Below are positions 1 through 43,117 of a stretch of DNA of 43,117 bases, piece by piece. Location of the stretch: positions 1-43,117 of IMG/VR virus record IMGVR_UViG_3300010354_000179; one strand, 5' to 3'. The translations under genes were made by a program, and so were the position numbers. The notes beneath the pieces are model-generated. The model worked only from the letters and a program-made list of their open reading frames with translations. It was not told where the DNA came from and searched no databases. Positions within the stretch are counted from its first letter, which is position 1. Every line of letters begins with the position of its first letter. Source of the stretch: a virus.

Positions 1-123
1 GAGGGAAAGAATCTGCGAAGGCGCTCAGCCTTCGTCGATCGGCTGCGCCTCGTCGCCATCGAACTCGTCATCGTCGACGCCTTCGCCCTGATCGCCATCG
101 ACCCCCGGCTCCGGGACGATCGA
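1..123. repeat. Terminal direct repeat, copy 1
   Basis: Bases 1-123 are identical to 42995-43117. This is the signature of a circular or circularly permuted assembly, so the two ends should be joined and the genome unit is 42,994 bp. The repeat holds the 3' end of the MuF gene and part of leaderless promoter L10. It is more likely an assembly overlap than a true physical end, since it falls inside a gene. Confidence 0.95.
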
Positions 124-963
124 GCCGTCCGGGCGGGTATCGCCCGGATACAACTCCTCCAGGTAGCAGCGGCAGTTCACGACCTCCTCGGCGGGACCGG
201 CGTCGTCGAGCGGCATCATCATCGGCGATCCGCCGACATCGAACGGCTCATCGAACGGCACCCAGGTTTCGTGCAGTTCTGCGTGCGAGTCCCGGGTCCG
301 ATCGTCCATCACCGCGATCCAGACCTTCTCCACCGGCCCGAACTCGCCGAGCGCTTTCGCTGCTGCGTAGTCGCCAGCGACAAAGGCTTTCCCGACCTCC
401 GTCCGAGCGATCGTGTCCGCCCGATACTCGGAGAACTTCGTGACCTGCTCGATCTCCTGCTTCAGCCGCTCCGTCGAGAGTCCCTGCTCGATCGCTCGTC
501 CAGCGCGCTCGGCGAGATCCTTCCAGACGGTGTCGCCGACACCGACGAGCCGGTTCGACGCTGAGCGCGCATAATCCGCTGCGCCTTGATTGATGATCGC
601 CACCCATGTCGCAGCCGTCGCCGATGGCAGCCCGGCGGTGATCGGCGAGCCGACCCACGCTCCGAGCGAGCCTTCCAGGTAGAGGCGGGACAGAGTCGGG
701 ACGATCTCCTCGGTGACGGTCTCCGACCAGTAGGCGGCGACATCGGCGAAGACGGTGAAGTCGCCAGCGGCGGTGAGGGTCTCAGGGATCGGCCCGAGGG
801 TCGCAGCGAACCGCTCCCACGCTTGCGTCGCTGTCCGGTTCAGAGCGGCAGCGAGCAGGTCGGCGAACTGCAGCCCGACCCGATCGAGGTACTCTTCGAT
901 CTCGTCCCGAGAGCGACGGCGCCGGAGATCAGAGAGCGCCGAGCGCGACAGCGAGGCGACCAT
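25..963 (-). CDS. MuF-like minor head protein
   Basis: A 312-residue protein of the Mu gpF / SPP1 gp7 head-morphogenesis type. Members sit inside the head near the portal. The C-terminal half carries the family signature: W-I-A-V-MDDRTRDSHAELH around residues 215-230, then a Pro/Asp-rich linker and a terminal NCRC motif near residue 265. The remaining tail is acidic (runs of Asp, Glu and Gly). The N-terminal 170 residues are helical and probably contact the portal. Its ATG lies 35 nt inside the end of the portal gene, a translationally coupled order usual for portal and MuF. The gene runs into the terminal repeat. Family assignment is firm; the exact role is inferred. Confidence 0.85.
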   Translation of the reverse strand: MVASLSRSALSDLRRRRSRDEIEEYLDRVGLQFADLLAAALNRTATQAWERFAATLGPIPETLTAAGDFTVFADVAAYWSETVTEEIVPTLSRLYLEGSLGAWVGSPITAGLPSATAATWVAIINQGAADYARSASNRLVGVGDTVWKDLAERAGRAIEQGLSTERLKQEIEQVTKFSEYRADTIARTEVGKAFVAGDYAAAKALGEFGPVEKVWIAVMDDRTRDSHAELHETWVPFDEPFDVGGSPMMMPLDDAGPAEEVVNCRCYLEELYPGDTRPDGSIVPEPGVDGDQGEGVDDDEFDGDEAQPIDEG

Positions 964-2821
964 GCCTGTGCTCCTGTCCTGCGGCGAGCAGCGCTCGCGT
1001 GTAGGAGTCGAGGGTCGCTTCTAGCGCCTCGGGATCGTACCCGTACCGGCTGGCGACCTCAGGGACGAACGACCAGGCGCCATCGAGGAGGCTGCCGAGA
1101 TCGGCGTGCTCGGTCGCGTCGAGGGTCGTGTGAAGCCTCGTCGGGTCGGCGCAGGGAACCGCTGCAGCGCCTCCCGGGGTGCGCTTCCCGGCGGCGGAGC
1201 GGAGTCGTGCTCCGGCTCGCTCCAACGCTCGGCGGACGATCTGATCGCACGCGGCGATCAGCGCTGCTTCGACGACCGCCCGCTCGGTCGGGCGGGTATC
1301 TGGCGGACCTTCTGCCGGGGACTCGACCGGCGGCGGGGTGGACGAGGACGACGCCGGGGAGGCGGGCGCCTCCTTGTCCGGCTGCGCTTCGGTGAGCGCT
1401 TCGCCGATCGCTGCCGGTTGGATGTACCCGAGTTCGGCGAGCATCGCCGGTGCGAGCGTCGGAGCGCCCTTGCCGACATCGAGGAGGAGCCGCTCCCGGG
1501 TCTCCTCCCGGGACGGGGCGTCTTCCTGAGCGAAACCCAACTCGCGCAAGAACGCTGCCTTACTCAACTCGCCACGGTCGTAGGCGGCGACGGCTGCTGT
1601 GGTCCGATCCGGGCTGATCCGCAGGTCTGCGGTGTCGTACCATACGAGCGCGTCGTCCGGGTCGTAGCCTTCCGCCTCTAGCGCCGGTCGAAGGAAAGCG
1701 ATCGTCAGCGCATGGCAGACCATCTCGGTGAGCGGCTCCACATGGAGCGTCACCGCCTGCTCCTCCACCTGCCATGCGCCCCAATGGTTCATCGCGCCGG
1801 TGCCGGTGAGGATCTCGGGCGGAATGTCCATCCCGAGCGCGAGCCTGCGGATCGCGTTGTTCAGCAGATCGAGGACCCGATCGTCGAACGGGGTCGCGAA
1901 GGTGATGTGCTTCACCTTGTCGACCAACTCGCCGGGAATCTTCACGACGAGCGGGACGACAGCGGCGGCGGACCCTCGGTCGGTGAGCGGGGTCGTCATC
2001 GCGTCGATGAGCGTCTCGACGAAGGTGTCCTCAGGAGCGGTGATGTTCTGCGAGTAGTCAGGGACCTCGGCGGCTGCCTGCGGACCCTGCCCGGGTGGGA
2101 ACACCGCCTCGGACGGGACGGCGAGCACCCCGGCTCCGGCGAGGCGGGACTGCGCCGACGCCTGGATGTGCGCCGACAGGAGTTCGATCTCGCGCAGGAT
2201 GCCGAGGACTCCTCGGGTCGGGCTGTCCGACTCCCACGCCCACCGGGGATGCTTCTTCCAGACGCGAACGACGACCGCGTTCGGGTGGACCTGCCTCCAC
2301 TCCCGGTCGGTCAGCCGCACCTCGATCGACCCGTCCGGCTGCTGGCGGATCTCATCGGTGGAGAGCACCTGCCAGCGGGTGAGCGTGTCGGCGAGCGGAT
2401 CGTCGATCGGCGGCTCGGCGAGGAGCCAGCCGACCCCGGCGACGGTCAGGTGCACCCCGAACGCAGCGAGGATCTGGCCTTGTCCGGCTGCGCCGTCGGC
2501 GATCGTGGAGACGATCTCGATCGCTCGGCGCTGCGTCGGCGTCAGCGCCTCGTCGGACGGGTTCAGCGGGACCGGTTCCTCACCAGGCATCCGAGGCTGA
2601 GCAGCGACGGCCAGGTTCACCCGGCTCATCGCGTTCGCCACGAACTGCGTCGCGAAGCGCAACTCCCCTACCCGGTCGTAGAACTCCCACGCGTCGTGCT
2701 GCCATGCCTTCGCCTTCCCGAACGAGGAAGTCGTGACGGCCAGGTTCGGTGAGAGCATCACCTGCGCCGAGGCGACGAGGCTGTTCCATGCGGGCGAGCG
2801 TCGGGAGCGGCGATCAGGCAC
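929..2821 (-). CDS. Portal protein
   Basis: A 630-residue protein with the fold and context of an actinophage portal, the dodecameric DNA gate at the capsid vertex. The N-terminus has the WEFYDRVGELRFATQFVANAMSR-type helix, followed by a central beta-rich wing and a long helical stem region. The C-terminal 150 residues are Pro/Ala/Glu-rich and probably disordered. It starts with GTG at 2821; an internal ATG lies at 2758. A TACCGT hexamer 6 nt before the GTG could be a leaderless -10, but no good -35 is visible. MuF overlaps its 3' end. Unusually, two small-gene units separate the portal from the terminase. Confidence 0.85.
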   Translation of the reverse strand: MPDRRSRRSPAWNSLVASAQVMLSPNLAVTTSSFGKAKAWQHDAWEFYDRVGELRFATQFVANAMSRVNLAVAAQPRMPGEEPVPLNPSDEALTPTQRRAIEIVSTIADGAAGQGQILAAFGVHLTVAGVGWLLAEPPIDDPLADTLTRWQVLSTDEIRQQPDGSIEVRLTDREWRQVHPNAVVVRVWKKHPRWAWESDSPTRGVLGILREIELLSAHIQASAQSRLAGAGVLAVPSEAVFPPGQGPQAAAEVPDYSQNITAPEDTFVETLIDAMTTPLTDRGSAAAVVPLVVKIPGELVDKVKHITFATPFDDRVLDLLNNAIRRLALGMDIPPEILTGTGAMNHWGAWQVEEQAVTLHVEPLTEMVCHALTIAFLRPALEAEGYDPDDALVWYDTADLRISPDRTTAAVAAYDRGELSKAAFLRELGFAQEDAPSREETRERLLLDVGKGAPTLAPAMLAELGYIQPAAIGEALTEAQPDKEAPASPASSSSTPPPVESPAEGPPDTRPTERAVVEAALIAACDQIVRRALERAGARLRSAAGKRTPGGAAAVPCADPTRLHTTLDATEHADLGSLLDGAWSFVPEVASRYGYDPEALEATLDSYTRALLAAGQEHRHGRLAVALGAL

Positions 2822-2979
2822 GGCACCACGGTAGCAGGCTGCGAGCGGTGCGCCCTGCTGCCTTTCTGAGCCTGCAACATCTGTCCCGGTGCGGAGCGGC
2901 TGCGGGAGGCGCAGGGAGGCGCCCTGAGCGGCTCTGAGCGGCTGCGAGCATGGAGCAGCCCGCAGCGGCGCTGAGAGCC

Positions 2980-3234
2980 TCAGGCTGGCTGCGGCGCCGA
3001 GCAGGTGTGCGGTGCTCGCTTGATGTAGAACCGGGCGCCGGAGCGGGACTGGAAGACGCTCGCGAGGTACTTGCGTCCGGTTCGGTTGCTCGTGACCCAG
3101 ACGACCTCGGCCTTGCAGCCGTTGCAGCGGTAGAGCGGCAGACTGCCTTCTTGGTTGACGGCGCCGTCGCTTGCCCAGCGGTCGGGGTAGCGGGTCGTGC
3201 GGGTGGTGCGGGTGGTGGTGGGTGCGTTGTTCAT
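2980..3234 (-). CDS. Small zinc-ribbon-like protein, leaderless
   Basis: An 84-residue protein beginning M-N-N-A-P-T-T-T with a Thr/Arg-rich head of about 16 residues. A compact domain then carries CNGC near residue 42 and a late HTC near residue 78, which could bind one zinc. No family recognised. ATG 3234 is chosen, rather than an upstream in-frame ATG at 3270, because promoter L1 places its -10 exactly 7 nt before 3234. No Shine-Dalgarno is present, as expected for a leaderless mRNA. It is the last gene before the portal, and no T-loop RNA follows it. Confidence 0.7.
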   Translation of the reverse strand: MNNAPTTTRTTRTTRYPDRWASDGAVNQEGSLPLYRCNGCKAEVVWVTSNRTGRKYLASVFQSRSGARFYIKRAPHTCSAPQPA

Positions 3235-3290
3235 GGAGATCATGCTAGCAAGCGTTGCGAAGGCTTGCACGCTCTAGGAGAAAGAATCCT
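3235..3290 (-). promoter_or_regulatory. Leaderless promoter L1
   Basis: Minus-strand -35 GTGCAA (3270-3265), a 17-nt spacer, -10 TAGCAT (3247-3242), and 7 nt to ATG 3234. The spacer keeps the GCAA and GCTTGC half-sites but is the most divergent copy. An upstream GATTCTTTC block (about 3289-3281) is shared with most other copies. Confidence 0.8.
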
Positions 3291-3312
3291 CGGAGAGTCC
3301 CTGAGACGGAGA

Positions 3313-3342
3313 CCGCCCGCCTCGGGCGTGCGAGGCGGGCGG
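3313..3342 (-). terminator. Intrinsic-type terminator hairpin
   Basis: A perfect 12-bp GC stem (3313-3324 with 3331-3342) with a 6-nt loop, lying 26 nt past the DUF932 stop and just upstream of promoter L1. No U-tract follows, which is common in GC-rich actinobacteria. It would separate the DUF932 unit from the L1-portal unit. Confidence 0.75.
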
Positions 3343-3367
3343 CTCCGGTCGGCTGCGAGCGGGAGGA

Positions 3368-4414
3368 TCAGCCGAGGACAGCGCTCAGGATCTGCTCAGC
3401 GCGATTGTCGCCTCGGGCGCTCGTGCCGTTGAGGAGTTCGACCATGTTCCGCTCCGCTCGGATCGTCGCACCCTTCGTCGGGCGCTCGTGGAGCCGGTGG
3501 GTGTTGGCGAGTTGGAGGACCCCGAAGGCGGAGCCGGACCACGGAGCGACCCGGGGATCGCTGTCCCACATCGCTCGCATCCGCTCCCGGGTGTTCTCGG
3601 TGCGGGTGATCGCAGCCTTCGCCGGGGAGGCGGGAGCGACGAACATTCGCAGCCATGCGTCGAACTGGCGGGCGGTGACGGGGAGAGCGCAGAGCCGCTC
3701 GATCTCGGCGATGGTGGCGTCGGCGTTGCCGAGGATCAGCCCGAGCGCCTCCCGAGCGTCGGTGAGGCGGAGCACGCTGTGAGCGGTGTGCCGCACCCGG
3801 ATCTCCTGCGAGGTCTCGGAGAGCGCAGCGGCTCGGGTGTTGTCGCAGACGACGAAGGTGTCGACCGGCTTGTAGAGGGTCGGGATGCTGCCGTCGAAGG
3901 AGGTCGTCGCCAGCAGGTGCGAGCGGAACTCGACTCCGTCTCGGGTCGTGATGTTGTCGGCGAGTTCGACGGAGACCCAGGCGATCGCGCCGTTCTTCAG
4001 GAGACCGGCGGAGCCGATCTGCAGATCGTCGTCGAGGAGGTTCGCCACATTCGTGACGAGCCACTCGTCGTACTGGTGGGGGGTGTATCGGCCCGACATG
4101 ACGCCGAGGACATCGCCGGAGTCGCTGCGCACGATCGCCCGCCGGTTCTTCGCTTCGATCATGCGGACCGGTTCGCCGGTCTCGGTCATGCCGGTCGCCG
4201 TCTCGACGCTGGCGGGGACCTGAGCGAAGACGGGAACCTGGACTGCCTTCCAGGAGAACAGGCGCCGCTGCACATCCTGCACGGGGATCGCCTGCGGGTA
4301 GTGGTTCGGCTCGGCGCCCTGAGCGGATGCCCGGTAGTGCCATGCGTTGCCGCGCTTCTCGGTCATGCCGACGAGGACATTCGTGTTCAGCCAGGTCAGG
4401 GTCTCGGTGCTCAT
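3368..4414 (-). CDS. DUF932 family protein (TIGR03299-like)
   Basis: A 348-residue member of the DUF932 / phage-plasmid-like TIGR03299 family. Members are common in actinophages and plasmids and often lie near recombination or replication genes; the biochemical function is not established. Family-like features are an N-terminal W-x-x-N-x-x-V-G segment, the region around GDVLGVMSGRYTPHQYDE (residues 100-117), the VCDNT motif near residue 190, and a C-terminal THRLHERPTKG helix. It is the second cistron of the L2 unit: T-loop RNA T1 and a 10-bp hairpin precede the AAGGAG ribosome site and ATG 4414. A strong terminator follows the stop. Confidence 0.8.
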   Translation of the reverse strand: MSTETLTWLNTNVLVGMTEKRGNAWHYRASAQGAEPNHYPQAIPVQDVQRRLFSWKAVQVPVFAQVPASVETATGMTETGEPVRMIEAKNRRAIVRSDSGDVLGVMSGRYTPHQYDEWLVTNVANLLDDDLQIGSAGLLKNGAIAWVSVELADNITTRDGVEFRSHLLATTSFDGSIPTLYKPVDTFVVCDNTRAAALSETSQEIRVRHTAHSVLRLTDAREALGLILGNADATIAEIERLCALPVTARQFDAWLRMFVAPASPAKAAITRTENTRERMRAMWDSDPRVAPWSGSAFGVLQLANTHRLHERPTKGATIRAERNMVELLNGTSARGDNRAEQILSAVLG

Positions 4415-4437
4415 GGTGGTGGTGCTCCTTGGTGCTG

Positions 4438-4460
4438 TCCTCCCGGACCATCCGGGAGGA
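4438..4460 (-). promoter_or_regulatory. Leader hairpin between T1 and the SD of DUF932
   Basis: A perfect 10-bp hairpin (4438-4447 with 4451-4460, 3-nt loop) lies between T-loop RNA T1 and the AAGGAG site. Every one of the eleven T-loop copies has an equivalent hairpin here, with differing but internally complementary sequence. It probably shields or spaces the ribosome site. Confidence 0.6.
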
Positions 4461-4464
4461 TCGT

Positions 4465-4514
4465 GCCGCCTCGGGAATCGAACCCGACCCGATCACTCGG
4501 GAGCCGCTGGCGGC
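4465..4514 (-). ncRNA. T-loop RNA T1 (50-nt tRNA-elbow-like motif)
   Basis: Read on the minus strand: closing stem GCCGCC/GGCGGC; mini-arm AG-CGG-CT; arm CCCGA-GTGA-TCGGG with a GNRA loop; T-arm TCGGG-TTCGATT-CCCGA; then ACGA. There are no unpaired linkers. It starts 8 nt after the stop of the 59-residue gene and precedes DUF932. Confidence 0.85.
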
Positions 4515-4522
4515 GGCTGCGC

Positions 4523-4702
4523 TCAGGACCAGCCGCGCTCTCGGGCGAGGCGGACGAAACTCGCTGCGACATGGTCGGCGATCTCGTCGTCGCTGGCGGA
4601 GAAGCCGTGCTCCTCGGCGAAGGAGCGGCGGGCGTCGATCATGCCGGTCAGCAGATCAGCGACGGCGGCGGCGAAGGCTTCGGTGTTGGGCGTGCTGTTC
4701 AT
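4523..4702 (-). CDS. Small acidic protein, leaderless
   Basis: A 59-residue protein starting M-N-S-T-P-N-T and continuing as amphipathic helices (AFAAAVADLLTGMIDARRSF, then a DDEIADHVAASFVRLA helix). No family recognised. ATG 4702 sits 7 nt after the -10 of promoter L2, and there is no Shine-Dalgarno. It is the first cistron of a two-gene unit; T-loop RNA T1 follows 8 nt after its TGA and DUF932 is the second cistron. Confidence 0.65.
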   Translation of the reverse strand: MNSTPNTEAFAAAVADLLTGMIDARRSFAEEHGFSASDDEIADHVAASFVRLARERGWS

Positions 4703-4760
4703 GGAGATGAATCTAGCAAGCCTTGCGAGCGCTTGCACGCCGGAGACGAAAGAATCTGCA
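4703..4760 (-). promoter_or_regulatory. Leaderless promoter L2
   Basis: -35 GTGCAA (4738-4733), 17-nt spacer with GCAAG-G-CTTGC dyad, -10 TAGATT (4715-4710), 7 nt to ATG 4702. The upstream block CTGCAGATTCTTTC (about 4760-4748) is intact. This copy is close to the family consensus. Confidence 0.85.
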
Positions 4761-4776
4761 GAAATGTTCAGAGCGC

Positions 4777-5118
4777 TCAGAGACCAGGAGCGCCGAGCCT
4801 GCGGAAGCGGCGCTGGTGGAGGCCGTGCGCCTTCTTGCAAGGGTCGCAGGCTCGCTCGCGCATCCGCTGATGTTTCCGGTAGCCCTGCTCCGTCCCGCAT
4901 TCATCCCTCAGGATCGTCCCGGCATGAGCGCGAGGCGAAGGCATCGTCGGCTGCTTGTTCTCGACCAGGCTCGGGACGAAAGCAGGGACCGGCTTCCCGT
5001 CCTCTCTCGGCGCGTCAGGACCGTAGAGGCGCTCGTAGGCTCGGCGGCAAGGCTCGCACGGGGTCGTGCCTTCGGTCCGGTGCTTGCGATACCCGGCGAG
5101 GCTGCCGTGTCCGCTCAT
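4777..5118 (-). CDS. Double CxxC protein of actinophage type
   Basis: A 113-residue basic protein with two copies of one motif: G-Y-R-K-H followed by CEPCRRAY (residues about 8-30) and G-Y-R-K-H followed by CDPCKKAH (residues about 80-105). Each repeat has a Gly-Tyr-x-x-His and a CxxC-x-x-A pair and could bind zinc, perhaps one ion shared between the repeats. The 53-residue protein at 17475-17636 has one related copy. Its ATG overlaps the previous stop as ATGA. Function unknown; a nucleic-acid contact is plausible from its charge. Confidence 0.7.
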   Translation of the reverse strand: MSGHGSLAGYRKHRTEGTTPCEPCRRAYERLYGPDAPREDGKPVPAFVPSLVENKQPTMPSPRAHAGTILRDECGTEQGYRKHQRMRERACDPCKKAHGLHQRRFRRLGAPGL

Positions 5119-5405
5119 CGGTCGATCCGCTGCTCGATCAGAGAAGCGAAGCCGGTGATCGCTGAGGCTGTCAGAGCGGCGAGCGCGCCGAGCACGAGCC
5201 GGTTCCCGGGGAAGGTCAGAGCGAGCGCGCTCGGGATCGGCGCGAGCCAGACGCTCAGGCACCAGTCGCAGGTGATGAGATAGCCGACCCGAGGACCTCT
5301 CGCCTCGACCCAGGCGCGCAGCGGCTCGGTGATCCGGTCGGCGGTGACGAGCCGGGTGAGCCTGTAGGTCGCTGCGGCGACGAGGAGGAGAGTCAGGGCG
5401 GTCAC
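5115..5405 (-). CDS. DUF1360-like small membrane protein
   Basis: A 96-residue protein starting with GTG 5405. An N-terminal hydrophobic helix (LTLLLVAAATYRLTRLVTAD) is followed by a CDWCLSVW motif at about residues 46-53 and two more hydrophobic segments (about 53-65 and 70-85). The T-Y-R-L-T-R-L-V-T-x-D stretch and the C-x-x-C-x-S-V-W motif are as in the DUF1360 family, found in Bacillus sporulation proteins and many actinophages. It probably sits in the inner membrane. It overlaps the genes on both sides by 4 nt. Its role is unknown; a lysis accessory is one option. Confidence 0.65.
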   Translation of the reverse strand: MTALTLLLVAAATYRLTRLVTADRITEPLRAWVEARGPRVGYLITCDWCLSVWLAPIPSALALTFPGNRLVLGALAALTASAITGFASLIEQRIDR

Positions 5406-5539
5406 GGAATGCTCCTCGGTGAAGGGAAGGGAAGGACAAGCGCCGGAGTCGGCTCAGGGCGCCGACGATAGGCGGCGGCGATAGCGCAGAGCACGACGAC
5501 GAGCAGAGCGGCTGAGAGCGGCTTCTGAAGGGGTCTCAC
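5402..5539 (-). CDS. Small single-pass membrane protein
   Basis: A 45-residue reading frame that fills the gap between terminase and the DUF1360-like gene. It starts with GTG 5539, one base after the terminase stop, and ends in a GTGA overlap with the next gene. One strong hydrophobic segment (LSAALLVVVLCAIAAAY, residues about 8-24) is followed by RRR and a Pro-rich tail, so the N-terminus probably faces out and the tail in. The tight coupling on both sides is the main evidence. Function unknown. Confidence 0.55.
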   Translation of the reverse strand: MRPLQKPLSAALLVVVLCAIAAAYRRRPEPTPALVLPFPSPRSIP

Positions 5540-5540
5540 G

Positions 5541-6950
5541 CTAGAGCCTGCGATGCGTTGGAGAGCGGACGCTCGCTGGTCCCGGTGCGCCGATGAGGAG
5601 CGAGGAGACAGCGTGCACGAGAGCGTCTAGCCGGTCCGGGGACTTCGCGTCGCCGGGGACCCAGGTGAGGAGTTGCGATTCCAGCATCGGGAAGAAGCCT
5701 GCGTGGTGAACTCGCTGCCGCTCGTAGAGCGCTGAGACTGGCTCGGCTCGCTTCTGCTTCGACACGGCGGCTCGGATCTTCTCGACTCGCAGCCCGGGGT
5801 CGACCGCATGGATTGTCGCTCGGACCATGTCGCCTCCTTGGTTCGATTCGACGACGATCCGCTCGGCATTCCATCGGCGGGCGGTCGCTGCGACCCGGCT
5901 GCCCCATTCCTCAGGACGCCCGGAGGTTGACGCGTCGTCCAGGATCACCGCCGCGTCGAGACCGGGGCGAGCGCCGATCGGAGCGGCGGCGACGACGATC
6001 CCGCACTCTGCCGTCTCGCCTGGAGGGTCGACAGCGACGATGACGCGCCACGGGCGCCGATCGAGGAGCGGCGGTTCTCCTTGGTCGGCGCGCCATGCGT
6101 TCAGCGCGCGCCACGGGTCGGCGAGATCGAAACCGGCGAGCCGAGCGGCGTCGAGCATCCCTTCCGTCCAGAGAGCACCTTCGACATCGGCGAGCCATTC
6201 TGCGTAGAGTTCCTGCCTGCCGAGACGGGTGCCTTCGTAGCGGGCGAGCACGTCGGCGATGAATCCTTCGGCGAGGTTCGACGCGTTGTCGTAGGTGGAG
6301 CCGGTTGTCGTGATCGTCTCAGCGCGCTCCGACAGGGTGCGGAGCCACGGGAGCGGCTTCGGGGTGCCGGTGATGAGCGCCCACGGATCGCGACCTAGGC
6401 GGAGCGCGAGCAGGAGGTTCGACAGCGCCTCCTCGCCGTGCGGCATCGAGGCAGGCTCGTCAATCCACGCCCACTCATGCTGCGGTCCTCGGAGCCGGTC
6501 CGGCTCCTCAGCGGAGAACAGGGTCGCGACCGCTCCGGTGTGGAAGGTCACCCGCCGCTTCGATGGCTCGTACTCGGGTCGCTGGTGGGGTGGGAAGACG
6601 GCGAGGAGTCCTGATTCGCCTTCCACCATGACATCTCGCACATCGGCGGCGGTCGGTCCGAGGAGAGCGATGCGAGCGCAGCGTTCGACCTGCTCTCTGG
6701 CGGTCTCAGCGCCGACGCGGGTCTTCCCGAAGCCTCGTCCGGCGAGCAACATCCAGAGCCGGTAGCGGGTGCCTAGTCCGGCTGGCTGCACCTGGTTCGG
6801 GCGCCGGTAGAACTCCCACCGGTAGACGAGGTCCCGGAGCGCTCGGGCGGACAGTCCGTCGAGGAGTTCGTCGATGGTCCCGGCGGCGACGAGCCGCTGG
6901 AAGTCCGACATCTGCTCCCACCGGAGCGGCGGCGGTTCGACGGTTGTCAT
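5541..6950 (-). CDS. terL: Terminase large subunit
   Basis: The 469-residue packaging motor. The N-terminal ATPase has Walker A GRGFGKT (residues 71-77), Walker B WAWIDEP near residue 160, and coupling motif ITGTP near 190. The C-terminal RNase H-like nuclease begins with IVAVDPPG near 290, and a second acidic patch lies near the C-terminus. It pumps DNA into the prohead with the portal. Length and motif order are normal. Its ATG overlaps the stop of the small subunit by 4 nt. Portal lies 2.7 kb downstream, with small genes between, rather than adjacent. Confidence 0.95.
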   Translation of the reverse strand: MTTVEPPPLRWEQMSDFQRLVAAGTIDELLDGLSARALRDLVYRWEFYRRPNQVQPAGLGTRYRLWMLLAGRGFGKTRVGAETAREQVERCARIALLGPTAADVRDVMVEGESGLLAVFPPHQRPEYEPSKRRVTFHTGAVATLFSAEEPDRLRGPQHEWAWIDEPASMPHGEEALSNLLLALRLGRDPWALITGTPKPLPWLRTLSERAETITTTGSTYDNASNLAEGFIADVLARYEGTRLGRQELYAEWLADVEGALWTEGMLDAARLAGFDLADPWRALNAWRADQGEPPLLDRRPWRVIVAVDPPGETAECGIVVAAAPIGARPGLDAAVILDDASTSGRPEEWGSRVAATARRWNAERIVVESNQGGDMVRATIHAVDPGLRVEKIRAAVSKQKRAEPVSALYERQRVHHAGFFPMLESQLLTWVPGDAKSPDRLDALVHAVSSLLIGAPGPASVRSPTHRRL

Positions 6951-7492
6951 CGTGCGACAGCGAGACCGGGGCGCCCGTCCTCAGGATCGTCGAGGACTTC
7001 GACCGAGGGGACATCGACGATCGGGAGCGCTCGCTCTCTGAGCCGCTCGATGCGCTCTCGCAGGACTCGCTCGTAGTCGTCGGTCTCGTCGGCGGAATCG
7101 CCGGTGATCTCGACAGTTTCGTGCCTGCCCCACTTGCGAGGATTGGTGCGCTCTAGCCACCAGGCGGCAGCCTGCCAGGTTGTCTGCGCTGCCTGCTGGA
7201 CGAGGGTGACGTTACGAATCGTCGCGTCTGCGCGAGCGCGAGCGACATCCCGCTGGAAGCCGAGGAGGAGCCGATCGTCGGCGGACAGGGTTTCGCCGGT
7301 GTCGGCTCGTGCTTCGGCGTCGCGCCCACGAGCGAGCCACAGGTAGAGGGTCCGCTCGGCGATCCCTGCGTAGGCGGCGGCGTCGTCGAGATACGCTCCG
7401 CCGCGGACAGCGAGCACGATCCGGTCGTAGATGTCCTGCGTCAGACTGAGTCGTCGTCCGAGGCGGGTCGCCGCGGGATCGCTCGTGCTCAT
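6947..7492 (-). CDS. Terminase small subunit-like DNA-binding protein
   Basis: A 181-residue protein. Residues about 15-55 form a helix-turn-helix (Y-D-R-I-V-L-A-V-R-G-G-A then A-A-A-Y-A-G-I-A-E-R-T-L-Y-L-W-L). A helical core follows, with the TWQAAAWWLERTNPRKWG motif (around residues 110-130) typical of small terminases and related phage HTH proteins. It would recognise the packaging site. The position, overlapping terL by ATGA, supports the call. A TACGCT hexamer 6 nt before ATG 7492 could be a leaderless -10, but the -35 is poor. Confidence 0.8.
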   Translation of the reverse strand: MSTSDPAATRLGRRLSLTQDIYDRIVLAVRGGAYLDDAAAYAGIAERTLYLWLARGRDAEARADTGETLSADDRLLLGFQRDVARARADATIRNVTLVQQAAQTTWQAAAWWLERTNPRKWGRHETVEITGDSADETDDYERVLRERIERLRERALPIVDVPSVEVLDDPEDGRPGLAVAR

Positions 7493-7508
7493 GGCTCTAG
7501 CGTACCTG

Positions 7509-7528
7509 CGGGCGCTTACGATCGCCCG
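7509..7528 (-). terminator. Short hairpin across the FolE stop
   Basis: A 6-bp stem CGGGCG/CGCCCG (7509-7514 with 7523-7528, 8-nt loop) contains the stop of the FolE fusion. It may weaken transcription into the terminase genes or stabilise the mRNA end. It is short, with no U-tract. Confidence 0.3.
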
Positions 7529-8415
7529 ATGTGGGAGAGCGCGAGGAACTCGGCGCGCGCTTGCGCGTCGTGGCGCATGACCCCCCGCAGCGAGGATGTC
7601 ATCATTCGTCCTTCCTTGCCGATCCCACGAGCGCACATGCAGGTGTGGTAGCCGGAGACGACGACGCCGACTCCGAGCGGGGAGAGGTGATCGACGAGAG
7701 CGTCGGCGATCTGATCGGTCATCCGCTCCTGAACCTGCAGGCGGCGGGCGAACGCATCGAGGAGCCGAGCGAGTTTCGACAGCCCGACGACTCCTGCGTC
7801 GGGGGCGGGGACATAGGCGATCGTCGCTGCCCCGTGGAAGGGAAGCATGTGATGTTCGCAGAGCGACCAGTAGGGGAGATCGGAGACAGCGATCATCTCG
7901 TCGTGGTGGACATCGAAGACGGTCCCGAGGATCTGCGCCGGGTCCGCACCGTAGCCGGTCGTCATCTCGCGCAGCGCCTTCACGACCCGCTTCGGCGTGT
8001 CGATCAGACCATCTCGCGTCGGGTCTTCGCCGATGTGCTGAAGGAGGCGGATCACCGCATCGGTCGGCTCTCCGTCGTCTCGCTCCCACGGGAACGCGAG
8101 CCACTCGTCGACCTCGGTCGCGAAGGGTGCGAGATCCGTCGGCGAGTACGGTTTCCGGTAGAGCGCATCGACGACGAAGCCTTGCGAGCGGTAGCGGCTC
8201 AGGGTCGCTCCGCTGTCGACGAGATCATCGACGATCAGGGTCACGCCTTCGATCGGCTGCTCTGCTAGCGGGAGTCCGAGGATGTCTGCGACGAGGATCG
8301 CGACGGGTGCTCCGCCGGTCGGGACGCCGTAGACCTGCTGAAGGTTCCGTCCTTGTGATCGGCTGGCGAGGCGGGCTGCTTCGGTTCGGATGTTCTGCCA
8401 GGTCAAGTGTCGCAT
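7516..8415 (-). CDS. folE: Phosphoribosyltransferase-GTP cyclohydrolase I fusion
   Basis: A 299-residue two-domain protein. Residues about 1-100 are a small phosphoribosyltransferase-like domain with the PRPP loop VDDLVDSGAT (62-71). Residues about 110-299 are GTP cyclohydrolase I: TPKRVVKAL near 125, the zinc motif SLCEHHMLPFHG near 178, and the third zinc ligand in CMCARG near 258. FolE makes 7,8-dihydroneopterin triphosphate from GTP, the first step to 7-deazaguanines. The fusion is uncommon; the PRTase domain might salvage or interconvert guanine nucleotides, which is inference. ATG 8415 is chosen because QueE ends at 8420; longer in-frame extensions would overlap queE. Confidence 0.9.
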   Translation of the reverse strand: MRHLTWQNIRTEAARLASRSQGRNLQQVYGVPTGGAPVAILVADILGLPLAEQPIEGVTLIVDDLVDSGATLSRYRSQGFVVDALYRKPYSPTDLAPFATEVDEWLAFPWERDDGEPTDAVIRLLQHIGEDPTRDGLIDTPKRVVKALREMTTGYGADPAQILGTVFDVHHDEMIAVSDLPYWSLCEHHMLPFHGAATIAYVPAPDAGVVGLSKLARLLDAFARRLQVQERMTDQIADALVDHLSPLGVGVVVSGYHTCMCARGIGKEGRMMTSSLRGVMRHDAQARAEFLALSHIGRS

Positions 8416-8419
8416 GAGA

Positions 8420-9154
8420 TCAGATCCCTCGGATGTCGCCGAAGACGAGCGCGTGGAGTCGGGGTGAGAGATTCCATCCTCGGCGAGCGACCTGGTCGAA
8501 GACAAACGACCGGATGCGAGCGAGGAGGACGTCTGGCGTGGTGCCTTCGGGCATGAGCCAGATGTTCCCGGGTGAGACTTCCGGGAGGTAGGAGGCGAGG
8601 AAGTTCTCGACCTCGGCGATGTCGTCGAGGGTGGAGACGACGAACTTCCAGGCGGTGTCGTGCTCGCTCAGGACGCTCAGCGCTTCGGGGTTGATTCGCC
8701 GATCCTCGGTGATGCCGCTGTTCGCCAGTTTCGGCGAGCAGTTCCAGCGGAGCAGCCCTTCCCGGCTGCGCTGGAGGAGCGCTTCGTTCGGGATGATCGT
8801 CCCGTTCGTCTCGATCTCGGCGCGGTCGTCCCAGAGATCGAGGAGCGCTGCGAGCGCTGTCTGTTGGACGAGCGGCTCTCCACCGGTGACGACGAGGACC
8901 GGGCGCACAGTTTCATCGGTGAGGCTGCGAAGCGATGCGACGATCTGCTCTAGCGGGAGGCGCTTCAGTTCGGTCGCCCGGTCGAAGGCGACCCCATTCT
9001 TCCCGGTCCAGTCCCAGGTGTATGGGGTGTCGCACCATGAGCAGTCCAGATTGCAGAGTCCGAGGCGGAGAAAGACTGCTGCCCTTCCCTGCGAGGGTCC
9101 TTCTCCTTGCAGGGTCGGGCCGAAGAACTCAGAGACGGACAGGCTCTCAGGCAC
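8420..9154 (-). CDS. queE: 7-carboxy-7-deazaguanine synthase
   Basis: A 244-residue radical-SAM enzyme that converts 6-carboxytetrahydropterin to 7-carboxy-7-deazaguanine. The Fe-S cysteines are Cys34, Cys38 and Cys41 in CNLDCSWCDT. The N-terminal GPTLQGEGP and the VVTGGEPL motif (near residue 90) are typical of QueE. It starts with GTG 9154, overlapping the end of queD by 8 nt. It sits third from last in the deazaguanine operon. Confidence 0.95.
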   Translation of the reverse strand: MPESLSVSEFFGPTLQGEGPSQGRAAVFLRLGLCNLDCSWCDTPYTWDWTGKNGVAFDRATELKRLPLEQIVASLRSLTDETVRPVLVVTGGEPLVQQTALAALLDLWDDRAEIETNGTIIPNEALLQRSREGLLRWNCSPKLANSGITEDRRINPEALSVLSEHDTAWKFVVSTLDDIAEVENFLASYLPEVSPGNIWLMPEGTTPDVLLARIRSFVFDQVARRGWNLSPRLHALVFGDIRGI

Positions 9155-9566
9155 GACGGATCTCAGCGGTGCAGGCGGTCGTCTCCTGGACGGTGACGCG
9201 TTCGACGACGAGCGGAGCGAGCCGCTCCTGCAGGAGCCGCAGCGCGAGGCTTGCCAGATTCTCAGCGGTTGGCTGGCATGGGAGGACGACGACGCCGGGG
9301 AGATCCCGCATCGCGTCGAGCAGCGGGTCGTCTTCGCCGAGGAGGAGCCGGTGGTCCCAGAGGTCGTGAACCTCGGCGAGCGCCTCCTTTATCCGGGCGA
9401 AGTCGATGACCATCCCGTGCTCCGGGGAGTCGTCCTGAAGGATCGGCCCGGAGACATCGACGGTCAGCCGGTAGCGGTGGCCGTGCAGGTTGCGGCACTT
9501 CGTCTCATGGCGGGCGACCCGATGCCCTGCGTCGATGTCAACGAAGCGGCGGACGCTGGCGATCAT
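9147..9566 (-). CDS. queD: 6-carboxy-5,6,7,8-tetrahydropterin synthase
   Basis: A 139-residue member of the QueD/PTPS family acting after FolE. Zinc ligands are visible as His15, His28 and His30, with Cys24 of KCRNLHGH as the catalytic cysteine. The VIDFARIK and LWDHRLLL segments and the later PTAENLA motif (with its Glu) complete the active site. Length is normal. ATG 9566 overlaps the preceding gene by 4 nt; longer extensions are unsupported. Confidence 0.95.
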   Translation of the reverse strand: MIASVRRFVDIDAGHRVARHETKCRNLHGHRYRLTVDVSGPILQDDSPEHGMVIDFARIKEALAEVHDLWDHRLLLGEDDPLLDAMRDLPGVVVLPCQPTAENLASLALRLLQERLAPLVVERVTVQETTACTAEIRRA

Positions 9567-9991
9567 GGCACCATCCTTTGGTAAGCGTTCATGCGCTTCT
9601 TGCTCTTGTCGATCTGGTTGTTCGCGAAGCGGGAGTAGCCGGAGGTGAAGGGCGCTCGGATCTCGGGCCAGACCTCCCGCATGAGAGCGGTGTAGTGCCG
9701 GTTCGCTGTCGTCACCACATCGGCTTCGTCGATGATGCCGAGGTCCTCGGCTTGCCTTCGGATCTCGTCCGCAGTAACCGCTCCCGGGTCTGTGATCTTC
9801 ATGTCGTAGGGCGCGAGGACGGTTGTCAGCCTGACGAGGCCGTGCTTCGCGCTGATGACGAAGAATCGGGAGAGCGGCGCGAGCGACATCGCGTAGTCGA
9901 GTTGCGTGCGAAAGATGTTCCCGGTGTAAAGGTGCATCGCTGGCGCAGGCTGCCGGAGTTTCCTCAGCCCGCATGAGATCACGACGATCAT
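9563..9991 (-). CDS. DUF6884-like protein inside the deazaguanine operon
   Basis: A 142-residue protein starting M-I-V-V-I-S-C-G-L-R-K-L. It has the pattern I-S-C-G, A-P-A, LYTGNIFR (about 22-29), VISAKHGLV (about 45-53) and APYDM (about 60-64). This matches the DUF6884 family of phage and bacterial proteins with a possible nucleotide-type binding fold and no fixed activity. It overlaps queC before it and queD after it by 4 nt each, so it is co-translated with the preQ0 genes. That placement suggests a part in base supply or transfer, which is inference. Confidence 0.75.
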   Translation of the reverse strand: MIVVISCGLRKLRQPAPAMHLYTGNIFRTQLDYAMSLAPLSRFFVISAKHGLVRLTTVLAPYDMKITDPGAVTADEIRRQAEDLGIIDEADVVTTANRHYTALMREVWPEIRAPFTSGYSRFANNQIDKSKKRMNAYQRMVP

Positions 9992-10692
9992 CTGTCCGCC
10001 CGGGTCGCGGTTCTCCAGAAGGAGGGGTCCTCGTAGACGGTCGGGTCGTGAACGCCTGCGAGGTGGAAGGCTTCGGCTCGTTCGACGCAGGTCCCGCACC
10101 GCCCGCAATGAACCGAGCCGCCCTTGTAGCAGGACCAGGTGTCTTCCCACGGGACGCCGATCTCAGCGCCTCGGCTGGCGATCCCTGCCTTGTCCCGGTG
10201 GACGAATGGGGCGACGATGCCTTTCCAAACGGGCGACATGCCGCTCATGCCGACGAGCGCTGCTGCGTTCGCTGCGGCGATGAACTCAGGGCGGCAGTCC
10301 GGGTAGATGTAATGGTCTCCACCATGCACCCCGGTCGCGACATAGTCGGCTCCCTCGGCGATGGCGATCGCAGCGGCGACCGAGAGCATCATCATGTTCC
10401 GGTTCGGGACGACGGTCGCCTTCATCGTGGCTTCTGCGTAGTGGCCCTCAGGGATCTCGCCTCCACCGGTGAGCGATGAGGTCGCGATGAGTCTCGTGAT
10501 CGAGGAGAGGTCGACGACGGAATGCTGCGCGCTGAGCCTGGAGGCGCAGAGCGCAGCGAAGTCGATCTCGCGCCGGTGCCGCTGCCCATAGTCGACGGAG
10601 ACCAGGTGGAGGGAGTGCCCTTCGTGGTGGAGGTGGTAGGCGAGGCAGACGGAGTCCATCCCACCGGAGACGATCGCAACGGTCCGGGTCAT
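9988..10692 (-). CDS. queC: 7-cyano-7-deazaguanine synthase
   Basis: A 234-residue ATP-dependent enzyme that turns 7-carboxy-7-deazaguanine into preQ0. The PP-loop VSGGMDSV is at residues 8-15 and the SVDYGQRH motif near residue 37. The C-terminal zinc site SCYKGG...HCGRCGTCVER has four cysteines. It is single-domain QueC with no glutamine-amidotransferase fusion, so the expected product is preQ0 rather than a formamidino derivative. It overlaps the DpdA gene by ATGA. Confidence 0.95.
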   Translation of the reverse strand: MTRTVAIVSGGMDSVCLAYHLHHEGHSLHLVSVDYGQRHRREIDFAALCASRLSAQHSVVDLSSITRLIATSSLTGGGEIPEGHYAEATMKATVVPNRNMMMLSVAAAIAIAEGADYVATGVHGGDHYIYPDCRPEFIAAANAAALVGMSGMSPVWKGIVAPFVHRDKAGIASRGAEIGVPWEDTWSCYKGGSVHCGRCGTCVERAEAFHLAGVHDPTVYEDPSFWRTATRADR

Positions 10693-11681
10693 GCTTTGTC
10701 CTTGAGTAGCAGGATGTGGCGGTGGCGGGCCATGACGCCATGAATGAGGGGTCCGACTTTCGGTGCGTCCTGATCGGTCGGGCTGAGGCTGCGAGGCGGC
10801 TGCGATCCGGGGAAGCCGAGGACAGCGTGCAGGAATGGGCCGCGCTCGTGCTCTCGGAGCCGCGGAGCGAGGCTGGCAGGCGGGGTCACTTTCCACCGAC
10901 GCTGCAGGTTCTGCTCTAGGAGTTGTTGTCCTCGGATCGCGACCCGGGTGACATCTCGCCGGGTGTGGACGGTCGATGAGGCGATGCGCCGCCAGTCCAG
11001 ACCGTAGGAGGTCCGCAGCAGGTTCGCGAGGCGGGCTGCGTCCTTTCCATCGAGGCGACAACTCACCCGCTTCCCGAGGGTCGGATCGAAGAGTTGCAGG
11101 TTCGCGAAGCGGAAAGCAGCGGAGTAGCCGGACGAGTCGACGCTCCACCACGGAAGATTCATCATGAGGTCCGGGTGCGTGACCCCCCACCCGTGGAAGC
11201 GGAGGTGCGGGAAGTTCTCCTGCGCGTAGCGCATGATCGAGAGCGCCCACCGGAGCAGCCGTTTCGGCTCGCTCTTATGCGGGACCATGCCGCCCAGCCC
11301 GAGGAAGTCGACTCCCTCGTCGACATAGGGGTGAAGCGCTTTCGGCTCCGCCCCGTAGTGGACGGTCGGGACGAGGCCGAGGTGCCGGGGTGCTGCCTTC
11401 CAGTTCCGCAGGGTCGCTTCCTCGTTGCCGATGACATCGAGGCTCGCAGTCCAGAACAGGGCGCTCCTCCATCGTGCCGCCCATTCGTAGAACTCGTCGA
11501 GGTCGATGTGCGCGCCTTGCGATGCGGCGGAGAAAGCGCCGGAGTCGCCGATCAGCCGGAGACCCCACTCTGCGTATTGCCCGATGTCGTGCTCTCGGAA
11601 GTAGTGGAAGGAGAGCAGGGTGTTCACCGGGAGGTCGATGTGCACATCGTCCGTCTCGGCTGCGCTCACAGATTCAGCCAT
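10689..11681 (-). CDS. dpdA: DpdA-like DNA-guanine transglycosylase
   Basis: A 330-residue TIM-barrel-type protein related to tRNA-guanine transglycosylase and phage DpdA, which exchange guanine in DNA for a 7-deazaguanine. Visible motifs are LIGDSGAFSA (Asp46, candidate acid), ASLDVIGN (Asp82, candidate nucleophile region), GLGGMVPHK near 135, HGWGVTHPDLM near 163 and SVDSSGYS near 180. The tRNA-TGT zinc site is not apparent. It is followed directly by queC. ATG 11681 lies 16 nt inside the 3' end of the ParB-like gene, so translation may be coupled. This enzyme makes DNA, not tRNA, the likely target of the pathway. Confidence 0.85.
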   Translation of the reverse strand: MAESVSAAETDDVHIDLPVNTLLSFHYFREHDIGQYAEWGLRLIGDSGAFSAASQGAHIDLDEFYEWAARWRSALFWTASLDVIGNEEATLRNWKAAPRHLGLVPTVHYGAEPKALHPYVDEGVDFLGLGGMVPHKSEPKRLLRWALSIMRYAQENFPHLRFHGWGVTHPDLMMNLPWWSVDSSGYSAAFRFANLQLFDPTLGKRVSCRLDGKDAARLANLLRTSYGLDWRRIASSTVHTRRDVTRVAIRGQQLLEQNLQRRWKVTPPASLAPRLREHERGPFLHAVLGFPGSQPPRSLSPTDQDAPKVGPLIHGVMARHRHILLLKDKA

Positions 11682-12238
11682 CGCTCGACGACTTCGTCGT
11701 GGGAATCAGCGACGCTGAGGATGCTGTTCAGCGCGTCTGCGTTCTTCTTGCTGACCTTCAGCGTCACCCGGAAGAGTTCATCGTCCTCGTTCATGTCGCC
11801 GATCTCGTCGAAGACATCGTCGAGGGATGGCGGCGTCGTGAGGACGGAGAGCGCTTCCAGATCGGCTGCGCTGTACCCGGTGGCGAGCAGGAGGTCCGGG
11901 ACGACGGCGACTTCCTGGAGGAGATCGAGGAGCGCGTCGTTGTCGTACAAGCCGAGGTCGGCGGTCCGGTTGTCGGCGAGCGCGAAGGCTCGGGCGGTTG
12001 TCTCGTCGTCATCGACGAAGACGACGGCGATCTCCGTCCAGCCGAGCGAGCGCGCTGCCTGGAGTTGGTGGTTCCCGGCGATTACGGTTCCGTCTCGCCG
12101 GGCGACGATCGGCTTCCGCTGACCGAAGCGTTCGTAGGAGCGGGCGACGGCTTCGATGTCACCGCGCCTCGGGTTTCCGGGGAGGAGGCTGAGGTTGTCG
12201 ATCGGTTGAGCGAGCGGGCGGAGGTCCGGGGCGATCAT
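11666..12238 (-). CDS. ParB/sulfiredoxin-domain protein
   Basis: A 190-residue protein whose first 100 residues are a ParB N-terminal-like domain: LLPGNPRRGD (about 19-28), VARRDGTVIAGNHQLQAARSLG (about 45-66) and FALADNRTADLG. This domain occurs in segregation proteins, nucleases and in phage proteins next to modification genes. The C-terminal 70 residues are acidic and helical, with no ParB HTH. TAGGAG lies upstream of ATG 12238. It starts the deazaguanine operon and overlaps dpdA, so a role in choosing or marking DNA sites is possible. Confidence 0.8.
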   Translation of the reverse strand: MIAPDLRPLAQPIDNLSLLPGNPRRGDIEAVARSYERFGQRKPIVARRDGTVIAGNHQLQAARSLGWTEIAVVFVDDDETTARAFALADNRTADLGLYDNDALLDLLQEVAVVPDLLLATGYSAADLEALSVLTTPPSLDDVFDEIGDMNEDDELFRVTLKVSKKNADALNSILSVADSHDEVVERWLNL

Positions 12239-12270
12239 CGGGCGTGTCTCCTAGTCGTGCCGGTTGCCGC

Positions 12271-12300
12271 ACCTTAGCGTCGCTTGCCGCTTGCTGCCAG
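12271..12300 (-). promoter_or_regulatory. Candidate promoter of the deazaguanine operon
   Basis: TAAGGT (12276-12271) fits a -10. Upstream on the minus strand is GCAAGCGGCAAGCG, two GCAAG half-sites of the kind found in promoters L1-L10 but with a different spacing. About 32 nt of leader would precede the ParB-like ATG. No convincing -35 hexamer was found. Confidence 0.35.
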
Positions 12301-12303
12301 CCT

Positions 12304-12465
12304 TCACCGGTTGTGGGGGGTGAGCCTGCTCGGCTGCTCGCAGGCGCATAGGCGAGCGTAGTGGCGGCTCAGGGTGGCAGCGATCCTTCGTCCGTCGAGG
12401 CCGGTAGCGCCTGCCATGATCTGCGTCGCGAGGCGCTCGGCTTCTTCGCAGGTTGGCTCGCTCAT
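12304..12465 (-). CDS. Small protein between unknown gene and ParB-like gene
   Basis: A 53-residue frame, ATG 12465 to TGA 12304, starting in an ATGA overlap with the previous gene. It reads M-S-E-P-T-C-E-E-A-E-R-L-A-T-Q-I-M, then a helix (GRRIAATLSRHYARLCACE) and a short Pro/His tail. It has three cysteines, two as C-A-C. No family recognised. The coupled start is the main support. Confidence 0.55.
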   Translation of the reverse strand: MSEPTCEEAERLATQIMAGATGLDGRRIAATLSRHYARLCACEQPSRLTPHNR

Positions 12466-13037
12466 GTCCATCGTGCTCGGGCAAAGGCTTCGATCGTTGC
12501 GGAGAGTTCCTGCGCGACGAGGAAGGCGAGGCGACGCGCTTCGGCTGCTGCGCCTCGGGCGGTTCCGCCTTCGATCGGGAGGGCGGTGTCGTGGCTCTCG
12601 CTGTCGATGCGGAAGATGCCGTAGTGGCTTGCCTTGCCGGTGAGGAGCAGAAGGTTCGCGTCGAGGCTCTGCGGGAGGTAGCGGGCGAAGCCGAAGACGA
12701 CGACCCTCCAGGCGTGGGTCTCTCTCGTGAAGTCGCTGTAGTTGCGCTCAGGGACGACGAGGAATAGCGGCGGGGCGGTCCCGCCGAGGACATACCCTCC
12801 TCGGATGTGCGACCCCCAGGTTTCCCGGGTGAGCGTCGAGTAATGGAAGGAGCCGCCGCGCAGCGTCTGCTCGTGGATTCGCTGAGCGTCCCACCAGGCG
12901 ATCCCTTCGATGTCGTCCCGATGCGCGATCGTGAGTTCGTCGAGGAGATCGAGGCGATGCTGAATCGCTGGCACCGCCCGGTCGACGAGCCGAGCGATCC
13001 TCGTCCTCGCGTCTGGCTTGCTCTGCTGCCGGGTCAT
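12462..13037 (-). CDS. Unknown protein downstream of ERF
   Basis: A 191-residue protein. The N-terminal 40 residues are basic and helical. Residues 60-150 look like an alpha/beta fold with aromatic-rich strands (GGSFHYSTL, TRETWGSHIRGGYVLGG, LFLVVPERNYSDF, AWRVVVFGFARYL). A C-terminal helix (AAAEARRLAFLVAQELSATIEAFA) follows. I do not recognise a family. It overlaps the ERF gene by ATGA and a 53-residue gene by ATGA, so it belongs to a recombination-type operon. A nuclease or ERF accessory is possible but not shown. Confidence 0.65.
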   Translation of the reverse strand: MTRQQSKPDARTRIARLVDRAVPAIQHRLDLLDELTIAHRDDIEGIAWWDAQRIHEQTLRGGSFHYSTLTRETWGSHIRGGYVLGGTAPPLFLVVPERNYSDFTRETHAWRVVVFGFARYLPQSLDANLLLLTGKASHYGIFRIDSESHDTALPIEGGTARGAAAEARRLAFLVAQELSATIEAFARARWT

Positions 13038-13786
13038 CGCGCACCGGCTTCTGCGGTCGTGTCGAGGCTCGTGACCGCAGCCTCTACCCAGCGGAGCGCG
13101 ACATCGTGCTGAGCGACCGGGAGATCGGCGAGGGGTCCGAACTCTGCGTGGAAGCGGGAGCGCAGATCGGACCAGGCGTCGGTGCCGTAGGTTGCTTTCA
13201 CTCCGGCGACGAGTTCTCGGATGCCTGCTTCGGCGTCGGAGCGTTCGCTGCTCGGCTGCTCCGGGGTGCGGGTGCTTTCGCCGACTCCGTCGAAGGGACG
13301 CCACGAGTCGTCCTGCGGCGGGCGGGTGGGGCGCTGCGCCGGTCGTCCGGCTGCCTGCTGGCGGGGTGCGGCGCTGGCGCCGTCGTCGTCCTCGGCGGCG
13401 AGACCGAGGAATGCGAGGGCGGAGTAGCGGCGCCCGTAGGTGACAGCGGAGCCGGTCTCCTGAGCGGTCCGTCCGGCGGGCAGGCGCAGAGTCGGGCTGG
13501 CGAGCCACTCGCCGGACGAGTGGAGGAGGACGGTGCGGATCTCGACGGAGTGGCCGTCGTCGCTCGTGGCGATCGGCTGCAGGAGAGCGAGACCGTGCCG
13601 AGCGAGAGTCGGTCGGCAGGAGGCGAGGACATCGGCGAGATCAGCGTAGGTGTAGCCGAACGATGCGCCCTTGCTGCTGGCGATCGTCGCCTTCCGTCGC
13701 TTGGTGATGTCGTCGAGTTCGGCTGAGGCGGCGACGAAGGCTGCGGCGACTGCTGCGATCGTCTCGGATTGCGGGGTGGTGGTCAT
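13034..13786 (-). CDS. erf: ERF-family single-strand annealing protein
   Basis: A 250-residue recombinase of the ERF family, which anneals complementary single strands during phage recombination and concatemer formation. Typical features are the ITKRRKATIASSK segment (about 27-39), SFGYTYADLADV (about 42-53) and GSAVTYGRRYSALAFLGLA (about 108-126). A Pro/Gln-rich linker follows near 140-180, then a C-terminal helical domain. It is read from ATG 13786 behind T-loop RNA T2 and a GAGGAG ribosome site. Given the absence of a phage polymerase, this is the main DNA-metabolism enzyme besides HNH. Confidence 0.85.
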   Translation of the reverse strand: MTTTPQSETIAAVAAAFVAASAELDDITKRRKATIASSKGASFGYTYADLADVLASCRPTLARHGLALLQPIATSDDGHSVEIRTVLLHSSGEWLASPTLRLPAGRTAQETGSAVTYGRRYSALAFLGLAAEDDDGASAAPRQQAAGRPAQRPTRPPQDDSWRPFDGVGESTRTPEQPSSERSDAEAGIRELVAGVKATYGTDAWSDLRSRFHAEFGPLADLPVAQHDVALRWVEAAVTSLDTTAEAGAR

Positions 13787-13832
13787 GGCTTGCTCCTCGC
13801 TGATCGAGCCGAGCGGTTCTCGGCTTCGTCGT

Positions 13833-13882
13833 GCTGCCCGAGGAATCGAACCTCGCCCGCCGGAGCGGGGACCATCGGCAGC
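13833..13882 (-). ncRNA. T-loop RNA T2
   Basis: Closing stem GCTGCC/GGCAGC; mini-arm GA-TGG-TC; arm CCCGC-TCCG-GCGGG with a UNCG loop; T-arm CGAGG-TTCGATT-CCTCG; then ACGA. A 7-bp hairpin (AGCCGAG/CTCGGCT) lies between it and the ribosome site of ERF. This is the only copy preceded by another structured RNA rather than a stop codon. Confidence 0.85.
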
Positions 13883-13902
13883 GGCTGCGCTGCTTTCTGA
13901 GC

Positions 13903-14046
13903 GGCGCTCGCAGGCGAGCGGCACGGCGGGCTGCCTTCGGCACAAGCACGACCGTTGACGCTGCTCCGCCCTGCTTAGACGAGCAGCGCAGGCTCCCTTC
14001 ACCCGAAGGGACAACGGGCTAGCCGTGCCGCTCGCTCACGAGCGCC
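13903..14046 (-). ncRNA. 144-nt multibranched structured RNA
   Basis: A long closing helix pairs 13903-13910 with 14039-14046 (8 bp) and, after a 3x3 internal loop, 13914-13927 with 14022-14035 (14 bp). Inside, 13952-13957 pairs with 14012-14017 and encloses two hairpins: 13959-13966 with 13981-13988 (8 bp) and 13995-14000 with 14005-14010 (6 bp). A further hairpin pairs 13932-13935 with 13939-13942. A loop AAGCA (13976-13972) could pair with TGCTT (13948-13944) as a pseudoknot. No open frame of note covers it. Orientation is assumed from the flanking genes. No known class recognised. Confidence 0.7.
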
Positions 14047-14057
14047 GCCCGCTGAGG

Positions 14058-14237
14058 CTACCCGCCGAGTGTGCTCGTGATGATCTGCAAGCGCAGGTAG
14101 TCGGTCGGCTTCATGTAGACCGCTGCCGCCTTCGCTTCGATCTGCTCCAGCACCTCGGCGGGCAGGAGGACGGAGACCCGGCGGTTGTCGCCCGGGAGAG
14201 GTCGCGGGCCGCGCTTGCTGCTGAATCCGGTGGTCAT
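14058..14237 (-). CDS. Ribbon-helix-helix-type small protein (RHH-1)
   Basis: A 59-residue protein with a basic head (SSKRGPRPLPGDN) and then the Arc/MetJ-like pattern RRVSVLLPAEVLEQIEAKA: one beta strand and a first helix, then PTDYLRLQII as the second helix. It would dimerise and bind DNA through its strand. It lies behind T-loop RNA T3. It is one of three such proteins in the genome (with 19250-19465 and 30075-30272) and so a candidate ligand for the repeated GCAAG/CTTGC operators. Confidence 0.7.
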   Translation of the reverse strand: MTTGFSSKRGPRPLPGDNRRVSVLLPAEVLEQIEAKAAAVYMKPTDYLRLQIITSTLGG

Positions 14238-14286
14238 GGTGGCTCCTTGCTTGTTGCGTCTGGCGGCGGGGTGCCGCTCAGATCGT

Positions 14287-14336
14287 GGCGCCTCGGGAGA
14301 CGATCCCGACCCGGTTGCCCGGGAGCCGCTGGCGCC
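14287..14336 (-). ncRNA. T-loop RNA T3 (variant T-loop)
   Basis: Closing stem GGCGCC/GGCGCC; mini-arm AG-CGG-CT; arm CCCGG-GCAA-CCGGG with a GNRA loop; T-arm TCGGG-ATCGTCT-CCCGA; then ACGA. The loop has A first and T fifth where most copies have T and A, a swap at the position of the tRNA 54-58 contact. T11 shares it. Confidence 0.85.
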
Positions 14337-14344
14337 GCTGCTGC

Positions 14345-14569
14345 TCAGCCTGCGAGGCTGTGCGCCTCGGCGCAGCCGTCGCACCAGGCGGCAGGCTCAG
14401 CCGCCCAGTCCCGAGCCTCTCGCAGCGTGTAATGCCCGATGCAGCCGCCGTGGTCCTCGCAGATCGTGACCCACGGAGTAGCCGGGTCGAGTCCTTCAGC
14501 GGCGGCGGAGGTGACGGTGATGAGGGTGCCGGTCTGCCGGTTGCGGCGGGTGGTGGTGGTGCTGCTCAT
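14345..14569 (-). CDS. Small Cys/His protein, leaderless
   Basis: A 74-residue protein starting M-S-S-T-T-T-T-R-R with a Thr-rich head. A domain follows with CEDHGGCIGH (about 37-46) and a late WCDGCAEAH (about 62-70), a plausible single zinc site. No family recognised. ATG 14569 is 7 nt from the -10 of L3; there is no Shine-Dalgarno. First cistron of the unit L3, this gene, T3, RHH-1. Confidence 0.65.
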   Translation of the reverse strand: MSSTTTTRRNRQTGTLITVTSAAAEGLDPATPWVTICEDHGGCIGHYTLREARDWAAEPAAWCDGCAEAHSLAG

Positions 14570-14612
14570 GCGGATCATCCTAGCAAGCGTTGCGAGCGCT
14601 TGCACGCTCTGG
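14570..14612 (-). promoter_or_regulatory. Leaderless promoter L3
   Basis: -35 GTGCAA (14605-14600), 17-nt spacer, -10 TAGGAT (14582-14577), 7 nt to ATG 14569. It starts directly after the stop of the previous gene, so the upstream AGATTCTTT block seen at other copies is missing here. The minimal conserved unit is therefore about 45 bp. Confidence 0.8.
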
Positions 14613-14613
14613 C

Positions 14614-14883
14614 TCAGTCCTCCGTCGAAAGGTAGAACAGAGCCAGGTCGGCGAGATCGTGGAGCGTTCGGATGTCGAGAGCGTACCGGTGCTCGGAGTC
14701 GGCATCGCTGACCTCCATCTCTGCGACGGCGACCCGATCCTTCCAGGCGCAGCCGCCGAGCGTGTCAGAGTCCTCACGCTCGCTCAGGACGCAGCGGTAG
14801 ACATTCGCGACCGTCGTGCCGGTGATCGTGATGTCCTTGCCGTTGATCGTGTGGATCTGGAGGCGGGCGATCGTGGTGCTCAT
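14614..14883 (-). CDS. Small protein behind T4
   Basis: An 89-residue protein (M-S-T-T-I-A-R-L-Q-I-H) with beta-type N-terminal half, two cysteines (about 31 and 45), and a helical end (LDIRTLHDLADLALFYLS). The end resembles the C-terminal helix of the proteins at 15964-16299 and 42331-42657, suggesting a loose family of SD-led second cistrons. Function unknown. AAGGAG precedes ATG 14883 and T-loop RNA T4 lies upstream. Its stop abuts L3. Confidence 0.65.
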   Translation of the reverse strand: MSTTIARLQIHTINGKDITITGTTVANVYRCVLSEREDSDTLGGCAWKDRVAVAEMEVSDADSEHRYALDIRTLHDLADLALFYLSTED

Positions 14884-14923
14884 TGCTTGCTCCTTGCTTC
14901 TGCGAGGCTGCCTGCCTCGTCGT

Positions 14924-14973
14924 GCTGCCTCGGGAGTCGAACCCGACCCGATCGCTCGGGAGCCGCTGGCAGC
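14924..14973 (-). ncRNA. T-loop RNA T4
   Basis: Closing stem GCTGCC/GGCAGC; mini-arm AG-CGG-CT; arm CCCGA-GCGA-TCGGG with a GNRA loop; T-arm TCGGG-TTCGACT-CCCGA; then ACGA. It is followed by hairpin CGAGGC-AGGCA-GCCTCG and AAGGAG. Confidence 0.85.
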
Positions 14974-14982
14974 GGGTGCCGC

Positions 14983-15408
14983 TCAGGCTGCGGGCATCAC
15001 GAGGGCGATCAGCACCTTCCGAAGTTCGGCGGAGGCGTCGTCGGCGACGAGCAGGCTCAGCGCGTAGCACGCCTCGCGCACACCCTTAGCGGTGAAGTCG
15101 AGGGTGAGCGCTGCGTCGCAGAGCGACTTCGTGTTGCTCGCCACCCAGGAGGTGTTGAGCATCTGACCCTGCTGCGCCTGCCGCTCGATGTTGGCGCACT
15201 CGTCGGTGATCTGGCTCGTGAGCCGGAGCACGTCGTGCTGCGCCCGCTCGATGGCGAGGACGCCTTCGACGAGCTTCATGATCTGGTAGGCGACCGGTCG
15301 GTCGTTGGTGTCGAGACCGAAGGCGGTCAGGATCTCGGGGATCATGTCGAGCGTGGTGGTGGTGGTGGTCATGGTGCTTGCTCCTTCGTTGGTGGCGGTG
15401 TTGCTCAC
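14983..15408 (-). CDS. Helical protein with two candidate starts
   Basis: A 141-residue product from GTG 15408, the position dictated by promoter L4 (7 nt from the -10). A second in-frame start, ATG 15372, has AAGGAG 9 nt upstream and would give 129 residues. The 12-residue extension is V-S-N-T-A-T-N-E-G-A-S-T. The body is all-helical (IPEILTAFGLDTNDRP, YQIMKLVEGVLAIERAQHDVLRLTSQI, TKSLCDAALTLDF) and has no known family. Two modes of translation from one mRNA are possible. Confidence 0.65.
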   Translation of the reverse strand: MSNTATNEGASTMTTTTTTLDMIPEILTAFGLDTNDRPVAYQIMKLVEGVLAIERAQHDVLRLTSQITDECANIERQAQQGQMLNTSWVASNTKSLCDAALTLDFTAKGVREACYALSLLVADDASAELRKVLIALVMPAA

Positions 15409-15477
15409 GAGGATCAATCTAGCAAGCCTTGCTAACGCTTGCACGCCGGAGCACAAAGAATCTGCAGAAAGTTTCTG
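15409..15477 (-). promoter_or_regulatory. Leaderless promoter L4 (GTG start)
   Basis: -35 GTGCAA (15444-15439), 17-nt spacer with GCAAG-G-CTTGC, -10 TAGATT (15421-15416), 7 nt to GTG 15408. The upstream block GAAACTTTCTGCAGATTCTTT (written in parts: GAAACTTTCTG, CAGATTCTTT) ends near 15453. Confidence 0.85.
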
Positions 15478-15484
15478 CGACGCC

Positions 15485-15967
15485 TCATGCGCTCCAACCG
15501 GTGCGGCTCAGCCGGACGAGCGCTTCCCTCCCGGCGGTCGTGATCTCCCAGACGATCGCGAGGCGCGTCGATCCGGCGTTCGCCCGACGCAACCCGCTGT
15601 CCTGCACGAGTCCGAGGCGGGCGAGCGAGGAGACGCGACGGCGCATCCCTTCGATCCTTGCGAGCGGGGTGTCCGCTCCGAGGACCCGGTGAGCGATGGC
15701 GAGCGCTGTCCCGGGACCGCTGGCGATCTCTCGGAGCGCTCTCGCTTGCCTGGAGCCTTCGTGGAAGCGGACGGAGTCCTCCTGCGCTGCGCCTGCTTCT
15801 CTGGCTGTCTGCAGGTCTGAGCGTCGGGCATGAGCGAGGCTCGGGACGATCCTGCCGTGACCGGCGCACATCGGGCAGTCGATCTCGACGGGTGGCGGTG
15901 GGGTGGCCGTCTGCGCTTCCTCGGCGAAGATGTCCCACAGGGTCCGCTGCGGCGTCGGGGTGCTCAT
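15485..15967 (-). CDS. Winged-helix-like protein with N-terminal CxxC
   Basis: A 160-residue protein. CPMCAGHGRI at about residues 31-40 resembles half of a DnaJ-type zinc site. The rest is helical with a possible winged helix at about 75-155: LREIASGPGTALAIAHRVLG, then RIEGMRRRVSSLARLGLVQDSG (recognition helix) and TRLAIVWEITTAGREAL (wing). A DNA-binding regulator is likely but unproven. It overlaps the preceding gene by ATGA and its stop is followed by L4. Confidence 0.65.
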   Translation of the reverse strand: MSTPTPQRTLWDIFAEEAQTATPPPPVEIDCPMCAGHGRIVPSLAHARRSDLQTAREAGAAQEDSVRFHEGSRQARALREIASGPGTALAIAHRVLGADTPLARIEGMRRRVSSLARLGLVQDSGLRRANAGSTRLAIVWEITTAGREALVRLSRTGWSA

Positions 15968-16299
15968 TCCGTCGCAGCCTTCACGAGCGCTGAGACGATG
16001 GCGAGCGCGTCGATGCCGAACATCCTGATGTAGCAGGTCCTGCCGTCGATGTCCTGCGTGACGAGTTCGATGGTCGGGCTACCGTCCGAGGTCTCCTCGG
16101 AGACGACGCTGACCGAGGCGACATCGTGGAGGACGATCTCAGCGAACTCGCCCGGGTGACCGAACGTAGCGCGCTTCTCCTCGGGGTGGGTGAAGTGCGT
16201 CGCTCGGACCCAGGCGTTCTGAGTGCGGATGCGAGCGACGGCGGTTCCGTCCTCGTGGCTGGCGTTCTCAGCGTGCCCGAGGCGGGTCGTGGTGGTCAT
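15964..16299 (-). CDS. Small protein behind T5, paralogue of 42331-42657
   Basis: A 111-residue protein with strands separated by short loops (AEIVLHDVASVSVVS, PTIELVTQDIDGRTCYIRMFG) and a final helix (DALAIVSALVKAA). The block I-E-L-V-T, D/G-x-R-C-Y-I and the last helix match V-Q-I-V-T, G-E-R-C-Y-V and the last helix of the 108-residue protein at 42331-42657, so the two are probably paralogues. Function unknown. AAGGAG precedes ATG 16299; T5 lies upstream. Confidence 0.65.
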   Translation of the reverse strand: MTTTTRLGHAENASHEDGTAVARIRTQNAWVRATHFTHPEEKRATFGHPGEFAEIVLHDVASVSVVSEETSDGSPTIELVTQDIDGRTCYIRMFGIDALAIVSALVKAATE

Positions 16300-16337
16300 G
16301 GCTTGCTCCTTGCTCGTGGAGGACTCTCCTCCATCGT

Positions 16338-16387
16338 GCTGCCCTGCGAGTCGAACGCAGCCCGCCGAAGCGGGAGCCGCTGGCAGC
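16338..16387 (-). ncRNA. T-loop RNA T5
   Basis: Closing stem GCTGCC/GGCAGC; mini-arm AG-CGG-CT; arm CCCGC-TTCG-GCGGG with a UUCG loop; T-arm CTGCG-TTCGACT-CGCAG, changed on both strands compared with T4; then ACGA. Followed by hairpin TGGAGGA-GAG-TCCTCCA. Confidence 0.85.
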
Positions 16388-16396
16388 GGGTGCCGA

Positions 16397-16663
16397 TCAG
16401 ATCGCCCGGTAGTAGTAGAGCCATCCGCCTCGCTCGCCGATCACGAGCGCACGCTCAGCGCGACCCTTCAGCACCAACCGATCGAGCGCACCGACGCACC
16501 CGAACGCGGTCCCGAGGATGTACGCGTCGTCCTTCGTCCGCCGCGCGAGGCGATCGTAGACATCGCGCTGATGCGGGGTGAGGCGCTCGCGTCCGGTTGC
16601 GTAGGAGTTGCGGAACACCTCTCGGATCTGAGCGCCATCCGTGATGTAGATCGCTGCTGCCAT
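16397..16663 (-). CDS. Small protein behind T6
   Basis: An 88-residue protein, M-A-A-A-I-Y-I-T-D-G, with a helical middle (LTPHQRDVYDRLARRTKDDAY) and a C-terminal stretch LVIGERGGWLYYYRAI. The LTPHQRDVYDRL segment is HTH-like but too short for a firm call. AAGGAG lies 8 nt before ATG 16663. Its stop is followed 9 nt later by T5, so one transcript carries two T-loop RNAs around this gene. Confidence 0.6.
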   Translation of the reverse strand: MAAAIYITDGAQIREVFRNSYATGRERLTPHQRDVYDRLARRTKDDAYILGTAFGCVGALDRLVLKGRAERALVIGERGGWLYYYRAI

Positions 16664-16704
16664 GCTGCCTGCTCCTTGGTCTGCGAGGCTGCCTGCCTCG
16701 TCGT

Positions 16705-16754
16705 GCTGCCTCGGGGATCGAACCCGACTCGCCGGAGCGAGAGCCGCTGGCAGC
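16705..16754 (-). ncRNA. T-loop RNA T6
   Basis: Closing stem GCTGCC/GGCAGC; mini-arm AG-CGG-CT; arm CTCGC-TCCG-GCGAG, with the second base pair changed to T-A relative to other copies; T-arm TCGGG-TTCGATC-CCCGA; then ACGA. Followed by hairpin CGAGGC-AGGCA-GCCTCG. Confidence 0.85.
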
Positions 16755-16769
16755 GGTGCCGCCTTGCGG

Positions 16770-17087
16770 TCAGCAGCCGACACCCGTGACCGACTGCCAC
16801 ACCGAGCCGAGCGCCTTCTCGGGCGAGATCCCGTAGGAGGTGAGGACGACCCAGGCGTCGTTCTTGTTGCCGCCGAGGTCGGCGACCTCGACCGTGTAGA
16901 GCCGGTGCTTCTCCGACCGGACGCCGGTAGCGCCGGTCGTTGCGAACCCGGGAACCTTCCCGATGTAACGCTCGACCTTCGCGAGCGCCGCAGCCTGATC
17001 GGCTGCCATCGTGGAGACGCAGAACGTGGGGGTGGTGGTGGCGTCCATGTCGGACTCCTTCCGGGTGGTGGTGGCGGGGTTGCTCAC
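16770..17087 (-). CDS. Small protein with two candidate starts
   Basis: A 105-residue product from GTG 17087, set by promoter L5, or 92 residues from ATG 17048, which has its own AAGGAG 6 nt upstream. The extension (V-S-N-P-A-T-T-T-R-K-E-S-D) is Thr-rich like other leaderless products. The body (ALAKVERYIGKVPGFA, LYTVEVADLGGNKNDAWVVL, EKALGSVWQSVTG) looks alpha/beta; no family recognised. It repeats the dual-start layout of 14983-15408. Confidence 0.65.
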   Translation of the reverse strand: MSNPATTTRKESDMDATTTPTFCVSTMAADQAAALAKVERYIGKVPGFATTGATGVRSEKHRLYTVEVADLGGNKNDAWVVLTSYGISPEKALGSVWQSVTGVGC

Positions 17088-17142
17088 GAGGATCAATCTA
17101 GCAAGCCTTGCTAACGCTTGCACGCTGGAGACGGGAGAATCT
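17088..17142 (-). promoter_or_regulatory. Leaderless promoter L5 (GTG start)
   Basis: -35 GTGCAA (17123-17118), 17-nt spacer, -10 TAGATT (17100-17095), 7 nt to GTG 17087. The core is identical to L4 from -35 to start. The upstream AGATTCT block touches the stop of the HNH gene. Confidence 0.85.
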
Positions 17143-17475
17143 TCAGAAAGTTTCCGGCTGCTCGTCTTCCCAACCGTGGCGCAGCAGACCGAGCGAGCGC
17201 GCCGCAGCAGGGTTCTCGTGCACCCACGAGTGGTGCGCTCGACAGAGGAGCACGAGGTTCTCCGGTTGATCGCTCCCTCCCTGCGATCTGCGGACCAGGT
17301 GGTGCGGGTCGAGCCTGCCTCTACAGGCGAGGTCCGGGACGAGGGTCCGTCCTCGGCAGTCCCGGTCTCGGAGCACGACGATCTCGTAGGCATCCGTCGG
17401 GACGGGTCGGCTGCTTCGGGCGAGCGGGGTCCGCCGAGCGAGCGAGGTCCGGCGAAGCGGAGCGGAGCGTTTCAT
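17143..17475 (-). CDS. HNH endonuclease
   Basis: A 110-residue HNH protein. The basic N-terminus (MKRSAPLRRTSLARRTPLAR) is followed by the zinc and catalytic core: C-R-G-R-L-D-P-H-H-L-V-R-R-S-Q-G-G, then N-L-V-L-L-C-R-A-H-H. The histidine pair, the Asn and the final His match the beta-beta-alpha metal motif. HNH proteins near phage ends often help packaging, though here terminase is distant. ATG 17475 shares bases with the previous stop (TGATG); GTG 17478 is an alternative. Confidence 0.9.
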   Translation of the reverse strand: MKRSAPLRRTSLARRTPLARSSRPVPTDAYEIVVLRDRDCRGRTLVPDLACRGRLDPHHLVRRSQGGSDQPENLVLLCRAHHSWVHENPAAARSLGLLRHGWEDEQPETF

Positions 17476-17636
17476 CACTCAGCCCGCAGAGCGCGCTCGT
17501 CGGTCAGGTGAGCGTCGATGCAAGGGACGCAGGGAAGTTCTCCTGCGTCGAGGTGGCGCGCGTACCCTCGCCTCGTCCCGCATGAAGGACGAGTCGTCGT
17601 CGTCCAGCGGTCCTCGGTCGGGCTGCGCTCGCTCAT
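17475..17636 (-). CDS. Single CxxC-x-x-AH protein
   Basis: A 53-residue protein with CGTRRGYARH at about 20-29 and CVPCIDAH at about 37-44. The C-G-T, G-Y-x-x-H, C-x-x-C-x-x-A-H pattern is shared with the second repeat of the protein at 4777-5118. Probably one zinc-bound unit. It overlaps neighbours on both sides. Function unknown. Confidence 0.6.
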   Translation of the reverse strand: MSERSPTEDRWTTTTRPSCGTRRGYARHLDAGELPCVPCIDAHLTDERALRAE

Positions 17637-17761
17637 CGGTCCAGGCTTCGCCAGACGAGCCGGAGTTTCCCGTCCCGGTACAGGAGCACTCGTTCTCGGG
17701 TCGGCTCGACGCGCGGCCCGCTGTTGTGTCCGACCTTCGCGTTCTTCTTGCCCTTGCTCAT
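17633..17761 (-). CDS. Small basic protein
   Basis: A 42-residue basic protein reading M-S-K-G-K-K-N-A-K-V-G-H, then RVLLYRDGKLRLVW and SLDR. It begins 15 nt after the SLT gene stop and ends in an ATGA overlap. Charge suggests nucleic-acid contact. No family recognised. Confidence 0.55.
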   Translation of the reverse strand: MSKGKKNAKVGHNSGPRVEPTRERVLLYRDGKLRLVWRSLDR

Positions 17762-17776
17762 GCTCGCTTCGTCCTC

Positions 17777-18280
17777 CTAGTAGCAGGACCACGGCTGCCA
17801 GCCGGACTGATCGTAGAGGCTGCGGGCGATGCGGATGTTCGTCGCCGGGTCGGTGAGATCGGCGACGCTTAGTCCGGCGGCGACGCCGCTCGGCGTCCGG
17901 TGGATGTCGTTGATCTGGAACAGGCCGGTGTCGTTCGTTGGCGAGCGCGCCTCAGGGTTCCACCCGGACTCGCAGGACACGATGCGGATCGCCGTGTCGG
18001 GGTCCTCAGGGAAGGCGGCGACGACGAGCGCGACGAGGCTCGGGTCTCCGGTCGGGATGCGCCGAGGCGCTGCGGGTTCTTGCGCTTGCACCGGCGGAGC
18101 CGTTGTCGTCTTGCTCGGCGGCAGGTCGGCAGGATCGACCGGGAGCGGTGCGGGACCAGCGGCGGCGAAGGCTGGCGGAAGCGGGGTGTCGACTGCGTTC
18201 TCGACGGCTCTGCTGCCGCACTCCCATGCGAGGAGCAGGCAGGCGAGGAGGATGGCGACGGTCATCATGAAGCGGATCAC
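17777..18280 (-). CDS. SLT-type lytic transglycosylase with N-terminal membrane anchor
   Basis: A 167-residue protein starting with GTG 18280 behind GGAAGG. Residues about 5-20 are a hydrophobic segment (MMTVAILLACLLLAW), either a signal or an anchor. A Pro-rich linker covers about 40-80. The catalytic SLT domain follows: IVSCESGWNPEA with the active Glu near residue 113, TGLFQIN near 127, and the AGLS-x-x-x-L-x-D-P-x-x-N end motif. It cleaves peptidoglycan glycan strands. It lies 2.2 kb from the amidase-holin pair, so it may act in entry or as a second lysin. Confidence 0.85.
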   Translation of the reverse strand: MIRFMMTVAILLACLLLAWECGSRAVENAVDTPLPPAFAAAGPAPLPVDPADLPPSKTTTAPPVQAQEPAAPRRIPTGDPSLVALVVAAFPEDPDTAIRIVSCESGWNPEARSPTNDTGLFQINDIHRTPSGVAAGLSVADLTDPATNIRIARSLYDQSGWQPWSCY

Positions 18281-18317
18281 GGATAGTCCTTCCGGTCGGG
18301 TGCGCCTTGCGCGCCGG

Positions 18318-18476
18318 TCAGCGGTCGGCAGGGCGGTCGGTGGTGGCGCGGTCGTTGATCTCGGCGAGGATCGCTCGGCACTCGGCGATGTAGCGGCGAC
18401 CGATCGTGCGGGTCTGCTCGTCGAGCGCCCAACGCCAGGTCTTCGGTTCCTCGTTCGGGTCGGGAGCGGGGTGCAT
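18318..18476 (-). CDS. Small helical protein upstream of SLT
   Basis: A 52-residue protein (M-H-P-A-P-D-P-N-E-E-P-K-T-W) with one long helix (ALDEQTRTIGRRYIAECRAILAEI in parts). ATG 18476 is fixed by a strong GGAGG 6 nt upstream. It is probably co-transcribed with the SLT gene. No family recognised. Confidence 0.55.
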   Translation of the reverse strand: MHPAPDPNEEPKTWRWALDEQTRTIGRRYIAECRAILAEINDRATTDRPADR

Positions 18477-18489
18477 GTGGAGCCTCCTT

Positions 18490-18510
18490 CCGACTCCGTC
18501 CACTTTACAG
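18490..18510 (-). promoter_or_regulatory. Candidate promoter of the SLT-HNH group
   Basis: On the minus strand, TAAAGT about 25 nt upstream of ATG 18476 fits a -10 and would leave a short leader containing the GGAGG site. No clear -35 is present, and it lacks the GCAAG operator of L1-L10. Confidence 0.35.
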
Positions 18511-18596
18511 GATGGAGCGGGAGGGGTCGTTCGGGCATGAGGTCCCTCCCCATTCGTCGGGGGTGAGACGAACGGGTGAGCACAGGACCGAAGCGG

Positions 18597-18863
18597 TCAG
18601 GGTCTCAGATCAGCGCATGGCGCTACAGGTAGAGCGAGCGTGCCACGGCATCCCTCTCGGTCTGCCGCACCCTCCCCGGGAGACTGCCCGGTCAGCGTCG
18701 GCCCGACGATGTTGCCATCGGCTCGGGGCCATCGACCTCGGTGCGCCTTGCGAGAGCGAGCGCTGCTCGTCTCGGAATCGACGATCGGTCGATGGCGGTA
18801 TGAGTGTTCTCCCACTTCGTAACGGGTGACCCACCTGCGCCGCTCATCTGTTGGTGCTGTCAT
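18597..18863 (-). CDS. Doubtful frame in an otherwise empty stretch
   Basis: An 88-residue frame (ATG 18863 to TGA 18597) in the only stretch of more than 300 bases without a convincing gene (18477-18972). The protein is Arg-rich with no clear strand or helix pattern (M-T-A-P-T-D-E-R-R-R-W-V-T-R-Y-E-V-G). There is no good ribosome site, and a competing plus-strand frame covers the same bases. It may be non-coding DNA with signals such as an origin, but I see no iterons. Confidence 0.25.
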   Translation of the reverse strand: MTAPTDERRRWVTRYEVGEHSYRHRPIVDSETSSARSRKAHRGRWPRADGNIVGPTLTGQSPGEGAADREGCRGTLALPVAPCADLRP

Positions 18864-18931
18864 CCGGCATTGCCGGGGTGCTGGTGCTAGGGTGGTGGCG
18901 ATCCTTCCTCTCATGGCGTGGGCGGACGGAA

Positions 18932-18969
18932 GACGAGGGCGGCGCTCCGAAGGGGGTGTCGCCCTCGTC
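18932..18969 (-). terminator. Intrinsic-type terminator hairpin
   Basis: A 10-bp stem GACGAGGGCG/CGCCCTCGTC (18932-18941 with 18960-18969) with an 18-nt loop that itself can fold. It lies 4 nt past the stop of the 46-residue membrane protein and would end the 20.3-19.0 kb unit. Confidence 0.7.
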
Positions 18970-18972
18970 GCG

Positions 18973-19113
18973 TCAGGACTCGTCGTCGTCCAGGTCGCTG
19001 ATCCTACCCTCTAGCGTTGCGAGCGCAACGGCGAGGAGACCGATCAGAGCGAGGCTGGCGAGAGCGAACTGCCAGAACGGGTAGCCGGGGGTCGCTTCGA
19101 CGAAGCCGATCAT
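18973..19113 (-). CDS. Small single-pass membrane protein
   Basis: A 46-residue protein, M-I-G-F-V-E-A-T-P-G-Y-P-F-W, with one hydrophobic helix (QFALASLALIGLLAVALAT, about 15-33) and an acidic tail ending DLDDDES. It starts in an ATGA overlap with the previous gene. Holin-like or signalling roles are possible. Terminator at 18932-18969 follows. Confidence 0.6.
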   Translation of the reverse strand: MIGFVEATPGYPFWQFALASLALIGLLAVALATLEGRISDLDDDES

Positions 19114-19253
19114 CGTGCCTGCTGCTCCTGCTCATCGTCGGCTGCGCCGAGGGAAACGACGGCGAGACGGGCGACGTATTGGAGGAAGGTCTCAGCGACT
19201 CCCCAGGTCGTCGGGTCCTGCTCGGGCGTGGTGGCTGCGGTGCTGGCGCTCAT
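19110..19253 (-). CDS. Small acidic protein
   Basis: A 47-residue protein (M-S-A-S-T-A-A-T-T-P-E-Q-D) with a helix (WGVAETFLQYVARLAVVSLG) and an acidic end. It overlaps the RHH-2 gene before it (ATGA) and the membrane protein after it. No family recognised. Confidence 0.55.
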   Translation of the reverse strand: MSASTAATTPEQDPTTWGVAETFLQYVARLAVVSLGAADDEQEQQAR

Positions 19254-19465
19254 GCTGTCGCCTGCCCGGCGAGGGTCGGGCGCTGAGCAGGCTCAGCGGC
19301 TGCGTAGCCGGTGCCGAGACCGAAGTGCCGAGCGAGCGCTTCTTCGACGACCCGGGAGCGGGAGATCGCTCGGCGCTTCGCTTCTTCTTCGATCATGGCG
19401 ATCACGGACGGGTGAACCGAGAAGCCTCGGATGAGGCGCCGGTTCGGGGTTGCGGGATACGGCAT
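19250..19465 (-). CDS. Ribbon-helix-helix protein (RHH-2)
   Basis: A 71-residue CopG/Arc-type protein: strand RLIRGFSVHPSVI (about 9-21), helix AMIEEEAKRRAI, turn, helix SRSRVVEEALARHFG. The pattern is very close to that of RHH-3 (30075-30272). It follows T-loop RNA T7 with an AAGGAG site. A DNA-binding regulator, possibly of the repeated promoters. Confidence 0.75.
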   Translation of the reverse strand: MPYPATPNRRLIRGFSVHPSVIAMIEEEAKRRAISRSRVVEEALARHFGLGTGYAAAEPAQRPTLAGQATA

Positions 19466-19506
19466 CGCTGCTCCTTGCTCATGCGCTCGGCTGTTCCGAG
19501 CGTCGT

Positions 19507-19556
19507 GCCGTCTCGGGAATCGAACCCGACCCGCCGGAGCGGGGACCATCGACGGC
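19507..19556 (-). ncRNA. T-loop RNA T7
   Basis: Closing stem GCCGTC/GACGGC, unique to this copy and changed on both sides; mini-arm GA-TGG-TC; arm CCCGC-TCCG-GCGGG; T-arm TCGGG-TTCGATT-CCCGA; then ACGA. Followed by hairpin CGCTCGG-AACAG-CCGAGCG. Confidence 0.85.
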
Positions 19557-19562
19557 TTCCGA

Positions 19563-20060
19563 TCACCAGCGGACCGGCAGAGATCGTTCGGTCGTCTCGT
19601 GCTCTCGGTGGAGGCAGGAGACGATGAGGAGGTCGGGCGCTTCTTGCGGCAGGCAGCAGAGCCGCACCTCGTCGTTCACGATGCGTCCGAGGAGCGCTGC
19701 TGCGATGCGCTCGCCTCGCCCTGTCAGGCGCAGCCGACCGGCGATCCTCCACTCTCCGACGCCTTCGACCTCGACGAAGCCGTGCTCCACGAGCGGAGCG
19801 AGGCGGAAGGCGACTAGTTCATCGACGAGGCGAGCGACGCTGAGGGAGACGCTCGGATCATCGCTCAGGAGTTCTGACTTGTAGGCGGCAAGCGCTTCTC
19901 GGAGCGTGGCACGCGTCGTGCGCTGATTACGAGCGGCGCGCGCTCGGATGAAGCCGAGGACGAGTTTCGCCTCGTGGGCGGCGAACTCGCACGAGTCCTG
20001 CGCCTTCCGCCATGCCGACCAATCGTCGGAGGTGACGAGCCGATGCGCTTCACGATTCAT
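19563..20060 (-). CDS. Probable winged-helix protein
   Basis: A 165-residue protein, mostly helical in the first 90 residues (FAAHEAKLVLGFIRARAARN, TRATLREALAAYKSELL), then VARLVDELVAFRLAPLVEHGFVE and RIAGRLRLTGRGERIAAALL. These resemble a helix plus wing. A transcription-regulator role is likely but weakly supported. It overlaps the leaderless 74-residue gene by ATGA and is followed by T7, so here two genes precede the RNA. Confidence 0.6.
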   Translation of the reverse strand: MNREAHRLVTSDDWSAWRKAQDSCEFAAHEAKLVLGFIRARAARNQRTTRATLREALAAYKSELLSDDPSVSLSVARLVDELVAFRLAPLVEHGFVEVEGVGEWRIAGRLRLTGRGERIAAALLGRIVNDEVRLCCLPQEAPDLLIVSCLHREHETTERSLPVRW

Positions 20061-20281
20061 CGCCCGATCGCCTTCCGCTCGCAGGAGCGGCAGATCCGCT
20101 CGTGATCGGTGTCGTCCAGGGTCCCGACTCGGAAGCCGGTGACGACCTTCCCGCAGAGCGAATACCAGGCGCCGTGCTCGTCCAGGCGGAACCGGTAGGA
20201 GAGATGAGCGACGGCGCCGCTCATCGAGTCGATGATGTCGTGCATCGGGAAGATGCGCTCGGTGGTGCTGGTGCTGTTCAT
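20057..20281 (-). CDS. Small zinc-type protein, leaderless
   Basis: A 74-residue protein with head M-N-S-T-S-T-T. The body has SYRFRLDEHGAWYSLCGK (Cys about 43) and a C-terminal ICRSCERKAIGR, giving C plus CxxC, as in small phage zinc proteins. ATG 20281 is 7 nt from the -10 of L6. An in-frame ATG 12 codons later lacks a ribosome site. First cistron of the L6 unit. Confidence 0.65.
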   Translation of the reverse strand: MNSTSTTERIFPMHDIIDSMSGAVAHLSYRFRLDEHGAWYSLCGKVVTGFRVGTLDDTDHERICRSCERKAIGR

Positions 20282-20325
20282 GAAGATGAATCTAGCAAGC
20301 CTTGCGAGCGCTTGCAACGTCCGAG
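20282..20325 (-). promoter_or_regulatory. Leaderless promoter L6 (TTGCAA -35)
   Basis: -35 TTGCAA (20317-20312), closer to the usual consensus than GTGCAA; 17-nt spacer with GCAAG-G-CTTGC; -10 TAGATT (20294-20289); 7 nt to ATG 20281. The upstream AGATTCTTT block is degenerate here. Confidence 0.85.
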
Positions 20326-20358
20326 GCGCAGAAAGCAGCAGCCGCCGAAAACGGCAGA

Positions 20359-20383
20359 AGCCGACCCACTAGAGGGGTCGGCT
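20359..20383 (-). terminator. Intrinsic-type terminator hairpin
   Basis: A perfect 9-bp stem AGCCGACCC/GGGTCGGCT (20359-20367 with 20375-20383, 7-nt loop), between the holin stop (20446) and promoter L6. It would end the long tail-lysis transcript. Confidence 0.75.
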
Positions 20384-20445
20384 CCCACCTCAGCCCGCCA
20401 GCACTACGGGCTGAGCACCACAGCCACCACGCTGCGCCCGGAAGC

Positions 20446-20685
20446 CTACATGCTCGGACGCTGCGGACCGAACCCTGCGCTCGCTCCTCCCGTGCGCGCT
20501 GAGGCGAGCGCACCCTTCAGCGCAGAGAGCGCAGCGACTGTCGCCGAGGCGGCAGCGTGCCGCCACAGCGACCAATCCATGTCGCCGAGCGCGCCGGTCT
20601 GATCGAGCGCGAGGAGACCGACGAAACTCTGGAGCCAGGTGAAGCCGACTCGCTCAGCGATGTCGAGCCATGCGACGCGACTCAT
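20446..20685 (-). CDS. Holin
   Basis: A 79-residue r1t-like holin. Two hydrophobic helices are visible: TWLQSFVGLLAL (about 16-27) and HAAASATVAALSALKGALAS (about 43-62), with a short polar turn (GDMDWSLW). It would assemble in the inner membrane and release the amidase. It overlaps the amidase gene by ATGA, the usual lysis order reversed in position but co-transcribed. Confidence 0.8.
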   Translation of the reverse strand: MSRVAWLDIAERVGFTWLQSFVGLLALDQTGALGDMDWSLWRHAAASATVAALSALKGALASARTGGASAGFGPQRPSM

Positions 20686-21374
20686 CGCAGACCCGCCGCC
20701 TGAGCCAGCCGATCCCAGCCCTCAGCGTTTACGAGGGACTGGATTACATACTCCAGGGTGCAGGCGCCGGAGTCGATCTGCGCCGACCAGTAGGCGAGAC
20801 CCCCGGCGTCCGGCTCCCGGAAAGCCCACTTCAGATAGGCGGCTCGGACGGCTTCCTCGGTCGGGGTCATGGGTCCTCCTCCGTTGACGTATTCGATGAT
20901 CGTCGGGATCTGCGCTCGGATGTAGCCGCCGCAGCAGGCGGTCGCGTTGAGATCGCCGTGCGGGACGAGCGACCATGCGGGGTCGATCCACCCGTTGCCG
21001 AGTCCTTCCCGGATGAGCGCTGCGACCGCTCGCAGATCAGCGTCGGAGACCGGCGCTTGCTCGCCGTTCGCGAGCAATGCGATCCCGTGCGACTGCGAGT
21101 TGTAGCCCTCGCATTGTGCGCCGACGATCCCCCAACCGCGACCGACATAGCCGTCGCCTGCGCCGACGAGGAAGTTGTAGCCGATGTCGTTCCACCCGTT
21201 GCCGTCCATGTGCCAACCCTGAATCTCTCGGCACCAGGCGGCTCCGTCGTCCGGGGTCCCGGGCTGCGGGGTGACGGTGTGATGCAGGACGACGAGACCC
21301 TTCGCACCATAGATAGGGTTCGGGGTGTTCTTCGGCGGGCGAGCGCCCCACTCCTCACGGCTCCACAACCGCAC
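20682..21374 (-). CDS. Endolysin: PGRP-type N-acetylmuramoyl-L-alanine amidase
   Basis: A 230-residue endolysin. The amidase_2/PGRP domain starts at once: WSREEWGARPPKN (about 4-16), LVVLHHTVTP with a zinc His (about 27-36), GWNDIGYNFLVG near 60, and HGDLNATACCG with the other His and Cys (about 138-148). The C-terminal 65 residues (AVRAAYLKWAFREPDAGG) resemble a DUF4214-type domain, perhaps for wall binding. GTG 21374 is chosen because a GAGGAGGAGGA stretch lies 5 nt upstream; there is no ATG. It overlaps the previous gene by 20 nt. Confidence 0.85.
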   Translation of the reverse strand: MRLWSREEWGARPPKNTPNPIYGAKGLVVLHHTVTPQPGTPDDGAAWCREIQGWHMDGNGWNDIGYNFLVGAGDGYVGRGWGIVGAQCEGYNSQSHGIALLANGEQAPVSDADLRAVAALIREGLGNGWIDPAWSLVPHGDLNATACCGGYIRAQIPTIIEYVNGGGPMTPTEEAVRAAYLKWAFREPDAGGLAYWSAQIDSGACTLEYVIQSLVNAEGWDRLAQAAGLR

Positions 21375-21846
21375 CGGCGTCCTCCTCCTCCTCCTCGCTC
21401 GTGGCGTCCTCGACCGGCGCCTGCTTCCGCCGCCGCTTCCCTGCGCTAGCAGGCTCCGCAGCCGCCTCAGGCTGATCCGTGCTCTCTGCCGCTCCGAGCG
21501 GCTCTGCGTCGATTCTGGAGGCGTCTGCGCCGCTTGCTGCCGCATCCTGAGGAATCAGCGCAGCCAGAGCAGCGGCGACGGCTTCGATGGTCTCCTCGGG
21601 AGCGCCTTCCTCGGCAACGACCTTGCCGGTCTCGCCACCGGTGAGGACCCATACTCGACCGCTGCTTGTGATCGCCACCGCAGCCGGGGTCGGGCTGAAC
21701 ATTGCGACGCCGAGGAGATCACCTCCGGGCATCGGCTCGGTGATGTCGACGGTGATCTGCGAGGGAGCGCCCTGCCCTCGCCGAAGCGCGTGCCGGTCAA
21801 CGATCGGGCGAATGCCTCGTGCGAGGAGTTCGTCGGTGAGTCGCAT
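21355..21846 (-). CDS. Tail-region protein with acidic Ala-rich end
   Basis: A 163-residue protein. Residues 1-80 look beta-rich (ITVDITEPMPGGDLLGVAMF, VAITSSGRVWVLTGG). Residues 80-163 are Ala/Glu-rich with a KRRRK cluster and an E-E-E-E-E-D run, probably disordered. It follows the fibre genes and precedes the endolysin. No family recognised. Confidence 0.6.
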   Translation of the reverse strand: MRLTDELLARGIRPIVDRHALRRGQGAPSQITVDITEPMPGGDLLGVAMFSPTPAAVAITSSGRVWVLTGGETGKVVAEEGAPEETIEAVAAALAALIPQDAAASGADASRIDAEPLGAAESTDQPEAAAEPASAGKRRRKQAPVEDATSEEEEEDAGAVVEP

Positions 21847-21849
21847 CGG

Positions 21850-22896
21850 TCAGCCTTTCACGATCAGGTTCGCAGCAGCCCACGGCTGCATGTTCTGAGC
21901 GCTGCCGGTGCCGGTGTTGGAGGTCGCTCCGACAGCGCCGGGGATCATGCCGACGCCTGCCTGAGCGATCGCTCCGGTCCCGGCGTCGTGAGTGTGGACG
22001 GTGCTCGTCGTGCCGATGAGCGTGATCTGGTGGTCGTGCTGCTGCAGGTTCTCCGAGCCGCCGACCGAGTTGAGCACCCGGTTCGTGAGACCGGCACCGG
22101 CTCCTGCGCCGATGATCGCTCGTCCGCGCCAGTCCGGGAGGACGAGATCGGCGCCGACCTTCCACGCAGCCGGGGCGACCGCCCACAGCCCCGGGTAGGT
22201 GGCCGACCCGCCGACGATGGTGCCGCCGTTGAGGAGCAGCCAGCCTGTCGGCGCGCTCGCAGCGATCGTCGCCGAGATCGTCCCAGACGGGACGAGGAGC
22301 GCTTGCACCGCTGCGGCGAGGTCGGCGAGAGCGATCGAGCCGTCGATGATCTGAGCGCTCCCGACGGTTCCCGCTTGCAGCGCTCCAGGCGGGACAGTGT
22401 TCGGATGGGTGAGCGCAGCCGGGACCCGGAGATCGTCGATCAGAGCGTTCGTGATCGAAGCGGTGCCAGCAGGGACCCGCACCCGAGCGAGCGACAAGAA
22501 CGAGGAGGGAAGCGTCGGGTCAACCGGCGACGCTGAAGGCGTGCCAGCGACGACGGTGATGACCGCGTCGTTCCCTGCGGGACCCGTCGCGTTAGGATCT
22601 CGGACCCTGATCCCGACGATGTCGTTCCGCTGCCCTGAGCCGGGAGCGGCGCCGATGGCGACGCCGGTCGTCGCTGCTTCTTCTCTGACCAGGTACTTGC
22701 CCTGGAAGGATTGGTCGGTGCCGGTGATGACAGCGACCCCGGCGGCGACCTGGACGGTCATCGCCGGGACGGTCGACTGGGTGACTTGCAGCGCAGCGGT
22801 GCCGAGCGTGCCAGCGCTCCAGATGTTGTCGAAGACGATCCGGTCCCACCGCGCCGGGTAGGTGAGGTTCTGAAGCCAGAGCGGCTGGAATGCCAT
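21850..22896 (-). CDS. Tail fibre with collar domain
   Basis: A 348-residue structural protein. The N-terminal 200 residues are beta-rich and Ala/Thr/Val-rich, as in baseplate-attached fibres. From about 210 a Phage_Tail_Collar-type domain is visible: SGTISATIAASAPTGWLLLNGG, then YPGLWAV, LPDWRGRAIIGAG and HDHQITL with His pairs that may bind metal. It probably takes part in host recognition. A second collar protein lies at 23195-23818. Confidence 0.75.
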   Translation of the reverse strand: MAFQPLWLQNLTYPARWDRIVFDNIWSAGTLGTAALQVTQSTVPAMTVQVAAGVAVITGTDQSFQGKYLVREEAATTGVAIGAAPGSGQRNDIVGIRVRDPNATGPAGNDAVITVVAGTPSASPVDPTLPSSFLSLARVRVPAGTASITNALIDDLRVPAALTHPNTVPPGALQAGTVGSAQIIDGSIALADLAAAVQALLVPSGTISATIAASAPTGWLLLNGGTIVGGSATYPGLWAVAPAAWKVGADLVLPDWRGRAIIGAGAGAGLTNRVLNSVGGSENLQQHDHQITLIGTTSTVHTHDAGTGAIAQAGVGMIPGAVGATSNTGTGSAQNMQPWAAANLIVKG

Positions 22897-22900
22897 GCGC

Positions 22901-23185
22901 TCAGTCTACCTGAGGCGCGTCGTCCGCCTCGTCGGGCGGATCAGGGAGAGTGACGAGATCGCCGTCCCGGGTGGCGAGGATCGCCGGTCCGTCTCGGAGC
23001 GCGGCCCGGTAGGCGACCCACGGAGCAGGATCGTCGGGAGCGTCGGGCAGGACCCGCCAGTCGGAGAGTTGGAGCGCGCCTCGGCGGAGCGTGCGGGTGC
23101 GCTCGGCGAACTCGTCGTCGGGCATCGGCGTCGGGGTCGTGTCCCCAGTCCACCAGTAGAGGGAGCGAAGGTCGATCGTCGGCAC
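22901..23185 (-). CDS. Small tail-region protein
   Basis: A 94-residue acidic protein starting with GTG 23185 behind GAGGAGG. It has an N-terminal IDLRSLYWWTGD and a later LQLSDWRVLPD-type segment (about 40). No family recognised; its place between two collar proteins suggests a virion or chaperone role. Confidence 0.6.
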   Translation of the reverse strand: MPTIDLRSLYWWTGDTTPTPMPDDEFAERTRTLRRGALQLSDWRVLPDAPDDPAPWVAYRAALRDGPAILATRDGDLVTLPDPPDEADDAPQVD

Positions 23186-23194
23186 CGGACCTCC

Positions 23195-23818
23195 TCAGGT
23201 CTTGATGATGTAGTTCAGGAGGAGCGTCGGCTGCGTCCGGTCGATGGTTGTGTTGTCGGACGCAGAGCGGCGAGCGCCAGCGACGGCGAGACCTGCACCG
23301 GCCCACCGGTTCACGACGATGACATCGGTCGCAGGGGTGGCGAAGGAATCGACGATAAAAGCGTTCGCACCATCGGCGCCGACCGGGAGCATGTGGTAGT
23401 GCGCTCCGGTCTGCGCTCCGCCGGTTGCGCCTCGGGTGTTGCCGTTCGGCGCCATCGTCGTGGCGGTGAGCCGGTTCGCTGCGACGCCGCCCATGTTGTC
23501 GACCCCGGCGATCACTCGCCCTCGGAGATCAGGGATGCCGAATGTCGTGGTCCCATTGCCGCCGTAGGTTGTGCCGAAGACTCCCCAGAGATCCGGGTAG
23601 GTTGCGATCAACTGCGTCCCGCCAGACGCGAGCAGATAGCCGGTCGGCGCTGCGGCTCCGCCGAAAGCGAAGACGGTGCCGACGGGCACGAGTCCTCCCG
23701 GACCGGACGCCGGGTGGAGGTGCGACTGCTGCTCGACCCGGGTCATGCGCGCCTTCAGGTCGGCGAGGATCGCTCCGAGTTCATCAACAGGCGTTGTCGT
23801 CGAGCGCGGGCGACTCAT
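23195..23818 (-). CDS. Tail collar-domain protein
   Basis: A 207-residue protein. A short helix (ELGAILADLKARMTRVEQQ) is followed by the collar domain: VPVGTVFAFGGAAAPTGYLL (about 45-64), YPDLWGVFGTTYGG, FGIPDLRGRVIAGVDNMGG (about 93-111) and AHYHMLPVG. Such domains end many tail fibres. It overlaps the next gene's neighbour (23815) by 4 nt and is related in layout to the protein at 21850-22896. Confidence 0.8.
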   Translation of the reverse strand: MSRPRSTTTPVDELGAILADLKARMTRVEQQSHLHPASGPGGLVPVGTVFAFGGAAAPTGYLLASGGTQLIATYPDLWGVFGTTYGGNGTTTFGIPDLRGRVIAGVDNMGGVAANRLTATTMAPNGNTRGATGGAQTGAHYHMLPVGADGANAFIVDSFATPATDVIVVNRWAGAGLAVAGARRSASDNTTIDRTQPTLLLNYIIKT

Positions 23819-24222
23819 TGCTGCTCGTCCTCAGACGCAGTCCAGGACTGGTCCGCTTCGTCCCAGTACCAAGGTCCGTCGTGGTCCGGCTCAGGGAAAG
23901 GCGCTACCCAGGTGCAGGTCCTCTCATCGAGCAGCCACGACGGGTGCGGCTTCGGTGGGATGAATGCGTCCCGAACCTGATCGTAGAGGTAGCCGATCCC
24001 TGCGTAGTTCATGCGGAACGGCTCTCCCTCGTCCGGCTCGCCCGTCTCGTCCCGATGGACTCCCGCCTGCGTGTTGTATGAGGTCCGCTTGCACGGCTGC
24101 CCGACGATGCCTGCGTAGAACTCTTCCCAGGTTCGCCCGTCCGATGTCGGCTGATCCTCGTCGATGCCGACGATGACATGGGTGACGAGATTCGCTGAAT
24201 CTAGGAATGCGTAGTGCGCCAT
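23815..24222 (-). CDS. Conserved small tail protein
   Basis: A 135-residue protein of a type widespread beside phage fibre genes: M-A-H-Y-A-F-L-D at the start, CKRTSYNTQAGVH (about 44-56), FRMNYAGIGYLYD (about 69-81), DAFIPPKPHPSW (about 85-96) and two W/E/P-rich closing motifs. No function is established; a tail or fibre-assembly role is assumed from context. Confidence 0.75.
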   Translation of the reverse strand: MAHYAFLDSANLVTHVIVGIDEDQPTSDGRTWEEFYAGIVGQPCKRTSYNTQAGVHRDETGEPDEGEPFRMNYAGIGYLYDQVRDAFIPPKPHPSWLLDERTCTWVAPFPEPDHDGPWYWDEADQSWTASEDEQQ

Positions 24223-24223
24223 G

Positions 24224-26422
24224 TCAGATTGTGACCGAGCCGGTTCCGGCGGTGAAGTCGTAGTAGCGGTAGAGGGTAGCGCCGATGGTGTAGGTGCCGG
24301 TGGTGAAGGTGATCCCGCCGGGGACGGTGAGCGTCGGCAGCGATGCCAGGTAGCGGACGATCACTCGTCCGCTTCCGCCGGAGCCGACGGTCGAGATCGT
24401 CCCGGTCGCTCCTGCTCGCACCTGAGCGCCACCGCCGCCGCCTTCGTTCGCTGGCGCAGAGCCGCCGTTTACGTTCACTATCGGGGTTGCGTAGGCTTCG
24501 CTCTGCGCTCGCCCGCCTGCTCCTGCGCCGGACCCTCGGTTGTAGGTTGCTGCGGACGGACCGTACTGCGCGCTTCCGCCGCCGCCTCGGCTGTAGAAGC
24601 GGAGCACATTGTCCAGAACGACGGCTGTGCCTGAGCCGCCGCTGCCTGCGGTGCCGGTCGTGCTGTTGCTCGCATTGCTGCCGACGCTGCTTGCTCCGCC
24701 GCCGCCGCCGCCGCCGAACATTAGGTTGATGTTCCCGGAGTCGTAGCCGTTGCCGCCTGCGAAGCCTTGCCCTGCGGTGCCTGCTCCACCGGTGCTGCTG
24801 TGCATCCCACCGCCACCGGAGCCGCCGGTGCCGCCGACGCCACCGAGACCGGACGAGCCGCCTCGCCCACCGCCGGTGCTGATGATCGTTGACCATTGCG
24901 ACGCTGAGCCTTGCGTCCCGCCGCCGCCGCCTGCTCCGATCGTTGTCGTCGCGAGCGCGCCTCGTGCGAGGGTCAGCGTCCCTGTCAGCAGACCGCCGCC
25001 GCCGCCGCCGCCTGCGGTGCGGTCTGTTGTCGTGCCGCCGCCGCCGCCGCCTGCGACGACCATGTAGTCGAAGGTGATCCCGGTGACGAAGGTCTGCACC
25101 CCGCCGTAGGAGGTCCCAGAGGTCGAGACGGTGAAAGCCTGCACGTAGTAGATGGTGTCCGGGGAGAGGCCGGTCTGCGCTGAGGAGAACGCTCCTGCGC
25201 CGGTTCCGGCGACGGTGACCTGAGTGACGCCGCCGCCGCCGATCGTCGGAACAGGGTTCGTGGAGGAGAAGACGAAGCCTCGCGCGGATACGACTCCGGT
25301 TGCGACGGTGAGGTCGCCGTTCAGCGTGGCGCCTGTCGTGGTGAAGGAGGTCGCTGCATTGGTGACGACGGTCGGCGCTGGCGGATGCGGAGTCTCGATC
25401 GCAGTCATCGTGACGACCGCTTCTCCATCGGCGGAGATCGTGATCTCCTGAGTGATGATCTGCGCCTCAACCGGGACGGAAGGTCCGAGCGGAGCGACGG
25501 TGGTGAGCGGCGGGACGATCGTGATGAAGTCGCCGAGACCGTATGCGCTGTCCGTCCAGTAGCGGTCCGGGACGAGACTAAGACTCCAGATCACCGCCGG
25601 GGACTGGCTTGTCTCAATGATCCCGTTCGCTGCCTGCTGCAACGCTGTCTGCGTCGTCTCAGACGGGAAGCCTGCGTAGCGCTCCCACCGGCCGCGCGGG
25701 TCGACGCCGAGGGTCGGCGCCGGGGTGATCTGCAGGGTCGTCGCGATCGCGTCGCCGGAGACGATCGCCACATTCGCGAAGCGCGCCGCACCTGAGGGTC
25801 GGCTCAGCCCGTCCACATTCACCCCGAGGACAGCAGGCTGCGGCTGCACCGGGAACTGGTCGGCGGTTCGGACGGTCAGGACTCGACTGCCGTCGATGTC
25901 CCAGACGATCCCGCCTGCGATCGTCCCGAGATCGGTGATCGCTTCTAGGATGTTCTGCCCGACATCGTAGGAGCGGGTCCTGAGCGTCGCCGGACCGGAC
26001 GAGCCGAGGGTGATTCCGAGGCTCCCGTTCGTCTGCGCCTGAGTGTGCGAGATCAGGTTCCAGACGATCGTCCCTTGCGAGGTCGCCGTGTAGGAGAGCG
26101 GCGAGACAACGAAGCGCGAAGCGAGGATGCGCCGGTAGCAGACGGCGGAGATTGAGACATCGTCTCGCCCGTCCGCGTTCCAGGTCTGCTGCACCTCGGC
26201 GATGCGGAAGCGGTCGATGAGGACCGAGTCCTGATACACCCAGACATCGGTGTCGAGTTCGCTGATCGCTGCGCCGACGAATGAGTCGCCCGGGCAGGAG
26301 AACGAGAACGAGCAGCCGTCGTCGAGATTCCTGCTCAGCGTCCACGAATCGAAGATCGACAGGGTGAGGGTCGGCGCTGCGCCGGACGCCGGACCGATCC
26401 CGACCTGGTAGGGGACTTGCAC
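24224..26422 (-). CDS. Minor tail protein with Gly-rich domain
   Basis: A 732-residue protein. Residues 1-330 look like a tail-hub domain (FDSWTLSRNLDDGCSFSF, SVLIDRFRIAEVQQTWN). Residues about 340-450 form a fibronectin-like repeat (VVTNAATSFTTTGATLNG). Residues about 455-680 are very Gly-rich with many GGGGG runs, as in Gly-rich adhesin tips of phage fibres. The C-terminus is a short beta domain. GTG 26422 is the start. It likely forms the tail tip and makes host contact. Confidence 0.8.
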   Translation of the reverse strand: MQVPYQVGIGPASGAAPTLTLSIFDSWTLSRNLDDGCSFSFSCPGDSFVGAAISELDTDVWVYQDSVLIDRFRIAEVQQTWNADGRDDVSISAVCYRRILASRFVVSPLSYTATSQGTIVWNLISHTQAQTNGSLGITLGSSGPATLRTRSYDVGQNILEAITDLGTIAGGIVWDIDGSRVLTVRTADQFPVQPQPAVLGVNVDGLSRPSGAARFANVAIVSGDAIATTLQITPAPTLGVDPRGRWERYAGFPSETTQTALQQAANGIIETSQSPAVIWSLSLVPDRYWTDSAYGLGDFITIVPPLTTVAPLGPSVPVEAQIITQEITISADGEAVVTMTAIETPHPPAPTVVTNAATSFTTTGATLNGDLTVATGVVSARGFVFSSTNPVPTIGGGGVTQVTVAGTGAGAFSSAQTGLSPDTIYYVQAFTVSTSGTSYGGVQTFVTGITFDYMVVAGGGGGGTTTDRTAGGGGGGGLLTGTLTLARGALATTTIGAGGGGGTQGSASQWSTIISTGGGRGGSSGLGGVGGTGGSGGGGMHSSTGGAGTAGQGFAGGNGYDSGNINLMFGGGGGGGASSVGSNASNSTTGTAGSGGSGTAVVLDNVLRFYSRGGGGSAQYGPSAATYNRGSGAGAGGRAQSEAYATPIVNVNGGSAPANEGGGGGAQVRAGATGTISTVGSGGSGRVIVRYLASLPTLTVPGGITFTTGTYTIGATLYRYYDFTAGTGSVTI

Positions 26423-26431
26423 GCTTCGACC

Positions 26432-27301
26432 TTAGATGTGCCAGCGGTCGTAGTAGCAGAGCGTGAAAGCAGGCGAGCCGCCTGAGGACGACGCCGCCTC
26501 TAGACGGATCTGATTCTGTCCCGGCTGGAGGAGCAGATCGTCCCAGGTCCACGCCTGGAAGTTCGTCAGATCGTAGACGCTGTCTGAGGGATCGTTGTTC
26601 CTGAGAATCGTCCGAGCCTGCGTGTCGATGTTGATCGTCTGCCCTGCGGTGATGGATAGCCCGGAGAACTGAATCGTCACCCCATTCACAAGGAGTTCCG
26701 GGTCGACGAGCGCACCCGTCACCGTCCCGGTCCAGGTCATCGGCGCATTCCCGCTCGGGGTGAAGTAGGTCACGCCGAAAGGCGAGGACGCCGGGTAGGT
26801 CCGGTCGTAGGTCAGATTGTAGGCTCGCCCGCCTTCGGCGGCTCCGGTGAGTTGCGCGATCGCGCAGGTCTCGTCCAGCGCTCGGGAGAACGATTCGGTC
26901 GCCACCCATTGACAGACGAGGGTGAGCGCTTTCGGAGCGTTGACCGTGAATGGAGCGTCCACCCCCCGGATCTCCAACGAGCGGATGTGCAGCGGATTCG
27001 ACGGGGTCTGATCGACGCTCCAGACGAGCCGAGGGCGGCGGCGAGGAGACAGATAGGGGGTGACGAGATCGAGCAGATCCTGCGTTGCGAAGCCAGCGCA
27101 GCCGGTGTTGTCGAGCCGCAGCGCGACCGTCACCGCTCGATTGCCGACATACCGGGTCGTGTCGATCACCCCGTCGGTCAGCGCCCGAGAGCGGACGACG
27201 GGGCGCTCGGCGGGCCAGCCGATCGTGAACTCGGAGACGACATAGCCGTCACCGCAGTCGAGATCAAGGGTCCCGAGATCAGGGTCGTCGAGGTAAATCA
27301 T
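26432..27301 (-). CDS. Distal tail (Dit-like) protein
   Basis: A 289-residue protein just after the tape measure. It has the beta-rich pattern of siphovirus distal tail proteins: LDDPDLGTLDLDCGDGY, VVSEFTIGWPAERPVVRSR and a C-terminal jelly-roll-like end closing with Y-D-R-W-H-I. It overlaps the tape measure by ATGA. The call rests on position plus fold-like features. Confidence 0.7.
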   Translation of the reverse strand: MIYLDDPDLGTLDLDCGDGYVVSEFTIGWPAERPVVRSRALTDGVIDTTRYVGNRAVTVALRLDNTGCAGFATQDLLDLVTPYLSPRRRPRLVWSVDQTPSNPLHIRSLEIRGVDAPFTVNAPKALTLVCQWVATESFSRALDETCAIAQLTGAAEGGRAYNLTYDRTYPASSPFGVTYFTPSGNAPMTWTGTVTGALVDPELLVNGVTIQFSGLSITAGQTINIDTQARTILRNNDPSDSVYDLTNFQAWTWDDLLLQPGQNQIRLEAASSSGGSPAFTLCYYDRWHI

Positions 27302-30024
27302 GCGGCGAACGCCCTCGCCTTCTCAGCGACGAGGACCTTCTGAGCGAGGAGGTCCAGGTCGGTCGGTTGCACGAAAGTCGCCTGCCCGATCGCAACGGCG
27401 GGACCGTTCATGCCTTGCGAGCGGACGAGCGCTGCGAGTCCGGACTGCTCTAGGAGTTCCAACGCCCGAGCGGGACGGCTGATCGGGATGACCGCTTCCG
27501 GTCCGGCTTCGCCGACGACGGAGAGCAGCGGCGAGGCGACGATCGCACCGTTCGCGAGCCTCGGGATCGAGACTTCGCCGACCGGGCTGATGTCGACGCC
27601 GGGGACCTTGTTCGCTCCGTCGATCAGCGTGTTGATCGCCCGGACCCCGAAGTTGATTCCGGTTTCGATGCCGGATAGGACTCCGTTGATCGCTCCCTTG
27701 ATGATGTCGACGATCGGTCCGAAGGCTGCCTCGGCGATGGTCTTCAGCCCGCCGAAGACAGCGTCGAAGATCGGGGTGAGCGCTTCGATCGCTGAGCGGA
27801 TTCCGCCGATGACCTTGTCGAACAGCCAGCCGATGCCCTCGATGATCGGAGTCGCGATCGTCTGGATAATGCCGAAGACGACCGAGACGGTGTCCTGCAG
27901 CGCGCCGAAGACGGTGCTCGCGATCTCGCCGACGAAGGAGAACGCTTCGCCGAGGAAGCCGAGGATCGGCTCGGCGATCGCCTTGATCCCGTCGAACGCG
28001 TCGACCGCTACATCTTTCAGGTGGGTGAACAGGAGGACGGCGATTCCGAGCGCGACGCCGAAGCCGATCTCCAGGATGCGGAGAACTGGCTGTAGGACGA
28101 CCTCGATTGCCCCCCAGACCTCAGCGAAGAACGCGCCGACGGAGGACAGCGCGTCCTTTATCTTCCCGAACGCGTCGACGAAGAACCCGCCGACCTTCTC
28201 GATGATCGGGGCGAGACTCTCTAGCGCACCCCGGAACCTGTCGACCCCGGACTGTACGAGCGCTTGCACGAAGGGGGTGATGAACTCGATGACCTTCGCG
28301 AGCGCGTCGGCGACGAAGACGAGCGCCTCGGCGACGAGGAGCAGGACCGGGGCGAGACCCTTGTCGATCAGCACGACCGCAAGTTCCAGGAAGGGGGTCA
28401 GGATCGGCAGCAGGGCGACGAGGAGTTCGGCGAGCGCTGTCGCCAGCCGTCCGACCGCTTCAGCGATCGCAGGGAGGACCGGAGCGAGCGCGTCAAGGAC
28501 CGAAGCGAGGACCCCGCCGAGGAGGTCCACGATCGGCAGCATCGCCGTTGCGAGGGTGTCGAAGATGTCGATGAGCGGCGGGAGGAGGACGGCGAGGGTG
28601 CCGCCGAGGATCTCGCCGACCTGCACGAGGATCGGGACGAGGATGTTCAGGACCCCTGCGAAGTATTCGCCGACGATACCGGCGATCTGTGAGAACGCTT
28701 CGATGAGCGGGTCGACGATCGGGAGCAGCGCGTCGAGCGCTCCGGCGAGGAGTTCGCCGACGACCGTGGCGATCACTCCGAAGATGTCGCCGAGCGGGCC
28801 GAGGATCGCGAGCAGCGGGGCGACGGAGTCGAGAACGTTCCCGAGTTGCTGGACGACGATCTCTAGGAATGGGGCGAAGGCGACGAGGACATCGCCGAGG
28901 ACGGTGCCGAACGCTTCCGCTGCCGGGCCGATCGCGTCGAACATCTCCATGAGTTGCGGGGTGACCGAGTCGATCGCAGCGATGATCGGCCCGCCGATCG
29001 TCTGCTTCAGATTGTCGAACGCCGCCTGAAGTTTCGCTGTGCTGTCGACGGATGCCAGCGTGACGCCGCCGATCTTGCCCTCTAGGAGTTCCATCGTGAG
29101 CGCTTGCGCCCCGGCGACATCGCCTGCCTCACGCATCGTGAGGATCTGCTGCTGTGTCTCCTCGTCGAAGGTGAGACCCTGCTGCCGGAGCCGTCGAAAG
29201 GCTCGCTCAGGGTTCTCCAGCGCACGGGCGAGGAACTCTGCCCCGGAGGTGACATCACCGCCGAGGGTGGTCCCGAGGTCCGCTGCGAGGGTGAGCGCTC
29301 CGCCGAGATTCTCCTCGGTGGCAACTCCGAACCGGGCGAGCGTTGTTGCTGCGGTGATGACCTGCGCGTCGTCGATCGCGAGGGTCATCTCCATGTTCTG
29401 AGCGAGTTCCTCGATCTGCCCGGTCGTGATCCCGGCGGTGTCGCCCATGTTCTCCAGGGTGACCCGGGCGATCGCGAGTTGGCTGTTGTACGCTTCGGCG
29501 TCGAGAGTCCCGTCCTTCAGCGCGCTGAACGACCCGACCGCTCCGAGAACCGCTCCGACCCCGACGGCGAGTTTCCCGAAGTCGAGGTTGTTCAGGAGTT
29601 CGGTGACGTTCTCGGTCGCTTCGCCGAACGCACCCTCGACCTCGGTCGCTGCCTTGTCCGCCGAGTCGGTGACCGGCGCGAACCCGTCACCGTCGACACC
29701 GCTCAGCGACTCGTTCGCCGAGTCCGCTGCCGAGGAGAGCGCATCGTCGATGTCGGACCCGGCGGAGTCGGCTGCATCGCTCAGGCTGGCGAACGCATCG
29801 TCGCCTGCCGCAGCGAGCGAGTCGAGATCGACCCCGGCTGCGATGTTCGACAGGCTCTCTGCTGCCGCCTCGGCTGCGCTGTCGAACGAGGCTGCGATCT
29901 CTGCGGTCGCATCGTCGACGGTGGACGATGCCTGCCGCATCGCGGCTTCGATGCCCTTGCTCAGCAGATCGTCGAACTTCGACAGATCCGGGACGATCTC
30001 TACCCGCGCTTCGCCGAGAGCCAC
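27298..30024 (-). CDS. Tape measure protein
   Basis: A 908-residue tail-length protein, starting with GTG 30024. The N-terminal 150 residues are Ala/Ser/Asp-rich coiled coil. Residues about 160-330 include a conserved globular region (GTLDAEAYNSQLAIARVTLENMG, DDAQVITAATTLARFG). Residues about 340-780 are long hydrophobic helices with many L-L-P-I-L repeats. The end holds VGEAGPEAVIPISRP, a common C-terminal motif. A long-tailed siphovirus is implied. Abnormally, a 1-kb insert separates it from the chaperone. Confidence 0.95.
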   Translation of the reverse strand: MALGEARVEIVPDLSKFDDLLSKGIEAAMRQASSTVDDATAEIAASFDSAAEAAAESLSNIAAGVDLDSLAAAGDDAFASLSDAADSAGSDIDDALSSAADSANESLSGVDGDGFAPVTDSADKAATEVEGAFGEATENVTELLNNLDFGKLAVGVGAVLGAVGSFSALKDGTLDAEAYNSQLAIARVTLENMGDTAGITTGQIEELAQNMEMTLAIDDAQVITAATTLARFGVATEENLGGALTLAADLGTTLGGDVTSGAEFLARALENPERAFRRLRQQGLTFDEETQQQILTMREAGDVAGAQALTMELLEGKIGGVTLASVDSTAKLQAAFDNLKQTIGGPIIAAIDSVTPQLMEMFDAIGPAAEAFGTVLGDVLVAFAPFLEIVVQQLGNVLDSVAPLLAILGPLGDIFGVIATVVGELLAGALDALLPIVDPLIEAFSQIAGIVGEYFAGVLNILVPILVQVGEILGGTLAVLLPPLIDIFDTLATAMLPIVDLLGGVLASVLDALAPVLPAIAEAVGRLATALAELLVALLPILTPFLELAVVLIDKGLAPVLLLVAEALVFVADALAKVIEFITPFVQALVQSGVDRFRGALESLAPIIEKVGGFFVDAFGKIKDALSSVGAFFAEVWGAIEVVLQPVLRILEIGFGVALGIAVLLFTHLKDVAVDAFDGIKAIAEPILGFLGEAFSFVGEIASTVFGALQDTVSVVFGIIQTIATPIIEGIGWLFDKVIGGIRSAIEALTPIFDAVFGGLKTIAEAAFGPIVDIIKGAINGVLSGIETGINFGVRAINTLIDGANKVPGVDISPVGEVSIPRLANGAIVASPLLSVVGEAGPEAVIPISRPARALELLEQSGLAALVRSQGMNGPAVAIGQATFVQPTDLDLLAQKVLVAEKARAFAA

Positions 30025-30074
30025 GCCCCTAGCGTAGTCGCCCGTGCCAGATCACGGACCGCTGCTGCGATCCC

Positions 30075-30272
30075 TCAGGAGCGGCGACCCCACCGGCGGC
30101 GAGGCGGCGGGAGGACGATGATCGGGTCGCCTGCGATCTCGTCCAGCCCGAGCGCCCGAGCGAGGGTTCGCTCGACGAACCGGGAGCGGGACGAGTTCTC
30201 GTAGTCCGCCTGCTTCTTGATCTCCTCGATCAGATCCGGGTGAAGGCAGAATGAGGTCGTCGGTCGGATCAT
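30075..30272 (-). CDS. Ribbon-helix-helix protein (RHH-3)
   Basis: A 65-residue protein: strand TTSFCLHPDL, helix IEEIKKQADYENS, helix SRSRFVERTLARALGL (about 30-45), and a basic tail (RRRWGRRS). It matches RHH-2 in the S-R-S-R-x-V-E-x-x-L-A-R core. An AAGGAG site precedes ATG 30272. It lies between the chaperone insert and the tape measure, an odd place for a regulator. Confidence 0.75.
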   Translation of the reverse strand: MIRPTTSFCLHPDLIEEIKKQADYENSSRSRFVERTLARALGLDEIAGDPIIVLPPPRRRWGRRS

Positions 30273-30312
30273 GGTCGGCTCCTTCTTGGTTGTTGTCCTG
30301 CGTCCGGCTGGC

Positions 30313-30552
30313 TCAGGCTTCCTCGGCGACAGCGCGAGCCTCGGCGCGCAGGCGATCGACGGTCTCGGTGAGCATCCCTGCGAGGGTCTCCAACCGGTCG
30401 ATGTGCTGCAGCATCCCGAGGAACTGCGGCTGCTGCTTGCCGTCCTGCCCTTGCATGTTCTGAGCGATCTGCCGAATCCTCGCGCCGACCATGTCGACGT
30501 ACTCCAGGTCTGCGGAGAGAATCTGCTCGGCTTCGGTCTTGGTGCTGTGCAT
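30313..30552 (-). CDS. Small helical protein behind T8
   Basis: A 79-residue all-helical protein (M-H-S-T-K-T-E-A-E-Q-I-L, then YVDMVGARIRQIAQNMQGQ, QFLGMLQHIDRLETLAGMLTE in parts). Heptad-like spacing suggests a coiled coil. AAGGAG precedes ATG 30552. Second cistron of the L7 unit. Confidence 0.6.
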   Translation of the reverse strand: MHSTKTEAEQILSADLEYVDMVGARIRQIAQNMQGQDGKQQPQFLGMLQHIDRLETLAGMLTETVDRLRAEARAVAEEA

Positions 30553-30592
30553 TGCTTGCTCCTTGCTTCTGCGAGGCTGCCTGCCTCGTCGT

Positions 30593-30642
30593 GCTGCTCT
30601 GCGAGTCGAACGCAGCCCGCCGCAGCGGGAACCGTTAGCAGC
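30593..30642 (-). ncRNA. T-loop RNA T8
   Basis: Closing stem GCTGCT/AGCAGC; mini-arm AA-CGG-TT, a pair combination found only here; arm CCCGC-TGCG-GCGGG with a UNCG loop; T-arm CTGCG-TTCGACT-CGCAG; then ACGA. Followed by hairpin CGAGGC-AGGCA-GCCTCG. Confidence 0.85.
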
Positions 30643-30650
30643 GGTCTTGC

Positions 30651-30983
30651 TCAGCGGGCGACCGGCGCCACCCGCACGATGCGCCCGAGGCTGTGGAAGT
30701 CGAACACCGGCGCCCAACCGCCGGAGCCGCCGACGAGCACCGAGCCGTCCACCGTCCAGCCGTTGCGGTCGCACCGCTCGTAGGCGACGATCCGATCGCA
30801 GCCTCGCAGAGCGGCGGCGCCGAGAGCGAAGTGCCGCTGCTTGCCCTTGCCGGGGAAGATCGTCGGCGCGTTGTCGGCAGCGAGCAGGTCGTGCAGTTCT
30901 GCGAGGGTGATCTCCTCGGCGACCTTGTTGGCTGCGGTCCAGGTGGTCGGGCTGGTGGTCTTGGTGGCGGCTGCGCTGTTCAT
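30651..30983 (-). CDS. Leaderless protein, paralogue of 41222-41539
   Basis: A 110-residue protein with head M-N-S-A-A-A-T-K-T-T. The core TWTAANKVAEEITLAELHDL (about 14-33) and IFPGKGKQRHFA (about 42-53) and the ending LGRIVRVAPVAR are nearly identical to the protein at 41222-41539, so both come from a duplicated module. G-K-G-K-Q-R could touch nucleic acid; function unknown. ATG 30983 is 7 nt from the -10 of L7. Confidence 0.7.
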   Translation of the reverse strand: MNSAAATKTTSPTTWTAANKVAEEITLAELHDLLAADNAPTIFPGKGKQRHFALGAAALRGCDRIVAYERCDRNGWTVDGSVLVGGSGGWAPVFDFHSLGRIVRVAPVAR

Positions 30984-31050
30984 GGAGATCATCCTAGCAA
31001 GCCTTGCTAGCGCTTGCACGCTCTGCGAGAAAGAATCCGCAGAAAGTTTC
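30984..31050 (-). promoter_or_regulatory. Leaderless promoter L7
   Basis: -35 GTGCAA (31019-31014), 17-nt spacer GCGCTAGCAAGGCTTGC, -10 TAGGAT (30996-30991), 7 nt to ATG 30983. The upstream block GAAACTTTCTGCGGATTCT is present. It can supply transcription to tape measure and tail genes after the terminator at 31064-31103. Confidence 0.85.
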
Positions 31051-31063
31051 TCAGCGCCGCTGA

Positions 31064-31103
31064 GGAGAGCGCCGAGCCGACACGCCTCGGCTCGACGCTC
31101 TCC
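31064..31103 (-). terminator. Terminator after the tail chaperone
   Basis: Stem 31064-31071 with 31096-31103 (8 bp), one C-A mismatch, then 31073-31079 with 31088-31094 (7 bp), 8-nt loop. It starts 4 nt past the GT stop. It isolates the head and chaperone genes from the L7 insert. Confidence 0.75.
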
Positions 31104-31106
31104 GAC

Positions 31107-31726
31107 CTAGCGCACCTGGCGAGCGAACTCCGACCAGGCGTCCTCGTCCGACCCATACCACGCAGGAGCGCCACCCACCCGGTAGGAGCGAGGCGGTTCT
31201 AGCGCTGCGTCGATCTGAGCGAGCCGCTCCTCGTTCGCGTGTTCTCGGATCGCCCAGAGGTAAGCGTTCACCGCTCGATCCGCAGGGAGAGTCGCCAGAT
31301 CAACTCCTCGTGCGGTGCACCAGCCGTCGAACTGCTCCCACCCGCCGACTATCCAGCGGACGAGGACGACGGCTCGGTAGGGTTTCCCGCACCCGCGTAC
31401 TCAGGGATGAGGACTTTCAGGATCTCTGAGGCGGTGCCGATGTCGAGCCGGTCGGCGATGTCACCGAAGGCGCTCTGCGAGTCCGGGTGGACGCACAGGC
31501 GGATCGAAGCGATGAGCGCTTCTCGCCTCGGACCGAGCGTCGCGAACTTGCCGGTCGCTTTCCCGCTCGTCGCTTCCTCGATCGTGGCGATCTGCTCGAC
31601 GACGGTGCCGAGTTCGGTGATGTCGACATGGTCTCGCATCCTGATGTGCGTGCCGTCGATGTCGAGCATGAAGGGGTCCGCTTGTCTGCGAGCCGCTGCG
31701 GTCTGGAATGAATGGAGGCGTGCCAT
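31107..31726 (-). CDS. Tail assembly chaperone GT, made by -1 frameshift
   Basis: A 206-residue frameshift product. The first 115 codons are those of G. At heptamer GGGAAAC (31388-31382, read G-GGA-AAC) ribosomes slip back one base and continue through 91 codons of the overlapping frame to TAG 31107. The T part reads P-Y-R-A-V-V-L-V-R-W, then QFDGWCTARGVDLATLPADR, NAYLWAIREHANEERLAQ and a closing W-Y-G-S-D-E-D-A-W. This layout and heptamer type are those of lambda G/GT, upstream of the tape measure. The T frame has no start of its own. Confidence 0.85.
31349..31726 (-). CDS. Tail assembly chaperone G
   Basis: The 125-residue unshifted product of the same gene. It has an N-terminal beta segment (PFMLDIDGTHIRMRDHVDITEL, about 18-39), helical middle (EQIATIEEATSGKA) and C-terminal ILKVLIPEYA. 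Its last ten residues (Thr/Pro/Ser-rich) follow the slip site. G and GT coat the tape measure before tail-tube polymerisation. ATG 31726. Confidence 0.85.
   Translation of the reverse strand: MARLHSFQTAAARRQADPFMLDIDGTHIRMRDHVDITELGTVVEQIATIEEATSGKATGKFATLGPRREALIASIRLCVHPDSQSAFGDIADRLDIGTASEILKVLIPEYAGAGNPTEPSSSSAG
31382..31388 (-). promoter_or_regulatory. Programmed -1 ribosomal slip site GGGAAAC
   Basis: The heptamer fits the X-XXY-YYZ rule in the G frame (GCG GGA AAC CCT). Both tRNAs can re-pair as GGG and AAA after a one-base slip. The zero-frame stop follows 13 codons later and the -1 frame stays open for 91 codons. Confidence 0.85.
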
Positions 31727-31765
31727 GCGCCGCAGGCTAGCCCGCCGTCCCGGCTGCGTGCTGCT

Positions 31766-32224
31766 TCAGTTCAGCGCAGCGGCTTCCAACGCATCCCGCA
31801 GGAAGGGTCTCGGTCGGACGCCTCGGACGAAGCGAGCGTAGGAGTAGGCGGCTGTCTTCCCGCCTTTGTACCGGCGAGGCCCGCCGGTCTGCTTGTAGTT
31901 GTTGTTGATCTGAGGCCACCGCAGGACCTTCGCCGTGCGAGGGCGGATCACCTGCCCGCGCGGCCCATAGATTCCGGTGCCTTCGTGAACGTAGAGCGCG
32001 TACTCCAGGTTGGAGGAGACGACCCCGACCGGGACGCCGTCTCGCTCCTCCATGCTCGTGATGATCGAACGCTTCAGCGTGCCGGTGTCCGCTGGCGCCT
32101 TGCGGCGGGCGAGGTTCTGCACGTTGCGGCTGCGCCGCTGAATGTCTCGCCAGACCGGACCTTGCGGGGAGGTGAGGAGGGAGCGGATCTCCGTCCGGTC
32201 GTAGACGACGGTGATGCCTGCCAT
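31766..32224 (-). CDS. HK97 gp10-like head-tail protein
   Basis: A 152-residue protein with the gp10-like pattern: NVQNLARRKAPADTGTLKRSI (about 34-54), then SSNLEYALYVHEGTG (about 69-83) and RPRPFLRDALEAA near the end. Such proteins join the tail to the connector or complete the neck. Its place between connectors and the tail chaperone is normal. Confidence 0.85.
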   Translation of the reverse strand: MAGITVVYDRTEIRSLLTSPQGPVWRDIQRRSRNVQNLARRKAPADTGTLKRSIITSMEERDGVPVGVVSSNLEYALYVHEGTGIYGPRGQVIRPRTAKVLRWPQINNNYKQTGGPRRYKGGKTAAYSYARFVRGVRPRPFLRDALEAAALN

Positions 32225-32226
32225 GC

Positions 32227-32508
32227 TCAGCCGACGATCTGAGCGATGACCGAGGCGATCGTCCCGCCGAGCGCGCCACCGGCAGCGGCGATCCCGGCGA
32301 GGAAGCCGCGCGCTCGGACGAGGTCCGCTTCTACCCGGTCGATGCGTGCTTCTAGGCTCGTGATCGCTTCGTCCTCCCGGCGAGCGTGCCGGTCTATCTT
32401 CTCGGCGAGCGCGTCGAGTTGGCGGGACAGGTAGCCGAGCCGCTCGTAGAGGACAGCGATATCCACCGCGACCGTTGCCGAGGAAGGGAGTCCCGCCGGG
32501 TCGGTCAT
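32227..32508 (-). CDS. Coiled-coil protein with C-terminal membrane helix
   Basis: A 93-residue protein. A coiled coil (LYERLGYLSRQLDALAEKID, then EDEAITSLEARIDRVEADLVR) covers about 20-66 and a Gly/Ala-rich hydrophobic helix (AGIAAAGGALGGTIASVIAQ) closes it. The layout is like XhlA/hemolysin-type phage membrane proteins. Being among connector genes is unusual. ATG 32508 overlaps the previous stop as ATGA. Confidence 0.65.
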   Translation of the reverse strand: MTDPAGLPSSATVAVDIAVLYERLGYLSRQLDALAEKIDRHARREDEAITSLEARIDRVEADLVRARGFLAGIAAAGGALGGTIASVIAQIVG

Positions 32509-33599
32509 GCGCTGAGCACCGTCACGATCACAGAGGGGACAGCGGGGACGGAGCCGACGGCGGGGAAGACATCGAGCACGATGTTCGCCGAGGTCGTCTG
32601 CCACATGATCTCGATGTTCTCACCGGCGAGGACATCGACCATCCAGTCCCAGGCGGCGACATGGGTCTCCCCATTGCGGATGTGCATCCTCGTCGCAGAG
32701 TTCGTGACCGGCGTCCCGCCTTGCGCTAGCCAGATCGTGATGTAATGCCCGGAGCCGCCGCCGCTGAGGTTGTGGACCTGCGCGCTGAACTGGATGTCGT
32801 AGACCCCGGCTGCGGCGAAGGTGATCTGCGAGCCGCCGACGATCGTAACCCCGGACGAGAGATCGGTCTGCCGGACGAGCATCGCGCCGGGGGTGTCGAC
32901 GGCGAGGCTCTGCTGCTGCTCATCGTGGAAGGCTCCGTGCGGGCGCCCTCCCGGCTGCCCGATGTCCTCGACGAGTCCGAGGAGTTCGCAGATCGCATCC
33001 TGTACGTTCGTCGAGGTGAGCGGCTCGCACGGGTCGAACGACACCCGGGCGGCGGGGATGCGGCAGATCGGGTCGCCCGGTTCGTGTGGCGCTGGCTCAG
33101 CGCAGCAGATCGCCCATTGCTCCTGCTCTAGCCCGATCCGCACCCGGGTCTCGACGCCGATACATCCGCCTTCGGCGCCGACGAAAGTCTGCGTCGGGGT
33201 GGCTCGCATCCAGTAGTCAGGGATCGGGCAGGTGACAGCGTTGTAGACGACGGCGGCGTCGTCGAGCAGCGACTGGTAGGCGGCGCCGAGCGCAGCCGCT
33301 GAGGGTGCTCGTCCTCGGTCGTCGACGACCGGTACGCAGCGGAGCAGGAGGACGACGAGTTCGATGACGAGGTAGCCGCCGTCGCAGAGTTCCAGATCGA
33401 CGAACTCTGCGGGGAAGGTCTGAGACCGGTAGACCCGCTCAGGAGCGACGATGAGCGTCCCGCAGCAGTCGTCCCACGCAACCTGCCCGGATGCGATGTA
33501 AGCAGTCGAGACAGGCTCTCTGCCGCAATCTGCGAGCGCTGCGAGGGTCGTCTCCAGGAAGAAGGAGGAGACATCGACTGTGGACTGCGAGAGCGTCAC
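32505..33599 (-). CDS. Two-domain virion protein (connector plus C1q/TNF-like end)
   Basis: A 364-residue protein starting with GTG 33599 in a GTGA overlap. Residues about 1-180 are Cys-rich alpha/beta and fit a head-completion protein. A linker near 190-220 (TSTNVQDAICELLGLVEDIG) leads to a C-terminal beta-sandwich (SSGVTIVGGSQITFAAAGVYD, IQFSAQVHNL, HYITIWLAQGG). The GVYD-x-x-F pattern is like C1q/TNF-type virion domains. The second half may decorate the particle. Fold calls are by eye. Confidence 0.65.
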   Translation of the reverse strand: MTLSQSTVDVSSFFLETTLAALADCGREPVSTAYIASGQVAWDDCCGTLIVAPERVYRSQTFPAEFVDLELCDGGYLVIELVVLLLRCVPVVDDRGRAPSAAALGAAYQSLLDDAAVVYNAVTCPIPDYWMRATPTQTFVGAEGGCIGVETRVRIGLEQEQWAICCAEPAPHEPGDPICRIPAARVSFDPCEPLTSTNVQDAICELLGLVEDIGQPGGRPHGAFHDEQQQSLAVDTPGAMLVRQTDLSSGVTIVGGSQITFAAAGVYDIQFSAQVHNLSGGGSGHYITIWLAQGGTPVTNSATRMHIRNGETHVAAWDWMVDVLAGENIEIMWQTTSANIVLDVFPAVGSVPAVPSVIVTVLSA

Positions 33600-34288
33600 C
33601 GCACCCGCCTCGGCGCGTCCGGGGTCCAGACCTTCGACTGCGAGACGAGGCGCCCCGGGTTCATCTGTCGGATGAACAAGTCGGAGAGCGGCAGCCCGAC
33701 CCGGTTCTGCTCCCACAGGGTCGCAGCGTCTCCCAGATCGACGGTGATCCCTTGCCGGGTGACGGCGATCGCGTTCGACGGGAGGCGGCAGTCGGCGCCG
33801 GTGAGACCTCGCAGGATCTCGCAGGCGAGTTCACCCATCGCGAGTTCGGCGAGCGGCGGCGGGTCGATTCCCCACGAGTAGGTGATCTCGATCGGAGCGA
33901 GTTCGCACATGCCACCGCACGGCCAGCACGCGCCGAGGCGGAGCACGCTGTCTCGCTCCAGCACATAGCCGGATGGGTCGAGCGGCACTCCGTCGAGTTC
34001 GATCAGGTGAACCGCTCGGACCGGCTTCTGCTCCAGCGGGAGACGGCAGCAGTAGCGCGGCTGGTAGCCGAGCCGCCATTCCACCCCGGGACCCCACCAG
34101 TCCCACGGCCCGAAGCAGCGGTCCTCACAGGCGGGCCGGTACTGCTCGACCTGCGAGCAGACGCCGACCCGCCGCCCGGACAGCGACCACAGGATGCCTT
34201 GCGCCGCGTCCTGAGCGAGCGCGAGGAGCGCAGGGTCCTCGTCGGTGATGTCGCACGCCCACCGGATTGGCCACGGCTCGCAAGTCAT
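33596..34288 (-). CDS. Head-tail connector protein
   Basis: A 230-residue protein. W-rich N-terminal third with several Cys (CEDRCFGPWDWWG near 55), then RAVHLIELDGVPLDPSGY (about 90-108) and YSWGIDPPPLAELAMGELACEIL (about 138-160), the pattern of actinophage head-tail adaptors. A C-terminal ITVDLGDAATLW segment follows. The next gene overlaps by GTGA. Confidence 0.7.
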   Translation of the reverse strand: MTCEPWPIRWACDITDEDPALLALAQDAAQGILWSLSGRRVGVCSQVEQYRPACEDRCFGPWDWWGPGVEWRLGYQPRYCCRLPLEQKPVRAVHLIELDGVPLDPSGYVLERDSVLRLGACWPCGGMCELAPIEITYSWGIDPPPLAELAMGELACEILRGLTGADCRLPSNAIAVTRQGITVDLGDAATLWEQNRVGLPLSDLFIRQMNPGRLVSQSKVWTPDAPRRVR

Positions 34289-34309
34289 CTCGGTCTCCTC
34301 GGCGGTCAG

Positions 34310-34324
34310 GCGCGCTCGGCGCGC
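34310..34324 (-). terminator. Short GC hairpin before the connector gene
   Basis: A 6-bp stem GCGCGC/GCGCGC with a 3-nt loop (34310-34315 with 34319-34324), between the 82-residue gene stop (34328) and the connector ATG. It could act as an attenuator or RNA stabiliser. Confidence 0.35.
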
Positions 34325-34327
34325 AGA

Positions 34328-34576
34328 TTAGTCGTCGCCGAGGATGCCTTTACGCGCCTTCCCGCGACGCTCGGCGGCGAGCACCCGGCGGCGGTCCGCC
34401 GGATGCTCGGCGAGATAGGCGAGGACCTGAGCGACGGTCGCTGCGCTCGGATCGAAGCGAACCGGGACGACTGCCGGGGTCGGCACTTCGACCGGTTCCG
34501 CTGCCTGAGGCTCAGCGATCGGGGTGACGGCGACCGGCTCTCGGAGTTGCCGTCGTCCCTTGATGAAGGTCCACAT
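34328..34576 (-). CDS. Small head-tail region protein
   Basis: An 82-residue protein, M-W-T-F-I-K-G-R-R, with a Pro/Val/Glu-rich middle and a helical end (TVAQVLAYLAEHPADRRRVLAAERRG in parts). The last 30 residues (P-A-D-R-R-R-V-L-A-x-E-R-x-G-K-A-R) recur in many actinophage proteins next to tail genes. Function unknown. Confidence 0.6.
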   Translation of the reverse strand: MWTFIKGRRQLREPVAVTPIAEPQAAEPVEVPTPAVVPVRFDPSAATVAQVLAYLAEHPADRRRVLAAERRGKARKGILGDD

Positions 34577-34587
34577 CGGGACGAGCC

Positions 34588-35244
34588 TCAGGGTGCGACA
34601 TAGGGGACGCAGCCCCCGGTGTCGGCTGGCGGCTGGACATCGGTGACGACCATCCCGAAAATCTCGTCGTCCGGGAAGGCGACCATGAACGGGTCGTCGC
34701 CATACGGGCCGAGACCCCACCCGGTCGCAGCGAACGCGTCGCCGGTGACGCCGAGGGTGAGCGTCCCGTTCTCGATCGTGATGTCGCCGTCGACCTTGCC
34801 ATTGCGGATGAAGGGGAGGAGGAAGTAGCCCCACTCGGGCGCAGCGGTCGAGCAGTCTGCGCCGGTCCGCTTCGTCCAGACTTCCAGCGCGAAGGAGGAG
34901 TCGTTGTAGGTGCTGCCCCAGGTGGCGCCGATCGTGTTCCCGCCGTCGATGACAGGGTTCGCCCCGGTGATGATGTCGAGCGCGTCCGGGTTGATCTCAG
35001 CGAAGGAGATCGAAGCGGTGACCCGCTTCAGGATGTCCGGGTCTTTGTCGTTGATGCAGAGGTCGCCCCACGCGTTCTTCTGCACGAACTCGGTGCCGGA
35101 CTCGTACTCGCCGGTCAGCGTGACCGAGACGAAGCAGTCGGAGACGAGCGTCGTGCAGGCGCCCTCGACGATCACCCCGCACTCGTCGAGCCGGGTGATG
35201 CGGACGGTCTTGCCCTTGATGGACTTCAGGATCTTGGTCGCCAT
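34588..35244 (-). CDS. Major tail protein
   Basis: A 218-residue beta-rich protein in the position of the tail-tube gene, between capsid and connector genes. Patterns include KTVRITRLDECGVIVEGACT (about 11-30), VSVTLTGEYESGTEFVQKNAWG (about 39-60, in parts), VTASISFAEINPDALDIITG (about 75-95) and a closing WGLGPYGDDPF. The LCINDKDPDILKR segment is typical. Tube identity is inferred from fold-like features and place. Confidence 0.75.
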   Translation of the reverse strand: MATKILKSIKGKTVRITRLDECGVIVEGACTTLVSDCFVSVTLTGEYESGTEFVQKNAWGDLCINDKDPDILKRVTASISFAEINPDALDIITGANPVIDGGNTIGATWGSTYNDSSFALEVWTKRTGADCSTAAPEWGYFLLPFIRNGKVDGDITIENGTLTLGVTGDAFAATGWGLGPYGDDPFMVAFPDDEIFGMVVTDVQPPADTGGCVPYVAP

Positions 35245-35259
35245 GAGGGGCTGTCCTTC

Positions 35260-36048
35260 CTACGGGGTCGGTGCGGTTGCGAGGGTGACGGCTGCGCCGA
35301 TGGCGGTGCAGTCCCACCCGATGACGTAGTCGCGCTGAGCGATGTAGGAGGCGGTGTTGTTCGACCGGTCGACCGCCGCCTCCCGAGTGTCGATGTCGCC
35401 CCGGTAGAGCGCCAGCGGGCCGGTCCCATAGATAATGCCGAGACCATCCGGTGCGACCGGCAGCGGGTCGTAGCCTGCGCCGACAACGACCGGGGTGCCG
35501 AGCGTCGTCGTCAGCCGGGTCCCGCTCTGCCGCAGGCGATCCCAGAGCATCGTCGCTGCCGCCCGGTTCATGTGGAGCACACCGGTGCCCGGGTAGGCTT
35601 CGGCGAGCGCCTGCTCCACCCATCCCAGCCCGTAGGTGATGTCCCACCCGACGAGGCTCGTCGGGACCGGCACAGCAGCGCCGAGCAGCCCCCAGAGGTG
35701 GGTCTCAGCGGCGCGCTGCTCGCCAGCGAGGAGCCGGTCGACAGCGTGCTGCTGGTGCTCCTCCAGCGAGTAGCCGATCAGGCTGTCGTCGTTGTACGCG
35801 TAGGCGGTGAAGGGGTCGTACTCCAGGACAGCGCAGAGGTTGTCCGGGTCGAGCGGCGCTTCCCGAGGCTCGATGCATTGCCCGGTCGTCGTCTTCGATT
35901 CGACGCACGCCTGCGACTGCCAGCGCACCCCGAGCCGCCAGTGCTCGTCCAGGGAGAGCCGAGGCTCGACGACGGAGAACAAGCCGAACGGGAGAGGAAC
36001 GACAGGCGGCGCCTCGACTAGTTGCCAGGTCTGAAGTGCGCTACCCAT
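35260..36048 (-). CDS. Structural protein next to capsid
   Basis: A 262-residue protein (M-G-S-A-L-Q-T-W) with a P-L-P-F-G-L-F-S-V-V start like capsid-associated proteins. EYDPFTAYAYNDDSLIGYS lies near 95 and HMNRAAATMLWD near 170; the latter is the type of segment seen in encapsulin-like and capsid proteins that bind at a lattice site. It could be a second capsid subunit or decoration protein. It follows the major capsid gene directly. Confidence 0.6.
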   Translation of the reverse strand: MGSALQTWQLVEAPPVVPLPFGLFSVVEPRLSLDEHWRLGVRWQSQACVESKTTTGQCIEPREAPLDPDNLCAVLEYDPFTAYAYNDDSLIGYSLEEHQQHAVDRLLAGEQRAAETHLWGLLGAAVPVPTSLVGWDITYGLGWVEQALAEAYPGTGVLHMNRAAATMLWDRLRQSGTRLTTTLGTPVVVGAGYDPLPVAPDGLGIIYGTGPLALYRGDIDTREAAVDRSNNTASYIAQRDYVIGWDCTAIGAAVTLATAPTP

Positions 36049-36089
36049 CGTTCCTCCTCCTCGTCCGTCTCAGGTGCCAGCCGTGCCGG

Positions 36090-37691
36090 TCAGGCGACGA
36101 CTTCGGGCGGGTTCGGCGACGGGCAGCAGCCGGTGACGCCATCGACCGCGAAGTCGACGGTGACCTCCCGAGCGGCAGGACCCATCTGTGCGACGAGATA
36201 CATCTGCTCCGTCCAGGCGGCGGTGTAGTCGTTCGTCGCGTTGAGCACGCTGTCCCGGACGACGCCGAGGTCGATCGTGCCGCCGTCGCCTCGGACATAC
36301 CCGCCTGCCGGGTAGAGGAGGAAGTCCAGCGTCGTCGGGAACGCGGTCGCCGGAGCCACCGAGTAGAGCGGCTGGTAGTCGTGGACGAACTGCGCCCGGA
36401 CCTTCCGGATCGCGAAGTGCTCGTCGATCATCGCATCGTCGACAGCGGTCAGGTTCACCCCGGTCCGCATGGCGAGATCCGCTCGCACGAGTTCTTTCGT
36501 CCACAGCGGGAACACCGCCTCCAGCACGGAGCCGACCGGCATCAGGTACTGCGACCGGTAGTCGGCGACCTGCACATCGACCGCGTGGAGGATGGAGCCA
36601 GCCGCCGAGGAGGCGACTGCGGACATCGTGACGCCGGTGGCGCTCGTGGCGATCGTGTTGATGATCGCGCCGGACAGCCGGTGGAGGTGGGCGTTCAGAG
36701 TGAGTTCGACGAAGCGAGCGGTCAACTCAGGGAAGGCTCGGTCGGTGAGGTTGCCGTTGTTGACGCAGAGACCCTCGGCGATGAGCCGGTAGTCGGTGAA
36801 GCCCGGGCAGGGGATCATGAGGCACGGCTTCGTCGCCTCGGGATCGTCGGCGTCCGCCTCGGTCCAGGTCCAGAGCGCAGCGGTCGCCTCGCCGATCGAG
36901 ATGAAGTCCGGGACGTTCAGCCCGCCTCGGGTGACCTGCACGGTCGGGAGGTCGATGAGGCCGTCGCCGCCCTCGATGCCGAGGAGGTCGTAGAGGTTCT
37001 GCGACGGGGCGCACCAACCGGCGGCGGTGAGCGCCGACGGGGCGGTGACCTGCGCGAGGATCTCGGTCGTCTGCGCGATGTCGGCGCCGACCTTGTGCTC
37101 GATCGGCAGAGCGATCGACGCAACCGGAATGTAGCCGGAGCCGTTGCTGAGGGTGCGCGCCTTCGCGTGCATCGCCTTCGCGAGATCGAGCTTGCCGATC
37201 GTCTGCCCGCCGTAGTAGCCGGGGACATCCGCCGCGGCGGCGATGAGCGCTCCCGGCTTCGGCGCCGGAGCCTCGGGGCTGGTCGTGGAACGCGACCGGA
37301 CGGCGCGAGCCGACGGAGCCTTCGGGGTGGGCCGGTCAGCGCCGGATGCGGTCACGAGGTCACGCTCCTCCGTGTCGGTGTTCTCGGTGTCGTCCTCGGC
37401 GACGAGTTCGGTCTCGGTCGCCTCGTCGATCTCGTCCTCGATCTCCTCGACCGTGGGACGCACCCGGTCGGCGAGAGCGGCGACCGCAGCGGCTGCGGCT
37501 TCCGCCTGCTCCTCACGAGCACGAGCCTCGGTGCGGACCGCTTCGACTGCGTCGGCGATCTCGGTCATGAGCACGACATCGGTCGAGCCGGAGTCGAGCA
37601 GGTCGTCGAACTCGGCGATCAGGGCGGCTTCGACCTCGGCGAGTTCCTCGTCGGTCGCAGCGGTCAGGTCGGTGGGGAGGTTGGTCTGCAT
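36090..37691 (-). CDS. Major capsid protein with N-terminal scaffold domain
   Basis: A 533-residue HK97-type capsid candidate. The first 165 residues are a Glu/Ala-rich helical region (LAEVEAALIAEFDDLLDSG, EAVRTEARAREEQAEAAAAA) like a delta/scaffold domain removed by protease. The rest is the capsid body: DVPGYYGGQTIGKLDLAKAM near 180, a mid-part FISIGEATAALWTWTEAD and a C-terminal domain with PTTLDFLLYPAGGYVRG. ATG 37691 has GAGGA upstream. It follows the protease gene, the normal order. Confidence 0.85.
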   Translation of the reverse strand: MQTNLPTDLTAATDEELAEVEAALIAEFDDLLDSGSTDVVLMTEIADAVEAVRTEARAREEQAEAAAAAVAALADRVRPTVEEIEDEIDEATETELVAEDDTENTDTEERDLVTASGADRPTPKAPSARAVRSRSTTSPEAPAPKPGALIAAAADVPGYYGGQTIGKLDLAKAMHAKARTLSNGSGYIPVASIALPIEHKVGADIAQTTEILAQVTAPSALTAAGWCAPSQNLYDLLGIEGGDGLIDLPTVQVTRGGLNVPDFISIGEATAALWTWTEADADDPEATKPCLMIPCPGFTDYRLIAEGLCVNNGNLTDRAFPELTARFVELTLNAHLHRLSGAIINTIATSATGVTMSAVASSAAGSILHAVDVQVADYRSQYLMPVGSVLEAVFPLWTKELVRADLAMRTGVNLTAVDDAMIDEHFAIRKVRAQFVHDYQPLYSVAPATAFPTTLDFLLYPAGGYVRGDGGTIDLGVVRDSVLNATNDYTAAWTEQMYLVAQMGPAAREVTVDFAVDGVTGCCPSPNPPEVVA

Positions 37692-37806
37692 CGTGGTCCT
37701 CGGTGATGAGAGAGGGGACGGTTTCGATGCGACGAGCCTTGCCCGATCGTCAGCCATCGCGCTAGGCGGTCGACGGCTTGCATGTAACACTACCACATGC
37801 GCGCGC
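37692..37806 (-). promoter_or_regulatory. Capsid-gene leader region
   Basis: A 115-nt gap upstream of the capsid gene. It contains the least GC-rich short stretch nearby (TAGTGTTACATGC on the minus strand, about 37796-37779), where TAGTGT could be a -10. A GCGCGC dyad (37801-37806 with 37814-37819) spans the stop of the upstream gene. No -35 stands out. A strong capsid promoter here is plausible only. Confidence 0.3.
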
Positions 37807-37992
37807 TCAGACTGCGCGCACTTCTCCATTGCGGGATCGCGCCCACGACTGAGCGGCGATGAGCGAGGTGAAGGAGCGCCCGGAGAACCGGTCGCCGATC
37901 CAGACCTCGTAGCGCATCGACGCAGCAGCATCGACGGCGAGACGAGCGGAGCGGGAATCGCTCCCGGTGCGCTTGCGGCAGCCACAGCCCAT
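37807..37992 (-). CDS. DUF7196-like small Cys protein
   Basis: A 61-residue protein starting M-G-C-G-C-R-K-R, the mark of a small family found in head gene clusters of actinophages. A beta-type middle (MRYEVWIGDRFSGRSFTSL in parts) follows. It lies between protease and capsid genes. Function unknown; the CxC may bind metal. Confidence 0.65.
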   Translation of the reverse strand: MGCGCRKRTGSDSRSARLAVDAAASMRYEVWIGDRFSGRSFTSLIAAQSWARSRNGEVRAV

Positions 37993-37996
37993 AGCG

Positions 37997-40366
37997 TCAG
38001 CCTTTCACTCGGGCGGCGAGTTCAGCGACCCGCCGGTCGGGAGTCCGTCCGAGCCGGGTGGCGAGCGCTGCGACGCGCTCCCGGCGAGATCGTCCGATCG
38101 TCGAAGCGAGCCGGTCGATCACAGGATCGAGCGCGCTGCTCTGCTCTGCGGGAATCTGCACCGCTGGCATGAGGAGGCTCGCGACGAGACCTTCTGCTTC
38201 TCGGACGCGGACGACCGGGAAGCCGGGGACATTGACGCTGAGCAGCCCGACGAGTTCCAGGTTCCCTCGCACATTCCGCCAGTCGCCGGAGACGCCGGAA
38301 GCCATGAGGACCCGGATCGTTGCAGGGTCGAGACCGGGGCGGAGCGCGCCGGACATCCAGATCCCGTGCCGGTCCTCGCCGGTGGTGATGTCAGCGACGG
38401 CGGTGCCGGTGTGGTCGTAATGGCGCGCCGCTTCTGCCGCACTCATGCGGATCGGCGCATGACCGGTCCCGAGGGTGATCTGCCCGACCGGGTGGCGGGA
38501 CCCGTCCTCGCAGACGATCTCGCCGGTCAGGAAGTAGCCGTAGTTCGCAGCGGAGCGAGGAGCGGGACGGCATTCGTTGTTGATGCCGATGTGACATTGC
38601 CCCCAGATCGCAGCATGACCGAAGACTCGTCCGTCGTTGGTGACGGTCAGAGCGGTCGGGCGCAGGAGGTTCGGGTTCGTGAAGAACTCGGCAGGCGGGA
38701 CGACTGGCGCTGAGACGGGGTGCGCTGCGGAAGCGACGACCGAGCCTTGCGCCTCCCGGCTCGCCATCTGTCCGACGACTTTCTCCGCCCAGGTGCGCCC
38801 GGGGTCGCCACCCCAGAGCGCCCACGCGATCCGTCCGGCGGACGGGAAACCGTCCTCGCCCGGGGACCAGCCTTCGCCGTCCTTGTCGATCTCATGGCGA
38901 GCGAAGTAGGAAGCCATGCGCCGGACGGTGTCCGGGCTGAGGTTCCGCCCGTTGGCGATGTCCCGAGCGCGAGCGACGCCGACAGCGGTGCCGCCGCGCT
39001 CGTATTCGCGCCGCCATGCGAGACCCTTCTCGGCTTCTTCTCGTGCGCCCTGCGGCGGCTGGAAGTCGATGTCGGCGAAGGATGCGTACCGCTCGATCCA
39101 GCCGGACAGATCGCTGCGCTCGGCGAGGCTGGCGACGAGAGCGGGCAGGCTCTCGATGTACGCTTCCTGGAAGGCAGGGAAGGGGACGACGGTCGCACCC
39201 ATGATGCGAGCGGCGGTGACCCTCATCCGCATGTCTTCGACAGCGAGGACCTGTCCTTCGTAGCCGTCGGTCTCGTCGCCGGGGATGTCCTCGTACCCGT
39301 CGTCGGAGACATCCTCGGCGCGCGCCTCCTCGGGCCGGTCGACGAGGAGTTCGTAGGTCATGGCGTCCAGATCGACGGAGATCCCTCGCAGAGCGGCGAG
39401 CCGGACGAGGCGCTGCAGATCGAGCACATCATCGTCCTCGGTCGGGATGAAGGTCCCGTACCCGTGAATCTCTCGACCTTCTCGCTCTATGCGGGTGATC
39501 TGCCCGATGAGCCGAGCGTCCATGTGTCCATCGGTCGTCCGATCGGAAGCCATCAGCGGGAGCGGGAGATCGCGCCAGGTCAGCGCGCCTTCCTCAATCC
39601 ACCTGCCGTCGCCGGTCCAGATTCCCTCGACGACGAGCAGCGCGTGAAAGTCGTCGCCCGCCTGCGCCTGGAAGGTCGCAGCGTCCTCGGCGGCGAGGCG
39701 GACGACCTCGACTCCTTCTTCCGGGAGCGCGTCGATCGCTTCGATCTCCACCGCGCCGCCCTCGATCTCGATCTCGACGGGGGTCTCGTCGGCGACGGGT
39801 CCGCCTTCCGTCCATGCGCCGCACACCCGGCGGGAGGAGCAGACGAAGTCGAACTGCGAGCAGTAGCCGAGATCGCCCGCTTCGATCGCCTGCCACTCAT
39901 CGGCGCTTGCGCCTGCGCCTGAGGCGATGCAATCCAGCATCGGGGTGGTCTGCACGAACGCAGCGCAGGAGCCGCAGGACCGCTCTCTGGCGGCGTCTGC
40001 GGGGATCTCCCAGAGATCCGCCAGTCCCTGCCAGAACTCGTCCTCAGGCTCGGAAGGATCGCGCGGCCCATACCCGGCGGCGGCGATGGCGATGTCCCGG
40101 TTCTCAGCGTTCAGCGCGCCGTCGGTCGTCGACATCGGGCAGGTCCAGCCGTCCTCGCCTTCATGCTCGGCGAACTCGTCGACGAGGACCGGGACGATCT
40201 GGAGTTGCAGGCGGGTCCGCTTGCCGGAGTGCTGCGCGCTGAGACCCTCGACCGCCTGCTTGATCGCAGCGCAGTACGCTCCCGGGTCGTCCTTGTCGGA
40301 GTTCTGAGCGACGCAATCGTCGAAGTCTTCGTACCCGGCGAACGGCATGAGCACAGCGTAGCGCAC
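37997..40366 (-). CDS. Capsid maturation protease, multidomain
   Basis: A 789-residue protein upstream of the capsid gene. Domain 1 (about 7-45) is the PFAGYEDFDDCVAQN...YCAAIK motif of phage XkdF-like proteins. A central region (about 225-400) is protease-like (TYELLVDRPEEARAED, MRVTAARIMGATVVPFPAF near 400). Near 440-530 is a conserved module GRNLSPDTVRRMASYFARHE, then SAGRIAWALWGGD. The C-terminal 230 residues (DGRVFGHAAIWGQCHIG) form another domain common in actinophage protease-capsid genes. The start is GTG 40366; ATG 40348 is an alternative, 6 nt after TACGCT. The exact catalytic residues are not certain. Confidence 0.75.
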   Translation of the reverse strand: MRYAVLMPFAGYEDFDDCVAQNSDKDDPGAYCAAIKQAVEGLSAQHSGKRTRLQLQIVPVLVDEFAEHEGEDGWTCPMSTTDGALNAENRDIAIAAAGYGPRDPSEPEDEFWQGLADLWEIPADAARERSCGSCAAFVQTTPMLDCIASGAGASADEWQAIEAGDLGYCSQFDFVCSSRRVCGAWTEGGPVADETPVEIEIEGGAVEIEAIDALPEEGVEVVRLAAEDAATFQAQAGDDFHALLVVEGIWTGDGRWIEEGALTWRDLPLPLMASDRTTDGHMDARLIGQITRIEREGREIHGYGTFIPTEDDDVLDLQRLVRLAALRGISVDLDAMTYELLVDRPEEARAEDVSDDGYEDIPGDETDGYEGQVLAVEDMRMRVTAARIMGATVVPFPAFQEAYIESLPALVASLAERSDLSGWIERYASFADIDFQPPQGAREEAEKGLAWRREYERGGTAVGVARARDIANGRNLSPDTVRRMASYFARHEIDKDGEGWSPGEDGFPSAGRIAWALWGGDPGRTWAEKVVGQMASREAQGSVVASAAHPVSAPVVPPAEFFTNPNLLRPTALTVTNDGRVFGHAAIWGQCHIGINNECRPAPRSAANYGYFLTGEIVCEDGSRHPVGQITLGTGHAPIRMSAAEAARHYDHTGTAVADITTGEDRHGIWMSGALRPGLDPATIRVLMASGVSGDWRNVRGNLELVGLLSVNVPGFPVVRVREAEGLVASLLMPAVQIPAEQSSALDPVIDRLASTIGRSRRERVAALATRLGRTPDRRVAELAARVKG

Positions 40367-40383
40367 GCTCGTCGGGTCGCTGC

Positions 40384-40623
40384 TCAGGCTGAATCGAACA
40401 GGCTCTGCTGCCCGGGGAAGGGGAGCGCCTGGAGGCGGCTGATCTCGTCCTCCACCCAGGCGGCGAGAAGGAAGGCGGGACGGTCCTCAGGCCAGCCGTG
40501 CTGATCCCAGAGCCGGTAGAGGACCTCGGCTCGCGCATGGCGAGCGAGGCTGTTCGCGCTCGGGGTGCGCTGCTTCGCTGCCGGGGGTGGCTCAGTCGAC
40601 AACGCTCTCGCACTCCTCGCCAT
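40384..40623 (-). CDS. Small protein upstream of protease
   Basis: A 79-residue protein with a basic Pro-rich head and a helical body (RHARAEVLYRLWDQHGWPED, LAAWVEDEISRLQALPFPG), closing with Q-Q-S-L-F. The end Q-S-L-F is like a clamp-binding peptide of QxSLF type, so contact with the host beta-clamp is possible. It overlaps the previous gene by 32 nt. Confidence 0.6.
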   Translation of the reverse strand: MARSARALSTEPPPAAKQRTPSANSLARHARAEVLYRLWDQHGWPEDRPAFLLAAWVEDEISRLQALPFPGQQSLFDSA

Positions 40624-40819
40624 TCCGACCGTCGCACCGCCAGCCTCGGAACTCTGCCTCGTCCCACGGGGCGACAGGGTGCGGCTGGTTCCCTTCGGAG
40701 TCCTCAGCGGTGCCGTCGTCGAGCGCTGCTCCGAAGCGCTCTCGGGTGCAGGCGGAGCAGTAGAACGCAGCGTCCCAGGTCCAGAACCGGGGGGCGTAGG
40801 AGGCGCCGCTGCCGATCAT
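40592..40819 (-). CDS. Small Cys-rich protein
   Basis: A 75-residue protein with CSACTRERFG (about 19-28) and GWRCDGRNGEECE (about 58-70), giving two CxxC-like pairs for one zinc. Acidic middle. ATG 40819 overlaps the previous stop (ATGA). No family recognised. Confidence 0.6.
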   Translation of the reverse strand: MIGSGASYAPRFWTWDAAFYCSACTRERFGAALDDGTAEDSEGNQPHPVAPWDEAEFRGWRCDGRNGEECESVVD

Positions 40820-41124
40820 CGGTCCGCCTGCTCGTGGCGAGCGTAGGCGATTGCGTCTCGCATGAAGTCGATCTCGTCCAGGATCTCGGCGGGGGTCGCC
40901 GTCCAGGAGAAGGTGTCCAGGTTCGTCGCGTCCTGCCAGACCTTCAGCGTCGTTCGGGCGTTCGCGGTCGCCTCGGAACCGAGGAACATCACGAGCCATT
41001 CTGAGGCGTCGTTGATCGCTGCCTCAGAGCCGAGGAGGACTCCGTCGCTCTGGACTGAGGCGATCGGTGTCTTGTCGCCTCGGACGACGATCGACCAGCG
41101 GTGCGGGATCGGGGTGGTGGTCAT
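40816..41124 (-). CDS. Small protein behind T9
   Basis: A 102-residue protein (M-T-T-T-P-I-P-H-R-W-S-I-V-V-R-G-D) with strand-type start and helical end (PAEILDEIDFMRDAIAYARH). EWLVMFLGSEATANARTTL sits mid-way. No family recognised. AAGGAG precedes ATG 41124; second cistron of the L8 unit. Confidence 0.6.
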   Translation of the reverse strand: MTTTPIPHRWSIVVRGDKTPIASVQSDGVLLGSEAAINDASEWLVMFLGSEATANARTTLKVWQDATNLDTFSWTATPAEILDEIDFMRDAIAYARHEQADR

Positions 41125-41163
41125 GGCTTGCTCCTTGCTCTGCGAGGGCGGGTCCCTCGTCGT

Positions 41164-41213
41164 GCCGCTCTCGGGATCGAACCGAGCCGCCCGAAGGCGG
41201 AGCCGCTAGCGGC
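41164..41213 (-). ncRNA. T-loop RNA T9
   Basis: Closing stem GCCGCT/AGCGGC; mini-arm AG-CGG-CT; arm CCGCC-TTCG-GGCGG with a UUCG loop and a stem changed on both sides; T-arm CTCGG-TTCGATC-CCGAG; then ACGA. Followed by hairpin CGAGGG-ACCCG-CCCTCG. Confidence 0.85.
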
Positions 41214-41221
41214 TGGCTTTC

Positions 41222-41539
41222 TCAGCGTCCGGCGGGGACCACCCGGACGATCCGACCGAGGTTGTAGAAGTGGAAGATCGGGGTGAACTCGGGAAGGGTG
41301 AGACCGACCTGCACCTTCTGGAAGGCGCCGCAGCCGTTGCGGGTCTTCGGCATGTAGCGGACCAGGTGATCGAACTCGCGAGCGACATCCGCCGTTGCGG
41401 CGTGCTGGCGCTGCTTGCCCTTCCCGGGGAAGACGGTGACGCCGAAGCGATCAGCGGCGAGGAGAGCGTGCAGTTCTGCGAGGGTGATCTCCTCGGCTGC
41501 CTTGTTGGCTGCGGTCCAGGTCGTGGGCGTGCTGTTCAT
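41222..41539 (-). CDS. Leaderless protein, paralogue of 30651-30983
   Basis: A 105-residue protein with head M-N-S-T-P-T. TWTAANKAAEEITLAELHAL and VFPGKGKQRQ match the 110-residue paralogue; the middle (FDHLVRYMPKTRNGCGAFQK) differs; the end LGRIVRVVPAGR is again alike. Function unknown. ATG 41539 is 7 nt from the -10 of L8. Confidence 0.7.
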   Translation of the reverse strand: MNSTPTTWTAANKAAEEITLAELHALLAADRFGVTVFPGKGKQRQHAATADVAREFDHLVRYMPKTRNGCGAFQKVQVGLTLPEFTPIFHFYNLGRIVRVVPAGR

Positions 41540-41600
41540 GGAGATGAATCTAGCAAGCCTTGCTAGCGCTTGCACGTCCTACGAGGAAGAATCTTCGGAC
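41540..41600 (-). promoter_or_regulatory. Leaderless promoter L8
   Basis: -35 GTGCAA (41575-41570), 17-nt spacer GCGCTAGCAAGGCTTGC, the same as L7, -10 TAGATT (41552-41547), 7 nt to ATG 41539. Upstream AGATTCTTCC. Confidence 0.85.
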
Positions 41601-41605
41601 GCTTC

Positions 41606-41863
41606 TCAGCCGAGGTCGGCGAGGATGATCTCGTCGATGATGTCCTCGGTCCCGGTGGTGAGATCGCGTCGGACGACGACGAGGTAGAGCGGGTCGGCAT
41701 CGGGGTCGTCGGCGAGCCACTCGGCGCCGTAGGCGTCCCACGCCTCCTGAGCGTCTGCCTCGGTGAGAGCAGGAGGCTTCTCAGCGCTCCAGCCGGAACC
41801 GTCGCCGACGATCTCGCCGGTGCTGGTCTCGGTGCGGGTCTCATAGCGGACGGTCGTGCTCAT
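41606..41863 (-). CDS. Small acidic protein behind T10
   Basis: An 85-residue acidic protein. Start M-S-T-T-V-R-Y-E-T-R-T-E; helix ALTEADAQEAWDAYGAEWLA; then PLYLVVVRRDLTTGTEDIID with an acidic end. No family recognised. AAGGAG precedes ATG 41863. Second cistron of the L9 unit; L8 follows its stop. Confidence 0.6.
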   Translation of the reverse strand: MSTTVRYETRTETSTGEIVGDGSGWSAEKPPALTEADAQEAWDAYGAEWLADDPDADPLYLVVVRRDLTTGTEDIIDEIILADLG

Positions 41864-41903
41864 GGCTTGCTCCTTGCTCGTGCGAGGGCGTGCCCCTCGT
41901 CGT

Positions 41904-41953
41904 GGCGCTCCGGGGATCGAACCCGGCCCACCAAGGTGGGGACCGTCAGCGCC
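41904..41953 (-). ncRNA. T-loop RNA T10
   Basis: Closing stem GGCGCT/AGCGCC; mini-arm GA-CGG-TC; arm CCCAC-CTTG-GTGGG with a CUUG loop; T-arm CCGGG-TTCGATC-CCCGG; then ACGA. It carries changes in all four stems relative to T4. Followed by hairpin CGAGGG-GCACG-CCCTCG. Confidence 0.85.
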
Positions 41954-41961
41954 GGTCGTGC

Positions 41962-42264
41962 TCAGCGGGCGTTGTTGGCGACCCACCCTTCGACCCAGGT
42001 CGGAAGCGAGTGACCGTTGTCGAGGTCGTAGCGCACGGCATCGAACGAGACCACCTCGCAGGTGCCCTCGCGCTCGCTCAGCGCAGTCTCTGCGCCGCGA
42101 CCGCAGACCGGAAGGACCGTGCCGCCCCAGACCTTGTAGGTGACGAGGTGGGTTGCGACCTCGTAGCAGCCGAAGTTCCGAGACGAAGCGCCCGGCTGCC
42201 GGTGGTTGATGCAGCAGGCGGTAGCCGAGATCGTGGCGGTGGTGATGTTGGAGGTGCTGTTCAT
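41962..42264 (-). CDS. Small protein, leaderless
   Basis: A 100-residue protein with head M-N-S-T-S-N-I-T-T-A. Two Cys pairs (ATACCINH near 16-20 and later single Cys) and a beta-type body (YEVATHLVTYKVWGGTVLPV, EGTCEVVSFDAVRYDLDNG in parts). No family recognised. ATG 42264 is 7 nt from the -10 of L9. Confidence 0.65.
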   Translation of the reverse strand: MNSTSNITTATISATACCINHRQPGASSRNFGCYEVATHLVTYKVWGGTVLPVCGRGAETALSEREGTCEVVSFDAVRYDLDNGHSLPTWVEGWVANNAR

Positions 42265-42325
42265 GGAGATGAATCTAGCAAGCCTTGCGAACGCTTGCAC
42301 GTCCTACGGGAAAGAATCTCCGAAG
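42265..42325 (-). promoter_or_regulatory. Leaderless promoter L9
   Basis: -35 GTGCAA (42300-42295), 17-nt spacer GCGTTCGCAAGGCTTGC, -10 TAGATT (42277-42272), 7 nt to ATG 42264. Upstream AGATTCTTTC intact. Confidence 0.85.
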
Positions 42326-42330
42326 CAGGC

Positions 42331-42657
42331 TCACACGGCCTCCTCGGCAGCCTCGTCCTCCACCGCTTCTTCTAGAGCGGCGATCAGATCGCAGACATTC
42401 AGATCGTAGAAGGTGACGTAGCAGCGCTCGCCCTGAGCGTTCGTCGTGACGATCTGCACCGTCTCCATGCCACGAGCGAGGGTGCGAATGTTCGCCGAGA
42501 CGAGATCGACCCGATGGATGTCCACCGAGCCGAAGGAGGACCCGTCCTGCTTCCTGAAGTGGCGGGCAGCGAAGGACCCGTCGGCGCTGCCGAGGCTGGC
42601 GACGACCGTCTCGTCGTCGGTCTTGCGAATGGCGACTCGCGACTGCGATGCGTTCAT
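42331..42657 (-). CDS. Small protein behind T11, paralogue of 15964-16299
   Basis: A 108-residue protein (M-N-A-S-Q-S-R-V-A-I-R-K) with strands (DIHRVDLVSANIRTLARG in parts), then VQIVTTNAQGERCYVTFYDL and a helix (CDLIAALEEAVEDEAAEEAV). The middle matches the 111-residue paralogue. AAGGAG precedes ATG 42657. Second cistron of the L10 unit. Confidence 0.65.
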   Translation of the reverse strand: MNASQSRVAIRKTDDETVVASLGSADGSFAARHFRKQDGSSFGSVDIHRVDLVSANIRTLARGMETVQIVTTNAQGERCYVTFYDLNVCDLIAALEEAVEDEAAEEAV

Positions 42658-42699
42658 GGCTTGCTCCTTGCTTCTGCGCTCGGCGCTTCCGAGCGTCGC

Positions 42700-42749
42700 G
42701 CTGCCTCGGGAGACGATCCCGACCCGCCGAGGCGGGAGCCGCTGGCAGC
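42700..42749 (-). ncRNA. T-loop RNA T11 (variant T-loop)
   Basis: Closing stem GCTGCC/GGCAGC; mini-arm AG-CGG-CT; arm CCCGC-CTCG-GCGGG; T-arm TCGGG-ATCGTCT-CCCGA, the same swapped loop as T3; then GCGA, the only copy without ACGA. Followed by hairpin CGCTCGG-AAGCG-CCGAGCG. Confidence 0.85.
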
Positions 42750-42758
42750 CGGTACCGC

Positions 42759-42953
42759 TCAGAGATCCCGAGCGAGGAGGGCGGCGATGCGATCCGCCCA
42801 CGCTCGGGCGGCATCCTCGGTGGCGAACACTTCGGAAGCGAGCGGAGAGCGGACGACCATCGTGCCTTCGATCTGGACGCTCGGGCGGAAGGAGCCGTCC
42901 TTCGCCTTGACGATCGTGGTGAGGATGGCGGGGGTGGTGGCTGCGCTGTTCAT
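42759..42953 (-). CDS. Small protein, leaderless
   Basis: A 64-residue protein with head M-N-S-A-A-T-T-P-A-I-L-T. The body has a strand-type segment (RPSVQIEGTMVVRSPL) and a helix (TEDAARAWADRIAALLARD). No family recognised. ATG 42953 is 7 nt from the -10 of L10. First cistron of the unit that follows MuF on the circle. Confidence 0.65.
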   Translation of the reverse strand: MNSAATTPAILTTIVKAKDGSFRPSVQIEGTMVVRSPLASEVFATEDAARAWADRIAALLARDL

Positions 42954-43014
42954 GGAGATGAATCTAGCAAGCCTTGCGAACGCTTGCACGCTCCGAGGGA
43001 AAGAATCTGCGAAG
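42954..43014 (-). promoter_or_regulatory. Leaderless promoter L10
   Basis: -35 GTGCAA (42989-42984), 17-nt spacer GCGTTCGCAAGGCTTGC, -10 TAGATT (42966-42961), 7 nt to ATG 42953. Its upstream AGATTCTTTC block lies in the terminal repeat, right after the MuF stop. Confidence 0.85.
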
Positions 43015-43117
43015 GCGCTCAGCCTTCGTCGATCGGCTGCGCCTCGTCGCCATCGAACTCGTCATCGTCGACGCCTTCGCCCTGATCGCCATCGACCCCC
43101 GGCTCCGGGACGATCGA
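42995..43117. repeat. Terminal direct repeat, copy 2
   Basis: Identical to 1-123. It duplicates the 3' end of the MuF gene; no extra gene should be called here. Confidence 0.95.

Follow-up and report, generated by a model that had tools for sequence, protein, structure and literature searches.

In this work, we present a computational analysis of a strongly folded, non-coding stretch of 148 nt, located at positions 13901-14048 of the virus record IMGVR_UViG_3300010354_000179, whose entire length of 43,117 nt is referred to here as the window. The stretch lies between a small open reading frame and the tRNA-like leader of a gene for an ERF-family ssDNA annealing protein. Tentatively and at low confidence, we read it as an RNA stem acting in cis between the two genes, in the simplest case for processing of the RNase III type or for insulation, a view suggested by fold models and by the position of the element among its neighbours.

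The original prediction described a multibranched RNA at 13903-14046, and the fold of this segment turned out to be beyond chance. On the plus strand it reaches -89.6 kcal/mol against a mean of -62.5 for shuffled sequences (z -6.9), and on the minus strand -94.2 kcal/mol (z -6.0), with none of 200 shuffles attaining the fold in either case. The proposed 22-bp closing helix is present, formed on the plus strand by 8 + 15 pairs flanking an internal loop, but the structure runs 2 bp further, to 13901-14048. An inverted-repeat search of the window delimited its arms at 13901-13927 and 14022-14048 (27 nt, 89% complementary, spacing 94 nt). For the complete 148 nt the z-scores amount to -8.1 (plus) and -6.4 (minus), and 0 of 300 shuffles reached the fold. 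In a scan of the 43,117-nt record this region had the lowest energy among all 150-nt segments of both strands. The window has no other stem in which 21 or more of 24 bases are complementary and the arms lie within 200 nt, and three block shuffles gave zero cases. As had been stated, the element occurs once in the record and holds no credible reading frame: with the phage's own genes as training set, codon log-odds range from -0.33 to -0.54 and are negative in all six frames, whereas ERF scores +0.44 and the upstream small ORF +0.46. A remnant gene at this place was rejected on these scores. The element and its neighbours, in minus-strand order, comprise the following features.

14058..14237, minus strand: upstream small ORF of 59 aa, no Pfam or PHROG match
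14022..14048, minus strand: P1 closing helix, 5' arm, from the inverted repeat and the fold
14012..14017, minus strand: P2, 5' strand (CCGTTG), from the fold, position taken from the dot-bracket
13994..14011, minus strand: P3, hairpin of 7 bp with a 4-nt loop (TCCCTTC GGGT GAAGGGA), from the fold
13958..13989, minus strand: P4, hairpin of 9 bp plus 4 inner pairs, with TAAGCA in the loop region, from the fold
13952..13957, minus strand: P2, 3' strand (CAACGG), from the fold
13937..13951, minus strand: P5, weak small hairpin containing TGCTT, from the fold, with low pairing probability
13901..13927, minus strand: P1 closing helix, 3' arm, from the inverted repeat and the fold
13833..13882, minus strand: T2, tRNA-like element of the ERF leader, directly downstream of the structure, one of eleven paralogous elements
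13034..13786, minus strand: ERF-family ssDNA annealing protein gene (Pfam PF04404, E 2.9e-21; phrog_2324, E 7.5e-33)

The interior of the plus-strand fold consists of a 6-bp helix enclosing hairpins of 7 bp and 8 bp, and of a separate small hairpin. Thus the proposed 6-bp helix with its two hairpins was recovered, but the small hairpin, with pairing probabilities of only ~0.2-0.9, is the weakest part of the anatomy. On the minus strand the plan is nearly the same; P1 comprises 26 pairs with one mismatch, and two A-C mismatches of the plus-strand closing helix turn into G-U pairs. By inspection, AAGCA in the loop of P4 and TGCTT in P5 could form a kissing contact or pseudoknot on either strand, with one additional G-U pair in the minus-strand version. 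Most of the fold signal comes from the closing helix, since the inner 94 nt folded alone give z -1.3 and -1.2. The 70-nt domain, in which the 6-bp helix holds its two hairpins, reaches significance by itself (z -3.7 and -4.0, 0 of 300 shuffles).

As regards strand, the original prediction needs to be turned over. All eleven tRNA-like elements, the ERF gene and the small ORF are minus-strand features; an RNA co-transcribed with them would have the reverse-complement sequence of the one first folded, with nearly the same plan. Counts of G-U pairs, five on the minus strand vs two on the plus, lean weakly to the gene strand, although these numbers are small. Folded as DNA, the element gives z -7.4, equal in strength to the RNA fold; as its stems pair almost perfectly on either strand, an RNA and a DNA acting form cannot be told apart from sequence alone.

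The placement between two genes and ahead of T2 was confirmed. Reading along the minus strand, the stop codon of the small ORF, which by eye is ribbon-helix-helix-like, is followed by 9 nt, the 148-nt structure, 18 nt, T2, a hairpin, a Shine-Dalgarno sequence and ERF. In ten of eleven leaders of this type the spacer from the stop codon to the T element measures 6-15 nt, in contrast to 175 nt at T2, of which 148 nt are the structured element. The element is thus an extra in a leader that otherwise follows the usual design. Folding the whole minus-strand context of 291 nt leaves the 148-nt domain as it is. In that fold T2 is replaced by pairing of GCAGCG from the 18-nt spacer with the T2 acceptor strand (~13880-13896), and this pairing, read as GCAGCG CAGC CGCTGC, excludes the tRNA-like fold. 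It may represent a switch or an artefact of the plain energy models, which are devoid of tRNA-like tertiary contacts.

The T elements themselves, each 50 nt long, tRNA-like and set before a gene, are found at these positions.

4465-4514, 13833-13882, 14287-14336, 14924-14973, 16338-16387 and 16705-16754, minus strand: tRNA-like T elements
19507-19556, 30593-30642, 41164-41213, 41904-41953 and 42700-42749, minus strand: tRNA-like T elements, continued

They share a 6-bp acceptor-like helix, a 7-nt linker with GG, a 5-bp hairpin and a T arm whose loop is of the UUCGANU type (AUCGUCU in two copies); in most of them a hairpin follows, and then a Shine-Dalgarno sequence and ATG. Across the 11 copies 100% of the pairs are kept and 12 of 16 pairs have changed on both sides. 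ARAGORN found no tRNA, T2 scored 25.2 bits (E 0.0046) with the Rfam mascRNA-menRNA model, below its cut-off of 42.5, and IMG/VR relatives gave no convincing match. With its covariation, this leader set is a stronger and more valuable RNA finding than the structured element.

Several other features of the record deserve mention. A repeated palindrome, CTAGCAAGCCTTGC(T/G)A(G/A)CGCTTGCA, of ~30 nt, stands just before start codons and has no exact match in IMG/VR.

3235, 4703, 14570, 15409, 17088, 20282, 30984, 41540, 42265 and 42954, with a weaker one at 18997: copies of the palindrome

On the minus strand it ends with TAGGAT or TAGATT a few bases before ATG and, by eye, looks like an operator combined with the -10 element of leaderless genes. 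Positions 1-123 and 42995-43117 are identical, forming a 123-base direct terminal repeat that gives the record the appearance of a complete genome. A QueD-like gene lies at 9147-9974 on the minus strand (Pfam PTPS, E 6.6e-29), beside minus-strand ORFs which by eye are QueC-like (9988-) and DpdA-like, a transglycosylase (10689-11681); the region 9147-11681 (minus) is likely a 7-deazaguanine DNA modification cluster.

The suggested likeness to a riboswitch or ribozyme found no support in the Rfam search that had been proposed as a check. None of 4227 models, riboswitches and ribozymes included, matched at gathering score anywhere in the window. With the region alone and E up to 10, the best matches to the element were miRNA models, at 20.3 bits against a gathering score of 79, and nothing relevant to either class appeared. 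That ERF is controlled by a riboswitch or by a ribozyme that cleaves itself, to which only the leader position and the branched plan point, is highly improbable; there are also no relatives able to show a conserved core.

Searches for relatives were extensive. Among 50,697 phage records there was no similar DNA, and 72,556 plasmids yielded short GC-rich chance pieces only. Relatives were sought via ERF, the ParB-like protein, the small ORF and the portal; none carried the structure. Overall identity of those reached via ERF, ParB-like and portal proteins is ~29-68%, and for the small ORF at 14058-14237 no relatives were recovered. In the nearest IMG/VR relatives the portal proteins show 58-63% identity (68% in a single partial match) and ERF 43-48%, and no homolog of the element was found in some 20 related IMG/VR phages. 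No close relatives emerged from viral contigs when they were sought by the promoter palindrome and the T element. The comparison with related phages, regarded beforehand as a possible refutation, did show the structure missing and a different coding sequence directly before ERF, but at 43-48% ERF identity these phages are too distant for the absence to count strongly. With no relative found, there was no alignment and hence no covariation test for the element. Its covariance model recovers the element itself in the window at 172 bits and gave nothing convincing in 60 loci or 23 whole records; being built on a single sequence, it is a weak model with 0.59 bits per position, and its negatives carry limited weight. 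Matches of ~80 nt in one planctomycete genome (E 0.003 and 0.05) were given no weight.

The main rival is a reading at the level of DNA, which we consider somewhat unlikely. It would make the element what is left of a small insertion bounded by terminal inverted repeats, or else a site that binds protein or forms a cruciform, and the RNA fold would be a by-product. It agrees with arms that are near-perfect on both strands and a DNA fold of equal strength, with the position as an additional block in a leader of the usual kind, and with the presence of terminal inverted repeats (27-nt arms, 89%), as in a MITE-type element. CTGAG on both flanks (~13898 and 14053) might be a 5-bp target duplication, yet these 5-mers are not directly adjacent to corresponding ends of the arms, being 4 nt off on one side, and easily arise by chance. 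Against the same reading, the element is single-copy in the phage, and further copies were found neither here nor in other genomes, only repeats with other interiors. The P2 domain, significant without the closing helix, is more than a plain terminal inverted repeat would need.

The planctomycetes bear on this question as well. The pair of 12-base inner arms, searched with a gap of 80-110 nt (94 in the element), was found at 11 viral places, all unrelated, and at 17 bacterial ones. Fifteen of the latter are in planctomycetes and nearly all belong to one dispersed repeat family, whose identical inner arms at a similar distance favour a DNA-level repeat. The interiors are unrelated, however, and the remaining two matches (L131, L133), outside the family, look like chance, which shows that a collection this large does produce the arm pair at random. 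In Planctomycetaceae (loci L123-L130, L132 and L134-L139) the dispersed inverted repeat GTGAGCGGCACGGCGCTAGCCGCCGGT occurs in many copies with varied interiors, and its arms share, with gaps, 12 bases with P1 and the nearby CTAGCC. The Planctomycetaceae repeats (L123-L139) resemble the element in having arms that contain GAGCGGCACGGC and GCCGTGCCGCTC at 80-110 nt, and differ from it in their unrelated interiors, many copies per genome and arms that continue differently. As relatives of the element they were rejected on account of their interiors: a coincidence, or at most a remote lead.

The surroundings were also scanned for transcription signals. No promoter-like site was found near the element and no terminator-like site at it, and neither side of either strand carries a U-run, as a rho-independent terminator would. 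A terminator or barrier lacking a U-tract, halting transcripts that run either way from one gene into the other, would suit the GC-rich stem immediately past the stop codon, yet it has no need for a branched interior and, with no promoter recognised between the element and ERF, would silence that gene unless a promoter was missed; we think it decidedly improbable. A replication origin was rejected, the extremes of cumulative GC skew lying near the genome ends.

A phage ncRNA of ~150 nt acting in trans on host or phage RNA or protein, excised from a transcript or made from its own promoter, would agree with the non-coding sequence, the compact branched plan and the strong stems. We hold it to be unlikely, given the lack of promoter-like and terminator-like sites and of any homolog. 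The segment with the least structure can pair with the Shine-Dalgarno regions upstream of the T-leader genes to an extent that 1.9% of random genome windows equal, a figure uncorrected for how the segment was chosen, and the plus strand pairs there equally well; antisense action on these regions is not significant.

We return to the cis-acting intercistronic stem. Counted in its favour are the strong fold with its long duplex, the domain kept intact in the 291-nt context, the weak lean of G-U pairs to the gene strand, the P2 domain that is significant without the closing helix, the 175-nt spacer where ten of the eleven leaders have 6-15 nt, and the way the element fills the intercistronic space, starting 9 nt past a stop codon and ending 18 nt before T2. 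A duplex of over two helical turns is the type of substrate that RNase III cuts, and predicted P1 on the minus strand attains the ~two turns. Counted against it are the missing relatives and promoter-like site, and the other gene pairs of the phage, which lack such an element; the equal fold as plus-strand RNA and as DNA does not single out RNA action. On this model a leftward polycistronic minus-strand transcript would carry the non-coding module between the small ORF and the tRNA-like ERF leader. RNase III, a dsRNA endonuclease (PMC10503654), would cut the closing helix and separate two messages, that of ERF beginning near T2; alternatively, the stem would keep the messages apart simply by blocking exonucleases and ribosome run-through. 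Transcription through the element, the action of RNase III and any effect on ERF are what we infer. Distinctly less probable is a new phage ncRNA family joined to the tRNA-like leader, where RNase III would trim the branched domain and RNase P or a similar enzyme would cut at T2, so that one transcript would yield both a processed message for ERF and a small, stable RNA.

As a DNA inverted repeat the element would be ordinary. Were it an RNA module, the phage would have one element of unusual stability, for processing or regulation, ahead of its recombination gene, and this would show how a phage with tRNA-like leaders cuts or insulates its polycistronic messages.

Among known systems, intercistronic RNase III stems of the T7 and lambda type likewise place an extended duplex close to a start region, between two genes that belong to a block read in one direction. 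Those known phage sites are simple or bulged hairpins recurring at several junctions, whereas the present element, predicted from sequence, is 148 nt long, branched and single. The SAS and ESAS leaders of cluster K mycobacteriophages are non-coding inverted-repeat elements just before genes, ESAS being 17-nt imperfect repeats in many copies (PMC12699233). Our element too is a non-coding inverted repeat just upstream of a phage gene, distinguished from ESAS by its one copy, 27-nt arms and structured interior.
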